Assembly: GCF_000768065.1 (NCBI RefSeq) | Contig: NZ_JRKM01000001.1 | Coordinates: forward strand, 1,674,001 to 1,738,000 | DNA: 64,000 nt | Direction of reading: 5' to 3' | Origin: Aquabacterium sp. NJ1 | GTDB lineage: Bacteria; Pseudomonadota; Gammaproteobacteria; Burkholderiales; Burkholderiaceae_C | Part shown: positions 1-64,000 of the stretch, piece by piece | Position numbering within the stretch: position 1 is the first letter of the stretch | Layout of the letters: each line of letters starts with the position of its first letter | Position numbers and translations under genes: made by a program | The notes under the pieces: model-generated | What the model was told of the DNA's origin: nothing | The model's input: the letters and a program-made list of their open reading frames with translations, nothing else | Database searches by the model: none

Positions 1-200
1 CCGTAGTCATCATCCGGCAGGCGGGAGACGTCATACGCCTCTGCGGGACCGACGCTGAACTTGGCAGGCGATGCCGCTGGCGCGGAAGCAGCGGGCGCGG
101 ACGCCGCAGACGGTGTCGAACTGGCGGTCTGGGCCTGGGTTTGAGCGTGCACGGTGCCCGCAGCCGCCAACAGGATCAGTGAAAACATCTGGGATTTCAT
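1..200 (-). CDS. Exported protein, N-terminal part only
   Basis: An open frame starts at the ATG at 200 (minus) and runs off the window after 66 codons. It begins MKSQMFSLILLAAAGTVHAQ, a classical Sec signal peptide (two-residue basic start, hydrophobic core, VHA-Q cleavage site). An alanine/serine/proline-rich linker follows (TASSTPSAASAPAASAPAAS) and then the start of a domain (AKFSVGPAEAYDVSRLPDDDYG). A strong ribosome binding site, AGGAGA, lies 5-10 bases upstream. The product is therefore periplasmic or outer-membrane. The domain cannot be identified from the part visible. It is a separate unit from the lysine operon, whose last gene ends 123 bases upstream. Confidence 0.75.
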   Translation of the reverse strand, partial: MKSQMFSLILLAAAGTVHAQTQAQTASSTPSAASAPAASAPAASPAKFSVGPAEAYDVSRLPDDDY

Positions 201-241
201 GGGGTCTCCTCTGGGATGCGCCCTTCAAGCGCCCGGTCAGC

Positions 242-257
242 ATACCCGCCAGGGTAT
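242..257. promoter_or_regulatory. Inverted repeat ATACCC-N4-GGGTAT upstream of the exported-protein gene
   Basis: A perfect 6-bp inverted repeat (ATACCC, spacer GCCA, GGGTAT) adjoins a TATATAA stretch (255-261). It lies 42-57 bases upstream of the start at 200, in the only non-coding stretch between kce and this gene. It could be an operator over the minus-strand promoter or a leader hairpin. A related TACCC-N3-GGGTA unit followed by TATA occurs at 23211-23223. Confidence 0.35.
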
Positions 258-322
258 ATAACGCACAACAGCCAGGCGAAGAACCATGCAATCTGCACGG
301 TTTTATCGGGCGCGTGCAGGCC

Positions 323-1153
323 TCAAGCCACCGCATTGACCAGCGTCATGCCCAGGATGCGTCTGGCTTCATCCGGCGCGGCCACTGCCCTGCCGAGTTC
401 CGCGGCGAGGCGCGCCACGCGGGCCACCAGCTGGGCATTGCTGGTCGCCAGCTCACCCTTGCGGTAATGGATGTTGTCTTCGAAGCCTACCCGCACATGC
501 CCGCCCCACAAAATCCCCAAGGTGGCCATGGGCAATTGCGCGGAACCGATACCCGCCACCGTCCAGGTGGCACCGGCGGGCAGCTCGGACAGCAGGTACA
601 TCAAGGCCTGGGGTGTGGCCGCCATGCCGCCGGGCACGCCCATCACGAAATCAAAGTGAGCGGGGCTGGGCAACTGGCCTTTGGCCAGCCAGCGCTTGGC
701 GGTGGCGAGCATGCCGCTGTCGAAGATCTCGAGTTCGGGTTTGACGCCTTGGGCCTGCATCTCAGCGGCGAAGCGTGCGATGTCATCGGGCAGGTTGAGG
801 AAGACGTCTTGGCCGAAGTTGACCGAGCCCATCGAGAGCGTGGCCATCTCGGGCTTCAAGGACACGGGCGCCAGGCGCTCTTGCGGGCTCATGCCCACGG
901 CGCCGCCGGTCGAGATCTGCACGATGACGTCGCAGCGCTTTTGCACCTCGGCCATGATCTGCTGGTAGATGGCCTTGTCTTGCGTGGGGGTGCCGTCGGG
1001 GTGGCGCGCGTGCACGTGCACGATGCTCGCGCCAGCGGCCGCGCACTCGGCTGCGGCGATGCCGATTTCTTCAGGTGTGATGGGCAGCGCGGGTTGCTGT
1101 TGGCGCGTGACTTCGGCACCGGTGAGCGCGGCGGTGATGATGAGCTTGTCCAT
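323..1153 (-). CDS. kce: 3-keto-5-aminohexanoate cleavage enzyme
   Basis: 276 residues. Kce condenses 3-keto-5-aminohexanoate with acetyl-CoA and splits it to acetoacetate and 3-aminobutyryl-CoA, a step of lysine fermentation. It belongs to the zinc-dependent beta-keto acid cleavage enzyme family (TIM barrel). The N-terminus MDKLIITAALTGAE is typical, and the HxH zinc motif is seen at residues 46-48 (IVHVHARH). Further family segments are ISTGGAVG, SMGSVNFG, EIFDSGM and MGVPGGM. The start at 1153 is chosen over a frame extension to 1312 because AAGGAGGGAG precedes it and the fold begins there. It is the last gene of the operon, 40 bases after kal. Related BKACE enzymes act on other beta-keto acids, but the neighbours make lysine catabolism the best reading. 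Confidence 0.93.
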   Translation of the reverse strand: MDKLIITAALTGAEVTRQQQPALPITPEEIGIAAAECAAAGASIVHVHARHPDGTPTQDKAIYQQIMAEVQKRCDVIVQISTGGAVGMSPQERLAPVSLKPEMATLSMGSVNFGQDVFLNLPDDIARFAAEMQAQGVKPELEIFDSGMLATAKRWLAKGQLPSPAHFDFVMGVPGGMAATPQALMYLLSELPAGATWTVAGIGSAQLPMATLGILWGGHVRVGFEDNIHYRKGELATSNAQLVARVARLAAELGRAVAAPDEARRILGMTLVNAVA

Positions 1154-1193
1154 GGTGCGGCTCCCTCCTTGGTCCTGATGGCGCCTGCTTGAC

Positions 1194-1628
1194 CTAGTTG
1201 GCCGGGTCCGGTTTGCGCTGGCAGGCGGCCGGCACCACGCAAGTCCCCGAGGCGCGGCAGACCACCACGGGTTCGGGCAAGACATTGCACGCTGAAGGCT
1301 GGCCCGGCACATCGGCCGCGCTGATCACCTTGCGGGCTTCAAACACCATCTTGCGGGATGTCTTGCCCATGGCCACGATGCGGCCCTCGGCTTCGATGTA
1401 GTCCCCTGCCCTCACGGGCGCGAGGAACGCGACGCTTTCGTACGCCACGAACAGGCCTTCGTCGCCATCGCTGCGGATCAGGAGTTCGGTGGCCACGTCA
1501 CCAAAGAGCTGCAGCATCCGGGCGCCGTCAACCAGGTGGCCGGCGTAGTGGGCATCGTGTGCGCCCATGCGCAGGCGGATCAGGCTGGTGAACGCGGTGT
1601 CTGAGATCGTTTCTGGGGTGGTGTCCAT
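1194..1628 (-). CDS. kal: 3-aminobutyryl-CoA ammonia-lyase
   Basis: 144 residues. Kal removes ammonia from 3-aminobutyryl-CoA to give crotonyl-CoA, which can enter beta-oxidation or butyrate chemistry. The protein looks like a single hotdog-fold domain: [21 protein letters not shown] matches the start of the fold, and [17 protein letters not shown] is the characteristic strand region of hotdog thioesterase-like enzymes. The last 30 residues (several Cys and Pro) look like a lineage-specific tail. It lies 15 bases downstream of kamE and 40 upstream of kce, all on one strand. Identification rests on size, fold and operon position together. Confidence 0.88.
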
Positions 1629-1643
1629 GATGGGCTCCTGCGG

Positions 1644-2411
1644 TTAGCGCGCATGGCGCCGGGCCCACTCTTCGACGATGAAGGAGGCCACGTTCTCGGC
1701 ATAACAACCCGGGCCGAAGCCGGCGTCGTAACCCAGCTCCTTGGCCAGCTCGTGGCTGATGCGTGGGCCGCCCACCACCAGGATGAGCCGCTCGCGCAGG
1801 CCTTCGGCTTCGAGGATGTCGGACAGGCGGGTGAGGTTGTCGAGGTGGATGTTCTTTTGCGTGACCACCTGCGACACCAGGATGGCATCGGCCTGTTCTT
1901 CGATGGCGCGGGCCACCAGCGCTTCGGAGTCCACCTGCGCACCCATGTTGATGGCGCGGATCTCGTGGTAGCTCTCCAGGCCCTTGTGGCCGTTGAAGCC
2001 CTTCATGTTCATGATGGCGTCGATGCCCACGGTGTGTGCGTCGGTTTCGATGCAGGCGCCCACGACCACCAGCTTGCGCTTCATCAGGCTGGCGATCTTG
2101 GCGTTGACGGCGTCCTTGTCCAGCACCTCGAACTCGGGCCTGGCCACCTGGATGCGGCTCATGTCCACACGGTGGCGGCATTGGCCGTAGAGCACGAAGA
2201 AGGCGAAATCAGGGCCCATGGCTTCACTGTGCACCACCGATGGTTCATCCAGGCCCATCTGCAAGGCGAGCTGGCGCGCGGCCTCCTTGGCGTTGTCGCT
2301 CAGGGGCAAGGGCAAGGTGAACGACAGCTGCACGCGGCCGTCGCCCATGGTGTCGCCATAAGGCTTGACCCATTGCGGAGCAGTGGTGGCATGGTTCAGG
2401 GCATCGCTCAT
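1644..2411 (-). CDS. kamE: Lysine 5,6-aminomutase beta subunit (B12-binding)
   Basis: 255 residues. It is the small subunit of the adenosylcobalamin- and PLP-dependent mutase that moves the terminal amino group of beta-lysine from C6 to C5, giving 3,5-diaminohexanoate. The cobalamin-binding signature is seen as DAHTVG (D124, H126, G129), where the His replaces the lower axial base. K143 in GHKGLESY corresponds to the lysine that holds PLP in the clostridial enzyme (K144). The C-terminal half is a Rossmann-like B12 domain (LVVVGACIETD ... LILVVGGPRISHELA). The ATG overlaps the end of kamD by ATGA, implying translational coupling and matched subunit synthesis. Confidence 0.96.
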   Translation of the reverse strand: MSDALNHATTAPQWVKPYGDTMGDGRVQLSFTLPLPLSDNAKEAARQLALQMGLDEPSVVHSEAMGPDFAFFVLYGQCRHRVDMSRIQVARPEFEVLDKDAVNAKIASLMKRKLVVVGACIETDAHTVGIDAIMNMKGFNGHKGLESYHEIRAINMGAQVDSEALVARAIEEQADAILVSQVVTQKNIHLDNLTRLSDILEAEGLRERLILVVGGPRISHELAKELGYDAGFGPGCYAENVASFIVEEWARRHAR

Positions 2412-4006
2412 GATGTGTGCTCCTGCTTCGCACCAGGCAGCATGCGTGCCGGGAAGGGGTTGAAGTAGCCAGGCGCTTTCGGGATCACACCGTCCAGGCC
2501 CTTGCCGCCGGTGAGCGTGCGCGAGATGTCTGCGAAAGTGCCTTGGGCAATGGCGGCAGGCAAGCCGTCTTGTTCGATCTGGCCAAGCAGGGCCTCGGTT
2601 TCGGCCAGAACCTGCTGGGCGCGTTGTTCGATGCGGCCACCGGGCGTGAACTGGATCTCTTCATGAAGATCGCGCAGGTTGCCAAACACATAGCGTGCGT
2701 TCTGAATGGCCAGGAAGCGATCCTGCATCAAGGGGGTGTGGATGGCCTCGGTCATCATGCCCAGCAGGTGGATGTTCTGCTGTGTGAGCACGCTGGCAAC
2801 GTTGAACAAGGCGTCCTGGATGTGGCCTTTGAAGATGTTGCCCGTCATGTGCTTGGTGGGCGGCATGTACTTCAGGCAGGCCTCGGGGAAGACCTGGCGC
2901 ACCAGTTGCGCGTGAGCCAGCTCCCACAGGAAGCCGTTTTCCAGCGTGGGGTTGATCTCGAAGGCGTGGCCCAGGCCCATCTGGTCGGGCTGCAGGCCGC
3001 TGAGGTAGGCGAACTGCTCGTTGATCAGCTGCGAGGCCAGCACGGTGTGCGCGGCATCGTAGGCATCGGCGGTGGTGAGGTAGTTGTCTTCGCCGGTGTT
3101 GATGATGATGCCGGCATACGCGTTGACCATGCGCGAGAAGAACTGGTCCACGAAGGTGCGCTGCATGTTGATGTCGCGGAAGATGATGCCGTACATCGAG
3201 TCGTTGAGCATCATGTCCAGGCGCTCCATGGCGCCCATGGCCGCGATCTCGGGCATGCACAGGCCCGAGCAGTAATTGGTCAGGCGGATGTAGCGGCCGA
3301 TTTTTTGCCCGACCTCGTCCAGCGCCGCGCGCATGAGCCGGAAGTTTTCTTGCGTGGCGTAGGTGCCGCCAAAGCCTTCGGTGGTGGCGCCATAGGGCAC
3401 GTAGTCCAGCAGGCTCTGGCCGGTGGAACGGATCACGGCGATGACGTCGGCGCCTTGCTCGGCTGCGGCGCGGGCCTGCACGATGTCCTCGTGGATATTG
3501 CCCGTGGCCACGATGAGGTAGAGCCAGGGGGCGCGGGCTTCGCCGCAGCGGGCGATGGCGGCGTCGCGTGTAGCGCGGTTGGCGGCGATGCGCTCGCAGG
3601 TGCGGGCAGCCAGTTCATTGGCGGTGCGGCGTGCGGTGGCCTCATTGGCACGACTGGCGCTGCTGGAATGGCTGGAGCTGGTCAATGGGCTTTGCAGGCT
3701 AAGCTGACCGGCAGCCACGGCCTGGGCCACTTGCTGGATGCTCAGGCCGTGCTCGGCCATGGCGGCGGCCACGGGCAAGGCCGCACCCTGCTGCAGCAGG
3801 CCTTGCGCTTGCAAGTGGCTCACCAGCCGGTTGGGCAGCGGCACCTGGTTCTCGTCGACGCCGTCCACGCCCATGAGGCGCAGGGTGGCACGCTCCACCG
3901 AGGTGGTGGTGAAGCGCTGCATGTCATCGTAGACCTGGTGCGCAATGCGGCGCGCCATGTTGCGAGCCCGATCAATCTGGGCCTGGTCCAGCGTGAGGTG
4001 GCTCAT
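2408..4006 (-). CDS. kamD: Lysine 5,6-aminomutase alpha subunit
   Basis: 532 residues. It is the large, TIM-barrel catalytic subunit of D-lysine/L-beta-lysine 5,6-aminomutase and partners KamE. Recognisable family segments include LDQAQIDRARNMARRIA at the N-terminus, VDENQVPLPNRLV, the active-site stretch DYVPYGATTEGFGGTYATQE, and NYCSGLCMPEIAAMGAMERL. Residues about 105-140 form a Ser/Ala-rich insertion. The ATG at 4006 is preferred over a GTG at 4021 because AGGAGG sits directly before it. That ATG overlaps the stop of the preceding P-loop gene (ATGA), and the gene's own end overlaps kamE in the same way, so three genes are coupled in series. Confidence 0.96.
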   Translation of the reverse strand: MSHLTLDQAQIDRARNMARRIAHQVYDDMQRFTTTSVERATLRLMGVDGVDENQVPLPNRLVSHLQAQGLLQQGAALPVAAAMAEHGLSIQQVAQAVAAGQLSLQSPLTSSSHSSSASRANEATARRTANELAARTCERIAANRATRDAAIARCGEARAPWLYLIVATGNIHEDIVQARAAAEQGADVIAVIRSTGQSLLDYVPYGATTEGFGGTYATQENFRLMRAALDEVGQKIGRYIRLTNYCSGLCMPEIAAMGAMERLDMMLNDSMYGIIFRDINMQRTFVDQFFSRMVNAYAGIIINTGEDNYLTTADAYDAAHTVLASQLINEQFAYLSGLQPDQMGLGHAFEINPTLENGFLWELAHAQLVRQVFPEACLKYMPPTKHMTGNIFKGHIQDALFNVASVLTQQNIHLLGMMTEAIHTPLMQDRFLAIQNARYVFGNLRDLHEEIQFTPGGRIEQRAQQVLAETEALLGQIEQDGLPAAIAQGTFADISRTLTGGKGLDGVIPKAPGYFNPFPARMLPGAKQEHTS

Positions 4007-5187
4007 GATCCCTCCTGACACAAAAACACGTCGGTGACGATGTGTTCATACAAGGCGGCGCGGGCTTCATGCAAGAAGGCGCGTGCGTCGAAGCTTCCAC
4101 CAAAGGGCGAGAACGGGTTGAGGGTGACGCCCAGCAGGCGGATGTCGCGCATGGCCAGCAAGCGGCCTCCTCGCCGCTCGAAGGCAGTCACATCAGCCGC
4201 GTCGATAAAGAGCTTGGTGCCATCGGCCACGACCAGGGTCAGGCCCGGGTACTGATCCAGCAAGGTCAACACGGCACGCCAAAGCATCTGGCCCACGGCG
4301 CCGGAGACGGCGATCACAGCCATATTGGCCGGCCCGTCCCATGCTGGCCTGTCGACGCCTTCATGTGCGTGGCCATCGGTGCTGGGGCCGGCCTTGCCAT
4401 GCGCCCCACCCTCCATCTTGGCCTGCAAAGCCAGCAAGGCCGAGCCCGCATTGAGGCTGGCAATCGGCTTGTTGAACAGGCACTGGCCACGGCGGTTCCA
4501 CACGCCCACGCCACATTGCACGAAGGTGGCTTGAACCTGCTCAGCCATATCAGCAGGGGCTGGCGCAATGCCCAGGATGGCGAGGCGGTCCCGCGTCTTG
4601 CGCAGCACGTCGCCCATGCCGCCACCCAAGGCCGCACCGGTGGCCAGGATCACGCCGTCCGCGATGGCAGGCGAGGCATGCTGGCTGCGGCCCAGTGCAC
4701 CATCCAGCAAGACCAGTTCGGCGCCGCATTGCTGGAGCAACGCGATCACGCGTTGTTGATCATGGCTGCGCGAAGGTCCGGCCACTTCCATGGCGCCCGC
4801 GTCCAGTGCCTTGACCAGCAGGATCTCGCCCATCGGGCTGAGGATGCCGGTACCGCCAATCTGCCGGGTACGCACCTTGGCGCGCACCAAGGTGTCTCGC
4901 GCGGTGGCGACCAGGCAACCTGGCGTGACATGCACAGGTGGCTTGGGGATGGCGAACACCTCGTCGCGCTCTTCGCCATCGCGGCCAATGGACGTGAGCC
5001 CCACCGCCACCTGGTCTTGCTGCGCTTGTTGCAGCAGGTGGTTAAGGCACACCGTCTTGCCCGTGTTCTTGCTCATGCCCATCACGGCCACGGTCTGCAC
5101 GCCGCGCGTGCGCAGGCCTTGCCACAGTGGACAAGCACCAGTCACAGCTGTGTGATGCTGATGGGGAGTGGCAAAGGCGGTTTGCAT
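4003..5187 (-). CDS. P-loop ATPase-like protein, candidate KamB-type aminomutase reactivase subunit
   Basis: 394 residues. A Walker A loop is visible early (VAVMGMSKNTGKT; G37 to T45), followed by a 230-residue NTPase-like part (ILSPMGEILL, ELVLLDGALGR, GVILATGAALGGGMG). A His/Gly-rich linker leads to a C-terminal domain (LVVADGTKLFI, GVTLNPFSPFGGSFDA). No enzyme family with an obvious small-molecule reaction fits. In clostridial and fusobacterial lysine clusters two genes between kamA and kamD encode KamB and KamC, which reactivate the B12-inactivated mutase. This gene sits directly upstream of kamD with an ATGA overlap, so a KamB-like chaperone role is inferred. No MutS-like KamC is present nearby. 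A GTG at 5205 overlapping kdd is an alternative start; the ATG at 5187 has GAGG upstream. Confidence 0.72.
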   Translation of the reverse strand: MQTAFATPHQHHTAVTGACPLWQGLRTRGVQTVAVMGMSKNTGKTVCLNHLLQQAQQDQVAVGLTSIGRDGEERDEVFAIPKPPVHVTPGCLVATARDTLVRAKVRTRQIGGTGILSPMGEILLVKALDAGAMEVAGPSRSHDQQRVIALLQQCGAELVLLDGALGRSQHASPAIADGVILATGAALGGGMGDVLRKTRDRLAILGIAPAPADMAEQVQATFVQCGVGVWNRRGQCLFNKPIASLNAGSALLALQAKMEGGAHGKAGPSTDGHAHEGVDRPAWDGPANMAVIAVSGAVGQMLWRAVLTLLDQYPGLTLVVADGTKLFIDAADVTAFERRGGRLLAMRDIRLLGVTLNPFSPFGGSFDARAFLHEARAALYEHIVTDVFLCQEGS

Positions 5188-5201
5188 GGCGGCCTCGCGC
5201 T

Positions 5202-6326
5202 TCACACGTACAAGGTCTCGAACAGATGCCGCAGCGCCGGCGACTCACGCAGCAGCGACAAGGCGTACTCGGCATTGCCACAGGCGTAGCCATTGCCCAT
5301 CAGCATGTCCACGTCCTTGCCCACGCCTTCGGCGCCCAATGAGGCCGCGGTGAAACTGGTGGCCATGGAGAAGAAGTAGATGCGGCCCCGGTCCTTCGTG
5401 GCCAGGATGCTGCCCATCTCGGTGTGCGGCAGGTTCACGCAGTTGATCACCACATCGGCCAGGCGGCCCTGCGTGACCTCAGCTACGGCCTGCATCATGG
5501 CCACGGCATGGGTGGCGTCGACCTGCAAGGCATGGTCGGCCCAGCCCAGTTCACGCATGCGCTGGCAATCCTTCTCCAGCGGCGACACGCCGATCACGCA
5601 GCCCGTGGGGCCGGCGCGCTTCTTGGCCTCGTACACGCACAAGGTGCCGGACTTGCCACCACCGCCCACCACCACCACGGTGTCACCCTGCTGCACCAGT
5701 CGCGCGGTCTGCGCAGGTGCGCCCGCCACATCCAGAATCGCCAGCGCCACCTTCTCGGGGATGTCATCGGGCAGCCGGGCGTACAGGCCGCTTTCAAACA
5801 GGATGGCCTGGCCGCTGATGTCGACCTGGTCCTGGTCCACATGGATGCGGTGGATCGCGTCGATGCGCAAGGGCGTCAAGGACAGGGACACCATGGTCGC
5901 CACCCTGTCGCCAACGGCGAGATCGGTTTTGCCAAACAAGGCCGAGCCGATGGCCGCCACCCGCCCGATCAGCATGCCGCCTGAGCCGGTCACCGGATTG
6001 TGCAGCTTGCCGCGCTGGGCCACGATGTCCAGGATGCTGGCGGCGATGCGGTCGATGTCACCGCGCGCGGACTGCTTGATCTGCGTGAAGCTGGCCGCGT
6101 CCACATTGAGCGCATCCACATCGATGAGGATCTCGTTGTCGCAGATGACCATGGTGTTGTCGACCTGCCAGGCCGGTTGCGGCAGCACGCCTGGCGGCTG
6201 GATGACGCGGTGCGTGCCATAGGGACAGCCATGCTGACCCGGCTGCACTGGCGTTGAAGGCGCAGTTGCATGGGCCTTCCAAGCCGGCGCAAGAAGCTGG
6301 TCAACAGGATGCGCGTGAGCAGACAT
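5202..6326 (-). CDS. kdd: L-erythro-3,5-diaminohexanoate dehydrogenase
   Basis: 374 residues. Kdd oxidatively deaminates 3,5-diaminohexanoate to 3-keto-5-aminohexanoate with NAD(P), feeding Kce. It is a medium-chain-dehydrogenase-like protein. The substrate half carries the family segment DNTMVICDNEILIDVDALN and GSGGMLIGRV, followed by a Rossmann domain with the nucleotide loop VVVVGGGGKSG and later INCVNLPHTEMGSIL and GRIYFFSMATSFTAA. The start at 6326 has a strong site (GAAGGAGGG) 7 bases upstream. An open extension to 6419 overlaps kamA and is rejected. The gene lies 14 bases after kamA and is second in the operon. Confidence 0.93.
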   Translation of the reverse strand: MSAHAHPVDQLLAPAWKAHATAPSTPVQPGQHGCPYGTHRVIQPPGVLPQPAWQVDNTMVICDNEILIDVDALNVDAASFTQIKQSARGDIDRIAASILDIVAQRGKLHNPVTGSGGMLIGRVAAIGSALFGKTDLAVGDRVATMVSLSLTPLRIDAIHRIHVDQDQVDISGQAILFESGLYARLPDDIPEKVALAILDVAGAPAQTARLVQQGDTVVVVGGGGKSGTLCVYEAKKRAGPTGCVIGVSPLEKDCQRMRELGWADHALQVDATHAVAMMQAVAEVTQGRLADVVINCVNLPHTEMGSILATKDRGRIYFFSMATSFTAASLGAEGVGKDVDMLMGNGYACGNAEYALSLLRESPALRHLFETLYV

Positions 6327-6340
6327 GGCGCGGCCCTCCT

Positions 6341-7594
6341 TCAATTGCTTTGCGAAGGCAGGCTGAAGTTCTGGCCCAGGCCCGGCATCTCCACGGTCTT
6401 GCCCGCGTAGTTGCGGCATTGGATGGTGGTGCCGCTGCCATCGGGCAAGGCCTCTTCACGCACATAGCTGGGGATGATGGGCAGCTTGCCCAGGCCGCCC
6501 ATGCCATCGACGATGAAGGTGGGCACGGCGGGCCCGCTGATCCAGCCCCGCAGGCCTTCGTACAGTTCCAGCATGCGCCGGTGCGGCACGATGAAGTGGT
6601 GCGCACCCTCGACCATGTCGGTCGAGTACACGTAGTACGGCCGCACGCCCATCTCGATGGCCTGCATGAACAGCTCGCGCATGACCTCCACGCTGTCGTT
6701 CACACCCTTGAGGCACACGCTCTGCAGGCCCATCATGATCCCAGCCTTCTGGATCATCTTGACGCGCTGGCGCAGCAGGGGCGTGATCTCCTTGTGGTGG
6801 TTGATGTGGATGTTGAGCATCTGCACGCGGTGCTTTTCCAGCACGGCGCAAAGTTCAGGCGTGATGCGGGTGGGCAGCTGCACCACCATGCGCGAGCCAA
6901 TGCGCAGGAAGCGCACATGCGGCGCCCGCGAGCGGATGGCACCCAGGATCTCGTCGAGCCGCTCATCGGTGAAGGTCAGCGGGTCACCACCCGAGAGCAG
7001 CACATCCTCGATGTGCTTGTTGCTGGCGATGTAGTCGATGGAGGCTTCGATTTCATCCTTGTGCACCGAGCCCGTGGGCTGCGACACCATGCGCTTGCGC
7101 GTGCAGAAGCGGCACAGCGTGGCGCAGGTGTTGCTGACCAGGAAGAGCACACGCCGCGGGTAGCGGTGCACCACACTGGTCCCGGGGATGGTGTCCTTTT
7201 CTTCGCCCAGCTCGTCGAGCATGGTGGCAAAGCCGGGGCGCGTCTGCTCATGGAAGGACGGCAGGTATTGCAGGCGGATGGGGCAGTTCGGGTCGTCGCG
7301 GTCCATCAGCTGCGCCATGTAAGGCGTCACAGCAATGGCGAACTTGGCGTAGACCGTGTCGTCCACATCCTCGACCTTGTGCAGCACACCCATCAGCTCG
7401 CGATGGTGGGTGTAGCGGCGGGCAAACTGCTTTTGCCAGGGCTCGCTTTCGGGGTCGTAGGCTTGCAGCTCGTCCCAGCTCAGCAGTTTTTTCGGGGAGC
7501 TCGAACAGGGCGACGCGGCCGGGGGCTCGATCGCGAGGTTGAGCGCGCCGTCGAGGGCGCTGCGTGTCAGCGGGGCTTCGATGATCTGCAGCAT
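6341..7594 (-). CDS. kamA: Lysine 2,3-aminomutase (radical SAM)
   Basis: 417 residues. KamA converts L-lysine to L-beta-lysine, the entry step of the pathway, using a [4Fe-4S] cluster, S-adenosylmethionine and PLP. The radical-SAM motif CxxxCxxC is seen as C157-ATL-C161-RF-C164, preceded by VSNT. LLSGGDPL is the GGE/GGDP SAM-binding motif. NIHINHHKEIT and CLKGVNDS are aminomutase hallmarks, and MGGLGK holds the predicted PLP lysine. The family is shared with EF-P lysylation enzymes (EpmB) and glutamate 2,3-aminomutases, but the neighbouring kamDE, kdd, kce and kal fix the function. It is the first gene of the operon, with CAGGAG nine bases before the ATG. Confidence 0.96.
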   Translation of the reverse strand: MLQIIEAPLTRSALDGALNLAIEPPAASPCSSSPKKLLSWDELQAYDPESEPWQKQFARRYTHHRELMGVLHKVEDVDDTVYAKFAIAVTPYMAQLMDRDDPNCPIRLQYLPSFHEQTRPGFATMLDELGEEKDTIPGTSVVHRYPRRVLFLVSNTCATLCRFCTRKRMVSQPTGSVHKDEIEASIDYIASNKHIEDVLLSGGDPLTFTDERLDEILGAIRSRAPHVRFLRIGSRMVVQLPTRITPELCAVLEKHRVQMLNIHINHHKEITPLLRQRVKMIQKAGIMMGLQSVCLKGVNDSVEVMRELFMQAIEMGVRPYYVYSTDMVEGAHHFIVPHRRMLELYEGLRGWISGPAVPTFIVDGMGGLGKLPIIPSYVREEALPDGSGTTIQCRNYAGKTVEMPGLGQNFSLPSQSN

Positions 7595-7682
7595 GTTGGC
7601 ACTCCTGCATCCGGAAGGCCAGGGCGTGCGCCCTCCATGTAGTCAGTATCGGCAGCACCCTCGCCGATGAAAACGCGCAAAG

Positions 7683-7711
7683 TGACTGATTTCAGTGCTT
7701 TCAATCAGTCA
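7683..7711. promoter_or_regulatory. Perfect 9-bp inverted repeat, candidate Lrp/AsnC operator
   Basis: TGACTGATT (7683-7691) and AATCAGTCA (7703-7711) are exact reverse complements separated by 11 bases. They lie in the 139-bp divergent region between kamA and the Lrp-type gene. The centre is about one and a half helical turns in arm spacing, which suits a dimeric regulator. It overlaps the predicted -35 region of the regulator gene and is 89 bases upstream of kamA. Control of both genes by the adjacent regulator is an inference. Confidence 0.6.
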
Positions 7712-7727
7712 GATTGATGGCCATAAT
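7699..7727 (+). promoter_or_regulatory. Candidate promoter of the Lrp-type gene, possibly leaderless
   Basis: TTTCAA (7699-7704) and CATAAT (7722-7727) are spaced by 17 bases. Transcription would start about 7 bases later, at or next to the ATG at 7734. No ribosome binding site precedes that ATG, so a leaderless mRNA is possible. The promoter overlaps the inverted repeat at 7683-7711, as expected for autoregulation. Confidence 0.4.
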
Positions 7728-7733
7728 GGCTTT

Positions 7734-8216
7734 ATGCCCAAAGCCCTTGCCAAGCCCGCCACCAAGCCGCCGGTGAAGCCCAATCTGGACGCCATGGACC
7801 ACCAGCTCATCGAGCTGCTCAAGGTCAATGCGCGCCTGCCGCTGGTCAACATCGCCAAGGCCCTGGGTTGTGCGCGCAGCACGGCGCAGTTGCGCTTGAA
7901 GGCCCTGGAGGACGCGGGCGTGATCACCGGCTACACGGTGAGCGTGAGCAGCACACGCGGGCCGCATGTGATCCGCGCCATGGTGCTAATCTCGATCGAA
8001 TCGCGGCACGAGTCCACGGTGATGCGCGAGCTGGCCAAGCGCCACGAGATCACCAAGCTGTACTCCGTCAGCGGCCGTTATGACCTGTGTGCCATGCTGC
8101 TGACCGACTCCACGCAAGAGCTCGATGCCGTGATCGACCGCATCCGCAATGTACAGGGCGTGATCGACACCTTCTCGACCATCATGCTGTCCACCAAGCT
8201 GGACCGGCCCGAGTAA
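7734..8216 (+). CDS. Lrp/AsnC family transcriptional regulator of the lysine operon
   Basis: 160 residues. The N-terminal winged-helix part (LDAMDHQLIELLKVNARLPL, VNIAKALGCARSTAQLRLKALEDAGVITGY) matches Lrp/AsnC proteins. The C-terminal half is a RAM ligand-binding domain (VLISIESRHESTVMRELAKR, VSGRYDLCAMLLTDS, IDTFSTIMLSTKL). Such regulators sense amino acids and often control the divergent catabolic operon, so lysine or a pathway intermediate is the likely effector. The start MPKALAKPA is used because no ribosome site supports an upstream GTG at 7695. The first 18 residues are a Lys/Pro/Ala-rich tail ahead of the helix-turn-helix. It is divergent from kamA, with a shared inverted repeat between them. 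Confidence 0.92.
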   Translation: MPKALAKPATKPPVKPNLDAMDHQLIELLKVNARLPLVNIAKALGCARSTAQLRLKALEDAGVITGYTVSVSSTRGPHVIRAMVLISIESRHESTVMRELAKRHEITKLYSVSGRYDLCAMLLTDSTQELDAVIDRIRNVQGVIDTFSTIMLSTKLDRPE

Positions 8217-8234
8217 GGCGCCGCGGTACCCGAT

Positions 8235-8648
8235 ATGGCTGACGCCCTCATCCCCCTGCGCGAAGACGAGATGGACTTCAGCGCCATCCGTGCCCAGGGC
8301 GCGGGCGGGCAGAACGTCAACAAGGTGTCCAACGCGGTGCACCTGCGGTTTGACATTCCGGCTTCGTCGCTGCCCGATGTCATCAAGGAACGGCTGCTGG
8401 CCTTGAGCGACCAGCGCATCACGGCTGAAGGCGTGGTCGTGATCAAGGCCCAGGGCAGCCGCAGCCTGGAGCAGAACAAGGCCGAAGCCATCGCGCGGCT
8501 GCAAGCGCTGGTGGACAGCGTGGCCGTGCTGCCCAAGGCGCGCAAGGCCACCAAGCCCACGCGCAGCTCACAACGCAAGCGCCTGGAAGGCAAGGCAGCC
8601 AAGGGCGATGTGAAGCGCTTGCGCGGGCGGGTCAGCGGGCACGACTAG
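8235..8648 (+). CDS. arfB: Alternative ribosome-rescue factor ArfB (YaeJ type)
   Basis: 137 residues. ArfB hydrolyses peptidyl-tRNA on ribosomes stalled at the 3' end of non-stop mRNA. The catalytic GGQ loop is seen as QGAGGQNVNKVSNAVHLRF near residue 23. The RF-1-like core continues to about residue 95, and the basic C-terminal tail (KARKATKPTRSSQRKRLEGK) is the part that enters the empty mRNA channel. The length is the usual one for the family and clearly shorter than a full release factor. It follows the Lrp-type gene by 18 bases on the same strand, so co-transcription is possible though functionally unrelated. Confidence 0.95.
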   Translation: MADALIPLREDEMDFSAIRAQGAGGQNVNKVSNAVHLRFDIPASSLPDVIKERLLALSDQRITAEGVVVIKAQGSRSLEQNKAEAIARLQALVDSVAVLPKARKATKPTRSSQRKRLEGKAAKGDVKRLRGRVSGHD

Positions 8649-8664
8649 GCCACACCAGGCCAGT

Positions 8665-9636
8665 CTAGGCCGGCATGCCGGGCTCCACCGCGAGCTGCGG
8701 CAAGGCGCCATCAAGCAGCCAGCCTTGCGTCACCCGCACCCTGACCAGGCGCTGCGCGCCTTCGAATCGGACGATCTCGGGGCTGTCGAGCAACACCTCG
8801 GCGTGGCCTGCCAGGTGCAGCGTGACACCTGATTGAAAGTCCACGAACAGCAAGCCGACCCGGGGCTGCAGCAGGATGTTGCCCAGCGTGTTGAACATGA
8901 AGTTGCCCACGTAATCCGGGATGGTGAGCGTGGTGTGCGGGCCGTGCGCGCCGCTGACCACCTGATCCAGCCTGGCGAAGCCCACCGGGCCACCGCGGTG
9001 TGAGACGTCCACGCCACCGCTGCGGGCCTGATCAGGCTGGCCTGCGTCAGGCGAGGCCGAGGCGATGAACAAGGTATCGGCCTGCGCCACCATGGCACGC
9101 GCGCGCTCGGACAGCACCGCGCCCTCCTCGCTCACTCGGGGGGCAGCGCCGCTGCCTTCACGTGCCCGCCACACCACCTTGCGCGGGTGGATGTACTTGG
9201 GGCAGTTGCCAAAGCTCTGCCGCACGGCCACCCGCATGCCTTGCGCATCGGCCTGCTCAAGCTGGCCGTTCATGCGGTTGCGCCGCCGCGTGTGCGGCTC
9301 GATGCCCAGCAGACCAACAGGTGCGCCTGGCTGCCACATGCCGCCCAACGGGTCCCCCGGCTGGCTCGCACGATGGATTTGCAGATGCTGCGCGTCCGGG
9401 GTCTGCATGAAGCCGGGCTCGCCCGTCAGGATCGTGGCCCAGGGCTGCCCTTGCCCATCCAGCCCGCCGGCGATCACAAAGGGCAGTTGAGCAAAGAAAG
9501 CCCGGTGTTGATCCGGCATGTGGTCGCGGATGAAGTTGCGCCCCAACTGCGCCATGCGCTCCTGCACGCCGGTGAGGGCCTGCAGTTGCAGCTCGCCCGC
9601 GTGGAAGGGGGCGGTGTCATCGCGCGGCGCGTTCAT
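8665..9636 (-). CDS. Pyridoxamine 5'-phosphate oxidase-family flavoprotein
   Basis: 323 residues. The fold is an FMN-binding split barrel, with FFAQLPFVIAGGLDGQGQPW and ATILTGEPGFM in the first half and DTLFIASASPD, DVSHRGGPVGF, IPDYVGNFMFNTLGNIL and GLLFVDFQSG in the second. The segment FGNCPKYIHPR is characteristic of the larger PNPOx-like proteins that carry two barrel halves. The exact substrate is unknown; such proteins are predicted flavin reductases or oxidases and are not the PdxH of vitamin B6 synthesis. The start at 9636 overlaps the stop of the GST gene (ATGA), so the two form a coupled pair. A longer in-frame extension upstream lies inside the GST gene and is a shadow. Confidence 0.85.
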   Translation of the reverse strand: MNAPRDDTAPFHAGELQLQALTGVQERMAQLGRNFIRDHMPDQHRAFFAQLPFVIAGGLDGQGQPWATILTGEPGFMQTPDAQHLQIHRASQPGDPLGGMWQPGAPVGLLGIEPHTRRRNRMNGQLEQADAQGMRVAVRQSFGNCPKYIHPRKVVWRAREGSGAAPRVSEEGAVLSERARAMVAQADTLFIASASPDAGQPDQARSGGVDVSHRGGPVGFARLDQVVSGAHGPHTTLTIPDYVGNFMFNTLGNILLQPRVGLLFVDFQSGVTLHLAGHAEVLLDSPEIVRFEGAQRLVRVRVTQGWLLDGALPQLAVEPGMPA

Positions 9637-10289
9637 GCTGCACCCGCTGCTGGCGCCACCGGCGACTTGGGCATGCCCACAAAACCCGGCAAGGCTTCGA
9701 TGTCGGCCAGCCAGCGTTGCACATGCGGGTACGGCGTCAGCGCGATGCCACCTTCGGGCGCATGCGCCGTGTAGGTGTAGAGCGCCACATCGGCGATGGT
9801 GGGCGCCGAGGTCGACGCCAGGAAGCGCTGCGATGCCAGTTGCGCGTCCATCACCTTGAACAGGCCCTCGGCCAGGGTGTAGGCCCGCGCCTCGATCGGG
9901 CGCTTGAAGAGCACCCCCGCGCGTGCATGCGATGGGCCGAATGCCAGCAGGCCTGCTGCGGCGCTCAACCAGCGCTGCACCTGCGCCTCCTCCACCGGGT
10001 CGCGGGGCAGCCACTGGCCGCTGGGGTCATAACGGCGCGCCAGGTAGACCAGGATGGCGTTGCTGTCCGCCAGGGTGACGTCACCGTCCTGGATCACGGG
10101 CACCTGGCCGAAGGGGTTCATGGCCAGGAAAGCCGGGGTTTTTTGCTCGCCACGCCGCAGGTCGACCAGGATGACCTCGGTGGGCAGGTTCAGCAGAGAG
10201 AGAAAGAGTTGCACCCGGTGCGAATGCCCCGAGAGCGCGAAGTGATAGAGCTTGATGGGCTGGGCAGGGGCGGCGGCGTGGGTGGTCAT
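9633..10289 (-). CDS. Glutathione S-transferase family protein
   Basis: 218 residues. An N-terminal thioredoxin-like domain (IKLYHFALSGHSHRVQLFLSLL, MNPFGQVPVIQDGD, LADSNAILVYLARRY) includes the cis-Pro of QVPV and the gamma-Glu-binding S/N pair DSNAI. The helical C-terminal domain carries the N-capping motif TIADVALYTY. It probably conjugates or reduces small electrophiles with glutathione in the cytosol. AAGGA lies 9 bases before the ATG. It is the first gene of a two-gene unit with the PNPOx protein and diverges from a LysR regulator, a common arrangement for stress or xenobiotic response genes. Confidence 0.92.
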   Translation of the reverse strand: MTTHAAAPAQPIKLYHFALSGHSHRVQLFLSLLNLPTEVILVDLRRGEQKTPAFLAMNPFGQVPVIQDGDVTLADSNAILVYLARRYDPSGQWLPRDPVEEAQVQRWLSAAAGLLAFGPSHARAGVLFKRPIEARAYTLAEGLFKVMDAQLASQRFLASTSAPTIADVALYTYTAHAPEGGIALTPYPHVQRWLADIEALPGFVGMPKSPVAPAAGAA

Positions 10290-10339
10290 GAGGGGTGTCC
10301 TTGAGGTTTGAAGTCAGGCGATCGGGCTTGTCGACACCT

Positions 10340-10366
10340 TATTCACGCATCAGGAAGATGTGAATA
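10340..10366. promoter_or_regulatory. Inverted repeat TATTCAC-N13-GTGAATA in the GST/LysR intergenic region
   Basis: Perfect 7-bp arms (10340-10346 and 10360-10366) sit with their centres two helical turns apart, between the divergent GST and LysR genes. It is a good candidate recognition site for the adjacent LysR-type regulator over the GST promoter. Confidence 0.45.
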
Positions 10367-10387
10367 CCCGCCACAGACAAATGCTTG

Positions 10388-10402
10388 TTGCATCCATTGC
10401 AA
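10388..10402. promoter_or_regulatory. LysR-box-like repeat TTGCA-N5-TGCAA
   Basis: A perfect 5-bp inverted repeat with a five-base spacer ends 10 bases before the LysR ATG at 10412. Its size and T-N11-A core fit the classical LysR-type box. Its position would suit autorepression. Confidence 0.45.
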
Positions 10403-10411
10403 TAATCAGGC

Positions 10412-11341
10412 ATGGACCGTTTTGAATCGATGCGCATCTTCGTGGCCGTGGCCGAGGCCCAGGGCTTTGCCGCGGCCGCCCGCCAGTTGCGCCTCTCCGG
10501 CCCCATGGTGACTCGCGCAGTGGCCGCCCTGGAGGTGCACATCGGCGCCCGCCTGCTGCACCGGACGACGCGCCAGGTTCGTGTCACAGAAACGGGCCAG
10601 CGCTACCTGCTCGATTGCAAACGCATCCTGGCCGAGATGGATGAGGCCGACGCCCTGGCCGGCGGCGCGCACGTGGTCCCCCAGGGCCACCTGATCGTCA
10701 CGGCACCCGTGCTGTTTGGGCGCATCCACGTGGCGCCCTTGCTGTTGTCGTTTCTGCAGGCGCACCCTCAGGTCACGGCCCGCGCCTTCTTTGTAGACCG
10801 TGTGGTCAACCTGATGGAAGAAGGTGTGGACGTGGCACTGCGCATCGCCCACCTGCCCGACTCGTCGTTGACCGCCGTGAAGGTGGGCGCTGTGCGGCGC
10901 GTGATCGTGGCCTCACCGGATTACCTCGCACGATACGGCGAGCCCTCGTGCCCGGCAGATCTGGGCCAGCACGACGCCCTGGGCTCGTCAACCACCGGCG
11001 GGCCGGCCAGTCCCTGGTTGCTGGCCGCTCAGCCAGGCCAGGGCGACAAGCTGGTGCAGGGCCCGCAGCCCCGCATCCAGTTGACGTTCAATGGTGTCGA
11101 GGTGGGCATTGACGCAGCCAAGGCGGGCCATGGCCTGGCTCGCGTGCTGTCCTACCAGGTCAGGGATGCGGTCGCGGCGGGGCACTTGCGCATCGTGCTG
11201 ACGGCCTACGAACCAGCGCCCATCCCTGTCTACCTGGTGTACTCGGAAGGCCGCAGTGCGGCCGCCAAGGTGCGGGCCTTTGTGGACTTCGCCGCGCGGC
11301 AGCTGCGCGCGCACCCGGCCCTGAACCCGCACGCAGACTGA
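10412..11341 (+). CDS. LysR-family transcriptional regulator
   Basis: 309 residues. The N-terminal helix-turn-helix is typical (MDRFESMRIFVAVAEAQGFAAAARQLRLS, VTRAVAALEVHIGARLLHRTTR). It is followed by the periplasmic-binding-protein-like effector domain (GHLIVTAPVLFGR, DVALRIAHLPDSSL, VIVASPDYLARYGEP, GHGLARVLSYQV). It most resembles the LysR subgroup whose members regulate adjacent oxidoreductase or GST genes. It is divergent from the GST-PNPOx pair with two inverted repeats between them, so control of that pair is inferred. The last residues (AHPALNPHAD) are weakly conserved. Confidence 0.92.
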   Translation: MDRFESMRIFVAVAEAQGFAAAARQLRLSGPMVTRAVAALEVHIGARLLHRTTRQVRVTETGQRYLLDCKRILAEMDEADALAGGAHVVPQGHLIVTAPVLFGRIHVAPLLLSFLQAHPQVTARAFFVDRVVNLMEEGVDVALRIAHLPDSSLTAVKVGAVRRVIVASPDYLARYGEPSCPADLGQHDALGSSTTGGPASPWLLAAQPGQGDKLVQGPQPRIQLTFNGVEVGIDAAKAGHGLARVLSYQVRDAVAAGHLRIVLTAYEPAPIPVYLVYSEGRSAAAKVRAFVDFAARQLRAHPALNPHAD

Positions 11342-11351
11342 TACCGCGCCC

Positions 11352-12293
11352 TCAGGCCCGGCGCCGTGCGACCGCCAGCAAACCCAGGCCCAGCATGAAG
11401 CTCCAGACCGTGGCAGGCTCGGGCACGGCCGCAGCAAAGGCCTCGCCCAACAAGGCATGGGCCGCCGCAGTCGGGTGCACACCATCCCAGAACAAGTAGG
11501 TATCGGGGTTGGCGCACACCGTCTTGGCGGTGCTGTTGAAACAGGCATCGGTGGTGTTGTAGCCCTGGCCGGCCATCAGCGCGGCCTGCGTGGCCATGAA
11601 CGAGACCGTGTCGAACGACTGGATCTGCACGCCAGCCAGGCTGCCCGAGAAGCTGGCCAGGCCCGTGGTGAGCAACTGGTTGTATTCAGCCGTGCGCTGG
11701 GACGCCGCATCCTTGTAGCCGGGGGTGGTGGCCTCTGCGGCCGTGGAAGCCGGCGTCAGGCCCAGATTGGGCATCAGCGGCACAAAGAACTGGCGCGCGC
11801 CCAGCTGGTACAGGCTGTTGATGTCATTGAGCAGGTTGGTGGACGCGGTGGTGGACGTGCTGCTGCTCAGCATGTTGGCACCGGCGAAGAAGTCATTCGG
11901 CCCGGCCCAGACCACATACAGCGCATTGGCGTCTGCGCTGGCACCGCCCAGCGTATCGGCAAACATGCCGACCTGGCCCTGCACACCCGTGCCATTGAGC
12001 TTGGCGCTACCGTAGTTGCCCAAGCCGGTTTGCGCACCACCGTAGGCGTAATCCACCAGAGGCAGGCTCAACTGGCTGGCCATGGTTTCCACCGCCACCG
12101 GGCCATTGGAAAAACGCCCATCCACGTAAGGCGCCCCGGGCTGACCGGTGCCGGTGACGGCCTGGGTGAGCGCAAACAGGTTGCCGTTGTCAGACAAGCT
12201 GTCGCCAAACACAACAAGTTGGGAATAGGCAAGGGCCTGCCCCGACAGCACGGTCGTCAACAGGATGCCCGTCAGGGTGGTGCGGTACTTCAC
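11352..12293 (-). CDS. PEP-CTERM GDSL/SGNH lipase-esterase
   Basis: 313 residues. It is a secreted SGNH hydrolase: block I is VFGDSLSDNGN with the nucleophile S32, block III is VVWAGPNDFF, and the Asp/His block is FWDGVHPTAAAH. The C-terminus is a PEP-CTERM sorting tag: VPEPAT, a hydrophobic stretch, then ARRRA. The protein is therefore expected to be processed by an exosortase and displayed or released. A GTG start at 12293 is chosen because it gives a clean signal peptide (MKYRTTLTGILLTTVLSGQALA) with AGAAAGG upstream; an ATG 13 codons further up has no ribosome site. Substrate is unknown; an ester in exopolysaccharide or lipid is plausible. Confidence 0.9.
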   Translation of the reverse strand: MKYRTTLTGILLTTVLSGQALAYSQLVVFGDSLSDNGNLFALTQAVTGTGQPGAPYVDGRFSNGPVAVETMASQLSLPLVDYAYGGAQTGLGNYGSAKLNGTGVQGQVGMFADTLGGASADANALYVVWAGPNDFFAGANMLSSSTSTTASTNLLNDINSLYQLGARQFFVPLMPNLGLTPASTAAEATTPGYKDAASQRTAEYNQLLTTGLASFSGSLAGVQIQSFDTVSFMATQAALMAGQGYNTTDACFNSTAKTVCANPDTYLFWDGVHPTAAAHALLGEAFAAAVPEPATVWSFMLGLGLLAVARRRA

Positions 12294-12444
12294 GGCGAGG
12301 CCTTTCTGATTCGTGAGGGAAATCACGGGCATTTTTTACGTCACAAACGGCCCCCTGTAAACAAGGTGAATTGCTGATGTGGCCGCATCCGCCGCATGCC
12401 AGTTCGGGATTTCCGTGAAGAGACGGGGAAAAGACCATGCTGAT

Positions 12445-12467
12445 AAGCTGCCTCCTGAATACATCTT
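12445..12467. promoter_or_regulatory. Candidate NsrR operator
   Basis: Read on the minus strand, this 23-base segment begins AAGATGTATTC and ends AGGCAGCTT. It matches 17 of the 22 defined positions of the known NsrR consensus, an 11-1-11 palindrome beginning AAGATGYATTT. One half is nearly perfect and the other degenerate. It lies 43 bases upstream of the HPP-CBS gene, which is followed directly by nsrR. Confidence 0.6.
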
Positions 12468-12509
12468 ATGCCGACGCCCTTCGCGGCCTGATCCCCTCAC
12501 CGCCCTCCC

Positions 12510-13685
12510 ATGCAGCCCTCCTCCACCGAGCAGACCACCTCTCTTCACTGGTTGCGCCAGTCGCACTCCTGGTCCACCTGGTTTCGCGCCTTCCTGCCCG
12601 CGCCGATTGCCGTTGATGCCCGAGAGCGGGCGAGGGCAATCGCGGGTGCGCTGATCGGCGTCTTGCTCACAGCCGGCATCTGCCACCTGCTCAACGGCAG
12701 CACGGTCGTGGGAGCCTGGCTGGTCGCACCGCTGGGCGCCAGCACGGTGCTGGTGTTCGCGGCGCCCGCCAGCCCCTTGGCCCAGCCCTGGTCCGTGGTG
12801 GGCGGCAACGTGATCTCGGCGCTGATCGGTACGGCCTGTGCGGCCCTCGTCGGTGATGTGGTGCTGGCGAGCGCGCTGGCCGTGGCCCTGGCCATCACCG
12901 CCATGTTCCTGCTGCGCTGCCTGCACCCGCCCGGTGGCGCCATGGCCTTGTCGGCGGTGCTGGTGCACGCCAGCCATGGGCACTTCGCCATTGAAGCCGC
13001 CCTGCTCAACTCGCTGCTGCTGGTGAGCGTCGGGGTGTTCTACAACGCCTTGACGGGCCGCCCCTACCCGCACATGCAGGTGCCCCCGCGCGATGCCATC
13101 CACCCCGGCCAGGCCCGCTTCATGTCGCAAGACCTGGACAAGGTGCTGGCACGCTACAACCAGGTGCTGGACGTCAGCCGTGATGACCTGGAGACCCTGC
13201 TGCAAGAAGCCGAGGTCGAGGGCATGCGCCGGCGCGCCAGCGAGGTGAGCTGCAAGGACGTGATGACCCGCGATGTGGTGACGGTGGAGTTCGGCTCCCC
13301 GTTGGCCGAGGCCTGGGATCTCATGCGCGAGCACAGCATCAAGGCCCTGCCTGTGGTGGACCGCTCACAGCGCATCGTGGGCATCATCACCATGGCCGAC
13401 TTCCTGCGTGGCGCGGGCCTCAACGAGCACCAGGGCATCGGGCAACGCCTGCGCGCCTTTCTGCTGCCCGATGGCCTGCTCGAATCCGACAAGCCCGAAG
13501 TCGTGGGCCAGATCATGACGCGGCAGGTGCGTGTGACCAGCGAGGACCGGCATGTGGTCGAGTTGCTGCCCCTGTTCACTGAGGCGGGGCACCACCACAT
13601 CCCCGTGATCGATGAGGACAAGCGCGTGGTGGGCATCATCACCCAGTCCGACTTCGTGCGGGCGCTGCACCGCATCGAAGGCTGA
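12510..13685 (+). CDS. HPP-family membrane protein with two C-terminal CBS domains
   Basis: 391 residues. Residues about 40-195 are four hydrophobic segments with the signature motif LHPPGGAMAL, as in HPP proteins, which in cyanobacteria and plants include chloroplast nitrite transporters. Residues about 250-390 are a pair of CBS domains (DVMTRDVVTVEFGSPLAEAWDLM ... IVGIITMADFLRG; IMTRQVRVTSEDRHVVELLPLF ... VVGIITQSDFVRAL), which usually sense adenine nucleotides or ionic strength. The role is thus a regulated inner-membrane channel or transporter, with nitrite the suggested substrate. It is 17 bases upstream of nsrR, and a likely NsrR site lies upstream, so nitrogen-oxide stress is the probable context. 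Confidence 0.87.
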   Translation: MQPSSTEQTTSLHWLRQSHSWSTWFRAFLPAPIAVDARERARAIAGALIGVLLTAGICHLLNGSTVVGAWLVAPLGASTVLVFAAPASPLAQPWSVVGGNVISALIGTACAALVGDVVLASALAVALAITAMFLLRCLHPPGGAMALSAVLVHASHGHFAIEAALLNSLLLVSVGVFYNALTGRPYPHMQVPPRDAIHPGQARFMSQDLDKVLARYNQVLDVSRDDLETLLQEAEVEGMRRRASEVSCKDVMTRDVVTVEFGSPLAEAWDLMREHSIKALPVVDRSQRIVGIITMADFLRGAGLNEHQGIGQRLRAFLLPDGLLESDKPEVVGQIMTRQVRVTSEDRHVVELLPLFTEAGHHHIPVIDEDKRVVGIITQSDFVRALHRIEG

Positions 13686-13702
13686 CCCAGCAGGCTCGCA
13701 CC

Positions 13703-14155
13703 ATGCAACTGACGCATTTCACGGACCTGGGCCTGCGCGTGCTCATGTACCTCACGCACACCGCCTCGCCTGCGCCCGTCACCATCAGCGAGATCGCGGA
13801 GCGTTATGCCGTCTCTCGCCACCATCTGGTCAAGGTGGTGCACTTCATGGGGCAGCAAGGCTGGATCATCACCACGCGCGGCAAGGGCGGCGGGCTGGCG
13901 CTGGCGCATGCACCCACGCACTACCGGCTGGGGCAGGTCATCCGCACGCTGGAGCACAGCAAGGACCTGATCGATTGCGCCGATCCACCCTGCGGCCTGC
14001 GCACCAACTGCCAGCTCAAGGGCATCCTGGACATCGCGCTGGATGCCTTCTTCGCCGCGCTGGACCGCCACACGCTGGCCGATGCCGTGGCCTCACCCAC
14101 GGGCGAGGCCATCGTCATGCTGCATCAGCTCAGGCGTCCGGCACGATCTTGGTGA
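13703..14155 (+). CDS. nsrR: Nitric-oxide-sensing Rrf2-family repressor NsrR
   Basis: 150 residues. NsrR binds an Fe-S cluster, releases DNA on reaction with nitric oxide and thereby induces detoxification genes. The N-terminus MQLTHFTDLGLRVLMYL is typical, with D8 at the position of the fourth cluster ligand. The winged helix is TISEIAERYAVSRHHLVKVV. The three cluster cysteines are spaced as in NsrR: C92-x4-C97-GLRTN-C103. That spacing separates it from IscR. It is co-directional with the HPP-CBS gene. Its last 26 bases overlap the 3' end of the convergent lipoprotein gene. Confidence 0.93.
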   Translation: MQLTHFTDLGLRVLMYLTHTASPAPVTISEIAERYAVSRHHLVKVVHFMGQQGWIITTRGKGGGLALAHAPTHYRLGQVIRTLEHSKDLIDCADPPCGLRTNCQLKGILDIALDAFFAALDRHTLADAVASPTGEAIVMLHQLRRPARSW

Positions 14156-16193
14156 TGTAACGGCGGCCCTGCGAATCCTCGGCGATCAACCACAAGGCGT
14201 ATTCCGATGGGCTGGCTGGTACAGCGGTCGCCGGGATCGTCAAATGGGTGGGCGCCAGGGGCAGGATGGTGAAGACCTGTTTGGACGGCGCTTGCGGAGC
14301 GGGCTGCATGATGACCGCCCGCACTTCGACCATGCGCATGCCCGGATGGGCTGCAGCCCAGGTGCTCCAGCTGATGGTGGTCCCGCCCGTGATATCGGCC
14401 TGATACAGCCGGTTTGTCGGCGACACGCCATCAAGCCTGGGGTAGGCCGTCAGGTCTGTCAAAGAGGGTTGCTCAGCCATCAACACGCGTGCATTGACCT
14501 CGGGCGTGATGGCGGTGGTGGACATCTGGAAACGTGTGCCACGGCGGGTGTCAGAGCCCGCCAGCGGCGAGGTACCACTGGTGAGAATCTGATCGAGCAC
14601 CAGGTCGCCGGTTTCATAACCATTGCCCGCACTGTTCTGCAGGCACAGCGGGTCACCGGCCGAGGTAAGGCACGAGTAAAGCCGCACGCTGCTGTTGGAA
14701 GCAGTCAGGTCGGCACGCAGTGGCGACAGGGCGTCGGCGGCATGAATCACAAACTGGATGCCCCGAGCCGGATTGGCACCCGAAGCCGCCGAAGCCATTG
14801 GCGTTCCGTCACCATTGAGGTAGTACCACGTGACAGGGAAAAGCGCCCAGGGCGTGATCCGGTCATTGCCCGTCAATGACCAACTGCTGGTGGCGCTGAC
14901 GTAGCTGACCACATTCTCGAAAACCGACTGGATATGGCCTGCGCGATCACGGATCAGCGCGCCCACCTTGATCTGCGAACATCGCGGCGTCGCGGCCACC
15001 ACGGTATCCAGGCAGCCCTGAATGGAAAACGACGACATCAGATAGTCGCTTGTCCCATAGCCCGCCAGAACGCCCGCCACATCACTCGCGGTCATCCCAT
15101 CGAAATGGCCAAACGTGGATGCAAACACCGGCTTGCCTGCAGAGATCTCCATCGTCAAGAAGTCGTTGGCCGTTACCAATGCTGTCAGGTTGTCTTTGAT
15201 CGTGTTGCGCAGGGACTCCAAGCCCGCCACATTGGCCATGACGGCCGTGGTGCTGGTGGTGGTCTTCCTGGGGCTCGACAAAATGTCGTTGGCCGTGGAA
15301 ACCGTTGGGGTCGTGGCACTGAGGCTCGCCATGGCACTGGGCAGGCTCACCACCACCTCCGGGCTGCCGGGATTGATGGGTGAACTGGTGTTGCAGGCCC
15401 CCACTGACGGGTCACACGGTGGCAACAGGCGGTTGGACAACTGCATCACCTCGATGCCGCCGGTGATGCTGCTGAACTGGATGTCCAACTCCTCGATCGC
15501 AGCGTCCATGCCCGTCTTGCTGGTCGAAAAGCCGGTATCACTGAAGTGATTGACCAGATTGACGCTGCCTTGCTTGGCGTCGTTCAAGTTGGCTGCAATC
15601 ACGGTCTTGAGGAAAGCACTGGCTGCCGAGCGTGCCGCGCTGTTGCCCAGCAAGTTCCAGCGATTGGCGCGCACGGTGGCGCTGCCGGAGGCAGAAGCTT
15701 TACCCCCCAGAAAAACCGGTGCCGGGTCACCGCCCACCAGCAAGGCCACGATGGCGTTCGTCAATGAGGTGATGTTGACGCGGTTACCCGGGCCTGTGCC
15801 CGTCGTCACCGTCGTCACCAGCGAGTGCAGCACCACCGGGGTACCCGCCGCGTCCACGCCTGCCGCCTGGACGAACAAGGGCAAAGTGGGCGAGGTGCAA
15901 GTCAGGGTGAAATTGCTGAACAAACCATCTGCAATGCCGGCCGTCGTGGAGCCGCAATCCGCCCCATTGGCATCCAGGACCGAGATCGTCGCCCCAGGCA
16001 GTGGCGCGCCTGTCGCGGCCACCCCCTCCAGCACAATCGCCGCACCCGATCCGGAGCCAGAGCCGGACCCGGGGCTGCCCCCCGACGAACCCCCTCCGCC
16101 CCCACCGCCACAGGCGGCCAGCACAAACACGAGGGCAACGCCACACAGCCAGGCTCTGCTTGGCGAGCGCTTGCGGTTCAATCGTGTCTGCAT
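14130..16193 (-). CDS. Large lipoprotein of unknown function
   Basis: 687 residues. The signal peptide ends in a lipobox, VLAAC (Cys28), followed by a long Gly/Ser stretch, so the protein is a lipid-anchored periplasmic or outer-membrane protein. Residues about 55-130 resemble a carboxypeptidase-regulatory or Ig-like domain (GVAATGAPLPGATISVLDANG). The rest is Ser/Thr-rich beta-type sequence with WYYLNGDG, a YETGDLVL segment and a C-terminal domain ending YITKIVPDA that looks fibronectin-like. No catalytic motif is seen. The start at 16193 has TGAGG upstream and gives the lipoprotein signal; an open extension to 16241 adds only non-signal sequence. I do not recognise the family. Confidence 0.82.
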   Translation of the reverse strand: MQTRLNRKRSPSRAWLCGVALVFVLAACGGGGGGGSSGGSPGSGSGSGSGAAIVLEGVAATGAPLPGATISVLDANGADCGSTTAGIADGLFSNFTLTCTSPTLPLFVQAAGVDAAGTPVVLHSLVTTVTTGTGPGNRVNITSLTNAIVALLVGGDPAPVFLGGKASASGSATVRANRWNLLGNSAARSAASAFLKTVIAANLNDAKQGSVNLVNHFSDTGFSTSKTGMDAAIEELDIQFSSITGGIEVMQLSNRLLPPCDPSVGACNTSSPINPGSPEVVVSLPSAMASLSATTPTVSTANDILSSPRKTTTSTTAVMANVAGLESLRNTIKDNLTALVTANDFLTMEISAGKPVFASTFGHFDGMTASDVAGVLAGYGTSDYLMSSFSIQGCLDTVVAATPRCSQIKVGALIRDRAGHIQSVFENVVSYVSATSSWSLTGNDRITPWALFPVTWYYLNGDGTPMASAASGANPARGIQFVIHAADALSPLRADLTASNSSVRLYSCLTSAGDPLCLQNSAGNGYETGDLVLDQILTSGTSPLAGSDTRRGTRFQMSTTAITPEVNARVLMAEQPSLTDLTAYPRLDGVSPTNRLYQADITGGTTISWSTWAAAHPGMRMVEVRAVIMQPAPQAPSKQVFTILPLAPTHLTIPATAVPASPSEYALWLIAEDSQGRRYITKIVPDA

Positions 16194-16331
16194 GGCAAAT
16201 AACCTCAGGGGAAAATGGACGCACCCGTAGCCAGGGTCCACGTCATTGTCCTGGGGTCACTCGATCCGGAAGCCTCGATAAAGAGGCGCAAGGGCTTCCA
16301 AATTGCCCCGCATCCGCCCCTTGGCTCGCCG

Positions 16332-17252
16332 TCAGCGCCCGGCCATCACCTTGGCCATTTCCTGCTGGGATTGCGCCAGGCCGCTGCCCGGCACCGTCTC
16401 ATTGGCCTGCGCATTGATGCGTGCAAATTGCGCGGCCAGTTGCTCGGGCGCATCCGGCCCCGAGCCGATCAGCACACCATCGGTCAGCGTCACGTGCGAG
16501 GCGGCAAACACCCCCGCTCCCGCACACAGGATGGCGCGCGTGGGCGCCTGCTCGCTGGCCAGGAACAGCAGGCCGGGCGTGACGCTTTCGGGCGTCAGCA
16601 GCTTGAGCACCTCGGGCGGCATGATGTCTTCGGTCATGCGGGTGGCCGCGGTCGGCGCCAGGCAGTTGACGCGCACGTTGTACTTCTCGCCCTCCAGCGC
16701 CAGGGTCTGCATCAGGCCGACCAGGGCCATCTTGGCCGCGCCGTAGTTGGCCTGACCAAAGTTGCCGAACAGGCCCGAGGACGAGGTCGTGAAGATGATG
16801 CGGCCGTAACCCTGCGCCTTCATCGCCTCCCAGACGGCCTTGGTGCCGTAGACGGCGCCCATCAGGTGCACGTCCACCAGCAGGCGGAAGTCGTCGAGCG
16901 ACATCTTCGAAAAACTCTTGTCACGCAGGATGCCGGCGTTGTTCACCAGGATGTCCACCCGGCCCCAGGCCGCCATCGCCTGGTCGACCATGGCCTGCAC
17001 GGCCACGGGGTCGGTGACCGAACCGGTGTTGGCCAGGGCCTCGCCGCCGGCCGCCCGGATCTCGGCCACCACCCGGTCGGCCGCCGATTCACCCGCCGCA
17101 GCGTTGACCGAGCCGTCGCGCGCCGCGCCCAGGTCATTGACCAGCACCTTGGCCCCGCGTGCCGCCAGTTGCAGTGCGTGGCTGCGGCCCAGGCCGCCAC
17201 CGGCGCCCGTCACGATGGCCACACGGCCATCAAATCGAATGTCTGCGCTCAT
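16332..17252 (-). CDS. Short-chain dehydrogenase, (3R)-hydroxyacyl-CoA type
   Basis: 306 residues. The classical SDR motifs are all present: cofactor loop TGAGGGLGRSHALQLA, NNAG (ILVNNAGILRD), the catalytic SSS ... YGAAK (Tyr-x3-Lys), and TRMTEDIM. The N-terminal sequence and the GSVNAAAGESAADRVV insertion closely resemble the dehydrogenase domain of peroxisomal multifunctional enzyme 2 and its bacterial relatives, which oxidise (3R)-hydroxyacyl-CoA. The C-terminal 60 residues extend beyond a minimal SDR. The ATG at 17252 is chosen over a TTG five codons upstream. It is divergent from the PF10118-type gene, with a 16-bp palindrome between them. Confidence 0.88.
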   Translation of the reverse strand: MSADIRFDGRVAIVTGAGGGLGRSHALQLAARGAKVLVNDLGAARDGSVNAAAGESAADRVVAEIRAAGGEALANTGSVTDPVAVQAMVDQAMAAWGRVDILVNNAGILRDKSFSKMSLDDFRLLVDVHLMGAVYGTKAVWEAMKAQGYGRIIFTTSSSGLFGNFGQANYGAAKMALVGLMQTLALEGEKYNVRVNCLAPTAATRMTEDIMPPEVLKLLTPESVTPGLLFLASEQAPTRAILCAGAGVFAASHVTLTDGVLIGSGPDAPEQLAAQFARINAQANETVPGSGLAQSQQEMAKVMAGR

Positions 17253-17388
17253 GTCCGTCAATTCCAAGGTTGCACAACAGAGCCCACATCATGCGCGATG
17301 CACCAGCTGCGTAGAAACCCTGAAATGCGTTCCGTGAGGATTTCGCGATGGCTTCCCGCACTGTCGCCACGGATGCCTTCGTGTCGCC

Positions 17389-17404
17389 TTGACGTATACG
17401 TCAA
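17389..17404. promoter_or_regulatory. Perfect 16-bp palindrome TTGACGTATACGTCAA
   Basis: This fully symmetrical site lies in the 206-bp divergent region, 55 bases upstream of the hydrolase ATG and 137 bases from the dehydrogenase start. Its size and symmetry fit a TetR- or MerR-type operator, of the kind that controls fatty-acid or branched-chain catabolism genes. The regulator is not in this window. Confidence 0.6.
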
Positions 17405-17458
17405 CCACCCACCTTCTTCGTAAACTGGTATCAAACAGTTACCGAGAAGACAACCTCC

Positions 17459-18340
17459 ATGAGCGACTACAAAGACAACGCCCCCGGCGAGATCGTTCCC
17501 CGCGAAAAGCTGGACTTCCAGCTCGATGAAAAGACCCCGCGCTGGTGGTTTGGCGGCAAGGCCTTCCAGACCCGCCTGTTCGATGGCATGCAAGCCGCCT
17601 TCCCGGATGGTGAGCGCTACTTCATCACGAGCGTGCGCGCTTTCCGCGAGCAGATCACCGACCCCAAGATGGCCGAGGACGTGAAGAACTTCATCCGCCA
17701 GGAAGGCCAGCACGGCATTGCCCACACGCACTACAACGACCTGCTGCGCAAGCAGGGTGTGGACGTGGACAAGATCCTGGTGGACGCCAAGGCCCTGTTC
17801 GACAAGTACAACAAGGTCTATTCACGCGAATACAACCTCGCCCTGACCGCGGCCTTCGAACACTTCACGGCCATGATGGCCCAGATGCTGTTCGAGACCA
17901 AGGACGTGATGGCCCCCGCCGACGAGAACGTGCGCGCCATGTGGGCCTGGCACGCCATCGAAGAAATGGAGCACAAGGCCGTGGCCTTCGACGTGATGCA
18001 GCAAGTGGCCAAGGTGGGTTACTTCAAGCGCTGCGCCGCCATGACACACGCGCTGTACAAGGTCGTGGTCGACAGCATGCGCCTGACCAACCTGCTGCTC
18101 AAGGGCGATGGTTTCTCGTTTGGCCAGCGCATGGTGATGTGCGTCAAGGGCGCGTGGTGGCTGTATGGCCCGGGCGGCCTGTTCGCCCGCAACACGCTCA
18201 AGCTGATGGAGTACTACAAGCCCGGCTTCCACCCATGGCAGCACAAGGTCATCCACAGCTACCCCGTGTGGATCAAGACCTACGAGACCACCGGTGACCC
18301 GATGCGTGCCGGCCAGGCGCTATTCAACGCGGCTTACTGA
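17459..18340 (+). CDS. Predicted metal-dependent hydrolase (PF10118 type)
   Basis: 293 residues. The helical protein carries diiron-like clusters: [16 protein letters not shown] (residues about 80-95) and [18 protein letters not shown] (about 160-178), which supply the His/Glu ligands seen in this family. [27 protein letters not shown] is the characteristic N-terminal block. No signal peptide is present. The biochemical reaction is not established; related ferritin-like proteins are oxygen-activating, so oxidation of a hydrophobic substrate is as likely as hydrolysis. Its divergence from a hydroxyacyl-CoA dehydrogenase, with a shared palindrome, suggests a lipid role. Confidence 0.85.
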
Positions 18341-18417
18341 TGATCTGGCCGCGCGCGTGCAATCTGCCACGCCCGCGGCCCATCCATGTGATGCACTAGG
18401 GCGAACCCCGTCTTGCT

Positions 18418-18436
18418 GCGCTGACGCGATCAGCGC
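18418..18436. promoter_or_regulatory. Inverted repeat GCGCTGA-CGCGA-TCAGCGC upstream of sdaA
   Basis: Perfect 7-bp arms flank a 5-base spacer. The core CTGACGCGATCAG recurs with a single difference in the next repeat, 31 bases downstream centre to centre (three helical turns). The pair looks like tandem operators for one dimeric regulator. Confidence 0.55.
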
Positions 18437-18447
18437 CAAGATGGCCT

Positions 18448-18468
18448 CATCCTGACCCGATCAGGATG
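18448..18468. promoter_or_regulatory. Inverted repeat CATCCTGA-CCCGA-TCAGGATG directly before sdaA
   Basis: Perfect 8-bp arms with a 5-base spacer end 10 bases before the sdaA ATG and run into its ribosome site (GGGAG, 18468-18472). It may be a second operator, or an RNA hairpin that hides the ribosome site. The shared core with the repeat at 18418-18436 favours an operator. Confidence 0.55.
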
Positions 18469-18478
18469 GGAGCCCTTC

Positions 18479-19864
18479 ATGGCTGTCTCGGTATTCGATC
18501 TGTTCAAGGTGGGCATCGGCCCATCGAGTTCGCACACGGTGGGCCCCATGCGGGCCGCCAGGCTGTTCGTGATGCGCCTGCAAGCGGCCAGCCTGCTGGA
18601 CGCCACCCATCGCGTGGTGGTGGACCTGTACGGCTCGCTGGGTGCCACCGGCAAAGGCCACGGCAGCGACAAGGCCGTGATGCTGGGCCTGATGGGCCAT
18701 GAGCCCGACACCGTTCCCGTGGATGACATCGCGCAGCTCGTCGCGCAAGTGCATGAACGCCGTGTCATCACGCTGGCCGGCACGCATGAACAGGCTTTCG
18801 ACCCCACACACGACATCTGCTTTCGCTTCAGCGAGACCCTGCCCTTCCACCCCAATGGCATGCGTTTTTCAGCACTGAGTGAAGCCAGGCAGCCCTTGCT
18901 GCAAGGCGTGTACTACTCGGTGGGCGGCGGCTTCGTGCTCAGCCAGGAAGCGGTGGACGACACCACCCGGCAAGCCAGCATCGCACCCGATGCCACCGTG
19001 TTGCCCCTGCCTTTCCACAGCGCAGCGGATCTGCTCGCGCTGACCGCACAGCATGGCATCAGCATGGCCGAACTCATGCGCCGCAACGAACGGCACTGGC
19101 GCAACGATGCCGACATCGACGCGGGCCTCATGCGCATCTGGCAAGCCATGCAGGCCTGCGTGCAAAGAGGTTGCGTGCACACCGGCGTGCTGCCTGGTGG
19201 TTTTCAGGTCACACGCCGTGCACCCGGCCTGTACCAGCGCCTGGCTGCGGTCACCACGCCCACCGACCCGCTGCATGTGATGGACTGGGTCAACCTGTAC
19301 GCGCTCGCGGTCAATGAAGAAAACGCCGCGGGCGGCCGCGTGGTCACGGCGCCCACGAACGGTGCGGCCGGCATCGTGCCGGCGGTGCTGCACTACTACC
19401 GCCACTTCGTGCCCGGCGCCACCGATCAAGGCGTGATGGACTTCCTGCTCACCTCGGCCTCCATCGGCCTGCTGTACAAGGAGAACGCCTCGATCTCGGG
19501 CGCCGAGGTGGGTTGCCAGGGCGAAGTCGGCGTGGCCTGCTCCATGGCCGCGGCGGGCCTGTGCGCCGTGCTGGGCGGCACACCGGCCCAGATCGAGAAC
19601 GCCGCCGAGATCGGCATGGAACACCACCTGGGCCTGACCTGCGACCCGGTGGGCGGCCTGGTCCAGATCCCCTGCATCGAGCGCAATGCCATTGCCGCCG
19701 TCAAGGCCATCAACGCGGCGCGGCTGGCTCTGCATGGTGATGGATCACACCGTGTCAGCCTGGACAAGGTGATCCAGACCATGCGCGAAACCGGTGCCGA
19801 CATGAAGGACAAATACAAGGAGACGGCGCGCGGTGGCCTGGCCGTCAACATCGTGGCGTGTTAA
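18479..19864 (+). CDS. sdaA: L-serine ammonia-lyase, iron-sulfur type
   Basis: 461 residues, single-chain form. It deaminates L-serine to pyruvate and ammonia with a [4Fe-4S] cluster. The N-terminal beta domain begins [22 protein letters not shown], the family hallmark. The C-terminal alpha domain carries [18 protein letters not shown], the cluster cysteines in [28 protein letters not shown], and the end [17 protein letters not shown]. The full length agrees with Escherichia coli SdaA. Two tandem inverted repeats immediately upstream suggest tight transcriptional control, and a MarR gene follows 145 bases downstream with a similar repeat. Confidence 0.97.
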
Positions 19865-19898
19865 ATCAAGCACCAGGCAGTCGCCACAGAAAATGCGC

Positions 19899-19913
19899 CC
19901 TGAGTTCGTCAGG
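19899..19913. promoter_or_regulatory. Inverted repeat CCTGA-GTTCG-TCAGG upstream of marR-type gene
   Basis: Perfect 5-bp arms with the same 5-base spacing and the same CTGA/TCAG half-sites as the two repeats before sdaA. It lies 97 bases upstream of the MarR ATG; a TACAAT at 19972-19977 is a possible -10. One regulator acting at all three sites is an inference. Confidence 0.4.
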
Positions 19914-20009
19914 ATGTCATGCACTCGCCCTGTGTGACCTTGGTCCTGCACACGAAGGGGATCGGGCTCCCTACAATGGCGCCAGCACAGCGATCCATCA
20001 AGAACAACA

Positions 20010-20480
20010 ATGAGCGACTCGGACCTCTTCGTAGCCCACGTGCCCGGCATCCAGTACGGTGTGCTGGACTCCCTGATGGGTTATGCCATTCGACGTGCCC
20101 AGATCAGGACGTACGAAAACTTCATCGCTGCACTCGAACCCTGGGGCATCACGCCGCCACGCTTTTCGGCCATGGTGATCGTGTCGCTCAACCCGGGCCT
20201 CAAGCTCACGCAACTGGCCAAGATCATGGGCATCGCGCGCTCTGGCGCCGTCATCCTGGTGGATGCCTTGGAAGAGCTCGGCTACATGCAGCGCCTGCCC
20301 GCACCTGAAGACCGCCGCGCCTTCAGCCTGGCCTTGACCGACAAGGGCAAGGCCGACCTGGTCCAGATCACACACGCGGTCCAGACGCAGGATCAGCAGG
20401 TCACGCAAACACTGAGCGCCACGGAGCAAACCGAATTGCACCGCCTGCTGCTCAAGCTGTGCGACATCCCTCCGGCCTGA
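20010..20480 (+). CDS. MarR-family transcriptional regulator
   Basis: 156 residues. The winged helix-turn-helix is clear: PPRFSAMVIVSLNPGLKLTQLAKIMGIARSG, then LVDALEELGYMQRLPAPEDRRAFSLALTDKG, which contains the DRR wing motif. Long helices at both ends form the dimer domain. Effector and targets are unknown. It follows sdaA on the same strand, and its own upstream region has a CCTGA-N5-TCAGG site like those before sdaA. It is convergent with the tandem acyl-CoA dehydrogenase gene, from which it is separated by a terminator-like hairpin. Confidence 0.92.
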   Translation: MSDSDLFVAHVPGIQYGVLDSLMGYAIRRAQIRTYENFIAALEPWGITPPRFSAMVIVSLNPGLKLTQLAKIMGIARSGAVILVDALEELGYMQRLPAPEDRRAFSLALTDKGKADLVQITHAVQTQDQQVTQTLSATEQTELHRLLLKLCDIPPA

Positions 20481-20489
20481 AGCAGGCTT

Positions 20490-20510
20490 GAAGCCCCACG
20501 ACGGGGCTTC
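20490..20510. terminator. Hairpin GAAGCCCC-N5-GGGGCTTC between convergent genes
   Basis: A perfect 8-bp GC-rich stem with a 5-base loop fills the 33-bp gap between the ends of the marR-type gene and the acyl-CoA dehydrogenase gene. No strong T tract follows on either strand, so termination efficiency is uncertain. It could act in both directions. Confidence 0.6.
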
Positions 20511-20513
20511 GCT

Positions 20514-23114
20514 TCAGACCCGCTCCAGCAGCCACTGACTGCGCCATGCGGCCCCGCCCAACAGGCACTGCAACTGCCGGGCGTCCTTCATGCGCTGAGC
20601 CTGCGGGCAAGCACTGGCGTAGCCCTGTGCGCCCATGATCTGCACCCCGTCCACCGTCAAAGCCGCGGCCTGGCGGCCCACGTGCAGCGCGTTGTACAGT
20701 GCCTCCTGGCCGGGGCTGCCGCCCGAGAGCGCAGCCCACAAGAGGCCCTGCATGCTGCTGAGGCGCTCCTGCATGCCTGACAGGATGCGGCGCACCTCGC
20801 CCCAGCCCAGCAGGCTGCCACCACCCTGTTGCCGCGACGCGGCCTGCTCGATGGCGTCGCGCAAACTGGCACGAGACAGGCCGCACTGCATGGCCATCAC
20901 CGCCGGTGCCAACTCGGCCGACAAGCGCCTGAACAGGCTGGCGCCCTGCCCGCCCAGCACCGTGCAAGGCACGCCACCAAACTCGACATCGTTGATGCCG
21001 GCGTTCGGCAGCCCCAGCGTGCGGAGGGGTTCGCCACGGATGACGGCCGGATGGGTCAGGTCCACCACGGCCAGTTGCATGCCTTGATCGCGCCCCTGCA
21101 CCGGCAACACCGCCCAACGCGCGTGCGTGCCCAGCAGCAGCATGTCGACCTGGCCACGCAGATAACCTTGTGCGTCCACCGCCGGCCAGAGTTGGTCGTG
21201 GATGTCGTGGCAGGCCGGCCAGGCCAGCCATTCACTCGACAGGTCCTGCATCAGCGACTGTTCATCCAGCGAAGGCTGTGCGGCGTTCAAAGCCAGATGG
21301 GCTGCGGCGCTGCCGTACACCGCCGCAGCCGCGCTCGCGTCCACGCCTGACAAGGCTTCCAGCACACGGCACAGCGATCCCACCGGTTGCCCTTGTGCGC
21401 CCCATTCGCGGTCACCACACAGGTTGGCCCAACCCAGGCCGTGCATATGGTCCAGCGCGGCCACGCCCGGCAAGGCGGGCAATTGCTCGTCGGCAAAGCG
21501 CTGGGCCACTTCCAGCCAATCGTTGCACGGGGCGTGCGGCCAGCGCATGGCCGGCTCCGCCAGTCCCCAGACCTCGGACTCGCGCACGAACACACGCACG
21601 CTCGGGTCCTGGCGCACACGGCACTTGAACAGGTTCACGCGGTTGAGCTGATCGGTGCCTTCATACAGTTGCAGCACCTTGGCATCGCGCAGGCGCTTCT
21701 CGATGCCCAGCTCATGGCGCAGGCCATCGGCCCCGGTCAGGTCCAGCGCGAGGTTGGCGTTGGTCATCGCGAACTCGCTGCCGGCGAACTTGGCCATCGA
21801 GGCCAGGCCCGAGATCAGGTTCTGCCACTCGCGCGGCTGGGCATCCAGAAAGCGCTGCTGGAACCACTGCGTCGCATCGGGCGATTGCAACACGCGCCGC
21901 GCCGCAAAGCGCCACACGCTCGCTGGCGCCAGCTTGTCGGCCCAGTACAGCGGCCTGAAAAACATCATGCGGAACAAGCCGCCCATGCCATTGGCCAGGG
22001 CCGACTCCAGGTAAGCCTGGCGCGCCAGCGAGGCGTTCTTGCTCATCTCGGCCAGTGTGGCCTGTGCCCATTGCTGCTCGATCAGGCGGCCAGCGGGCAG
22101 CACCTTGCGCGCCGCGTAATCACGCGCTGCTTCACAGGCGCCCCGCGCCGTGCCCGCCGCAAAAGCGCCCACGCCTGCACGCGTGCAAGACAAGACGTAG
22201 TCCAGCAAGGTCTGCGCGATATCGCGGTAAGCCCGCTTGAGCCCCTTGGCACGATGGCGGTCGATGGCCACACCGGCAGCGGGCACGCGGCATGACTCGA
22301 ACAGCAACTCCGACGCCACACAAGCCTTCTGCCCGACCTTGTCGACCAACTCGCCAAGCCGCACGCCAGGTGAATCGGCCCGCACGGCCAGCACCACCAT
22401 CGTGTCGGCAGGCTGGCTCAGGTCCTCATACGCGACCACCATGTGCCAGCTCGACACATGGCCATTGGAGATATAGGTCTTGCGGCCCGTCAGCACATAA
22501 CTGCCATCGGGCTGCGCCGTGGCTTGCGTACCGAGTTGGGCCTGAGGCAGCAACTGGGTGTCGACGGTGTCGGTGCCGGCCAGGGCTTCGTTGAGTGCCA
22601 GGCTGAGCAAGCAAGGCTCACCACGACGCTCGCCCGCACACACGTCACCGAACACGCGGGCGGCCAGGCGCAGGTTCCAGCTGGCCGTCAGCGTGGCCAC
22701 GCCCATGTAGTGCACGCCGATCATGGCCGATACGCCCACGCAGGCCGAGGCCACTTCTTCCAGGAAGGCGTACAGCGACAGGAAGTTCCAGCCCCGGCCG
22801 CCAAACAGGGTGGGCAGCCACAGGGTGAACAGACCCCACTCGCCCGCCAGGCGGATCACATCACGCGGGATGTGCTGGGGGTCGTCCAGGCATTGCCGAT
22901 CGATCTGCAGGGCCATGGGCCGCACGACTTCGGCATTGAAGCGCCGGGCCAGCTCCAAGGCGTCGACCACGTCCTGACGAACCGATGAGGGCAGATCGCT
23001 GACCGCAGCCAGCGCGGCCGACCAGTCGGCCACCGACTCGCGCAGCCGCTCGGCGTCAACCGTGAGGTTGCGTTCCTTGATGGAAGGCAGGAAGGCGTCG
23101 TCCGGATGGGTCAT
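20514..23114 (-). CDS. Tandem acyl-CoA dehydrogenase with a degenerate second module
   Basis: 866 residues, about twice the usual acyl-CoA dehydrogenase length. Residues about 50-500 form a complete module: LPTLFGGRGW, YVLTGRKTYISNG (substrate/FAD region) and LQLYEGTDQLNR, with the catalytic base expected at E485. Residues about 525-866 look like a second module: CGDREWGAQGQPVGSLCRVLEALSG and, at the C-terminus, VQIMGAQGY and RMKDARQLQCLLGG, which aligns with the YEGT region but lacks the catalytic Glu. The first half probably oxidises an acyl-CoA to the enoyl-CoA; the second may serve dimer-like packing or CoA binding. Very-long-chain dehydrogenases also have a long C-terminal extension, so a related arrangement is possible. 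Confidence 0.87.
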   Translation of the reverse strand: MTHPDDAFLPSIKERNLTVDAERLRESVADWSAALAAVSDLPSSVRQDVVDALELARRFNAEVVRPMALQIDRQCLDDPQHIPRDVIRLAGEWGLFTLWLPTLFGGRGWNFLSLYAFLEEVASACVGVSAMIGVHYMGVATLTASWNLRLAARVFGDVCAGERRGEPCLLSLALNEALAGTDTVDTQLLPQAQLGTQATAQPDGSYVLTGRKTYISNGHVSSWHMVVAYEDLSQPADTMVVLAVRADSPGVRLGELVDKVGQKACVASELLFESCRVPAAGVAIDRHRAKGLKRAYRDIAQTLLDYVLSCTRAGVGAFAAGTARGACEAARDYAARKVLPAGRLIEQQWAQATLAEMSKNASLARQAYLESALANGMGGLFRMMFFRPLYWADKLAPASVWRFAARRVLQSPDATQWFQQRFLDAQPREWQNLISGLASMAKFAGSEFAMTNANLALDLTGADGLRHELGIEKRLRDAKVLQLYEGTDQLNRVNLFKCRVRQDPSVRVFVRESEVWGLAEPAMRWPHAPCNDWLEVAQRFADEQLPALPGVAALDHMHGLGWANLCGDREWGAQGQPVGSLCRVLEALSGVDASAAAAVYGSAAAHLALNAAQPSLDEQSLMQDLSSEWLAWPACHDIHDQLWPAVDAQGYLRGQVDMLLLGTHARWAVLPVQGRDQGMQLAVVDLTHPAVIRGEPLRTLGLPNAGINDVEFGGVPCTVLGGQGASLFRRLSAELAPAVMAMQCGLSRASLRDAIEQAASRQQGGGSLLGWGEVRRILSGMQERLSSMQGLLWAALSGGSPGQEALYNALHVGRQAAALTVDGVQIMGAQGYASACPQAQRMKDARQLQCLLGGAAWRSQWLLERV

Positions 23115-23199
23115 TGTTCAACTACGTTCGCGGTTTCAGAAGAGGGCATCACCAGGGTTATGCAGTTTGTCTGCTGACGCCGCCCCCGATACGATCAAA

Positions 23200-23223
23200 G
23201 GTACGAAAAGTACCCATCGGGTA
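23200..23223. promoter_or_regulatory. Overlapping inverted repeats GGTAC-N5-GTACC and TACCC-N3-GGGTA
   Basis: GGTACGAAAAGTACC (23200-23214) and TACCCATCGGGTA (23211-23223) are both perfect and overlap by four bases. They are followed by TATATTTTA. They lie between the divergent acyl-CoA dehydrogenase and PEP-CTERM genes, 86 and 80 bases from the respective starts, and could be operators for either. Confidence 0.4.
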
Positions 23224-23302
23224 TATTTTAGAAACGAATGCCGATCAGCACCGAACGTGCGCCCAGATCGCATCGAAGACAAATTCACCAGGGAGCATGG
23301 CC

Positions 23303-24124
23303 ATGCCAGATCACATCACGCGCAAACGAAACAAAACACCTTGGAAATGGGCTGCCGGCGCAGCCTGGGCTCTGATGGCCTCGGCCGCGATGGCCGATGC
23401 GCCAGCCTTGCAGGTGTTGACGCCCAACGGCAACTGGAACTGGGACGGCGTGCTCGGCATGCAGGACGGCGGCACCAGCACGCTGTCGCTGTCCAGCGAG
23501 CTCTGGTCGATCAAGGCCACCCCTTACGGCACGGCGTCCAACCCCGTCGGGACACCGGGCGGCAGCACCGCCATCAACACACCGGTCATCACGCAGAACA
23601 CCTACAGCGTGGTCAGCGCGCCGGACAATGCCATCTATGAAATCGGCTCGACCGGTGGCGTGACCCTCACGGCCAGCTATGCCAGCGGCTCGCTCACCAT
23701 CACCGACCTGTCCGTCAACTTCGGCACCAGGCTCATTTCCGCCACCTTGATCGGCGGCAACGGCCTGGGGCAGATTCAGAACGTGCCGCTCTGGAACGTG
23801 GACAACATCAGCAGCACCGTGCTGGGCTGCCCGGACAACGGTGGCATGTGCGATGCGGGCGGGCTGAGCGCAGCGCAACAACCCCAACACAGGCTCGACA
23901 CCGTGTTGACCGGCCTGCACCTGACGGCCGAAGGCAACTCGGCATTCAAGCAGGCCATGGGCTGGCAACAGGACATCGCATCGTCCTTTGACTTTGGCAC
24001 CTTGTCGACATCCACGATGTTCCTTTCCGGCCCCGCGCTGCATGCGGTACCGGAGCCTGGCACATGGGCCTTGATGGGCCTGGGCCTGGTCGGCTTGTTT
24101 GGCGCAACACGCCGCCGCGCCTGA
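23303..24124 (+). CDS. PEP-CTERM sorting-domain protein of unknown function
   Basis: 273 residues. It has a signal peptide (basic RKRNK start, WAAGAAWALMASAAMADA) and ends with the PEP-CTERM tag VPEPGTWALMGLGLVGLFGA followed by TRRRA. The body is low in charge and Gly/Ser/Thr-rich, with beta-sheet character (VTLTASYASGSLTITDLSVNFG), as is usual for extracellular matrix proteins of this class. The second ATG (23303) is chosen because GGGAG lies eight bases upstream; a preceding ATG at 23297 is too close to that site. It sits beside the polysaccharide locus, consistent with the known association of exosortase sorting with exopolysaccharide genes. No exosortase is in the window. Confidence 0.88.
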   Translation: MPDHITRKRNKTPWKWAAGAAWALMASAAMADAPALQVLTPNGNWNWDGVLGMQDGGTSTLSLSSELWSIKATPYGTASNPVGTPGGSTAINTPVITQNTYSVVSAPDNAIYEIGSTGGVTLTASYASGSLTITDLSVNFGTRLISATLIGGNGLGQIQNVPLWNVDNISSTVLGCPDNGGMCDAGGLSAAQQPQHRLDTVLTGLHLTAEGNSAFKQAMGWQQDIASSFDFGTLSTSTMFLSGPALHAVPEPGTWALMGLGLVGLFGATRRRA

Positions 24125-24162
24125 AGGCCGCTGGTTGCAGGCTGATCGCCTGGCGACCTGCC

Positions 24163-24759
24163 TCAACCCCGCACGATCGCCATGATCGTGCGCCAGATCA
24201 GCCGCACGTCCATCCACACCGAAGCCTGGTCCACATAGCTGGCAGCCAGGGCCAGCTTGTGCGGCAACACCTCGTGGATGTAGGCCTGCTCGGGGTCGGT
24301 GGCACGCGCCAGCACACTGCTTTCATCGCGGTATTCGATGGAAGCGATGTCGGTGATGCCGGGCCTGACTGACAGCACCTTGTCACGCATGGCCGCCGGG
24401 TAGTGCGCCACATAACGCGGCACCTCGGGGCGCGGCCCCACCAGGCTCATCGAACCCACCCACACGTTGATCAGTTGCGGCAGTTCGTCCAGCTTGCTGC
24501 GGCGCAGGAAGCTGCCAACGCGCGTGATGCGGCTGTCGGCACCCACGGTGATCTGCAAGCCCTGGCCGCCCTGGTCGTGGCACATGGTGCGGAACTTGTG
24601 GATGCGAAACGGCACGCCAAAACGCCCCACCCGCTCTTGCCGGAAGAACACTGGCCCAGGCGAATCCAGCTTGACGGCCAGCGCGATGAGCAGCAACACC
24701 GGTGCCAGCACCAGCAGGCCCAGTGAAGACAGCAGGATGTCGAACAGCCGCTTGCTCAT
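24163..24759 (-). CDS. Polyprenyl-phosphate sugar-1-phosphate transferase (PglC type)
   Basis: 198 residues. It is predicted to start repeat-unit synthesis by moving a sugar-1-phosphate onto undecaprenyl phosphate at the inner membrane. One membrane-embedded helix is seen (LLSSLGLLVLAPVLLLIALAV). The catalytic core includes FRQERVGRFGVPFRIHKFRTM, RRSKLDELPQLINV with its Asp-Glu pair, VGPRPEVPRYV and VRPGITDIASI. The short length fits small monotopic transferases such as PglC. It is last in the minus-strand locus, 36 bases after the aminotransferase gene. Pairing with a DegT-type aminotransferase suggests an amino-sugar as first residue. Confidence 0.93.
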   Translation of the reverse strand: MSKRLFDILLSSLGLLVLAPVLLLIALAVKLDSPGPVFFRQERVGRFGVPFRIHKFRTMCHDQGGQGLQITVGADSRITRVGSFLRRSKLDELPQLINVWVGSMSLVGPRPEVPRYVAHYPAAMRDKVLSVRPGITDIASIEYRDESSVLARATDPEQAYIHEVLPHKLALAASYVDQASVWMDVRLIWRTIMAIVRG

Positions 24760-24795
24760 GTCAGACCGAATAAACCGAACTGCTTGCTTGCCACA

Positions 24796-25974
24796 TCACC
24801 GACCAAAGGCCTTGCGCACGGCCTTGATCACGCGTTCGACATCGTCGTCCGTCATCCTGGTGTACAGCGGCAAGGTCACCATGCGCTCGTAGGCCTTCTG
24901 GCTGTGCGGGAACTGCTCGGGCTTGAGGTCGTAGCGTTCCTTCCAGTAGGGGTGCAGGTGCAGCGGGATGTAGTGCACGCTCACGCCGATGCCATCGGCA
25001 AACAAGCTGTCGATCAACTGGTCGCGGTTGATGCTGGCCTCGTCCTTCAGGCGCACCACATACAGGTGCCAGGAATGCAGGTCACCGGCATGCTGCGGGC
25101 GCGGCGGCAGGATCAGGGGCAGATCGGCCAGGGCCTCGTCAAAGCGCGAGGCGATCTGCTCGCGGCGCACCTGGAAGCCGGTCACGCGTTGCAGCTGATG
25201 CAGGCCCAGCGCGGCGGCGATGTCGGTCAGGTTGTACTTGAAGCCAGGCGCCACGATCTCGTAGTACCAACTGGGCACCTTGGCGGTGAAGCGGTCGAAG
25301 GCATCGCGGTTGATGCCGTGCAGGCGCATGACCTTGGCACGCGCCGCCAGTTGCGCGTCCCGCGTGACCAGCATGCCGCCCTCACCCGTGGTCATGGTCT
25401 TGTTGGCATAGAAGCTGAAGACCACGGCGTCGCTTTGCAGGGTGCCGATCAGCTGCTTCTTCCAGGTCGTGGGCAGGGCGTGTGCCGCGTCTTCCACGAT
25501 CTTCAAGTTGTGTTTCTTCGCGATGGCGAAGATGGCGTCCATGTCCACCGACAGGCCGGCGTAGTGCACCGGCATGATGGCCTTGGTGCGCGGCGTGATC
25601 GCGGCTTCGATCGCGGCCGGGTCGATGTTGAGCGTGGCCGGGTCGATGTCCACCAGCTTCACGTCGGCACCCAGGTAGCGCACCACTTCGGCGGTGGCGG
25701 TGAAGGTGTGCGTGGTGGTGATGACTTCGTCGCCAGGGCCGATGCCCAGGGCTTCCAGCGCCAGGTGCAGGCCCGCGGTGGCCGAGTTCACGGCGATGGA
25801 TTGCAGGCTGTCGTCGCCGAGGTAAGCCGTGAAAGCCTGCTCGAACTTGCGCGCCTTGGGGCCGGTGGTGACCCAGCCCGAACGCAGGGTGTCGACCACC
25901 TCGGCGATTTCTTCCTCGCCGATTTCAGGCAAGGCAAAAGGCAGGAAGGGCAGCTTGTCGTTGGAGGAACTCAT
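24796..25974 (-). CDS. DegT/DnrJ/EryC1/StrS-family sugar aminotransferase
   Basis: 392 residues. This PLP enzyme would aminate a nucleotide-linked keto-sugar for polysaccharide synthesis. Seen are [65 protein letters not shown], and the PLP-lysine region [16 protein letters not shown]. The end ([19 protein letters not shown]) is also typical. The ATG at 25974 is preceded by AAGAGA. An open extension to 26052 overlaps the previous gene and is not needed. The best-known relatives are PglE and ArnB-like 4-aminotransferases. Confidence 0.95.
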
Positions 25975-25991
25975 GCGGGTCTCTTTCGATA

Positions 25992-27095
25992 TCAAGGGCG
26001 TGTGAGGCGACCGAATGCGGGGTCGGGGCGGCCGCGCACGATGGCATCCCACCAGCCGCGCAGCGAACCCAGGCCATAGCCAAAGTGATAGGCCGCGATC
26101 ACGTCGGGCAAATGCTTGAACAGTTCGCGTCCCTGTTGGCGGGCGATGCTGAAGCTGATGGCGTAAACGGCCACGCCATAGGCCACAGCCAGGGCCAGCA
26201 AGCCACCGGCGCTCAACAAGGTGGCCCAGATCGACACGGTGCGGAACGCACCCAACGGCATGGCGCCCACAGACAAGCTGCCAACCAGCGTCAACAAGGC
26301 CAGCAGCATCAAGGCGCCCACGAACAAGCCAGGGATGAGGTGACGCAGCGCCGCCGCCTGCCCATGCTTCTTCATGACGAAGGGCTTCCAGTAGCCGTAC
26401 TGGCGGTACTGGCGGAACACGTCCATTTTGCTGGCACGCGGGAAGTAGGTGGAGCGGATGCCGGCCGATTGCCAGATGCGCCCGCCGCCTTTGTGGATGC
26501 GCAGGTTGTGCTCGTCGTCCTGGTTGCGCACCAGGGTTTCGTCGAAGCCACCGAAGCGCTCGAAGGTCTGGCGCGGCCAGGAACCGAGGTAGACCGTATC
26601 GACCTCGCCCTCATAAGCCAGGTCACGCGACAAGGCGCCACCGGCCACCAGCCGCGATTGAAACGCCGCCGCGATGGCGCGCTGCACCGTGCCCTGCGGC
26701 CCTTGCGCGCCTTGCGCCTTCCACGGCCCGCCCACGTTGTCAGCCCCCGTGCGCTGCCAGGTGGCCAGGCATTGGGCGATGTAGTCGTCGGCGTACACGG
26801 TGTGCACGTCCAGGCGCACGATGAACGCACCACGCGCCTGCTCGATGCAGCGGTTCAGCCCGCAGGACACGATGCGCCCGGGGTTGTCGATCATCACGAA
26901 GCGGGCGTCCTGCGCGCAGAAGGCGGCCAGGCGTTCGCGCGTGCCATCGTCGCTCAGGCCATCGGCGATCAACACTTCCAGCGCCCAGCCCCCGGGCACG
27001 GTTTGCGCGGCCACACTGCGGCAGAAAGCCTCGATGAAATCCCGCTCGTTGCGGCATGGCACGATGACCGAGATCGTCTGGGTAGAGCCTGACAT
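25992..27095 (-). CDS. Glycosyltransferase family 2, ExoA-like
   Basis: 367 residues. The GT-A domain opens with [21 protein letters not shown] and contains [12 protein letters not shown], the nucleotide-sugar DxH site [14 protein letters not shown], and the acceptor/catalytic stretch [16 protein letters not shown]. Residues about 265-340 hold two or three membrane helices ([43 protein letters not shown]), so the enzyme is anchored in the inner membrane. It resembles ExoA of succinoglycan synthesis, a beta-1,3-type sugar transferase. The start at 27095 follows the previous gene by 17 bases. A longer frame upstream overlaps that gene and is rejected. Confidence 0.92.
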
Positions 27096-27112
27096 GCGCT
27101 TCACCAATCCGA

Positions 27113-28243
27113 TCAACGCGCGGAAGCACGCGGGCGCTGCATGCGCGGCACGCAGGGGTGCAGCAGCTTCTGGTAGAGGCGCCACATGGCATCCATCTGC
27201 CCGCGGCGTGAGGCGTCGCGCTCGATGCGATCACGGTTGTGCTGGCCCATCTGCGCCGCCTGCTCGGGGTGGTCATAAGCATGGACCAGGGCCTGCGTGA
27301 CGGCGTCCACATCGCGCACGGGCACGATCCAGCCACCACGCTCATCGATCCACTGGCAGTTGGCCGGCAGGTCGGTGGCGATGATGGGCAGGCCACAGGC
27401 CATGGATTCGAGCACCGACACCGAGGTCGCGTCGCTGGTGGGCACCGACACGCTCACGCGGCTGCGCTGGATGGCGTTGACCATCTCCACATCCCCCACC
27501 CGGCCGTGGAAGCGCACTTGCTGCAGCAGGCGCAGCTCCTGCACGCGGGCTTCCAGCGTGGCCTGCATGCTGCCACCACCCAGCAGGTGCAGGCGGGCGT
27601 GCGATTGCGGGCGCAGCATCAGGAAGCGCGAAAACGCTTCGAGGATCAGGTCGATGTTGTAGTTGGGCTCCCAGCTGCGCAGGCTGATGACATCGAAGTC
27701 TTCACCCGGGTCACCGGGCACGAACTTGTCCGTGTCGGCACCCCACAGGATCTGATGGCAGGGCGCAGAAGGGTGATAGCGCGCGATCTCGGCCAGCATG
27801 TCCATCGAGTCTGCCGTGATCAGGTCGGCGTGGCGCAAGGACCAGCCCACCACGGCCCGCATCAGGCGACTTTCGCGCGGCGTGACCAGGATGTCGCTGC
27901 CCCAGGCCGTGAGCACGGTGGGCAGCTTGAGGCCGCACATCGCGGCCCACAGGCCGTAAGACGTCACGTAATGGCCATGCACCAGCGTGGGCCTGAAGCG
28001 CTTGGCCACCTCGCGGGCCACACGGCGTACCTGGGGCAAGGCCTTGAACCAGCTGAGCTTGTCGTTGCCCGGCGCAATGGCGATCACTTCTCGTGCACCG
28101 GGCACCTCGGCAGGTTGACGCGTGATGACGATGGCCTCGGCCCCGCGCTCCACCGCGGCGGCCACCCAGCGGCGCGTGTGCACGCTGTCCGCATCGGCGA
28201 AAAACAGGATGCGCGCGGGCGCGTCATCGGGGCGGCGGCTCAT
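27113..28243 (-). CDS. Glycosyltransferase family 4 (GT-B fold)
   Basis: 376 residues. The N-terminal half contains ILFFADADSVHTRRWVAAA and the acceptor-side motif LVHGHYVTSYGLWAA. The C-terminal nucleotide-binding half contains LHLLGGGSMQATLEARV, VRFHGRVGDVEMV, and the donor-binding EX7E-like stretch VSVPTSDATSVSVLESMACGLPIIA. It is cytosolic or membrane-associated and adds a hexose to the lipid-linked repeat unit. The start overlaps the acyltransferase stop (ATGA). The sugar specificity cannot be read from the sequence. Confidence 0.93.
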   Translation of the reverse strand: MSRRPDDAPARILFFADADSVHTRRWVAAAVERGAEAIVITRQPAEVPGAREVIAIAPGNDKLSWFKALPQVRRVAREVAKRFRPTLVHGHYVTSYGLWAAMCGLKLPTVLTAWGSDILVTPRESRLMRAVVGWSLRHADLITADSMDMLAEIARYHPSAPCHQILWGADTDKFVPGDPGEDFDVISLRSWEPNYNIDLILEAFSRFLMLRPQSHARLHLLGGGSMQATLEARVQELRLLQQVRFHGRVGDVEMVNAIQRSRVSVSVPTSDATSVSVLESMACGLPIIATDLPANCQWIDERGGWIVPVRDVDAVTQALVHAYDHPEQAAQMGQHNRDRIERDASRRGQMDAMWRLYQKLLHPCVPRMQRPRASAR

Positions 28244-28917
28244 GCGGGCTCCTGGTCAGAAGCGGCATCGGGTGCAGCCGCATGCCCATCGACATGCCCA
28301 TTGAGCGCACGGCGCAGGTTGTCCTTGCCCGCCCATTGGGCATACAGCGCGTGCAATTCAGGGTGGCGCTGCAGCAGCGCGCGGTCGATCTCGCGTGTAT
28401 CCCCCATCACGGCAGCCGGCCGGCCATGCGCCTGCGGCCCGACGATGGCGAAGTCCGGCACCACGCCCGATACGAAGCTGTAGCCCTGCACGATCACGCC
28501 CTTGCCGATCTGCGCGCCGGGCGCGATCACGCTGTGCGGGCCGATGAAGCTGTAGGCCCCGATGCGGGTGGACTTGCGCACATAGCCGGCCGGGTTGGGG
28601 TCGTTCACATAACGGCGCCCCATCACCCGCACCGACTTGTGGCTGGAGTGGCTGAGGATGGACGCGTAATTGGTGACCTGCACGCCCTCTTCGATCAACA
28701 AGCCATTGGAGCCATCGATGCGGTTGAAGTGGCCGATGAAGACATGGTCACCCAGCTTCAGGCCTTCCAGCCCTTCGAAGCAGGTGTGCGTGCTCACGCG
28801 GGTATGGGCGCACCAGGAGCCATCGGCATTGGCCCAGCCGTACACGATGCGCGGGCCGGTGAAAGCCGCCAGCACGCGCACCACGGGTTGCTTGAGTCTC
28901 TGGATCAGGGCCGACAT
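28240..28917 (-). CDS. Left-handed beta-helix acyltransferase (WbbJ/LpxA-like)
   Basis: 225 residues. Repeating hexapeptides are visible, such as LGDHVFIGHFNRIDGSNGLLIEEGVQVTNYASI and IGAYSFIGPHSVIAPGAQIGKGVIVQGYSFVSG, giving a trimeric beta-helix. HSSH in the loop after the first coil is the likely acetyl-CoA/catalytic histidine region. It probably O-acetylates a sugar of the surface polysaccharide. The C-terminal 55 residues are helical and His/Ala-rich. It overlaps the next gene by ATGA. A 139-bp gap separates it from the flippase gene upstream; that gap holds a small hairpin (GGGG-CGAAA-CCCC, 28958-28970) and perhaps a promoter. Confidence 0.88.
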   Translation of the reverse strand: MSALIQRLKQPVVRVLAAFTGPRIVYGWANADGSWCAHTRVSTHTCFEGLEGLKLGDHVFIGHFNRIDGSNGLLIEEGVQVTNYASILSHSSHKSVRVMGRRYVNDPNPAGYVRKSTRIGAYSFIGPHSVIAPGAQIGKGVIVQGYSFVSGVVPDFAIVGPQAHGRPAAVMGDTREIDRALLQRHPELHALYAQWAGKDNLRRALNGHVDGHAAAPDAASDQEPA

Positions 28918-29056
28918 GTCTGGAGAGGAAAAACGTACACGCCGCAGGTCAAACCTGGGGGCGAAACCCCGTATTGTCCCTGATCCGATCCGCTGCCCCG
29001 AAACGCCACACAGGTAAACCGCTGGCCAGCCCCATGAACCAGTGGGTCAGCGGGGG

Positions 29057-30490
29057 TCAGGCGCCCGAATCCACCCTGGTCAAACCAGACTGCCACAGCG
29101 CCCGCACCGGCAGCCCCGCGTGCTTGAGAAACACCCCATACGCCGCCACGATGGCCAGGATGTAGCCCGCGCTCGACGAGATGCCCGCGCCCAGAGGCCC
29201 CCACAGCGGCACCAGGAACCAGCCCAGGCAGAAGCTGATCGTCAGCGACATGCCCGCGATGGCGCCCGACAACTGTGGCCGCCCCAGGTGGTTGGTGTAA
29301 AACGCCGACAGGCTGGACGCCGCCGCATACGCCGCCACGCCCGGCAACAAGGCCGCCAGCGGCAGCAGCGAGGCCTCGTAAGCCGGCCCCATCACCCAGG
29401 GCAGACCCCACCAGGCCAGGCCCAGCAGCACCGGCGCGGCCAGCAAGGTAGACAGCACATTGATGCGCACCGCCTGCACCGTCATGGCGGCGGCGATCTT
29501 CGTGTCCGGGTGCCCGATGCGCGAATACACCGACACCGTCACCGACGACGACAGCAACCACAGCAGCTCGGCCGCCGTCACTGCCACTGAATACACACCC
29601 GCCGTGCTCAGCCCATGGAAGCGCTCGACCAGGAACAGCGAGGCGCGATAGTTCAGCAGCCCGATCACATTGGTGACGCCGATGGTGGCAATGAAAGGCC
29701 ACTGCGCCAGCCAGCTCGGTTGCGGCAGGTGAAACGCCGTCAGGCGGGATGCGCTCATGCGTTCGGCCAGGGCCTCGTCGCGGTGCCGCGCATTGCGCAA
29801 GGCGTAAAACGCCGTGACCACCGCTACCAGCGATTTGCCACTCACCCAGGCCACCAGCACCAGCAAGACGGTGGACTTGCTGCCCTGCCCGGCCTGCCCA
29901 CCCTCCGTGATCCACCAGGCTGCCGCCAGGCCCGCCAGCACCGAAGCGGGTGCCGACACCTGGGCCACATTGATGGGCCACATGCGCCCCTCACCCAGCC
30001 ACAAACCCGTGGCCGTGGGCACCAGCAGCAAAAACGGCGCGGCCAAGGCCAACAGCCACAGATAGGTATACGGCATGCTGCTCGCCCACCAGGACACGGC
30101 CACCAGCACGCCCGAGGCCAGCAGCCCCAGCGCCACCGCCGCACGCAGCACGCCTCGCAGCATGGGCAATGCTTTGGCCTGCCGGCCATCGGTCTGCTGC
30201 GAAATCTGGCGCGCCAGCCACAAGCCCAGGCCGGAAAACAGCGTCAGCAAGGCCGACTCGACCGCGACGAACAGCGCAAACGCGCCCTGCACCTTGGGCC
30301 CATGGCGCGCCACCGTCACCGTGATGGCCAGGCCCAGGCCCACCATCATCAGCTTGGCGATCAAATTGCCCAGCGCCGCCTTGGGCAGCGCCTGCAAGGC
30401 CTGGCGCAGGGCCGCCAGCCGCCCGGCAGGGGCTTGCGCGCCAGATGAATCCCCCTGAACAGCTGGGGGGCGGTGATCTTGAACAGACAT
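29057..30490 (-). CDS. Polysaccharide flippase, Wzx/MATE-like
   Basis: 477 residues with about 12 hydrophobic segments and no other domain. It begins [22 protein letters not shown] after a short cytosolic tail, as in oligosaccharide flippases of the MVF superfamily that move lipid-linked repeat units to the periplasmic face. Further helices include [40 protein letters not shown] and [18 protein letters not shown]. It is the first gene of the minus-strand polysaccharide locus. In-frame ATG codons at 30490, 30499 and 30517 are all possible, none with a good ribosome site; the one at 30490 is used. Confidence 0.86.
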
Positions 30491-30572
30491 GGCCGCCATT
30501 GTCGCCCAGGGTTTCATACAATCTAGGGTTTGGCCCGATCAGGCCCCACCTCCCGCCCCCAGCTTTCCAGCC

Positions 30573-32099
<1,527 letters not shown>

Positions 32100-32150
32100 A
32101 CACCCCGTCGTATCCAGGCGGCACCCCAGAGCCCCCGCTCTGGCCAGACC

Positions 32151-32181
32151 AGCCCAGCTTCCAGTAAGCTGGGCTTTTTTA
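32151..32181 (+). terminator. Rho-independent terminator of lysS
   Basis: AGCCCAGCTT and AAGCTGGGCT form a perfect 10-bp stem around a 5-base loop, followed by TTTTTATTT. It is the clearest intrinsic terminator in the window. Confidence 0.93.
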
Positions 32182-32191
32182 TTTCCGGGCC

Positions 32192-34450
32192 TTGAACGCC
32201 CCGGTCAGCGTGCCCCCACAGCCCAGCCCTGCCACGCCGCCAAGCGGCCACAAGGCAAACCATCCCGCGCACCCCGCCCATTGGCCCGCCCCCGTGCTCA
32301 ACGGCATCAGTGTGGGCCTGGGTCTGGCCTGCCTGACCGCCATCGTGGGCGCCCTGGCCGGCATGCCTGCCGCCATCACGGCGGCCTCCGGCGCCTCCAC
32401 CGCCAGCGTGGCCGACACGGTATGCGCCCCCCAGGCCAAGCCGCAACAGATGCTGCCCGCCGTGGTCAGCACCCTGCTGGTCACCACCCTGGTGGCGCTG
32501 AGCCACGCATCGCCGCTGTGCTTGACCCTGGTCGTGCTGCTGACCACCTTCAGCTCCATCTTCTGGATGGCCTGGGGCAAACGCGGCGGCCCGCAAACCT
32601 TCGTCATGATCCTGACGCTGGTCTTCCAGATGGCCGCCTTCAGCCAGCAGCCCATGAGCCTGGCGCAAGCAGGCCAGCACATCCTGTGGGTTGGGCTTGG
32701 CGCTGTGGGCATGGCGCTGTGGTCCATGCTCAGCATCCGCGTGCTGGCGCGCCGCTACCGCACGCTGGCCCTGGCCGACAGCCTCCAGGCCCTGGCGGGG
32801 ATGATGCGCTCGCAAGCGCAATGGACGCGCTCGCATCAACAAGGCCACATCGACGGCCAACGCGAAGCCCTGCTCGCCTTGATCGCCCAACAGGCCGGCA
32901 TCGCCGACGTCTTTCAAAGTGCGCGCGACCTGCTCTACAGCCAGGCCGGCACCTCGGGCTGCACCACACTCACACGCCGACAGATCGAGGGTCTGATCCA
33001 CACCGTCAACCTGCGGGACGTGGTGCAGTCTTGCCAGCTCGACCTGGATCGCCTGCCCGATCACGCCGAGGCCCAACAAGTCGTCGCCCGCGTAGCCGGG
33101 CAATTGCTGACGCTGGCCGATCAACTCGACCGCATGGCGCTTTGCTGGCGCACGAACCGCGCCTGGACGCCACCCACCTCACCCGACATCACATGGCCAG
33201 ACGCCCTCGACACGCACCCCGTGCTGGCCTCACTGGGCCGCCGCTGCCGTCACATGCAAGCCCTGGTCGCGCTCATCGCACAAAGCCATGACGACACCCA
33301 CCAGGCCGCCCATCACCCCGAGCAGGACACCATCTTGCTCACCCTGGTGTCGCCCACGCAGTGGACATGGTCGCCCCTGAAAGCCCAGCTGCAGCGGTCC
33401 TCGCCTGTCTTGCGTTACGCCCTGCGGGCCACGCTGGCCATGGCTTGCGCCGACGGCCTGGCCCACGTGCTGCCCTGGACCAGCCACCCGCACTGGCTGC
33501 TGATGACCGTGGCCGTGGTCATGCGCGGCAACCTCGAACAGACCCTGGCGCGCCGCGATGCACGCGTGCAAGGCACCTTGGTCGGCTGCCTGATCGCATC
33601 GGCCTTGCTCAGCAGTGCGGGCCACACCGCCTGGCTCTTTCTGGCACTGGCCATCGCCTTGAGCCTGGCGCATGGCTTCGTGCTCATCAACTACCGCGTG
33701 ACCGCTGCGGCTGGCGCGGTGCTGGCCCTGGTGCAAGGCCACCTGTTCAGCCCCACCAGCCACCCTGCCCTGCTGGATGCCGCCGAGCGCCTGGGCGACA
33801 CCTTGATCGGCGCTGCCTTGGCCTGGGCCTTCAGCTATGTGCTGCCCTCATGGGAGCGCCAGCAACTGCCCCGCCTGGCACAGCGCCTGATGCAGGCCCA
33901 GACGCACTACACGCACCACGCCTTGCGCTGGCACCTGGCCCATCCGCGCTCATCGCGGCGCAGCCTGGCCCGGCGCGAGGTCTACGACGTGCTGTGGCTG
34001 CTCAGCCAGTCGCTGCAACGCATGGGCAAGGAGCCCCGCCGCAACCAGGCCTGGGCCCCGGCGCTGGAAGCATTGCTCGTGCACAGCAACCGCCTGATCA
34101 GCCAGTTGTCGGCCATCAAGGGCCTGCTGACTGTGCGATATCAGGAGCTGGACGAAGCCATCGTGGCGCCCGCCTTGCAACAGGCCGAAGCGCAGATCCG
34201 TGCATCGCTGCAAGGCGAGGCCACGCCAGCCATCCCAAGCCCGGCCCAACCCACAAGCACGGCCCGTCATCCTGCGCAGGTCACCACATCCCTGCCCGAC
34301 GACACCAGCCCCATCCCCGAAGCCGATTCACCCCGACTCACCGGCGACCTGAACCACTGGCTGCTGCTGCGCCTGGCCCAGACAGTCGAAGAAGCACGGC
34401 AACTCAACCTGGCTGTGGCAAGCCTGCGTTCAGATCACGAAACGCTGTGA
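32192..34450 (+). CDS. FUSC-family inner-membrane protein (YccS/aromatic-acid exporter-like)
   Basis: 752 residues. Two blocks of membrane helices are seen, at about 37-195 and 405-555, each followed by a cytosolic helical region. The second block has the family-typical sequence PHWLLMTVAVVMRGNLEQTLARRDARVQGTLVGCLIA. FUSC proteins such as YccS, YhfK and AaeB are thought to export aromatic or other small acids. A TTG at 32192 is the only start that keeps the first hydrophobic segment with some tail; a GTG at 32210 is possible. The start lies about 10 bases after the T tract of the lysS terminator, so expression must rely on read-through or a promoter inside the terminator region. Confidence 0.8.
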   Translation: MNAPVSVPPQPSPATPPSGHKANHPAHPAHWPAPVLNGISVGLGLACLTAIVGALAGMPAAITAASGASTASVADTVCAPQAKPQQMLPAVVSTLLVTTLVALSHASPLCLTLVVLLTTFSSIFWMAWGKRGGPQTFVMILTLVFQMAAFSQQPMSLAQAGQHILWVGLGAVGMALWSMLSIRVLARRYRTLALADSLQALAGMMRSQAQWTRSHQQGHIDGQREALLALIAQQAGIADVFQSARDLLYSQAGTSGCTTLTRRQIEGLIHTVNLRDVVQSCQLDLDRLPDHAEAQQVVARVAGQLLTLADQLDRMALCWRTNRAWTPPTSPDITWPDALDTHPVLASLGRRCRHMQALVALIAQSHDDTHQAAHHPEQDTILLTLVSPTQWTWSPLKAQLQRSSPVLRYALRATLAMACADGLAHVLPWTSHPHWLLMTVAVVMRGNLEQTLARRDARVQGTLVGCLIASALLSSAGHTAWLFLALAIALSLAHGFVLINYRVTAAAGAVLALVQGHLFSPTSHPALLDAAERLGDTLIGAALAWAFSYVLPSWERQQLPRLAQRLMQAQTHYTHHALRWHLAHPRSSRRSLARREVYDVLWLLSQSLQRMGKEPRRNQAWAPALEALLVHSNRLISQLSAIKGLLTVRYQELDEAIVAPALQQAEAQIRASLQGEATPAIPSPAQPTSTARHPAQVTTSLPDDTSPIPEADSPRLTGDLNHWLLLRLAQTVEEARQLNLAVASLRSDHETL

Positions 34451-34475
34451 CAAGGTGACACCATTCAGTGGGCAT

Positions 34476-34501
34476 GCGTCCCCCCGCACAGGGGAAGACG
34501 C
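34476..34501 (+). terminator. Possible terminator after the FUSC gene
   Basis: GCGTC-C-CCCC-GCACA-GGGG-AA-GACGC forms a bulged stem 25 bases after the stop codon. No T tract follows, so it may be only a processing or transcript-end hairpin. Confidence 0.4.
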
Positions 34502-34680
34502 GGCTTGTGCCGTGTGAAAAAATCGCGGCCACAACACATCGTCACCTGCGCACCAGCGCGTGACGTCACAAACATCAGGGAGGCACCTCGCGTGCCAATT
34601 TGAGCCAGCCTCGCGCAAACCGCAACAGGGGCTGGCTGCTGTGGCTTCACGCGTGCGCGATACACACACGTTCAACTCGC

Positions 34681-35919
34681 ATGCTGAAGTCCAGAAGCTC
34701 TCTGGTGGCCGTCAGTGCCGCCCTCGTCACCACTTTTGCCGCGCCTGTGGTCACCCACGCGGCATGCTCCGCTTACGTCACGTCCATCCCGACCCCACCT
34801 GGGGACCCGTCTCAGATGGGCAGCGTCACCACGACGCTGCGAGCTGCAACGGTCAGCGGCACCACCGCAGCGCGCCGAAGCCAGGCCGCGGCCGTGCCGC
34901 CAGGATGGCCCGAGAGCGCACCCGACGCTGTTATCACTGAAGGACCACCCGACACCGTGGTCATCCTGCCCTCGTCGGTGGCGGGCAGCGAACCGGCCTG
35001 CGCCTCGGACGCCTTCGGCGCGCCCATCACCGCGCAAAGCATGCGCCACGCACGTGACCGGCTCGTCCAGACGCAAAACAAGCTGGTCCAGTTGCGCACC
35101 CTGCACCAGCAAGCCGGCGGCATGCAGTTCCACCTGACCGGCAGCGACCAGTCACGCCGTGAAGGTGGTGATGCCGATGCCGGCACGCTGGCCCTGCGTG
35201 TCAGCCGCGTCGACGTGAACATGGGCGCCGACTACCGCTTCAATGACCAATGGGTCGCAGGCGGCAGCTTCGGCCTGGGCAACCCGCGCATGCGCTGGGA
35301 CGGCAACCCCGCCCGCGTCGACGGCCAAAGCGGCAACCTGACGGCCTACGGCATGTGGAGCCCCTCGCCTGCCAGCTTCATCTCGGCAGCCTTCAGCATG
35401 GAGAACACGCATTACGCCCTGCACACCGAAGACGACATCGAGCACGAAACCACCGGCGTCAACATGGGCCTGAGCCTGTCGGCCGGTTATGACTTCCAGC
35501 AAGGCAGCTGGACGATTTCGCCTTATGTGCGCGCCGACGAAGTGGCCGCACGCATCGGCAGCTTCGGCAGCGAAAGTGGCCGCACACGTGGTCGCACCGG
35601 TTCGGTCAGCGCCGGCTCTCAGGTGCAGACCACCGTGCCCACCAGCTGGGGCCTGGTTGCACCGCATGCCCGCCTGGAGTTCACGCAGATCACCGGCTGG
35701 CACATCCAGGGTGATTCGGCTGCCGCGTATGCCGCCGGCATCAGCGTGCTGCCCACGCCCAACCCCTTGGCGCTGGACCGCCAGTTCGGCACGTTCGGCA
35801 TCGGCGCCTCGGCCGTGCTGCAACGTGGCCTGACCCTGTTCACGGACTACGACACCGGCTTTGCCCAGAAGGCCGTCAGCACCTGGCGTCTGACCTTCGG
35901 GTTGCGCAGCGAGCTGTGA
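34681..35919 (+). CDS. Autotransporter-barrel outer-membrane protein
   Basis: 412 residues. A signal peptide (MLKSRSSLVAVSAALVTTFAAPVVTHA) is followed by a Thr/Ser/Pro-rich stretch and a short helical linker (MRHARDRLVQTQNKLVQLRTL). From about residue 165 to the end is an autotransporter-type beta-barrel, seen from alternating strands such as VNMGADYRFNDQWVAGGSFGLG, GVNMGLSLSAGYDFQQGSWTISPYVRAD and the C-terminal strand TWRLTFGLRSEL. There is almost no passenger, so it may act as a barrel-only protein. The ATG at 34681 is picked for the signal peptide; no clear ribosome site is seen. Its stop lies in a palindrome shared with the convergent caspase gene. Confidence 0.82.
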   Translation: MLKSRSSLVAVSAALVTTFAAPVVTHAACSAYVTSIPTPPGDPSQMGSVTTTLRAATVSGTTAARRSQAAAVPPGWPESAPDAVITEGPPDTVVILPSSVAGSEPACASDAFGAPITAQSMRHARDRLVQTQNKLVQLRTLHQQAGGMQFHLTGSDQSRREGGDADAGTLALRVSRVDVNMGADYRFNDQWVAGGSFGLGNPRMRWDGNPARVDGQSGNLTAYGMWSPSPASFISAAFSMENTHYALHTEDDIEHETTGVNMGLSLSAGYDFQQGSWTISPYVRADEVAARIGSFGSESGRTRGRTGSVSAGSQVQTTVPTSWGLVAPHARLEFTQITGWHIQGDSAAAYAAGISVLPTPNPLALDRQFGTFGIGASAVLQRGLTLFTDYDTGFAQKAVSTWRLTFGLRSEL

Positions 35920-35935
35920 TCAAGCCCTGATCACA
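35915..35935. terminator. Palindrome TGTGATCA-AGCCC-TGATCACA at convergent gene ends
   Basis: Perfect 8-bp arms and a 5-base loop contain the stop codons of both flanking genes, which lie almost symmetrically in the arms. It would form the same hairpin in both transcripts. A near-identical element is at 49428-49446. Confidence 0.55.
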
Positions 35936-37571
35936 TCGGCGCGAGCACGAAGTCACCGGCTTCGTGCCCGGCAAAGCCGATGGGCGCGTACTGCGGTTGC
36001 TGGGCAATGCTCAAGCGCCGCGCCAGGTGCGCAAAGCGCGCCTGCACCCCCTGGAACAACTCTTGCGCCGACACCGGCGCGTTGACCTGGCCCAGCATGT
36101 CGAGCAGGCTGCGTGCAAACAGCGAGTGGTCCACGCTGCCGCCGTCCACAACAGGCTCCAGGCCACCCGAGGTCATGGCCACGCGCACACGCTGTTTGGC
36201 CAGGTGGCTCAAAGGCCCTTGCCGTTGTGCCGCACTCAAGGCCTGGTCCACCTGCGGGATCAGCGATCGGGTCAAGGTGCCGGAATAACACGAGTCCGCA
36301 ATGACCATCACATGGCGCGCCTGCATGGCTGCCAACTGGTCGGTCACATCGATCACCGACACCCACTGGGCGATGTCCTTGTCATCACCGTCCACCGGGA
36401 TCCAGTAGCCACGCGCGGTGACCGGGTCCATCTGGCCATGGCCGGCGTAATACACCACCACCTGGTCCTCCGGGCCGGCCTGCATGCGCAGGCGGCTGAG
36501 CGCGGCCAGCAATTGCTGACGCGTGGCGTTCTGCAGCAAGGTCACGTCAAAGCCAAAATGCTGGTGCAAGGCTTCCGACACCGACTGCGCATCGGCCATG
36601 GGTGTATCCAGCCGAGGCCAGTGCTGGTAGGCCTGGTTGGCCACCACCAGTGCCAGCCGGCGCCCCTTGAGCAAGGCCGCTGAAGGTGTGCGTGCAGAAG
36701 CATCCGTGGATGCGGCCTTGGCCTCCGGATGGGCCGAGCGCTGCACCATGGCCAGTTGGGCCTGCGCCACCACGCCATCGCGGTCCTGCGCCTGCACGGT
36801 CACCTCGGCCTGCCCCTCGCCCACCGTGACGGGGATGCTCAGGAAGCCCTGTTCATCGGGTGTTTGCGCCTGCCCATTGACCTTGACGGACGCCAAGCCA
36901 GCGGGTGCCACCACGCGCGCGATCACCGTGGCCGGGCCGGCGTCGGCCTCCACCACCACCCGGCCATCAGCCGGGCGCGGCAAGGGTGCGGCGGCGGTGG
37001 GCGTGACAAAGGCCACCTGGGGGCGCTCGCGGTTGCTGTAAGCCAGGCCGGCCACGGCACCACCGCCGGCCGCGGTCAGCAACTCGGTCACCCGCGCGGC
37101 ATTACGCGGCACGCCCAGCCCCCTGTCCAGCAAGGCCGCCAGGCCAAATTGCGCACGCGCCAGGCCTTGTGCAGCGGCCTTTTCATACCAGGCCTTGGCC
37201 AGGCCATACTGGCCCTGGCGCTCGTACAACTCGCCCACCGTGGCCTGCGCTTCGGGCACACCATCGGCAGCCAGCGGCAACCAGACCTTGGTCGCGGCAC
37301 TGCTGGTGTCTTGCGCTTCGATGTACTCGCCGCCGCCGGCGGCGCAGTCCTTGGGCGCCACGCGGGCCGCACGGCGCGGTGTCACGCTGGTGGCGAACGC
37401 CCCCAGGCGCCGCACCTGCCCCGGAAACAGGCAATGCACCAGGCCATCGGCGGCCTGTGCATCATCTTGCTGGCTGCGGTCCAGCGAGTCAGCCCATGAA
37501 GCAGGCACAACCAACAGGCAAGCCATCCCCACTGCGGCGCTCACCAGCCGCATGCGCATCACGCCCGTCAT
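35931..37571 (-). CDS. Secreted caspase-like (peptidase C14) protein with Sel1-like region
   Basis: 546 residues. A signal peptide (VSAAVGMACLLVVPASWA) is followed by Sel1/TPR-like repeats at about 95-165 (GVPEAQATVGELYERQGQYGLAKAWYEKAAAQGLARAQ), an Ig-like part around 200-270, and a caspase fold from 304 to the end. The catalytic dyad is visible as H378 in VVYYAGHGQ and C428 in VIADSCYSGT. Such prokaryotic orthocaspases or metacaspases cleave after basic residues, but substrates here are unknown. It lies six bases after an OmpA-like gene on the same strand, so the two are probably co-expressed. The export signal places the protease in the periplasm. Confidence 0.88.
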   Translation of the reverse strand: MTGVMRMRLVSAAVGMACLLVVPASWADSLDRSQQDDAQAADGLVHCLFPGQVRRLGAFATSVTPRRAARVAPKDCAAGGGEYIEAQDTSSAATKVWLPLAADGVPEAQATVGELYERQGQYGLAKAWYEKAAAQGLARAQFGLAALLDRGLGVPRNAARVTELLTAAGGGAVAGLAYSNRERPQVAFVTPTAAAPLPRPADGRVVVEADAGPATVIARVVAPAGLASVKVNGQAQTPDEQGFLSIPVTVGEGQAEVTVQAQDRDGVVAQAQLAMVQRSAHPEAKAASTDASARTPSAALLKGRRLALVVANQAYQHWPRLDTPMADAQSVSEALHQHFGFDVTLLQNATRQQLLAALSRLRMQAGPEDQVVVYYAGHGQMDPVTARGYWIPVDGDDKDIAQWVSVIDVTDQLAAMQARHVMVIADSCYSGTLTRSLIPQVDQALSAAQRQGPLSHLAKQRVRVAMTSGGLEPVVDGGSVDHSLFARSLLDMLGQVNAPVSAQELFQGVQARFAHLARRLSIAQQPQYAPIGFAGHEAGDFVLAPM

Positions 37572-37577
37572 GTGCGA

Positions 37578-38186
37578 TCAACCTGCGCGGAACTGCACGC
37601 GGCGGTTGCGCGGGCTGAAGGGATCGGCCTTGTCCAGCGGCTTGTGTGCGCCCTTGCCTTCCACCACCAGCAACTTGACGGGCAGCTTGCGCTCTTGCAC
37701 CAGGTAATCGCGCACGGCGGCTGCACGACGCAGCGACAGCTTGTCGTTGTAGCTGGGGCGGCCCTTGGCATCGGTGTGGCCTTCGATCACGACCTTGACC
37801 GTGCCTTCGGTCAGCTTGATGCCATCGGCAATGGCGTTGAGTTGCTGGCGCGACTGCGGCGTCAACTCGGACGAGTCAAAACCGAACTGCACGGGCACCG
37901 ACAAGGCACTGGCTTCACGCACCGTGTTGACGGGCTTTTGCTCCAGTGCAGCGAAGGGCGAGCCCATGCCACCAGCGGCGTTCAGGCCACGTTGCTTGAC
38001 GTTCTCGCTGGCGCCACGCGACAGAATGTCGGCCACGTCTTGCGCGCTCGGGGTCTGGCCTTCGGTGTAGACCATGACGTTCTGGGCAAGCGCAGCCTGG
38101 GCGGCGCAACCGAGGGCGGCAGCGGCAAACAGATGGGCGCAGGCGGTCGCAGCGCGACGCACCGCATGGAAGCGATGAGTGCTCAT
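37578..38186 (-). CDS. OmpA-family peptidoglycan-binding protein
   Basis: 202 residues. The signal peptide is AATACAHLFAAAALGCAAQAALAQ. A short variable part (residues 40-90) is followed by an OmpA C-terminal domain: VQFGFDSSELTPQSRQQLNAIADG, VVIEGHTDAKGRPSYNDKLSLRRAAAVRDYL, and RNRRVQF. The domain binds diaminopimelate peptidoglycan, so the protein sits in the periplasm attached to the cell wall. It has no N-terminal barrel. The caspase-like gene starts six bases downstream, suggesting that the OmpA domain keeps the protease or its regulator near the wall. Confidence 0.92.
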   Translation of the reverse strand: MSTHRFHAVRRAATACAHLFAAAALGCAAQAALAQNVMVYTEGQTPSAQDVADILSRGASENVKQRGLNAAGGMGSPFAALEQKPVNTVREASALSVPVQFGFDSSELTPQSRQQLNAIADGIKLTEGTVKVVIEGHTDAKGRPSYNDKLSLRRAAAVRDYLVQERKLPVKLLVVEGKGAHKPLDKADPFSPRNRRVQFRAG

Positions 38187-38355
38187 TGGAAACTCCCTTT
38201 TGAATTTGGATGCTGGTACAGCGTGAAGCGCCGATTTTCAGGCAAGGCCTGCGCATCTCTGCGCAAGCCAGCCCACCACGATGGGTGGAGAATGTAAGCA
38301 ATCGCATACGGCATTTCGCCATATCCGCTAGCATCATGGCCACCTTCACTTCCTC

Positions 38356-40608
38356 ATGGCCGCCATGTCGAACGCCCCCACCGCCCACGCGCCTGCCCAC
38401 GATGACACCCCGGTGGAGACGCGCCACGGCGTGTGCAACCTGTGCGAGGCCATCTGCGGGCTGACCTTCCAGGTGCAGGGCAAGCGGATCATCTCGATCA
38501 AGGGCAACGATGCCGACCCGCTGTCGCGCGGCCACATCTGCCCCAAGGCCGTCGCCCTGAAGGACTTGCACGAGGACCCGGACAGGCTTCGCCAGCCCAT
38601 CAAACGCATCACAGAAAACGGCCAGACACGCTGGGAAGCCATCACCTGGGACGAAGCCTTTGACCTCGTGGTCGAAGGCCTGGCCCGCGTGCGCGAACAG
38701 CACGGCAGCAATGCGGTGGCCGTCTACCAGGGCAACCCCAGCGTGCACAACTGGGGCAACATCACCCACGGCCCGATGTTCTTCGGCCAGCTCAAGACAC
38801 GCAGCCGCTTCTCGGCCACCTCGGTGGACCAACTGCCGCACCACCTGGTCTCGCACTGGCTGTACGGGCACCAGTTGGCCATCCCGATTCCGGACATTGA
38901 CCACACCCGCTTCATGCTGATCCTGGGCGGCAACCCGCTGGCGTCCAACGGCAGCCTGATGACCGTGCCCGATGTGCGCGCCCGCTTCAAGGCCCTGCGC
39001 GAGCGCGGTGGCAAGCTGATCGTGATCGACCCGCGCCGCACCGAGACCGCTGCTGCCGCCGACGAGCACCATTTCATCGACCCGGGCACCGATGCGGCCT
39101 GGCTGCTGTCCGTCATCCACACCTTGTTTGACGAAGAGCTGGTGCGCCCCCAGCACCTCGAGCCCTTGCTGGACAACATCAAGGCCGTGCGTGATGCCGT
39201 GGCCCCGTTCAGCCCCGAAGCCATGGCGGCCCACACCGGCATCGACGCGGCCAGCACCCGCCGCCTGGCACGCGAGATGGCGCAAGCCAATGGCGCCGTC
39301 GTTTATGGCCGCATGGGCCTGTCCACCCAGGCGCATGGCGTGGTCTGCCAATGGGCGATCCAGGTCATCAACCTGCTGACCGGCAATGTGGACCGCGAAG
39401 GCGGCGCCCTGCTTACCAGCCCGGCCATCAACCTCATCCAGACCAGGTTGATGAGCCCTGGCCACTTCGATGCCTGGCGCAGCCGCGTGCGGGGCGCGCC
39501 CGAGTTCGGCGGCGAGCTGCCCGTGTCGGTCATGGCCGAAGAGATGCTGACGCCCGGCAAGGGCCAGCTGCGCGCGCTGGTCACGTCCTGCGGCAACCCG
39601 GTGCTGTCCACACCCAATGGACGGCAGCTGGATGAGGCCTTGCGCGGGCTGGACTTCATGGTCTCCATCGACTTCTACCTCAACGAGACCACCCGCCACG
39701 CGCACGTGATCCTGCCGCCCACCTGCGGCGTCGAGCACGACCACTACGACCTCGTCTTCCTGCACCTGGCCGTGCGCAACATCGCGCGCTACAGCGAAGC
39801 CATCGTGCCGCCGGCAGGCGGTGCGCTGCACGACTGGCAGATCTACATGGAACTGGCGCGCCGTTATGCCCGCCGCATCTGGTCGCTGGAGCGCGCCAGC
39901 GTTCGCCAGCGCCTCACGGGCATGGTCACGCGCGGCATCATGGGCCAGCTGACACCCCGTCGCCTGTTGGCCATCGGACTGAACCGCGCCAGCAAGACCA
40001 AGGGCGCCACCCAGATCCCAACCATGAAGCAGTTGCTGGCCCACCCGCAAGGCGTGGACCTGGGCCCGCTGCAGCCCTCGCTGGTGGAAGGCCTGCGCCA
40101 ACGCGGCCGCCGCATCGACCTGCTGCCGCTGGCCATCCGCCAGGAGTTGCCCAATCTGGTGAACACCTTCCCGGCCCATGTGGCCACGACTGGCCACGAC
40201 ACGGAACCCGCCACCCGCCCCACCCTCAAGCTGATCGGCCGCCGCGATGTGCGCAGCAACAACTCGTGGATGCACAACAGCGCCCGCCTGGTGTCCGGCA
40301 AACCGCGCTGCACCCTGTGGATCCACCCGCGTGATGCGGCCTCGCGCCAGCTGCAGGACGGCCAGACCGTGACCGTGGCCTCCCGTGTGGGCCAGGTGCG
40401 CGTGCCCGTGCACGTCACCGAGGACATCCGCCCCGGCGTGGTCAGCCTGCCGCACGGCTGGGGACACGACCGCGCGGGCATCGACATGAAGGTGGCCCAG
40501 GCCCACGCCGGTGCCAGCATCAACGACCTGACGGACGACCGCCTGACCGAACGCATCAGTGCCAACGCGGCTTTCAGCGCCGTGCCGGTCTGGGTCGAAG
40601 CGGCCTGA
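38356..40608 (+). CDS. Molybdopterin oxidoreductase (DMSO reductase superfamily)
   Basis: 750 residues. The N-terminal [4Fe-4S] motif is C27-x2-C30-x3-C34-x27-C62 (GVCNLCEAICGL ... GHICPK). The bis-molybdopterin domains follow with EAITWDEAFDLVVEGL, ILGGNPLASNGSLM, LIVIDPRRTETAAAADEHHFIDPGTDAAWL, and a C-terminal MoCo-dinucleotide-binding domain (NNSWMHNSARLV, LWIHPRDAASRQLQDGQTVTVAS, GVVSLPHGWGH). No twin-arginine signal is present, so it is cytosolic. No electron-transfer subunit or chaperone gene is nearby, so its substrate is unclear; it resembles stand-alone members annotated as formate dehydrogenase or acetylene-hydratase-like. A start at 38365 is equally possible. Confidence 0.9.
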   Translation: MAAMSNAPTAHAPAHDDTPVETRHGVCNLCEAICGLTFQVQGKRIISIKGNDADPLSRGHICPKAVALKDLHEDPDRLRQPIKRITENGQTRWEAITWDEAFDLVVEGLARVREQHGSNAVAVYQGNPSVHNWGNITHGPMFFGQLKTRSRFSATSVDQLPHHLVSHWLYGHQLAIPIPDIDHTRFMLILGGNPLASNGSLMTVPDVRARFKALRERGGKLIVIDPRRTETAAAADEHHFIDPGTDAAWLLSVIHTLFDEELVRPQHLEPLLDNIKAVRDAVAPFSPEAMAAHTGIDAASTRRLAREMAQANGAVVYGRMGLSTQAHGVVCQWAIQVINLLTGNVDREGGALLTSPAINLIQTRLMSPGHFDAWRSRVRGAPEFGGELPVSVMAEEMLTPGKGQLRALVTSCGNPVLSTPNGRQLDEALRGLDFMVSIDFYLNETTRHAHVILPPTCGVEHDHYDLVFLHLAVRNIARYSEAIVPPAGGALHDWQIYMELARRYARRIWSLERASVRQRLTGMVTRGIMGQLTPRRLLAIGLNRASKTKGATQIPTMKQLLAHPQGVDLGPLQPSLVEGLRQRGRRIDLLPLAIRQELPNLVNTFPAHVATTGHDTEPATRPTLKLIGRRDVRSNNSWMHNSARLVSGKPRCTLWIHPRDAASRQLQDGQTVTVASRVGQVRVPVHVTEDIRPGVVSLPHGWGHDRAGIDMKVAQAHAGASINDLTDDRLTERISANAAFSAVPVWVEAA

Positions 40609-40622
40609 ACGACAATGCCCGC

Positions 40623-41213
40623 ATGAGCCAAGCCAGCGCTGAAATCGCCGCCACCGCCGCCCGCATCGTCGTAGAAGAGGGTATGGAATATGGCCCCGCC
40701 AAACGCCGGGCCGCCAAGCAGCTGGGCCTGACCGGCCGCGGCGACCTGCCGGACAACACCGAGGTGGAAGAAGCCGTCTTCGAGTACCTGGCCCTGTTCT
40801 GCGCCGACACCCAGCCCACCGAGCTGCGCGCCCTGCGCGAACTGGCCGCCGTCTGGATGGAGCGCCTGGCCGAGTTCCGCCCCCACCTCACCGGGGCCGT
40901 GTGGCGCGGCACGGCCACGCGCCTGAACGACATCCACCTGCAGCTGTATTGCGACGACAGCAAGTCCGCCGAGATCGCGCTGCTCAACCAGGGCCTGGAG
41001 TACGACGTGGGCAGCGTGCCCGGCCCCCGCGGCGACAGCGTGGACCGCCTGAGCATGACGATTCCCTGCCGCGCACTGAATGAACCCATCGGCCTGCACC
41101 TGACCATCCTGGATGCCGATGACCTGCGCGGCGCACTCAAGCCCGATGCGCGCGGCCGCACCGAGCGCGGTGACCTGACAGCACTCAAAAAGCTGCTGGC
41201 ATCCGCCGACTGA
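40623..41213 (+). CDS. Conserved hypothetical protein, possible degenerate nucleotidyltransferase fold
   Basis: 196 residues. No signal peptide or membrane segment. Residues 10-50 are helical (EIAATAARIVVEEGMEYGPAKRRAAKQLGL). The middle part GAVWRGTATRLNDIHLQLYCDD recalls the G-x-G ... DxD/DxH region of minimal nucleotidyltransferases, though the acidic pair is not complete. It lies 14 bases after the molybdopterin gene and 78 before the thioredoxin gene on the same strand. I do not recognise a specific function. Confidence 0.72.
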   Translation: MSQASAEIAATAARIVVEEGMEYGPAKRRAAKQLGLTGRGDLPDNTEVEEAVFEYLALFCADTQPTELRALRELAAVWMERLAEFRPHLTGAVWRGTATRLNDIHLQLYCDDSKSAEIALLNQGLEYDVGSVPGPRGDSVDRLSMTIPCRALNEPIGLHLTILDADDLRGALKPDARGRTERGDLTALKKLLASAD

Positions 41214-41291
41214 ACCCGACCGACCGCACCGGGGCCCGACCAACGCCTCACCAGCGCCCCCCTTCGACCCACCACGCCCGCCGAGCCCGCC

Positions 41292-41963
41292 ATGCCCCAG
41301 AAGCCAGCCACCCCGCCAAGCAGCCGCGCTCAAACGCCACCACCCGCACAAAGCGGCCAGGCCAACCGGCGCGTGCTGGTCCTGGCGGGATTGGTGGCGG
41401 CGGCCGGCGGCGCCCTGCTTGCGCTCAAGCGCAAGACAGACTCGATCAAGCCAGCCGGCGTGCCCGGCTCACCCGCCTCCGCGGCCCAGGCTGCAACCGA
41501 GGCCAGCCCAACAGCCAGCGCCCCCCTGATCACGGGCGACCAGCTGGCCCCGGCCTTCTGGCAACAGGCGTTCGACACCCCCAAAGGCCAGCCGCTGAAC
41601 CTGGGCATCGCCCAGGGCAAGCCCACGCTGCTCAACTTCTGGGCAACCTGGTGCCCCCCTTGCGTCAAGGAGATGCCCGAGCTGGACCGCTTCCACCGTG
41701 AATTCGGCCCCAAAGGCTGGAAGGTGATCGGCCTGGCCATCGACGGCCCGACCCCGGTGAAGGAATTTCTGGCCAAAGTCGGGGTAGGATTCGACATCGG
41801 GCTGGCCGGATTCGGCGGCACCGAACTCGCCCAGGCACTGGGCAACACATCGGGCGGCCTGCCGTTTTCCGTGCTGATCGACGCCAAAGGGCGCGTGATG
41901 CACCGCAAGATGGGCGCCACGCACTACGATGAACTGGCCGCCTGGGCCAGCAAGATGGCCTGA
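41292..41963 (+). CDS. TlpA/ResA-type membrane-anchored thioredoxin
   Basis: 223 residues. A single N-terminal transmembrane anchor (VLVLAGLVAAAGGALLAL) follows a basic, Pro-rich cytosolic tail. The periplasmic thioredoxin domain contains LLNFWATWCPPCVKEMPELDRF, with redox cysteines at 121 and 124, and the cis-Pro loop GGLPFSVLID. Such proteins reduce disulfides of apocytochromes or other periplasmic proteins. It stands immediately before aroQ-accB-accC, as in many Burkholderiales. Confidence 0.92.
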   Translation: MPQKPATPPSSRAQTPPPAQSGQANRRVLVLAGLVAAAGGALLALKRKTDSIKPAGVPGSPASAAQAATEASPTASAPLITGDQLAPAFWQQAFDTPKGQPLNLGIAQGKPTLLNFWATWCPPCVKEMPELDRFHREFGPKGWKVIGLAIDGPTPVKEFLAKVGVGFDIGLAGFGGTELAQALGNTSGGLPFSVLIDAKGRVMHRKMGATHYDELAAWASKMA

Positions 41964-42110
41964 ACTTGCGCCAAAGCAGCCAAACCGGACAGATTTCAAT
42001 GAAATGATGGATTTGCGCGCATTTGCGTCTAAAATCCGCCTACTTTCATTTTCTTGGTCTAGCTTGCACGCGCAATGCAACCCTTGTACGGGCAGGCAGA
42101 CCAGAGACGC

Positions 42111-42572
42111 ATGCAGATTCTTGTCCTCCATGGCCCCAATCTGAACCTGCTCGGCACCCGCGAGCCCGAGGTTTACGGTGCCACCACCCTGGAGCAGATC
42201 AACACTGGTCTGGTCAGCCATGCCGCCGCGCGTGGCGCCAGCCTGTCGGCCTTTCAGAGCAACCACGAAGGGGCCCTGATCGACCGTGTGCACGCCGCAC
42301 GCACCGACGGCACCCAGTTCATCATCATCAACCCCGGGGCCTACACGCACACCAGCGTGGCCCTGCGTGACGCCTTCGCCGGCGTGGCCTTGCCCTTCAT
42401 CGAGGTGCATCTGTCCAACGTGCACCGGCGCGAGCCCTTCCGCCACCATTCCTATTTCTCCGACCTCGCCGAAGGCGTGATCGTGGGCCTGGGGGCATCG
42501 GGCTACCGGCTGGCGCTGGACGCCGCGCTGGAAAAACTGAGCACGCCGACATCCGGCACATCTGGCGGCTGA
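42111..42572 (+). CDS. aroQ: 3-dehydroquinate dehydratase, type II
   Basis: 153 residues. It converts 3-dehydroquinate to 3-dehydroshikimate in the shikimate pathway as a dodecamer. The N-terminus [21 protein letters not shown] is the family hallmark. The flexible-loop Arg/Tyr, [14 protein letters not shown], the active-site [17 protein letters not shown], and [20 protein letters not shown] are all present. The ATG at 42111 gives the standard length; 12 extra upstream codons are possible but unlike the family. Downstream are accB and accC, a typical grouping. Confidence 0.97.
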
Positions 42573-42656
42573 CCCGGCCTCATCCCGGCCGGCGTTCACC
42601 CGCACCACCTTTTGAGCGTCACCCGCTCTCACCGCATTCCTGGAGAACTCACCATC

Positions 42657-43121
42657 ATGGACCTGCGCAAACTCAAAACCCTGATCGACCTCGTGTCCGA
42701 GTCCAACGTTTCCGAACTCGAAATCACCGAAGCCGACGGCAAAGTCCGCATCGTCAAGGCTGGCGCCACACCCGTGGTCATGGCCGCCCCCATGATGCAG
42801 CAAGCCATGCCCATGGCCCAGGCTGCCCCGGTGGCCGCCGCAGCGGGCGCACCCGCCGCCGCTGAAGCCGCCCCGGCCGAAGAAACCGGCCACGTGGTGA
42901 AGTCGCCCATGGTGGGCACCTTCTACCGCTCGTCCAGCCCTGGTGCCAAGGCCTTTGCCGAAGTCGGCGACCAGGTCAAGGCCGGCCAGCCTGTGTGCAT
43001 CATCGAAGCCATGAAGATCATGAACGAGATCGAGGCTGACAAGGATGGCACCGTCACCAAGATCCTGGTCGAAAACGGCCAGCCAGTTGAATACGGCCAG
43101 CCTTTGTTCATCATTGAATAA
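42657..43121 (+). CDS. accB: Biotin carboxyl carrier protein of acetyl-CoA carboxylase
   Basis: 154 residues. It carries the carboxybiotin that AccC loads and AccAD uses to make malonyl-CoA. It begins with the conserved [24 protein letters not shown] flexible Ala/Pro/Met linker (residues 40-75) leads to the biotinyl domain with the acceptor lysine in [10 protein letters not shown] (K120) and the family thumb [17 protein letters not shown] lies 12 bases upstream. It is 12 bases ahead of accC. Confidence 0.97.
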
Positions 43122-43133
43122 AGGGGTCTTGCC

Positions 43134-44483
43134 ATGTTCAAGAAGATCCTGATCGCCAATCGTGGCGAGATCGCGTTGCGCATCCAGCGGGCGTGCCGTG
43201 AAATGGGCATCCAGTCCGTGGTCGTCTACTCCGAGGCCGACCGCGACGCCAAGTACGTGAAGCTGGCCGACGAGGCCGTGTGCATCGGCCCGGCCCCCTC
43301 GGCGCAGAGCTACCTGCACATGCCGGCCATCATCTCGGCCGCTGAAGTGACCGACGCCGAAGCCATCCACCCCGGCTACGGCTTCCTGTCCGAGAACGCC
43401 GACTTCGCCGAGCGCGTCGAACAGAGCGGCTTCACCTTCATCGGCCCGACGCCCGAGTCCATCCGCATCATGGGTGACAAGGTCTCGGCCAAGCAGGCCA
43501 TGATCAAGTCTGGCGTGCCTTGCGTGCCCGGCTCCGAAGGCGCTTTGCCGGATGATCCGAAAGAGATCATCAAGATCGCCCGCACCGTGGGCTACCCGGT
43601 CATCATCAAGGCCGCAGGCGGCGGCGGTGGCCGTGGCATGCGCGTGGTGCACACCGAAGCCGCGCTGATCCACGCCGTGCAGACCACCAAGGCCGAAGCG
43701 GGTGCCGCCTTCGGCAACCCCGAGGTCTACATGGAGAAGTTCCTGGAGCACCCACGCCATGTGGAGATCCAGATCCTGGCCGACACGCACAAGAACGCCG
43801 TGTGGCTGGGCGAGCGCGACTGCTCCATGCAGCGCCGCCACCAGAAGATCATCGAAGAAGCACCGGCGCCCGGCATCAACCGCCGCGTCATCGAGAAGGT
43901 GGGCGAGCGCTGTGCCGCGGCCTGCAAGAAGATCGGCTACCGTGGCGCAGGCACCTTCGAGTTCCTGTACGAGAACGGCGAGTTCTACTTCATCGAGATG
44001 AACACCCGCGTGCAGGTGGAGCACCCCGTCACCGAGATGACCAGCGGCATCGACATCGTGCAGATGCAGATCCGCGTGGCCGCTGGCGAAAAGCTGCCCT
44101 TCACGCAACGCCAGGTCGAGTTGCGCGGCCATGCCATCGAGTGCCGCATCAACGCCGAAGACCCGGTGAAGTTCATCCCCTCGCCTGGCCGCATCACGAC
44201 CTGGCACGCACCCGGCGGCCCCGGCGTGCGCGTGGACTCGCATGCCTACACGAACTACTACGTGCCGCCCAACTACGACTCCATGATCGGCAAGATCATC
44301 GTGCACGGCGACACCCGCGAGCAGGCCCTGGCCCGCATGCGCACCGCCTTGTCCGAGACGGTGGTCGAAGGCATCCAGACCAACATCCCGCTGCACCGCG
44401 AGCTGATGGTCGACGCCAAGTTCGTCGAAGGCGGCACCGACATCCATTACCTTGAAAGCTGGATGGCCGCGCGCAAGCGCTGA
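43134..44483 (+). CDS. accC: Biotin carboxylase of acetyl-CoA carboxylase
   Basis: 449 residues. The enzyme carboxylates biotin on AccB with ATP and bicarbonate. It begins [22 protein letters not shown], with the ATP-grasp glycine loop [16 protein letters not shown], the catalytic [19 protein letters not shown], and [14 protein letters not shown]. The length equals that of E. coli AccC. AccA and AccD are not in this window. Transcription with accB is near certain from the 12-base spacing. Confidence 0.98.
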
Positions 44484-44502
44484 GCCCGACCAGGCCACAG
44501 AC

Positions 44503-45441
44503 ATGCCTTTGTTTGAACTCACCCTGCTGGCCAAGGAGGCCGAAGTCGAGACCCTGAGCGATGCGCTCATGGAGATCGATGCCTTGTCCGTGTCGGTTGA
44601 AGACGCTGATGCCGATACCGAACACGAAGAAGCCCTGTGGGGTGAGCCCGGCATGCCTGTGGCGCGCGAAGCCTGGCAACGCTCGACCATCAAGAGCCTG
44701 TTCCCCAGCGAAGCCGAAGCCCTGGAAGCCGTGACCCTGATCCTTGCGCAGGACTGGGCCAGCGACATCCACGTGCAAGGTATCCAGCCGGTCGATGAGC
44801 AGGACTGGGTGCGGCTGACACAGTCGCAGTTCCAGCCCGTGCCCATCACCGACAGCTTCTACATCGTGCCCACCTGGCACGAGGTGCCCGCCGCGGCCAA
44901 GACCGTGATGCGCCTGGACCCGGGCCTGGCCTTTGGCACCGGCACCCACCCCACCACCCGCATGTGCCTGAAGTGGATCGCGCAAAACAGCGCGGCCTAC
45001 CAGGGCCAGCGTGTGCTGGACTACGGCTGCGGCTCGGGCATCCTGGCCATCGGTGCCGCGCTGCATGGCTCGGGCGTGGTAGATGCGGTCGACATCGACC
45101 CGGCCGCGGTGGAATCCACCCACGCCAATGCCGAGGCCAACCTGTCGCACCTGAAGTCCGCCGAGGGCAAGCTGCCCATCAACGCGGGCCTGCCGGATCT
45201 GGTGGGTGAAGCGGCACAGGTCTACCCCGTCGTGCTGGCCAACATCCTGGCCACGCCTTTGAAGATGCTGGCCCCGCTGCTGGCCGGTCATGTGGCGCCC
45301 GGTGGCCACCTCGTGCTCGCCGGCATCCTGGCTCGCCAGGAGCAGGAGTTGAAGGACGCCTACGCGGAAGTTGGCCTGCAACTGCAGGTGGCCAACAGCG
45401 AAGAAGGCTGGATCCTGATGACGGCGCAAAAGTCCGTCTGA
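44503..45441 (+). CDS. prmA: Ribosomal protein L11 methyltransferase
   Basis: 312 residues. It trimethylates lysines and the N-terminus of L11 using S-adenosylmethionine. The N-terminal L11-binding domain begins MPLFELTLLAKEAEVETLSDAL. LDPGLAFGTGTHPTTRMCLKWI is the family motif, with the SAM loop VLDYGCGSGILAIGAA and the catalytic VLANILATPL. The start ATG at 44503 is selected as the family N-terminus; a GTG/ATG-type extension upstream lies in accC. It is 19 bases after accC, the usual Burkholderiales neighbourhood. Confidence 0.97.
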   Translation: MPLFELTLLAKEAEVETLSDALMEIDALSVSVEDADADTEHEEALWGEPGMPVAREAWQRSTIKSLFPSEAEALEAVTLILAQDWASDIHVQGIQPVDEQDWVRLTQSQFQPVPITDSFYIVPTWHEVPAAAKTVMRLDPGLAFGTGTHPTTRMCLKWIAQNSAAYQGQRVLDYGCGSGILAIGAALHGSGVVDAVDIDPAAVESTHANAEANLSHLKSAEGKLPINAGLPDLVGEAAQVYPVVLANILATPLKMLAPLLAGHVAPGGHLVLAGILARQEQELKDAYAEVGLQLQVANSEEGWILMTAQKSV

Positions 45442-45579
45442 TCGGGCCAGCCCGATCCGGACCGGCCTTTGCCCAACGCAAGCCCGGGTTCACACGCAGT
45501 TGCAAGCCGCCAACGAAGCGGCAGGCTCGATCCTGAGGGCGCTGCCGAAGCACCCCTCACGGTGACATAAACTCGCGCC

Positions 45580-47331
45580 ATGAGCCTGGCCACGCGTTGT
45601 TCCCACTGCGGCACGATCTTCAAAGTCGTCCAAGACCAATTGAAGGTCTCGGAAGGCTGGGTGCGCTGTGGCCGCTGCAACGAGGTGTTCAACGCACTGC
45701 CTGCGCTGTTTGACCTCGACAAGGACCCGCCGCCACCTCGGCCTGCTCAAGTCAGCGCCCCAGCGGTGAGCACCCCAGAGGCCCGTACCCCGCCACAACC
45801 GACACCGGCCCCCGAGCCCGCCCCCGTCGCCTCGTCACCAGGCGCCATGACGGGTGGCATGGCCCATGACGTGGCCCACAACATTGCCGATACCACGGCG
45901 AACGACCTGGGCTCACAAGCGCTGCTGTCCGACGAAGAACTGAACCTGGGCATCGAGTCCCAGCCGCCCGATGGCTGGGAGCGCACCCAGCCGGCCAACT
46001 TCGCCTCGTCCCGCCTGCCGCCATCGCCCGAACCCACGCGCGCGCCCCTGCAGGAAGACGACCTGGCGCTGGACCCCACGCCCATCGAAGGCACCACCGA
46101 TTTCGAGCTGGACACGGCCATCGCCGTGGACGACAACACGCCGCTGGAAGTCGTGCTGGCCGCCACCTCGCGTGGCCGCGTGCCGCCTGCACCCGCGGCC
46201 TTTGCAACGCCGCAGCCCATGGCCGAGCCCGAGTTCGAATCCGAACCGGCGGCCTACGCGCAGCCTGCCCCATCGGAGCCTGCACCGCAGCCCTGGCTGG
46301 ACGAGCCCCCCGAAGACGTGCCCAGCACCGACGAGGCCGATGCGCTGGACTCGCGCTACCTCATGCCCTCGGAGCGCGAGCGCCGCGCGCCGCACCGCCG
46401 TGGGCGCGGCCCCGAGTTCGCCGACGCCCAGTTCCCCAGCGACGCCATGATCGACGCCGAGGAAGACTGGGCCTCGGACTTCGGCCCCTCATCGTTGCAC
46501 GACGAGCCCCCCGCCGCGCCGGCCCAGACCCCGGCACCCGCCCCGCTGCCCAAGCCTGGCGCCGCGCCGACATCGGCCCTGCGCGCGCCCGCTGCGGCCC
46601 CCACCACCTCGCTCGCCCCCCAGCGCGAATCCGAAGACGATCTGTCGACCCAGCCCTCGCGCTTTGCCGACGAGCAGGAAAACGAACTGGCCCTGCCCCC
46701 GCCCAGCGCACGCCCCGGCAAGTCCGGCACACGCGGCCGCGCGCCCGGCGACCAGACACCCGAGTTCCTCAAACGCGCGCAACGCAAGGCCTTCTGGCGC
46801 CATCCCGCCGTGCGCGGTGTGTTGTCGCTGATGGCCTTGAGCCTGCTGCTGACCCTGGGCCTGCAGATGGTCCACCAGTTCCGTGATCTGGTCGCCGCCT
46901 ACCACCCCGCCAGCCGCCCCCTGCTCACGCAATGGTGCGACATGGTGGGCTGCAAGCTGGCCCCGCCGCTGCGCCTGGAAGCCCTGCAGGTCGACAACCT
47001 GGAGCTGGTGCGCACCACCTCCGAAGGCCCGGACATCTACCGCCTCACCGTGGTCGTGCACAACCAGGCCGGCATCGACCTGGCCTGGCCCCATGTGGAC
47101 CTCACCCTGACCGATGACAGCGGCGCCGTGATCGCGCGCCGCGTGTTCTCTCCGCACGATGCGCAATGGCTGGACACGGCCGACGCGAAGGCCGATGCCG
47201 CCCGCGCCGCCGCCCCTGCCGCCAGCATCCCCACGGCCGCCCCCAGCCAGCGCAGCACCACGCTGCAATGGCGTCTGAAGGCGACCGACCTCCACCCGGC
47301 CGGCTACACCGCCGAGCTGTTCTACCCCTGA
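45580..47331 (+). CDS. Zinc-ribbon / DUF3426 membrane protein
   Basis: 583 residues. The N-terminus is an MJ0042-type zinc ribbon (TRCSHCGTIFKVVQDQLKVSEGWVRCGRCNEVFNA; two CxxC pairs). A long, low-complexity Pro/Ala/Glu-rich region (residues 50-400) is followed by one membrane helix (GVLSLMALSLLLTLGLQMV) and a periplasmic DUF3426 domain with GCKLAPPLRLEALQVDNLELV and HVDLTLTDDSGAVIARRVFSP. The topology is zinc ribbon inside, DUF3426 outside. Function is unknown; genes of this type reproducibly follow prmA in betaproteobacteria. The linker here looks longer than usual. Confidence 0.9.
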   Translation: MSLATRCSHCGTIFKVVQDQLKVSEGWVRCGRCNEVFNALPALFDLDKDPPPPRPAQVSAPAVSTPEARTPPQPTPAPEPAPVASSPGAMTGGMAHDVAHNIADTTANDLGSQALLSDEELNLGIESQPPDGWERTQPANFASSRLPPSPEPTRAPLQEDDLALDPTPIEGTTDFELDTAIAVDDNTPLEVVLAATSRGRVPPAPAAFATPQPMAEPEFESEPAAYAQPAPSEPAPQPWLDEPPEDVPSTDEADALDSRYLMPSERERRAPHRRGRGPEFADAQFPSDAMIDAEEDWASDFGPSSLHDEPPAAPAQTPAPAPLPKPGAAPTSALRAPAAAPTTSLAPQRESEDDLSTQPSRFADEQENELALPPPSARPGKSGTRGRAPGDQTPEFLKRAQRKAFWRHPAVRGVLSLMALSLLLTLGLQMVHQFRDLVAAYHPASRPLLTQWCDMVGCKLAPPLRLEALQVDNLELVRTTSEGPDIYRLTVVVHNQAGIDLAWPHVDLTLTDDSGAVIARRVFSPHDAQWLDTADAKADAARAAAPAASIPTAAPSQRSTTLQWRLKATDLHPAGYTAELFYP

Positions 47332-47355
47332 CCCGATTCACCCCCGAGGATCACC

Positions 47356-48261
47356 ATGTCCGTTCTGATCTGCGGCTCCCTGGCCTTTGACACCATCACC
47401 ACCTTCCCCGGCCGATTTGCCCAGCAGATCCTGCCCGAGCAGGTGCACATCCTCAACGTGTCCTTCCTGGTGCCCACCCTGCGCAAGGAATTCGGCGGTT
47501 GCGCCGGCAACATCGCCTACAGCCTCAAGCAGCTGGGCGGCCACCCCCGCATCATGGCCATGCTGGGCAAGGACGGCGCCATCTACCGCAACCACCTCGA
47601 CAGCCTGGGCATGATGCTGGCCGACGTGCGCATGGTCGAAGACGACTACACCGCGCAGGCCATCATCATCACCGACCAGGACAACAACCAGATCACGGCC
47701 TTCCACCCCGGCGCCATGGGGCAGGCCCACCTGCAGAAGATCGAAGCCAACCCCGCGATCAAGCTGGCCATCATCGCCCCGGACGGCCGCGACGCCATGA
47801 TCCAGCACGCACGCCAGGCGCACACCGTCGGCATTCCCTTCGTGTTCGACCCGGGCCAGGGCCTGCCCATGTTCGATGGCGAAGAGCTCAAGACCTTCAT
47901 CTCGCAAGCCACCTGGGTCACCGTCAACGACTACGAAGGCAAGATGCTGGCCGACCGCACCGGCAGCAGCCTGGCCAACCTGTCCAAATCGCACCTCAAG
48001 GGCCTGATCGAGACCCTGGGCGCCGATGGCTGCAACGTCTACATCCAGGGCGAAAAGACCCACGTGCCCGGCGTCAAGGCCTCGGCCGTGGTCGACCCCA
48101 CCGGTTGCGGCGATGCCTTCCGCGGCGGCCTGCTCTACGGCCTGGCCAATGGCTGGGACCTGGTCAAGTCCGTGGCCCTGGGCAACCGCATCGGCGCCAT
48201 CAAGATCGCCGCTGCCGGCCCGCAGAACTACACGCTGGACCGCGCTGCGCTGGGCGTCTGA
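47356..48261 (+). CDS. PfkB-family carbohydrate/nucleoside kinase
   Basis: 301 residues. PfkB motif 1 is FGGCAGNIAYSLKQLGGHPRIMAMLGKDG, and the C-terminal signature DPTGCGDAFRGGLLYGLANG supplies the anion hole and catalytic Asp. FHPGAMGQAH and VNDYEGKML are typical of the adenosine-kinase-like branch. It therefore phosphorylates a nucleoside (adenosine is the usual annotation) or a sugar in the cytosol. AGGATCACC precedes the ATG. It lies 24 bases after the DUF3426 gene and probably shares its transcript. A terminator-like hairpin follows. Confidence 0.9.
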   Translation: MSVLICGSLAFDTITTFPGRFAQQILPEQVHILNVSFLVPTLRKEFGGCAGNIAYSLKQLGGHPRIMAMLGKDGAIYRNHLDSLGMMLADVRMVEDDYTAQAIIITDQDNNQITAFHPGAMGQAHLQKIEANPAIKLAIIAPDGRDAMIQHARQAHTVGIPFVFDPGQGLPMFDGEELKTFISQATWVTVNDYEGKMLADRTGSSLANLSKSHLKGLIETLGADGCNVYIQGEKTHVPGVKASAVVDPTGCGDAFRGGLLYGLANGWDLVKSVALGNRIGAIKIAAAGPQNYTLDRAALGV

Positions 48262-48284
48262 TCACGCGTCACACCCTGTCACAA

Positions 48285-48304
48285 GACACCCCTGACGGGG
48301 TGTC
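48285..48304 (+). terminator. Hairpin GACACCCC-TGAC-GGGGTGTC after the kinase gene
   Basis: A perfect 8-bp stem with a 4-base loop lies 23 bases after the stop codon. No T tract follows, so it is a possible terminator or transcript-end stabiliser. Confidence 0.55.
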
Positions 48305-48391
48305 GGCGCACAGCAGCGGCAGCGCGTTGGACACGGTCGGGGCTGAAGCACTCGGCACCGACCCACCACCACAAACGCTGCGGAGCCCGCC

Positions 48392-49417
48392 TTGCCATCG
48401 CCCTTCCTGTCGCGCGCCCTTGCGCTGACCTGCGCCCTGAGCGCCACCCTGTTTACCGCGTGCAGCCACGCCGGCTGGCTCGACAGCACCGCCTCATCCA
48501 GCAAAAGCAGCCTGACCCTGGCCACCTGGAACCTGGACTGGCTGATGACCCCGCGGGCCCATGACGACATGGCACCCCGCTGCACCAGTCACCAGCCTGC
48601 CAGCGACGAACGCACCTTCCCCTGCACACCCGGCAGGCCGCAACCGCCCTCACGCACGCAGGCCGACTTTGATGCGCTGGCGCACACCGCCGCGCAACTG
48701 CGCGACGAGCAGCAGGCCGATGTCGTCGCGCTGCAGGAAGTGGATGGCCCCGAGGCGGCCCGCATGGTGTTCAGCAAAGGCTGGAAGCTCGATTGCTTCG
48801 TGAACCGCGCGCATCCGCAGAAGGTGGGCTTTGCCATCCGCGACGGGCTGCCCTACCGCTGCAACGGCGATCTCGCCGCGCTGGACGTGGACGGCGCCAC
48901 GCGCGCCGGCGCCGACATCACGCTCTACCCGGGCACGCCTCAGGAAGTGCGACTGCTGGCCGTGCACCTCAAGAGCGGTTGCTTCGACGGCCGCCTGGAC
49001 CGCCACTTCAGCCCCTGCGAGCGCCTGCGCCAGCAAGCCCCCATCGTCGAAGCCTGGATCGACCAGCGTGTGCGTGAAGGCAAGGCCTTTGCTGTGCTCG
49101 GTGACTTCAACCGCCGCCTGGAAAAGGACGCCCGCTACCCCGCCGGCCCGGATGAAGCCGCGCCCATCAACCTGATGCAGGCCTGGAGCGACAACGAGCC
49201 GCCCGGCGCCATCCTGACGCGCGCCACCGAGGGCCAGGCCTATGTGCCCTGCGATGCCGGCGACCACCACAAGGCCTACATCGACGACATCCTCATCGAC
49301 ACCAAACTGGCCGCCAGAAACAAGAACAGGCGCTTTGCGCGCCTGCCTTTCAACCCTCAGGACCGTGGCCGGGAACTCTCCGACCACTGCCCGGTGGTGT
49401 GGGGCTTGAGCCCCTGA
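48392..49417 (+). CDS. Endonuclease/exonuclease/phosphatase-fold lipoprotein
   Basis: 341 residues. The signal sequence ends in a lipobox-like LFTAC (Cys24), so the protein is probably anchored at the outer membrane. The DNase I-like fold is clear: LTLATWNLDWLM, VVALQEVDGPEAA (metal-binding Glu), LAVHLKSGC, AFAVLGDFNRRLEKD (catalytic GDFN), and LSDHCPVVWGL (catalytic SDH). Cysteines in loops may form disulfides. It may be a secreted nuclease or phosphoesterase. A TTG start is used because CGGAG lies six bases upstream and it gives the full signal sequence. Confidence 0.87.
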   Translation: MPSPFLSRALALTCALSATLFTACSHAGWLDSTASSSKSSLTLATWNLDWLMTPRAHDDMAPRCTSHQPASDERTFPCTPGRPQPPSRTQADFDALAHTAAQLRDEQQADVVALQEVDGPEAARMVFSKGWKLDCFVNRAHPQKVGFAIRDGLPYRCNGDLAALDVDGATRAGADITLYPGTPQEVRLLAVHLKSGCFDGRLDRHFSPCERLRQQAPIVEAWIDQRVREGKAFAVLGDFNRRLEKDARYPAGPDEAAPINLMQAWSDNEPPGAILTRATEGQAYVPCDAGDHHKAYIDDILIDTKLAARNKNRRFARLPFNPQDRGRELSDHCPVVWGLSP

Positions 49418-49427
49418 TGCTTAAAGT

Positions 49428-49446
49428 CTGATCACGCCCTGATCAG
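49428..49446. terminator. Palindrome CTGATCA-CGCCC-TGATCAG at convergent gene ends
   Basis: Perfect 7-bp arms with a 5-base loop lie between the nuclease and gpmA, with the gpmA stop codon in the right arm. Twelve of the arm bases and four of the five loop bases match the palindrome at 35915-35935. A shared bidirectional terminator is likely. Confidence 0.55.
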
Positions 49447-50186
49447 GCCTTGCCTTGCGTGGCCACGGCCGCTGCGGCCTTGGCAGCGGCTTCCGCGTCG
49501 CCCAGGTAGTAGTGCTTGATGGGCTTGAGGTTCTCGTCCAGCTCGTACACCAGGGGGATGCCGTTGGGAATGTTCAGGCCCACGATGTCGGCATCACCGA
49601 TGTTGTCCAGGTACTTGACCAGCGCACGGATCGAGTTGCCGTGGGCGGCGATCACCACGCGCTTGCCCGACTTGATGGTCGGGGCGATCTCTTCGTTCCA
49701 GTAAGGCAGCACGCGGGCCACGGTGTCCTTGAGGCACTCGGTCAGCGGGATCTGGTCGGCGGGCAGGCCGGCGTAGCGCTTGTCCTGGCGCTGGCCCATG
49801 GGGTCGTTGGGGGCCAGGGCAGGCGGCGGGGTGTCATAGCTGCGGCGCCACACCAGCACCTGCTCGTCACCGTGCTTCTGGGCCGTCTCGGCCTTGTTCA
49901 GGCCTTGCAGGCCACCGTAGTGGCGCTCGTTGAGGCGCCAGCTCTTGACCACCGGCAACCAGATGCGGTCCATCTCGTCGAGGCAGTAGTTCAGCGTGTG
50001 GATGGCACGCTTGAGCACCGAGGTGTAGGCGATGTCGAACTCGTAGCCTTCGGCCTTGAGCAACTGGCCAGCGGACATGGCTTGCGACACGCCGGTGGGC
50101 GTCAGGTCCACATCGACCCAGCCGGTGAAACGGTTTTCCAGATTCCAGGTCGATTCGCCGTGGCGAATCAGCACGAGCTTGTACAT
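49443..50186 (-). CDS. gpmA: 2,3-bisphosphoglycerate-dependent phosphoglycerate mutase
   Basis: 247 residues. It interconverts 3- and 2-phosphoglycerate in glycolysis and gluconeogenesis. The phospho-acceptor His9 is in [54 protein letters not shown], and [17 protein letters not shown] are all conserved. The length and C-terminal extension fit the dPGM family. Divergent from the rhodanese gene. Confidence 0.98.
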
Positions 50187-50250
50187 GAGGTCGATCCCGA
50201 TGAGCTAAGAAAGTGGTGCCGGCAGCCGTGGCCAGCGTAATCCGCGATTT

Positions 50251-50256
50251 TATAAT
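50251..50256 (+). promoter_or_regulatory. Candidate -10 box TATAAT before the rhodanese gene
   Basis: A perfect TATAAT lies in the 153-bp gap between gpmA and the rhodanese gene, about 84 bases before the ATG at 50340. No good -35 match is seen 16-18 bases upstream. On the other strand the same region reads ATTATAAA and could serve gpmA. Confidence 0.45.
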
Positions 50257-50339
50257 CCTCGCCTGCCCGAGCGGCCATTGGTTCGCGGGCCCGCAGGGCG
50301 TTGCCTCCAGGCACCCTGCACACAAAGAGAGTTTTTTGC

Positions 50340-50753
50340 ATGACTTCCACGAGCTACATCGCTGACAACTGGTACTGGATGGTGGCGGCCGGTGCGTCCG
50401 GCGCCCTGCTGCTGTGGCAACAGATCAAGGAAGGCGGCGGTGGCGGCCTGAGCCCGGCCCTGGCCGTGCAGCTGATCAACAAGGAAAAGGCCCAGGTCAT
50501 CGACGTGTGCGAGCCGGCCGAGTTCGCCGCCGCCCACGTGGCCGGCGCCAAGAACATCCCGCTGGGTGAAATCGGCAGCGGCAAGGGCCTGCCCGGCAAC
50601 AAGAAGCTGCCCTTGGTGGTGGTGTGCGCCGCGGGCGTGCGTTCGGCCAAGGCCGTGACCCAACTCAAGGCCATGGGTTACGAGAACGTCCAGTCGCTCG
50701 CCGGCGGCCTCAAGGCCTGGCGCGAAGCCAACCTGCCGATCGACAAGGCCTGA
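50340..50753 (+). CDS. Membrane-anchored rhodanese-like protein
   Basis: 137 residues. One N-terminal hydrophobic segment (WYWMVAAGASGALLLW) anchors a single rhodanese domain. The active-site cysteine loop is VVVCAAGVRSAKAV with C96; VIDVCEPAEFAAAHVAGAKNIPLGEI is the CH2A-type front motif. Single-domain rhodaneses transfer sulfane sulfur or act as scaffolds. AGAGAG precedes the ATG by about eight bases. It is followed by grxC, then a chemoreceptor and secB. Confidence 0.92.
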   Translation: MTSTSYIADNWYWMVAAGASGALLLWQQIKEGGGGGLSPALAVQLINKEKAQVIDVCEPAEFAAAHVAGAKNIPLGEIGSGKGLPGNKKLPLVVVCAAGVRSAKAVTQLKAMGYENVQSLAGGLKAWREANLPIDKA

Positions 50754-50817
50754 AACCGCGGCCGGTACGCACAGGCCTGCCCAACACCCCGGCCTCGTCT
50801 GCGCACGCAGGCCCGGC

Positions 50818-50872
50818 GTGACATGTCACCGTTAGTCCCCATGAATCAGGCGGACATGTCCAAGCGGTGACA
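50818..50872. promoter_or_regulatory. Nested palindromes upstream of grxC
   Basis: GTGACATGTCAC (50818-50829) and GGACATGTCC (50852-50861) are both perfect palindromes sharing the core GACATGTC. In addition TGTCACCG (50824-50831) pairs with CGGTGACA (50865-50872). They end 52 bases before the grxC ATG. They may be operators of a dimeric regulator or a folded leader. Confidence 0.45.
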
Positions 50873-50923
50873 ATACGGACATCGCCACTCATACCCCCAG
50901 CGGTTTCCCGCCGTTGCCCGATC

Positions 50924-51184
50924 ATGCAAGCCGTCAAGATGTACACCACCCAGGTCTGCCCTTACTGCCTGCGCGCCAAGGCCTTGCTCAAGCAGCGCGG
51001 GGTCGAGGCCATCGAAGAGATCCGCATCGACCTGGACCCGGCCCAGCGCGAGCACATGATGGCCATCACCGGCCGCCGTACGGTGCCGCAAATCTTCATC
51101 GGCGACACGCACGTGGGTGGCTGTGACGACCTGATGGACCTGGACAAGCGCGGCGGCCTGCTGCCACTCCTCGGCGCTGCCTGA
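50924..51184 (+). CDS. grxC: Glutaredoxin 3
   Basis: 86 residues. The dithiol active site CPYC is at residues 12-15 (TTQVCPYCLRAKALL), and the glutathione-binding TVPQIFIGDTHVGGCDDL is complete. It reduces protein disulfides and ribonucleotide reductase with glutathione. The ATG at 50924 gives the standard length; upstream extension to 50867 is unlike the family. In Burkholderiales it usually precedes secB directly; here a chemoreceptor gene lies between. Confidence 0.96.
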   Translation: MQAVKMYTTQVCPYCLRAKALLKQRGVEAIEEIRIDLDPAQREHMMAITGRRTVPQIFIGDTHVGGCDDLMDLDKRGGLLPLLGAA

Positions 51185-51292
51185 GCTCAAGTCCCGGGCG
51201 CTCATACCGAAAAAAGCCTTGTTCTGCGTCATGCAGGATGGCAGTCATCCCTCCCGATGCCTGCACCAAAGAGTCAAGGCAAGGTCATCGGT

Positions 51293-52825
51293 ATGAATTT
51301 CAACAAGCGTTTGCTGCTGTGCACGGTCATTCCGGCCGCGCTTTTCGTGGCGGCCCTGGCCGTCAGCCTGTGGGGGCTGGTCCGCACCCAGAGCGAGTTC
51401 GACGACTACATCGGGCATGAACAGGCCGTGGCCAATGGCCTGGCCGAGATGTACGCCCAGGGTTTGCAGATGGGCCAGGCCCTGCGCAACGTGGTGCTGG
51501 ACCCGGCCAACCCCAAGGCCTATGAGAATTTTGCGGCCGCGCAATCTGGCTACGACAAGACTTATGCCCAGACGCTGACGGCCGCCAAGGGCTCGGCCCT
51601 GGAGGCGCGTCTGCATGAACTGGCACCGCTGCGCGACGCCCAGGCAGACAAGCAACGTGCCGTGCTGGATGCGATCAAGAGCGACAGCGCCACCGCCATC
51701 CGCCTGCTGATCAAAGAAGAAACGCCCGTCTGGCGCAACCTGCGCGCGCCCTTGCTGGACAACCTCAAAACCGCGCGCGCCAGCGCCGATGAGGCCCATG
51801 ATCGAACACAACGGCGGGGCCGCAACGCCACCATCGCCGTGGTGGCTTTGGCGCTGATCGCCGTGGGCGTGGCCGCGACCCTGAGCCTGCTGATGAAGCG
51901 CACCGTGGACACCGAAATCGGCGGCGACCCTGCCGTGGCCCGCGACCTGCTGCGCCGCATTGCGGAGGGCGATTTGACCCTGGAGTTGTCCTCGCAGCAG
52001 GCCAGCCAGGGCCTGATGGGCGAGTTGCGCCGCACGCAGCAGAACCTGCAAGGCATGGTCGCGCAGGTTCGCGCCAGCTCGGACAGCATCAACAACGCCA
52101 GCACCGAAATCGCCAGCGGCAATCTGGATCTCAGTGCGCGCACGGAAACCGCCGCCAGCAACCTGCAGCAGACGGCCAGCTCGATGGAGCAGCTGACGGG
52201 CACCGTCCGCCAGAGCGCCGATTCCGCGCGACAAGCCAACCAGCTGGCCCAATCGGCGGCCGAGGTCGCCCAGCGTGGCGGCTCGGTGGTGGCCGAAGTG
52301 GTGTCCACGATGGACGAGATCAACGGCTCGTCGAAGAAGATCGCCGACATCATCGGGGTGATCGACGGCATCGCCTTCCAGACCAACATCCTGGCGCTCA
52401 ACGCCGCGGTGGAAGCCGCGCGTGCTGGCGAACAAGGCCGTGGTTTTGCCGTGGTGGCAGGCGAAGTGCGTTCGCTGGCCCAGCGCTCGGCGGAGGCCGC
52501 CAAGGAGATCAAGAGCCTGATCGGCACCAGCGTGGACAAGGTCGAGACCGGGGCCAGGCTGGTGGGCGAGGCCGGCGCCACCATGAGCGAGATCGTGGCC
52601 TCCGTGCAGCGCGTGAGTGACATCATTGGCGAGATCTCGGCTGCGGCGGCCGAACAGTCCGATGGCATCGGGCAAGTCAACACCGCCATCACCCAGCTCG
52701 ATCAGATGATCCAGCAGAACGCGGCGCTGGTCGAGCAGTCCACCGCGGCGGCCGAATCGCTCAAGGGCCAGGCCGACACGCTGACGGGCACGATGCAGCT
52801 GTTCCGCCTGCGTCACACGGCCTGA
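51293..52825 (+). CDS. Methyl-accepting chemotaxis protein
   Basis: 510 residues. Two membrane helices (TVIPAALFVAALAVSLWGLV near the start and IAVVALALIAVGVAATLSLL near residue 190) enclose a periplasmic four-helix-type sensor of about 150 residues. After a HAMP-like segment (RRIAEGDLTLEL) comes the kinase-control hairpin with the invariant tip GVIDGIAFQTNILALNAAVEAARAGEQGRGFAVVAGEVR. Ligand is unknown. It lacks an obvious CheR-tethering pentapeptide (ends LFRLRHTA). It sits between grxC and secB, a place where most relatives have no chemoreceptor. Confidence 0.95.
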   Translation: MNFNKRLLLCTVIPAALFVAALAVSLWGLVRTQSEFDDYIGHEQAVANGLAEMYAQGLQMGQALRNVVLDPANPKAYENFAAAQSGYDKTYAQTLTAAKGSALEARLHELAPLRDAQADKQRAVLDAIKSDSATAIRLLIKEETPVWRNLRAPLLDNLKTARASADEAHDRTQRRGRNATIAVVALALIAVGVAATLSLLMKRTVDTEIGGDPAVARDLLRRIAEGDLTLELSSQQASQGLMGELRRTQQNLQGMVAQVRASSDSINNASTEIASGNLDLSARTETAASNLQQTASSMEQLTGTVRQSADSARQANQLAQSAAEVAQRGGSVVAEVVSTMDEINGSSKKIADIIGVIDGIAFQTNILALNAAVEAARAGEQGRGFAVVAGEVRSLAQRSAEAAKEIKSLIGTSVDKVETGARLVGEAGATMSEIVASVQRVSDIIGEISAAAAEQSDGIGQVNTAITQLDQMIQQNAALVEQSTAAAESLKGQADTLTGTMQLFRLRHTA

Positions 52826-52872
52826 AGCCGACACCTTCAAACGCGGGGCCTTGCCCCGGCGCAAACCCTGAG

Positions 52873-52918
52873 CACTGTGTGACAGTGCCGTCATCGGGCT
52901 GGTTCATAATCCAGCCCG
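52873..52918. promoter_or_regulatory. Two inverted repeats and a -10-like box before secB
   Basis: CACTGT-GTG-ACAGTG (52873-52887) and CGGGCTGG-N8-CCAGCCCG (52895-52918) are perfect. The second encloses CATAAT (52905-52910), which could be the -10 of a secB promoter. The same hairpin could also end the chemoreceptor transcript, though no T tract follows. Confidence 0.45.
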
Positions 52919-52992
52919 AATGTCTTTCTGGCTTGGACTTTTTGCGCCAACCGCAGCGCCCCGGCCTACATCACCTCGTTTAAGGATCTGTC

Positions 52993-53451
52993 ATGACTGA
53001 CCAAGCCAACCAACCTTCGTTCTCGATTCAGCGCATCTACCTGAAGGACCTGTCGCTGGAGCTGCCCAATGCCCCCCAGATCCTGCTGGAGCAAGGTCAA
53101 CCCAACGTTGATGTGCAACTGAACCTGCACGCCGAGCCCGTGACCGACGGCCTGTACGAAGTGGCCGTGACCGCCACCGTGACCGCCAAGGTCAACGACA
53201 AGGTGCTGTTCCTGGTGGAAGCCAAGCAAGCCGGCCTGTTCGAGATCAAGAACGTGCCGCAAGAGCAGATGCAGCCCATCATCGCGATTGCCTGCCCGCA
53301 GATCGTCTACCCCTACCTGCGCGCCACCGTGGCCGACGTGCTCAACCGCACCGGCTTCCCGCCCGTGCACCTGACCGAAGTGAACTTCCAGGCCATGTAC
53401 GAGTCGCAGCTGCAACAAGCCGCTGCCGCCGGTCAAGTTCCCCAAGCCTGA
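52993..53451 (+). CDS. secB: Protein-export chaperone SecB
   Basis: 152 residues. SecB keeps preproteins unfolded and delivers them to SecA. The start [21 protein letters not shown] is the family signature, with [30 protein letters not shown] and the acidic/hydrophobic end [14 protein letters not shown]. It overlaps nothing and is followed after one base by gpsA. AAGGAT precedes the ATG. Confidence 0.98.
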
Positions 53452-53452
53452 A

Positions 53453-54478
53453 TTGGCCAACGACGCAGCCACGACTGGGCTCGCCACGCGCAAGCTCACT
53501 GTGCTGGGCGCGGGGGCCTGGGGCACGGCCCTGGCGATCAGCGCGGCACGCCACAACCCGCAGGTGATGCTGTGGGCACGGGACGCCGCGCAGGTCGAAG
53601 GCATGCGCTCAAGCCGCTGCAACGCGCGCTACCTGCCCGAGGCGAGCTTTCCTGAGGCCCTGCAACTGAGCCACGACCTCGATGAGGCCGTGGCGCACGC
53701 GCGCGCCGATGGCGGGCTGGTCATCATCGGCACCCCCATGGCCGCTTTGGGCAACATGCTGCAGAGCCTGCCCGATGACGTGGCCACGCTGTGGTTGTGC
53801 AAGGGCTTTGAAAAAGGCACGGGCCGGCTGGGGCATGAAATCGCCCAGGCCCTGCGGCCGCATGCGCGCAGCGGCGTGCTGTCGGGGCCGAGCTTTGCGC
53901 ATGAAGTGGCATTGGGCCAGCCCACCGCCCTGGTGGCGGCGAGCACCGACATCGCCCTGGCCGAACAGGCCGTGGCGGCCTTCCACAGCGACAGCCTGCG
54001 CGTCTACACCTCCACCGACCCGATTGGTGTCGAAGTGGGTGGCGCCGTCAAGAACGTGCTGGCCATTGCCACCGGGATTGCCGATGGCATGGAGCTGGGG
54101 TTGAACGCCCGCGCCGCGCTGATCACGCGTGGTCTGGCCGAAATGACTCGACTGGGCGTGGCCCTGGGCGCCCGCGCCGACACCTTCATGGGTTTGTCGG
54201 GCCTGGGTGACCTGGTGTTGACGGCCACGGGCAACCTGTCGCGCAACCGCACGGTGGGCCTGCAACTGGCTTCGGGCAAGACGCTGCAGCAGATCCTGCA
54301 TGACCTGGGGCACGTGGCCGAAGGTGTCTACAGCGCCGCCACCGTGTGGCAACGCGCGCAGACGCTGGGGGTGGCGATGCCCATCACCGAGGCGGTGGTT
54401 GCCGTGCTGGATGGGCGTTTGACACCGGCTGCAGCCGTGGGCGCCTTGATGCGGCGCGAAGCCAAAGCCGAGGGTTGA
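53453..54478 (+). CDS. gpsA: Glycerol-3-phosphate dehydrogenase [NAD(P)+]
   Basis: 341 residues. It makes sn-glycerol 3-phosphate for phospholipids. The Rossmann loop is [41 protein letters not shown], the catalytic [20 protein letters not shown] and [23 protein letters not shown] follow. The only start that retains the N-terminus is a TTG at 53453, two bases after the secB stop, with no ribosome site of its own, so translation is likely coupled to secB. Convergent with trmL, across a palindromic element. Confidence 0.97.
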
Positions 54479-54499
54479 GCCCAAACCGCAGCGTCTCCA

Positions 54500-54670
54500 G
54501 CCAGGGGCGCTGGGCGGTCAACGCAGCGAGGTAAAGGAGGAGGGGCCGGCGCAGCCGGACACGGGGGAGAGAGCCCGGACATCAAGAGTCCTGAGGACTG
54601 TTGATGCCTGGCGAGCGCGAAGGGCTCTGCCCCTGAGCACGAGCGGAGTTGACCGCCCAGTGCCCCTGGC
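54500..54670. repeat. 171-bp nested palindromic element between gpsA and trmL
   Basis: The outer arms (54500-54522 and 54648-54670, left arm GCCAGGGGCGCTGGGCGGTC plus AAC) pair over 23 bases with one mismatch that would be a G.U pair. Inside are three further elements: hairpin CCGGC-GCA-GCCGG (54546-54558); a long hairpin CATCAA-G-AGTCC-TGA-GGACT-G-TTGATG (54580-54606) that extends as CCGG/CTGG; and AGAGCCC (54570-54576) paired with GGGCTCT (54622-54628). No open frame of note and no terminator T tract is present. It looks like a structured RNA or a non-autonomous palindromic repeat placed at a convergent gene junction. I do not recognise a named family. Confidence 0.72.
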
Positions 54671-54691
54671 TCGCTCAGATGCCAACCAGCC

Positions 54692-55162
54692 TCAAGCCCC
54701 GCCCGCGTAGCCGTTCTGCCGCCAGGCCTCGAACACCGCCACCGCCACCGCGTTGCTGAGGTTCAGGCTGCGCTGCTCTGGCCGCATCGGCAGGCGCACA
54801 CGCTGCGCCGTGTCGAAGGTTTCACGCAAAGCCGGGTCCAGACCGCGGGTCTCGCAGCCGAACACGAACCAGTCACCCGGCTGCCATTGCACCTCGCTGA
54901 AGGGCCGGCTGCCGCGTGTCGTGAACGCGAACATGCGCGATCGGTCTGGCTGCATGGCCTCGATGAAGGCGTTCCAACTGGCGTGGCGGCGCACCGCGGC
55001 GTACTCGTGGTAATCGAGCCCGGCGCGGCGCAGCAGCTTGTCGTCCATGGAGAAACCCAGGGGCTCGATCAGGTGCAGCTCGCAGCCGGTGTTGGCCGCC
55101 AGGCGGATCACGTTGCCCGTGTTGGGCGGAATCTCAGGTTCAACCAGGACGATGCGGAACAT
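54692..55162 (-). CDS. trmL: tRNA (cytidine/uridine-34-2'-O)-methyltransferase
   Basis: 156 residues, a minimal SPOUT enzyme that methylates the wobble base of tRNA-Leu. It begins MFRIVLVEPEIPPNTGNVIRLAANTG, followed by LHLIEPLGFSMDDKLLRRAGLDYHEY. The deep-knot motifs are FVFGCETRGLDP and VRLPMRPEQRSLNLSNAVAVAVFEAWRQ. The family-standard length and lack of N-terminal RNA-binding domain support TrmL over other SPOUT enzymes. No clear ribosome site was seen close to the ATG. Confidence 0.96.
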   Translation of the reverse strand: MFRIVLVEPEIPPNTGNVIRLAANTGCELHLIEPLGFSMDDKLLRRAGLDYHEYAAVRRHASWNAFIEAMQPDRSRMFAFTTRGSRPFSEVQWQPGDWFVFGCETRGLDPALRETFDTAQRVRLPMRPEQRSLNLSNAVAVAVFEAWRQNGYAGGA

Positions 55163-55189
55163 GGGGGCGCATTATCCACGCACCGAACT

Positions 55190-56809
55190 TCAGCCGCCCG
55201 TGGTCTGCTTGAAGGCCATCACGGCCTGGTTGCGCAGCGTGCGCAACAGTGACAGCTCTTTTTCATTGAGCTGCAGGGTGTTGGCCTTGCCCTTGTCGGC
55301 GTAGATCATGCCCAGCACCATGTCGGCGTGGCCCTTGCGCTTCATCACCAGAGGCAGCATCAGGAAGGTCGGCGCCTGCACATGGTCGCGGAACCACGCA
55401 GGCAGGCGACCCACGATGCTGGCGGCAGACGCGTCGGCGATCAGCATGTCGGCATTCTTGAGGCACACCACGGTGAACAGGTCGGGCGTGCCGCCTGCAG
55501 GCACGGTCAGCGGGATCTTGAAGGCGGCCTTGACGATGTCCACCCCCTCGCCGATGCCCAGTCGGCCCAGCAACTGGCCGGTCTTGGCGTCGCGCATGCA
55601 GAAGATGACGCGGCGGCAGTCCATGGCGCGCAGCATGGTCTCCAGGATCATGTGCAGCACGTCGTTGAGCTTGAAGGGCTCCAGCAAGGTGTTGGTGATG
55701 TCCTGAATGCCATTGGTGAGCACGTTGGCGGTGTCCTGCTCGGGCAGGGGCATGTCGGCCGTGAGTGCGCCGTTTTCAGTGGTGAGGCCCAGGTCGCGGG
55801 CGCTGGGGCCGTCGGTCTGGCCGGCGTTGGGCGCATCCACGTAATAGCGGTCCAGCAGCTTGTCGGCGGGCGACTGCGCGGGCACGGACATGTTCAGGGC
55901 CTGCGTGAGGTCGGTCAGGCGCTTGCGGGCGCGGCTGGCGGCATCCTGCAAGGCATGTGGCGTCAGATCCAGCGCACGGGCATAGGTCTTGGTCAGGTCA
56001 GTGAGGATGTCACCCAGGTCGACGGGCTCCGCCTTGAGCATGCTGTCGGCGGTGTCGTTGGCCAGGCTGGCCAGCCACCAGACGCGCTCGGGGCGCGCAG
56101 CCAGCGACATCTTGGGCACATCCCGATCGGGGTGGGCCATGCAGGCACGCAGGCCCTCGGGCAGGCCCCACATCTCACCCACGCGGTCGGCCAGCTTGTC
56201 CAGCGACACACCCAGCACGTTCTGGGCGGCCTGTTGCTCGGTGATCGGCGGCGCCTCGTCCGTGCCTTCGCACAAGGTGCGGATCTGCTCGGCGTCGTCA
56301 GGCAGGTAGAAGGACACCAGCAGGCGCCCCAGGTTGCGGAACAACGCCCCCAGGTAGGCGTCTTCGGCCTCCTTGGCACCCCGGCTGAGTTCGCTGGCCA
56401 GGGTACCGGCCATCACGGTGCGCAGGAACTCGACCTTCAGTTGCTGGGCATGGGCTTTGTCCTCCATGTGGTCCAGCAGCATCAGCGACAAGGCCAGGTT
56501 GCGCACGCCGCCTACGCCAATCAGGGCCACCGCGCGCGACACGGTGCTGATGGGGTCGGAGCCGGCGCGGCGGAAATGCGCCGTGTTGACCACGCGCAGC
56601 AGCTTTTGCGTCAGGGCGACGTCTTGCAGCACCTCGTCACACAAGGACTGCATGCTGTCAGTTTCAGAGTTGGACAAGGCCTGCACCCGCGACACCGAGG
56701 CCGACAGCGCCGGAAAGTCGCTTTTGAAGCGCATGCGGCGCAGCAGATACTCGAGCGTCAGCTCGGCATCGTCGATTTCGGAACCCTGTGGTGGCGCTGA
56801 GTTGGGCAT
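55190..56809 (-). CDS. HDOD-GAF signalling protein
   Basis: 539 residues. Residues about 25-230 are an HDOD domain (FPALSASVSRVQALSNSETDSMQSL, DVALTQKLLRVVNTAHFRRAG, AVALIGVGGVRNLALSLMLLDHM, AYLGALFRNLGRLLVSFY), an HD-fold output module lacking phosphohydrolase ligands. The C-terminal 170 residues form a GAF-like sensor (LNDVLHMILETMLRAMDCRRVIFCMRD ... MVLGMIYADKGKANTLQLNEKELSLLRTLRNQAVMAF). Such proteins integrate stress, motility or c-di-GMP signals. The ATG at 56809 has GAGGA and AAGAG upstream; ATG 56833 would add eight residues. Confidence 0.9.
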   Translation of the reverse strand: MPNSAPPQGSEIDDAELTLEYLLRRMRFKSDFPALSASVSRVQALSNSETDSMQSLCDEVLQDVALTQKLLRVVNTAHFRRAGSDPISTVSRAVALIGVGGVRNLALSLMLLDHMEDKAHAQQLKVEFLRTVMAGTLASELSRGAKEAEDAYLGALFRNLGRLLVSFYLPDDAEQIRTLCEGTDEAPPITEQQAAQNVLGVSLDKLADRVGEMWGLPEGLRACMAHPDRDVPKMSLAARPERVWWLASLANDTADSMLKAEPVDLGDILTDLTKTYARALDLTPHALQDAASRARKRLTDLTQALNMSVPAQSPADKLLDRYYVDAPNAGQTDGPSARDLGLTTENGALTADMPLPEQDTANVLTNGIQDITNTLLEPFKLNDVLHMILETMLRAMDCRRVIFCMRDAKTGQLLGRLGIGEGVDIVKAAFKIPLTVPAGGTPDLFTVVCLKNADMLIADASAASIVGRLPAWFRDHVQAPTFLMLPLVMKRKGHADMVLGMIYADKGKANTLQLNEKELSLLRTLRNQAVMAFKQTTGG

Positions 56810-56900
56810 GGTGCTCTTATCCTCTTGCGACATTGGGCACCAGTTCCCGCCTTTTGAAAACGGGATTCGCGCCAATTTATGAGCGCAAATCCGGCCCAGC

Positions 56901-58820
56901 TCAGCTTGATTTGGGTGCAGAGGCCAGCCAGGCCGGCAGCGCGGCAGCCACCTCCTGCAAGGGCGCCTGCCATTGGCCCCAGCTGGTTTGCCTGAACAGG
57001 CGGGCGCTGGGGTACCAGGGGCAGTCGGGGCGGTCGACCAGCCAGCGCCAGTCGGGCACGCGCGACAGCAGGATCCAGCAGGGCTTGCCCATGGCCCCGG
57101 CCAGGTGGGCGATCGAGGTGTCCACGGTGATCACCAGGTCCATCTGGTCAAGCAAGGCGGCGGTGCTGTCAAAGCCTTGCAGCGCGTCGTGCAGGCGGAT
57201 GATGTCCGGGCGATCCTTCAAGGTGGGCAGATCGGCCTCGCGGATGTCTTTTTGCAGGCAGTAGTACTGCACGCCGCTGCTGGGCAAGGCCGACATCAGC
57301 GTAGCCAGGGGCATGGAGCGGTTGGCGTCGTTGCGATGCGCGGCGTTGCCCGACCAGACGAGGCCGATGCGCGGCTGGCTGCGGGGCGCCAGGCGCGCGG
57401 CCACCGCCTGCACCTGCTGCGGGTCGGCATGCAGGTACGACGCCGGCGCCGGCAAGTGCGCAGGCGTGCTCTTGAAGGCCAGGGGCAGGCTCATCAGGGG
57501 GCAATGCACATCAAAAGCCGGCAGGGGCTCACCGCGCGCGATCACCTGGGCGCCACCGGCCAGGCTGCGCATCAGGCCCTTCAAGGGAGGCTGCACTTCC
57601 AACACCACCTTGGCGCCGAGCTCGGCCACCAGGGGCGCATAGCGGCAGAAGTTGATGGTGTCGCCCAAGCCTTGCTCGGCGTGCAGCAAGATGGTGCGGC
57701 CACGCAGGTCGGTCTCGCCCAGCCACAGGGGCTGCGTGAAGCCGCGGGGTTCAGACGAGAAGCCCGGCTTCTTCCAGCGCACCTCGAACAGGGGCAGGCC
57801 TGTGGCCCAGTCGCCGGCCAGCAGGCTCGTCCAGCCCAGTGCCCACTGCACCTCCACGTCGGTGGGCTGCGCCTGGCGCGCCATGGCAAAGGCCTGCCTG
57901 GCCTCGTCGAGCCGCGCCATGTCCAGCAGGGCGTTGCCGCGGTTCATGTGGGCACCGCCCAGTTTCGGGTCGACCTCCAATGCCCGGTCGGCCATGGCCA
58001 GGGCCTCGGCGTGGCGGGCCGATTCACGCAAGGCCCCGCTGAGGTTGGACAGGATGATGGCGTTGCGCGGCGCCAGCTGGAGCGCCTGCTCATAGCAGTC
58101 GATGGCCTCCGGCAGGCGCTTGAGCTTGAGCAAGGTGCTGGCGCGGTTGCCCAGCAGATCGGGTTGATCGGCCTTCAAGGCCAGCGAACGGTCATAAGCG
58201 GCCAGCGCTTGCGGCAAACGCTGCATGGACAACAAGGCATCGCCCAGCCCGGCAAAGGCCCCGGCGCGCTGCGGCTCGATGGCAATCGCTTTTTCATAGC
58301 AGGCCACCGCATCATCAAAACGCTGGAGCATCAGGCAGGCATGACCACGGTTGATCAGCGCAGCCACATGGCCGGGCTGCACGGCCAGCACCTGGGCAAA
58401 ACTGGCTTCGGTGGCGGCCCATTGTTTCAGGGCCTGCTGCGCGGCGCCGCGCCCGAAGAAGGCTTCGACCGAGGGCTCCAGCACCACGGCTTTGTCAAAG
58501 CTGGCCAGGGCCTTTTCTGGCTGGCCCGATTCCATGCAGGCGATGCCCAGGTTGGTGTAGGCCATGCCGGCCTCGGGGTCTGCGGCAATGGCCTGCTCGA
58601 ACAGCGCGATGGCTTGCGGCAAGGCGCGCTTTTGCATGGCCATGACGCCCAGCATGTGCAGGGCATCGAAGTCCTGCGGGTCGAGTGCCAGCACCGCCTG
58701 GAAGTGCCCCTGAGCCTGATCCAGTCGCCCTTGTTCATAAGCGGCAAAGGCCTGGTCAAGCAAGGCGTCGATCTGATCGCGCTTGGCGGCCGAAGCAGGT
58801 GCAGGTTGTTCGCTGTGCAT
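56901..58820 (-). CDS. TPR protein with C-terminal GT9/GT41-like glycosyltransferase domain
   Basis: 639 residues. Residues about 15-360 are roughly ten tetratricopeptide repeats (for example LDQAQGHFQAVLALDPQDFDALHMLGVMAMQ and AIDCYEQALQLAPRNAIILSNLSGALRE). The C-terminal part is a GT-B-like domain: ILLHAEQGLGDTINFCRYAPLVAELGAKVVLEV, RIGLVWSGNAAHRNDANRSMPLATL, and DLVITVDTSIAHLAGAMGKPCWILL. The pattern is like heptosyltransferases and some O-GlcNAc-type protein glycosyltransferases. It is cytosolic. Substrate could be a protein or an envelope glycan. The ATG at 58820 follows GGGATG. Confidence 0.9.
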   Translation of the reverse strand: MHSEQPAPASAAKRDQIDALLDQAFAAYEQGRLDQAQGHFQAVLALDPQDFDALHMLGVMAMQKRALPQAIALFEQAIAADPEAGMAYTNLGIACMESGQPEKALASFDKAVVLEPSVEAFFGRGAAQQALKQWAATEASFAQVLAVQPGHVAALINRGHACLMLQRFDDAVACYEKAIAIEPQRAGAFAGLGDALLSMQRLPQALAAYDRSLALKADQPDLLGNRASTLLKLKRLPEAIDCYEQALQLAPRNAIILSNLSGALRESARHAEALAMADRALEVDPKLGGAHMNRGNALLDMARLDEARQAFAMARQAQPTDVEVQWALGWTSLLAGDWATGLPLFEVRWKKPGFSSEPRGFTQPLWLGETDLRGRTILLHAEQGLGDTINFCRYAPLVAELGAKVVLEVQPPLKGLMRSLAGGAQVIARGEPLPAFDVHCPLMSLPLAFKSTPAHLPAPASYLHADPQQVQAVAARLAPRSQPRIGLVWSGNAAHRNDANRSMPLATLMSALPSSGVQYYCLQKDIREADLPTLKDRPDIIRLHDALQGFDSTAALLDQMDLVITVDTSIAHLAGAMGKPCWILLSRVPDWRWLVDRPDCPWYPSARLFRQTSWGQWQAPLQEVAAALPAWLASAPKSS

Positions 58821-58927
58821 GGTCAATTCATCCCTGGGCGCCAAAGCGGTTGAGCGCAAAAGGAAGACATCCTAATCGCCGGGCAGATCACGGCGGCGCC
58901 GGTCTTTCCCTGGGAAACACTTGCCAA

Positions 58928-58970
58928 CAAAAAACCCGGCCCACGTGCCGGCAAGGCACGCAGACCGGGT
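58928..58970 (-). terminator. Rho-independent terminator of the cytochrome gene
   Basis: On the minus strand ACCCGG and GGCACG-type inner arms pair (outer ACCCGG/CCGGGT, inner CGTGCC/GGCACG, loop of five) and are followed by TTTTTTG. It lies 33 bases after the stop codon at 59003. Confidence 0.88.
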
Positions 58971-59002
58971 GGGCAAACAGAGCCGGTCAGGTCCAAGTCG
59001 GA

Positions 59003-61855
59003 TCACAGCGTGGCGGCGATGCGCTTGCCCGAGCCGGGGGGCGTGCAGGTGTAGGTTACTTCCTGGCCCACCGTGCTGGCCAGGGCGCGCAAGGCGGCAT
59101 CGGTACGGTGTGCACCGTCACCGGCCACGAAGCTGCTGGACGCCAGGTCATACACATAGCCGCGGCGCGTGCCACCTTCCACCAGTTGGGCCACCAGATC
59201 GCACTCGGTGACGTTGCCGCCCAATTCCTTGGACACATAAGGCGTGCTGGCACGCTGGATCAGCAAGTCGATGCGAGGATTGACCGCCGCGGCATTGGCC
59301 GATGTCAGCGTGACCTGCTGGCCGACGATGGGCGCCATGTCGCTGTCCATGACGTGCATGAAGTCAGACACGTCACGACGGGTCGCATCGGGGTTGATCA
59401 GCGGGAAGCCCGAGTTCAAGGTGGGCTGGAACACGCGCACCGTGAAGAAGTGCGCCAGGGTGTCGGCCGTGCCGTCATGCACGAAGCCAAAGCCCCGCAC
59501 CTGATCGCCCAGGAAGCCGGTGGCATCGGCCGTGGAGAAGGGGATGGCCGGCGAGCCAAAGCGGCCCACCTTCTGGTACATGTTGCGCAGCTGGGGCACC
59601 TTCACGATCTGCGAGATGCCTTCGAAACTCTGGAAGCCCCCTGTGCCATACATGCCCTTGGCCGGGTCCACGGTGTGGCAGCCATTGCAGTTGTTGTTGG
59701 GCGTGACCGACTTGCCGTTGATCACGAACTTGAATCCATCAGCAGGACGACTGCCGAAATAGAAATCGTGGCCGCGCTGTTGGGCGGCCGTCAGCGAGTT
59801 GTCCAGGTTGCGGATGGGGTTGGGTGGCAGCTGCACATTGAGCATGAAGTCGGCGAAGGTCTGCATCTCGGCTTCGCTCATCTGGTTGGCATTGCCCAAG
59901 AGGCCGGCAAAGGCCACGGCGAAGTTCTTGAACGAGAGGTTGCTGTCCATCGCCGAGATGCCGAACACGCCGTTGGATCGGTCACCACGCCAGTGCATGG
60001 CCCCCGAGTTGCGCATGCCCTTGAGCGTCTGCGTGATCATCGGGCCCTTCATGGGGTGGAAGTCGGTGGGCTTGTCGCTGCCGTTGATCTTGTTCTTCAC
60101 ACCAAAGATCAGCTTGGCAATGGAGAACTGCAGCGAATCGGTGAACTTGCCGGGGATGGGGCTGGTGGTGACCACGTCGTCCGGGTTGCCCAGGTCCCAG
60201 GCCAGGTCGTCCATCTCACCAAAGATGTGGCAGCTGGCGCACGAGGCTTCGCCATTGGCCGATGAGCGGCTTGCGTCATACAACATGGGCCGGCCAGCCA
60301 CGATGGCGGCAGGCTCGGGGTTGGGCAATGCGGTCTGGGCCACCTCGGCACGCGTGGCCAGGTTCACCACCTTCACGGCGTTGTCGAAGCGGGTCATGAC
60401 GTACAGGCGGCCGCGGTTCTCATCGAGCACGATGCCGCTGGGGCCACCGCCACTGACCGTGATGTAGCGGGCACTGGCGGCGCGCGGGTTGAAGGTGTCA
60501 CCTTCCAGCTCGGCGGTGTTGAACACGCCGATGCGGCTGGACCCGAAGGCGGTCACGTACAAGGTCTGGCCATCGCGGGTCACGGCCATCTCCAGCGGCG
60601 TGGCCAGGCTGTGCTCCTTGGCTGTCGGATCAAAGCCCGGGTCGTTGACCAGCTTGCTGTAGTCGATGTGCTTGTTGAGGTGGTGCGGCGTGACCGTGCC
60701 GTTGTCGATCACGGTCACGCGTGACAAGGCGATCTTGCCCTGCACGGTCGAGCCCCCGAACTTGCCGGGCCCTTCGAACCGCGTCATGTTGTTGGCCTCG
60801 GTATTGCTCACGTACAGCTTGCCGCTCACGGGGTTCACGGCCATGTTGAACAAGGTGGTGCCCACATGCCGGTAGGCCGTCTTCTCGCTCAGGCTGTTGG
60901 CGTCCACGGCGAACACATCCTTGTCAGGCAGGCTGAAGGACACGGCCGCATCCCAGTTGCGTCCGACCACGTCTTCCCAATGCCCGGATGTGCGGTTGAA
61001 CTTCACCAGCAGGCCGGTCTTGGGCGCGGGGCTGCCCGCTGCGTTGGTCTGCGGGCCCAGGCGGCCACCTGGCATGGTCACGCCCTTGACGGTGCACTTG
61101 GTGTTGAGCGCGAAGCTGTCGCACACCAGCTGCTCGTTGATGGACGACGTCTCGTTGCCGGATTTGAAAGCGGCCACATACACGGTGTTGCGGTCGGGGC
61201 TCACGGCCAGTGCGCGCGGCGTATCGGCAAAGAAGCTCAGGATGCTTTGCGGGACGCCTCCCAGCGTGTTGCCCAGGCTGCCCGGGTTGAACACCCACAC
61301 ATCAGCCCGGCCCACGCCCGGCGTGGTGAGCTTGGGGTCACCGGCGCCCGGCACGTTGGCCAGAGATGGGTCCAGACGTTGCTGGCCGCGGTGCGCCGTG
61401 GTGATGAAGGCTTTGGCAGGCAAGCCGGCGAACACGATGTCACGCGGCTCGTCGCCCACCAGCAGGGTGCGCACCACGCGAGGTGCACCATCCAGGCTGA
61501 CCACGCTGACACTGTCGGACAAGTGGTTGACCACCCAGACCTCGTTGTCGTTGCGCAAGGCCACGGCCACCGGCTCCATGCCCACGGGCACGCGGGCGAA
61601 CAACTGCAGGCCCGTGCTGGTGATGTTGAAGATCTCCAGCGTGTTGTTGGGCGTGTTGACGGCAAACAGCCTGCTGCCGTCTGACGACATGGCCAGCGGC
61701 CTCACCTGCCCGCTCTCGAAGGCGATGAAAGAAGGCGATGCCGCCTGTGCGGCAGGCGTTGCCACGGTCATCAGTGGCACGGACAGCGCCAGCGGGCCTG
61801 CCAATGCCTGCAGCATCGACAAGGCACCCAGGCCTTTGCGGAAACGGGTTGTCAT
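59003..61855 (-). CDS. Exported beta-propeller / dihaem cytochrome c fusion
   Basis: 950 residues. A signal peptide (LALSVPLMTVATPAAQA) precedes a YVTN-type beta-propeller of about 470 residues (AMSSDGSRLFAVNTPNNTLEIFN, VALRNDNEVWVVNHLSDSVSVVSL, AVSPDRNTVYVAAFKSGN). The C-terminal 400 residues carry two haem-binding motifs, C539-ASCH and C723-NGCH, in a di-haem peroxidase (CCP/MauG-like) context: GEASCASCHIFGEMDDLAWDLGNPD, GMRNSGAMHWRGDRSNGVFG, VPQLRNMYQKVGRFG. It is periplasmic. It may oxidise a substrate or a protein partner held by the propeller. GAGGAG is eight bases before the ATG; a strong terminator follows. Confidence 0.9.
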   Translation of the reverse strand: MTTRFRKGLGALSMLQALAGPLALSVPLMTVATPAAQAASPSFIAFESGQVRPLAMSSDGSRLFAVNTPNNTLEIFNITSTGLQLFARVPVGMEPVAVALRNDNEVWVVNHLSDSVSVVSLDGAPRVVRTLLVGDEPRDIVFAGLPAKAFITTAHRGQQRLDPSLANVPGAGDPKLTTPGVGRADVWVFNPGSLGNTLGGVPQSILSFFADTPRALAVSPDRNTVYVAAFKSGNETSSINEQLVCDSFALNTKCTVKGVTMPGGRLGPQTNAAGSPAPKTGLLVKFNRTSGHWEDVVGRNWDAAVSFSLPDKDVFAVDANSLSEKTAYRHVGTTLFNMAVNPVSGKLYVSNTEANNMTRFEGPGKFGGSTVQGKIALSRVTVIDNGTVTPHHLNKHIDYSKLVNDPGFDPTAKEHSLATPLEMAVTRDGQTLYVTAFGSSRIGVFNTAELEGDTFNPRAASARYITVSGGGPSGIVLDENRGRLYVMTRFDNAVKVVNLATRAEVAQTALPNPEPAAIVAGRPMLYDASRSSANGEASCASCHIFGEMDDLAWDLGNPDDVVTTSPIPGKFTDSLQFSIAKLIFGVKNKINGSDKPTDFHPMKGPMITQTLKGMRNSGAMHWRGDRSNGVFGISAMDSNLSFKNFAVAFAGLLGNANQMSEAEMQTFADFMLNVQLPPNPIRNLDNSLTAAQQRGHDFYFGSRPADGFKFVINGKSVTPNNNCNGCHTVDPAKGMYGTGGFQSFEGISQIVKVPQLRNMYQKVGRFGSPAIPFSTADATGFLGDQVRGFGFVHDGTADTLAHFFTVRVFQPTLNSGFPLINPDATRRDVSDFMHVMDSDMAPIVGQQVTLTSANAAAVNPRIDLLIQRASTPYVSKELGGNVTECDLVAQLVEGGTRRGYVYDLASSSFVAGDGAHRTDAALRALASTVGQEVTYTCTPPGSGKRIAATL

Positions 61856-62219
61856 GGCGTGTGCTCCTCGCGCTCGGTTCTTCGAGATTCAAATCAAATG
61901 GACGCTTTGACTCTAGAAACCGATGCGCCTGGGCGGAAGGCGGGAAGCGCGCACTTCCTGCCTACGGCGAGCCCCACCCCCTGAGATGCGGGCGCGAAAA
62001 CACGACAACATCCGTTAATCGGATGGCGACAAACCCTTTTAGTAAAAACGGGCTGGCCGATCACCGAACGACACAACAACAAACCCGCCCCGCTTTTGAG
62101 CGATTCGATCTCCCTCACGGGAACAAATCAAAAGCTGTCATTCAAAAATACAGCATTGATTGTGTATTCATGATTTACAACTCATAATGCGTATATCAAG
62201 AATACAAACCCTGACCTGT
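61856..62219. other. 364-bp intergenic region between the cytochrome and hipB
   Basis: The divergent region is much more AT-rich in its right half (from about 62120) than the rest of the window, as expected for promoters. Visible elements are CATCCG-TTAAT-CGGATG (62009-62025), TTTTA-G-TAAAA (62037-62047), and TGTATTC (62163-62169) with GAATACA (62200-62206), which flank a -10-like CATAAT (62183-62188) and may be HipB half-sites. No gene is seen in it. Confidence 0.5.
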
Positions 62220-62498
62220 ATGCAAGCGTTTCCAGTTCGCAGTCCAGACCAGTTGCCGGCCCTGCTTCAATCGTTTCGCAAGGCCGCTGGCTTGACGCAA
62301 GCCGAGACCGCGCTGCGCCTGGGGGTCACACAGCAAACCTATTCTGCGCTGGAGCGCCATGCCAGCAAGGTCAGCGCCGAGCGCCTGCTCCAGCTCCTCA
62401 ACCTGCTCGGCGTGGAGTTGGTGCTGCATGCCAAGTCCACACCCCAACCCGGCGTCCGGGCGGCAGAGCCCTCGGCGGACAACGGTCCGGCTTGGTGA
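62220..62498 (+). CDS. hipB: HipB-like XRE-family antitoxin
   Basis: 92 residues. A single helix-turn-helix of the Cro/CI type is present (LPALLQSFRKAAGLTQAETALRLGVTQQTYSALERHASKVSAERLLQLLNLLGVELVL). HipB binds HipA and the operator to repress the operon. The ATG at 62220 is preferred because a possible -10 (CATAAT, 62183-62188) places transcription start just upstream; an ATG at 62187 would overlap it. No good ribosome site is seen. It is followed after nine bases by hipA. Confidence 0.87.
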   Translation: MQAFPVRSPDQLPALLQSFRKAAGLTQAETALRLGVTQQTYSALERHASKVSAERLLQLLNLLGVELVLHAKSTPQPGVRAAEPSADNGPAW

Positions 62499-62507
62499 AG
62501 TAACGCC

Positions 62508-63851
62508 ATGGGAAGACGCGCTCACACCCGAGCCTTGGGCCTGTGGATGAACGGTGTCCGTGTGGGCACCTGGCGCATGGCGCCACACAGCCCGGACACC
62601 TTGCAGTACGACCCGAGCTGGGTGCAAAGCCGCGAAGGTCGGCCACTGTCCCTGTCGCTGCCCTTCACGCCTGGCAATGCCCCGCATCGGGGCGAGCGCG
62701 TGCGCCACTATTTCGACAACCTGCTGCCTGACAGCCCGGACATCCGCACGCGCCTGGCTCGCCGTTATCAGGCCCACTCTGCAAACGCCTTTGATCTGCT
62801 GGCACAAGCCGGACAGGACTGTGTCGGGGCACTGCAGATCCTGCCCAACGATGCCAGCCCAGGCGCCGCTTCCGTGCAAGCACGCCCGCTGAGCGTCAGC
62901 GAAGTGGCCGATGTCTTGCGACACGCCACCGCAGCCACAACCCCGGGCTTCATGGAGAACGACGACGTCCGCATCTCGATCGCCGGCGCACAGGAGAAGA
63001 CCGCCCTGCTCCGGCTGGACGACCGATGGTGCATGCCGCAAGGTGCCACACCCACCACCCACATCCTCAAGCTGCCACTGGGTCTGGTCGGCGGCATGGG
63101 CCTGGACCTGCGTGAATCGGTCGAGAACGAGTGGCTCTGCGCGCAGATCCTGGCCGCTTATAACCTGCCGATAGCCCAATGCGAGCCGGTGCAATTCGAT
63201 GGCGTGAAAGCGCTGGCCGTGGCGCGCTTTGACCGCATGTGGTGGACCGCTGCCGATGGCGAGCGACATCTCATCCGCTTGCCGCAGGAAGACTTGTGCC
63301 AGGCGACCGCCACAGCCCCCGATCTGAAGTACGAAGCGCAAGGCGGCCCAGGCATCGACCGCATCATGTCGGTGTTGGCCGGGTCAATGACACCCGAGCA
63401 GGACAAGCGCACCTTTTTCATGGCCCAGGTGCTGTTCTGGATGCTGTGTGCACCCGACGGTCATGCCAAGAATTTCAGCCTGTTCATCCGGCCTGGTGGG
63501 CGCTACCAGCTCACCCCTCTGTACGACGTGATCTCGGCTTACCCCATCCTGGGCCATGGTCCCAACCAGATCTCGCCGTTCAAAGTCAAACTGGCCATGG
63601 CGGTGCGCGGCAAGAACGCACACTGGAAGATGAACGACATCCAGCGGCGACATTGGGTGGCCATGGGTACACGACACGGTGTGATCACGGCAGATGGCCA
63701 AGCTGTCGAAGCGCTGCTGGAAGATCTCGTCGCACGCACGCCAGCGGTCATCCATGAAGTCAGGCGCCAACTGCCTGCGGGCTTCCCCAGGCAGTTGGCC
63801 GACAGCATTCTGCTCGGACTCGCGGATGCGTCCGAGCGGCTTGGCGGCTGA
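62508..63851 (+). CDS. hipA: HipA-type serine/threonine kinase toxin
   Basis: 447 residues. HipA phosphorylates glutamyl-tRNA synthetase and causes growth arrest and persistence. The autophosphorylation loop SIAGAQEKTALLRLDDRW is nearly identical to that of E. coli HipA, with the regulatory serine at 157 (VRISIAGAQEK). ATP- and Mg-binding motifs are THILKLPLG, ENEWLCAQIL, and CAPDGHAKNFSLFI with LYDVISAYP. The N-subdomain (LGLWMNGVRVGTWRMAPH) and full length agree with type II HipA toxins, so the protein seems complete and active in sequence. It is the second gene of a hipBA unit. Confidence 0.95.
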   Translation: MGRRAHTRALGLWMNGVRVGTWRMAPHSPDTLQYDPSWVQSREGRPLSLSLPFTPGNAPHRGERVRHYFDNLLPDSPDIRTRLARRYQAHSANAFDLLAQAGQDCVGALQILPNDASPGAASVQARPLSVSEVADVLRHATAATTPGFMENDDVRISIAGAQEKTALLRLDDRWCMPQGATPTTHILKLPLGLVGGMGLDLRESVENEWLCAQILAAYNLPIAQCEPVQFDGVKALAVARFDRMWWTAADGERHLIRLPQEDLCQATATAPDLKYEAQGGPGIDRIMSVLAGSMTPEQDKRTFFMAQVLFWMLCAPDGHAKNFSLFIRPGGRYQLTPLYDVISAYPILGHGPNQISPFKVKLAMAVRGKNAHWKMNDIQRRHWVAMGTRHGVITADGQAVEALLEDLVARTPAVIHEVRRQLPAGFPRQLADSILLGLADASERLGG

Positions 63852-63881
63852 AAGGCTTGCCGATCATGGCACCCGGACAAC

Positions 63882-63911
63882 AAAAAACCCGATGCGCTTC
63901 TGGCGACATCG
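63882..63911 (-). terminator. Terminator of the tRNA-Arg transcript
   Basis: On the minus strand CGATG-T-CGC, a 5-base loop and GCG-CATCG form a bulged 8-bp stem followed by GGGTTTTTTG. It begins 16 bases after the tRNA 3' end and could also act after hipA in the other direction, though no T tract is present there. Confidence 0.8.
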
Positions 63912-63926
63912 AGTTCATGCAGGTGG

Positions 63927-64000
63927 TGGCGCGCCCGGCTGGGATCGAACCAGCAACCCCTGCCTTCGGAGGGCAGTACTCTATCCATTGAGCTACGGGC
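63927..64000 (-). tRNA. tRNA-Arg (anticodon CCG), first two bases outside the window
   Basis: On the minus strand the tRNA reads GCCCG-TA-GCTC ... to CGGGCGC-G-CCA. The anticodon stem CTGCC/GGCAG encloses the loop CTCCGAA, giving anticodon CCG for CGG codons. The T arm GCTGG-TTCGATC-CCAGC is perfect, and CCA is encoded. Acceptor pairing with CGGGCGC shows that two 5' bases (GC) lie beyond 64000. Confidence 0.95.

Follow-up and report, generated by a model that had tools for sequence, protein, structure and literature searches.

The 171-base palindromic stretch at 54500-54670 of the window, the 64,000-nucleotide piece of the Aquabacterium sp. NJ1 genome analysed here, is a chimera in which one copy of a dispersed hairpin repeat (family 1) holds a repeat of a second family (family 2) nested inside it. 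Family 1 is apparently an undescribed hairpin family that is widespread in Burkholderiales. Its arms differ by locus yet stay paired, a sign that a folded single strand matters. At a probability of about 0.55, we read family 1 as a dispersed hairpin doublet that is non-autonomous and REPIN-like, and that is recognised and kept in the form of one folded strand of fixed polarity.

Results

Architecture of the window element

The element sits in the gap between convergent gpsA (ORF 53453-54478) and trmL (ORF 54692-55162), the gene names being those of the original prediction, which was made from the sequence alone. The elaborate fold proposed for this gap is genuine. The RNA fold of 54480-54690 reaches -122.9 kcal/mol, against -90.6 ± 5.0 for dinucleotide shuffles (z -6.53), with 0 of 200 shuffles as low. 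The predicted small GC hairpin is present at 54543-54561, and the outer arms of 23 nt, expected to match at 22 bases, form 22 Watson-Crick pairs and one G.T wobble (54500-54522/54648-54670). A repeat search extends the arm pairing to 54499-54527/54643-54671 (29 nt, 90% complementary). The inner hairpin of at least 11 bp at 54580-54606 is likewise found, with 11 pairs, one G.G mismatch and the loop TGA; the repeat search places it at 54575-54592/54594-54611. The description as a single 171-bp element does not stand, and short forms, long forms and a standalone module instead resolve it into a family-1 hairpin holding a family-2 module:

54500-54522, plus strand: 5′ outer arm, 23 nt, locus-specific in sequence, complementary to 54648-54670 (direct reading, repeat search, copy alignment)
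54523-54542, plus strand: conserved 5′ core of family 1, GCAGCGAGGTAAAGGAGGAG (alignments A1 and A2)
54543-54561, plus strand: apical GC hairpin of family 1, variable yet paired across the family (fold and covariation)
54562-54568, plus strand: first part of the 3′ core, CGGGGGA, broken after its last base by the nested module (short versus long forms)
54569-54637, plus strand: nested 69-bp family-2 module, GAGCCCGGACA - hairpin - TGCCTGGCGA - hairpin (absent from 55 short forms, at the same site in 11 long forms)
54580-54606, plus strand: long inner hairpin of family 2, 11 pairs, loop TGA (direct reading, repeat search, standalone module copies)
54638-54647, plus strand: rest of the conserved 3′ core, CACGAGCGGA (copy alignments, mutual information, pair tallies)
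54648-54670, plus strand: 3′ outer arm, 23 nt, complementary to 54500-54522 (direct reading, repeat search, copy alignment)

Within this core, C54640 pairs with G54530, the G-C variant of pair 31-78 of alignment A1. The core also contains AAAGGAGG, which, from the 16S end, we take to be a candidate Shine-Dalgarno mimic.

An intrinsic terminator is ruled out for the window element by the absence of a T tract, a point on which our reading of the sequence agrees with the earlier one. Chance palindromy, under which the original prediction expected neither further copies nor covariation, is ruled out by the fold against shuffles together with covariation over 55 copies. The proposed lack of coding capacity is likely: no ORF of at least 100 aa covers the element, but two of the six frames are open throughout its 57 codons. 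Such frames can arise in GC-rich DNA, and a protein-coding reading is unlikely. As anticipated for an element of no known family, Rfam 15 gave no match at the gathering threshold and none to E 10 across 54300-54900; five loci with short forms were also without an Rfam 15 match.

Two nested repeat families

Family 1 is a hairpin of about 100 bp with arms of about 23 bp, a conserved purine-rich core and an apical hairpin. The 55 short-form copies run in the order 5′ arm (about 23 nt), GCAGCGAAGTAAAGGAGGAG, variable apical hairpin, CGGGGGACATGAGCGGA, 3′ arm. Eleven copies, including that of the window, are long forms: each is about 69 bases longer, and the addition always falls between GGGGGA and C(A)TGAGCG. 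The family-2 module is also found alone in other genera, and its exact pattern occurs in 17 of 100 family genomes. When the window element was used as a DNA query, many matches spanned only about bases 8-79, and in G003 the query stretch from 149 onward joins directly in two places. At one doublet locus, with flanks matched by eye, both elements are short in G000, element A is long in G028 and element B is long in G005; the module has therefore been gained or lost more than once there.

Where the module stands alone at L084-L090 (G052), L092-L094 and L096, it starts TGAGCCCGGACA, and the TGA in this motif may be a gene's stop codon. At L125, L161, L167, L173, L182, L184, L197 and L226 the outer family takes a variant form, with an apical part of about 45 nt (GGCCGGATC...GAACCGGCC) in place of the short hairpin.

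Arm pairing on one strand

Pairing of the arms is strongly maintained across loci. In the 55 copies, 96.2% of structure cells are paired, against 70.2% after column shuffling and 33-42% in slid controls, the latter flattering the structure because it was derived from the same 55 copies. Both sides have changed in 32 of 37 pairs, compared with 23.9 ± 1.5 in shuffles. The covariation that had been proposed as a check is strong across copies at different loci and at other orthologous loci.

Non-Watson-Crick pairs are distributed unevenly. On the core-bearing strand, the first 20 arm pairs of 257 distinct copies comprise 4522 Watson-Crick, 450 G.T, 27 A.C and 141 other pairs, all copies having been found by core likeness and arm pairing and accepted with at least 13 of 20 arm pairs Watson-Crick, a selection that favours well-kept copies. 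Among 101 copies with clearly different arms, the corresponding counts are 1782, 186, 8 and 44. Since copies and register were picked on Watson-Crick pairs only, G.T and A.C are treated alike, and the complementary composition of the arms argues for parity of the two by chance. The apical hairpin contains 61 G.T and 6 A.C pairs, with 114 other. The ratio of G.T to A.C is 23:4 in G397 and 18:1 in the other family of the order. Sorted by their lie relative to flanking genes, 40 sense copies give 81:3, 36 antisense copies 57:2 and 24 copies in convergent gaps 39:2. A process acting at the level of the duplex gives no reason for an excess of G.T, and the pairing is therefore kept on one strand.

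Covariation within the core

When every pair of core columns in the 55 copies is ranked by mutual information, 31-78, 39-72, 25-84, 38-73 and 24-85 come out highest, all of them nested and antiparallel. Pair tallies cover the 242 copies with fewer than 60 nt between core halves (15 of the 257, with at least 60 nt, were left out); for pattern-found copies, the fixed pattern positions carry no evidence, and positions 31, 39, 72 and 78 were free between two letters. Pair 31-78 is AT in 203 copies and GC in 34 (other, 5), and pair 28-81 is CG in 222 and TA in 17 (other, 3). The purine-purine pair 39-72 is AG in 186 copies and GA in 49, the rest being AA (5), GG (1) and CG (1). The tandem 29-30/79-80 reads GA/GA in 223, GA/TC in 13, GG/CC in 2 and otherwise in 4, and 15 of the 19 copies that depart from GA/GA are fully Watson-Crick. 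Traced over 11 species at a single orthologous site, the swap at 39-72 takes three changes on the tree and 2-3 in bootstrap trees, with only one change forced by the well-supported branches alone.

Copies on Variovorax plasmids (L275-L277) have the variant GCGAAATAAAGG / ACATTCGC, with Watson-Crick pairs replacing the tandem G.A. Several copies in G397 (L326-L334) have a reduced core, GGAAGTAAAGGAGGAG / CGGGGGACATG, suggesting by its sequence which part of the core may be irreducible.

Distribution

Further copies, which the original prediction proposed to seek in this genome and its relatives, are found in many genera. Besides arm-to-arm matches, a DNA search identified three places in the element's own genome, with matches in 25 of 100 genomes, the own included. 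The covariance model R1, which describes the short form, matches 22 of 42 genus genomes. In the own genome it finds five places; among these, the copy in the window (54532-54568, E 0.001) scores weakest, as its nested insert would cause. Larger genome samples were scanned with stricter filters. R1 matched 95 of 200 sampled family genomes and 73 of 141 genera, with at most 20 candidates per genome scored, and the number of copies differs between genomes. The order sample gave 5 of 150 genomes, two from the own family and three from one genus of another family, and the class sample gave 3 of 229, of which two belong to the own family; the third, G397, comes from a further family and has 13 matches.

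The exact core pattern is present in at least 119 stretches in named genomes. Among the 80 matches listed, most are Burkholderiales (Rubrivivax, Hydrogenophaga, Rhodoferax, Aquabacterium, Ideonella, Methylibium, Variovorax, Paucibacter, Caldimonas, Roseateles and others), some are named to class or phylum alone, and two are MAGs called Lysobacterales and Gammaproteobacteria. Carriage as phage or plasmid cargo was rejected, with 0 matches to the exact core pattern in viral contigs and the short form in four plasmid records (three Variovorax, one Burkholderia anthina). The copy on the B. anthina plasmid, which is of conjugative type, lies within a catechol meta-cleavage operon (L241, about 3001-3056 plus arms); the counterpart operon on an Achromobacter pestifer plasmid is without the element. 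A literature search that included the core sequence itself, and mostly covered papers outside subscription, found no description of the family. A search of PMC3733652 for six taxon names gave no hit.

Orthologous loci and gene context

The gpsA-trmL junction was read at 30 loci, out of 41 gpsA matches. G003 has a short form there with similar arms, in the orientation opposite to the window's, and G028 retains a remnant consisting of the left arm and CTCCGCTCATG only. Covariation had also been expected at this junction, where two full copies and one remnant among 30 are too few for a test. In two close relatives, G005 and G002 (L037, L038), the junction holds another palindromic sequence instead, about 600 bp in length and containing stretches such as TTCATGTTGGCGGTCCCGC / GCGGGACCGCCAACATGAA. 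The remaining 25 junctions are short (7-55 bp) and without the element.

Eleven species share a doublet between the permease and ATPase genes of an ABC operon, the genes being named from their translations. Core identity is 0.94 in element B and 0.89 in element A, the latter lowered by two of the 11 A elements, which are long forms with a misplaced 3′ core cut. Third codon positions reach 0.75, first and second positions 0.96, and the arms 0.62-0.73; if wobbles are included, 21-23 of the 23 arm pairs persist. The antisense member has four G.T pairs to one A.C, the sense member 24 to two. Conservation of the core at one orthologous locus across 11 species looks like in-place constraint rather than transposition alone.

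A second orthologous locus has the element in four species. The arms are alike in G000 and G003 and quite different in G002 and G005, and they are complementary within each of the four. G019 and G008 share both flanks and are without the element; G006, G018 and G036 are also without it, beside a different upstream gene. The C-terminus of the downstream gene product suggests yidC. The element is adjoined by a separate hairpin, AAAAAA...TTTT, which resembles a terminator.

Gene context was taken from GC-frame heuristic gene calls for 121 units, after setting aside 51 that lay at the end of a locus and 12 that were distant from genes. The 58 units between two called genes lie in codirectional (26 and 18) or convergent (14) gaps and never in divergent ones, against 58 divergent among 278 background gaps. 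All 58 are downstream of at least one called gene, at a median of 58 nt from the stop codon (72 gene ends). None of the 70 units away from a locus end is centred within a called gene. Of 11 codirectional singlets, 8 lie in the sense direction.

Doublets, spacers and insertion ends

In the 188 elements of 119 stretches with the core pattern, 63 of the 67 pairs less than 400 bp apart are head-to-head (minus then plus) and 4 are not. The same order is seen in pairs of two other lineages (order sample and G397). The doublet spacer has a median of 49 bp (60 spacers of 30-130 bp). Promoter-like signal in the 60 spacers is at the shuffled level (6.43 versus 6.43), and divergent promoters in the spacer were rejected on this basis. 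Nor are the spacer ends clearly complementary in 61 doublets (3.85 versus 3.68 ± 0.15). Spacers of genus doublets (L012, L021, L025, L078) hold more hairpins, among them GTTGATTGCGGCAAACGCCGCAATCAAC in L021 and CCTTCGCTTCGCGAAGG in L025.

The target-site duplication suggested for the flanks was not found. The two 21-nt flanks of the window element share nothing beyond 4-mers, and in 59 doublets the signal is at control level (3.81 versus 3.77 ± 0.11). No clean empty/filled pair fixes the insertion ends at gpsA-trmL, in the B. anthina versus A. pestifer operon or at the yidC-like locus, where the sites are too rearranged or diverged. An origin of the arms by copying from the target of insertion is not supported: a consensus runs through the arms, with GGGTG near the middle, and by eye the arms are absent from the empty sites of G019, although these sites have diverged.

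Discussion

Relation to known repeat systems

REPINs, as described in PMC3116915 and PMC2817692, are small extragenic palindromes that pair up as inverted doublets, are separated by short spacers and show compensatory changes; the former paper gives a size of about 20-60 bp for REPs. Family 1 has these traits of the REPINs and REP doublets of Pseudomonas fluorescens SBW25 and the BIMEs of E. coli: it is extragenic, forms inverted doublets with short spacers and shows compensatory changes. Unlike a REP, however, its unit is about 100 bp long, and it is the outer arms that vary and the non-canonical core between them that is conserved. A variable arm forms the hairpin foot, and the GTAG tag is not in the consensus, arising in some copies by variation (columns 24-27). 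GGAG just 5′ of the apical hairpin, present in nearly all copies, bears a faint likeness to the REP tag. The family-1 doublet also differs from a REPIN folded as one long hairpin in the ends of its spacers, which are not clearly complementary.

RAYT-mobilised REPs differ further in their link to a transposase. Y1_Tnp is present in 72 of 95 element-bearing and 74 of 105 other genomes (p 0.43), and is missing from 9 of 34 genomes with at least 10 element matches. The 23 Y1 loci of the genus, with about 1.5 kb on each side, contain no element; the matches there are isolated and degenerate, and they involve just short motifs of the core or the module. Contig C1 of G056, a genome without an element match, has 20 Y1 transposase matches (20 of 22 candidates scored), several in two pieces. 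Family 1 is set apart from RAYT-mobilised REPs because it fails on size, tag and a linked RAYT. It is not a member of that group, and it works like a REPIN.

Other dispersed repeats share parts of this architecture. ERIC or IRU elements are enterobacterial imperfect palindromes of 127 bp, intergenic, some with an internal insertion at a fixed site. Compared by description only, family 1 resembles them as an intergenic palindrome of about 100-130 bp with a fixed-site insertion. Rapid arm turnover with wobble on one strand, and head-to-head doublets, are to our knowledge not ERIC features. The BOX elements of pneumococcus are modular, dispersed, structured repeats with optional internal modules; family 1 is modular with optional modules too, but the host phylum differs, and this comparison is again by description only. 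Covarying stems and conserved internal loops are as in the structured RNA families of Rfam, yet neither the window element nor the five loci with short forms match any of them.

Alternative explanations

Several explanations would account for parts of these observations. Intergenic hairpins, inverted doublets, short spacers and compensatory changes resemble the REPINs of PMC3116915, and GGAG recalls the REP tag, so that a true REP or REPIN moved by a RAYT (Y1) transposase might be considered; the longer unit, a consensus without GTAG, and the missing Y1_Tnp association, including at the 23 genus loci, make it very unlikely. Hairpin-templated (quasipalindrome) correction during replication, keeping the arms of an inert repeat complementary without selection, would explain concerted arm change at orthologous sites. 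It leaves unexplained why G.T exceeds A.C on one strand, why A.G is exchanged for G.A and GA/GA for GA/TC, and why the core is better conserved than third codon positions, and is highly improbable. Long terminal inverted repeats and the absence of a long ORF would suit a MITE moved by a DDE transposase through those repeats. In a MITE, however, the termini are conserved, whereas here they vary by locus around a conserved centre, and the 59 doublets show no target duplication (3.81 versus 3.77 ± 0.11); such an origin is barely credible.

A weightier contender, though still an unlikely one, is a structured RNA of host mRNAs, acting as an exonuclease barrier or as a processing or protein-binding site, with selection on the transcript keeping the pairing. 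Non-canonical covariation as in RNA internal loops would follow, and so would G.T (as G.U) at 450 against 27 A.C. All 58 placed units lie downstream of a gene (median 58 nt from the stop codon), 8 of 11 codirectional singlets are sense, and the core is constrained inside an operon in 11 species. Wobbles there are carried by the sense member (24:2) rather than the antisense (4:1), which leans to RNA. Against this, 36 antisense members keep the asymmetry on their own strand (57:2), where an operon mRNA would carry A.C; in the 11-species operon the conservation of the antisense member falls little short of that of the sense member (0.89 and 0.94); and 60 spacers show no promoter-like excess. A G.T share of about 9% with near absence of A.C fits RNA at least as well as single-stranded DNA, and together with the in-place constraint on the core it leans to RNA. 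Single-stranded DNA is slightly preferred because antisense copies bear the same signature and the spacer is without promoter-like signal. Among the three readings offered originally (non-coding RNA, non-autonomous palindromic mobile element, DNA-structuring repeat), the mobile element is the best supported, and a non-coding RNA is less likely.

Proposed mechanism and implications

With family 1 taken as a REPIN-like doublet, the window copy would be a singlet of a doublet-forming family with a second repeat nested in it. An enzyme acting in trans may move the doublet through a folded single-stranded intermediate, and after insertion the stable hairpin may be tolerated or used in transcript 3′ ends. 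We tentatively suggest that family 1 represents a new class of dispersed element, in which a folded single strand with a non-canonical core (purine-purine and tandem G.A) is selected and head-to-head doublets are spread by an enzyme other than RAYT/Y1, and which extends beyond its main family to one sampled genus elsewhere in the order and to one sampled genome from a further family within the class.

If this is true, it adds a large hairpin-doublet family to those of bacterial genomes. The prevalence of G.T over A.C, combined with swaps of A.G to G.A, is a clear signature of one folded strand under selection. Since the best known hairpin doublets are tied to RAYTs and family 1 is without such a link, our analysis poses a testable question: what recognises the core, and whether it does so as DNA or as RNA.
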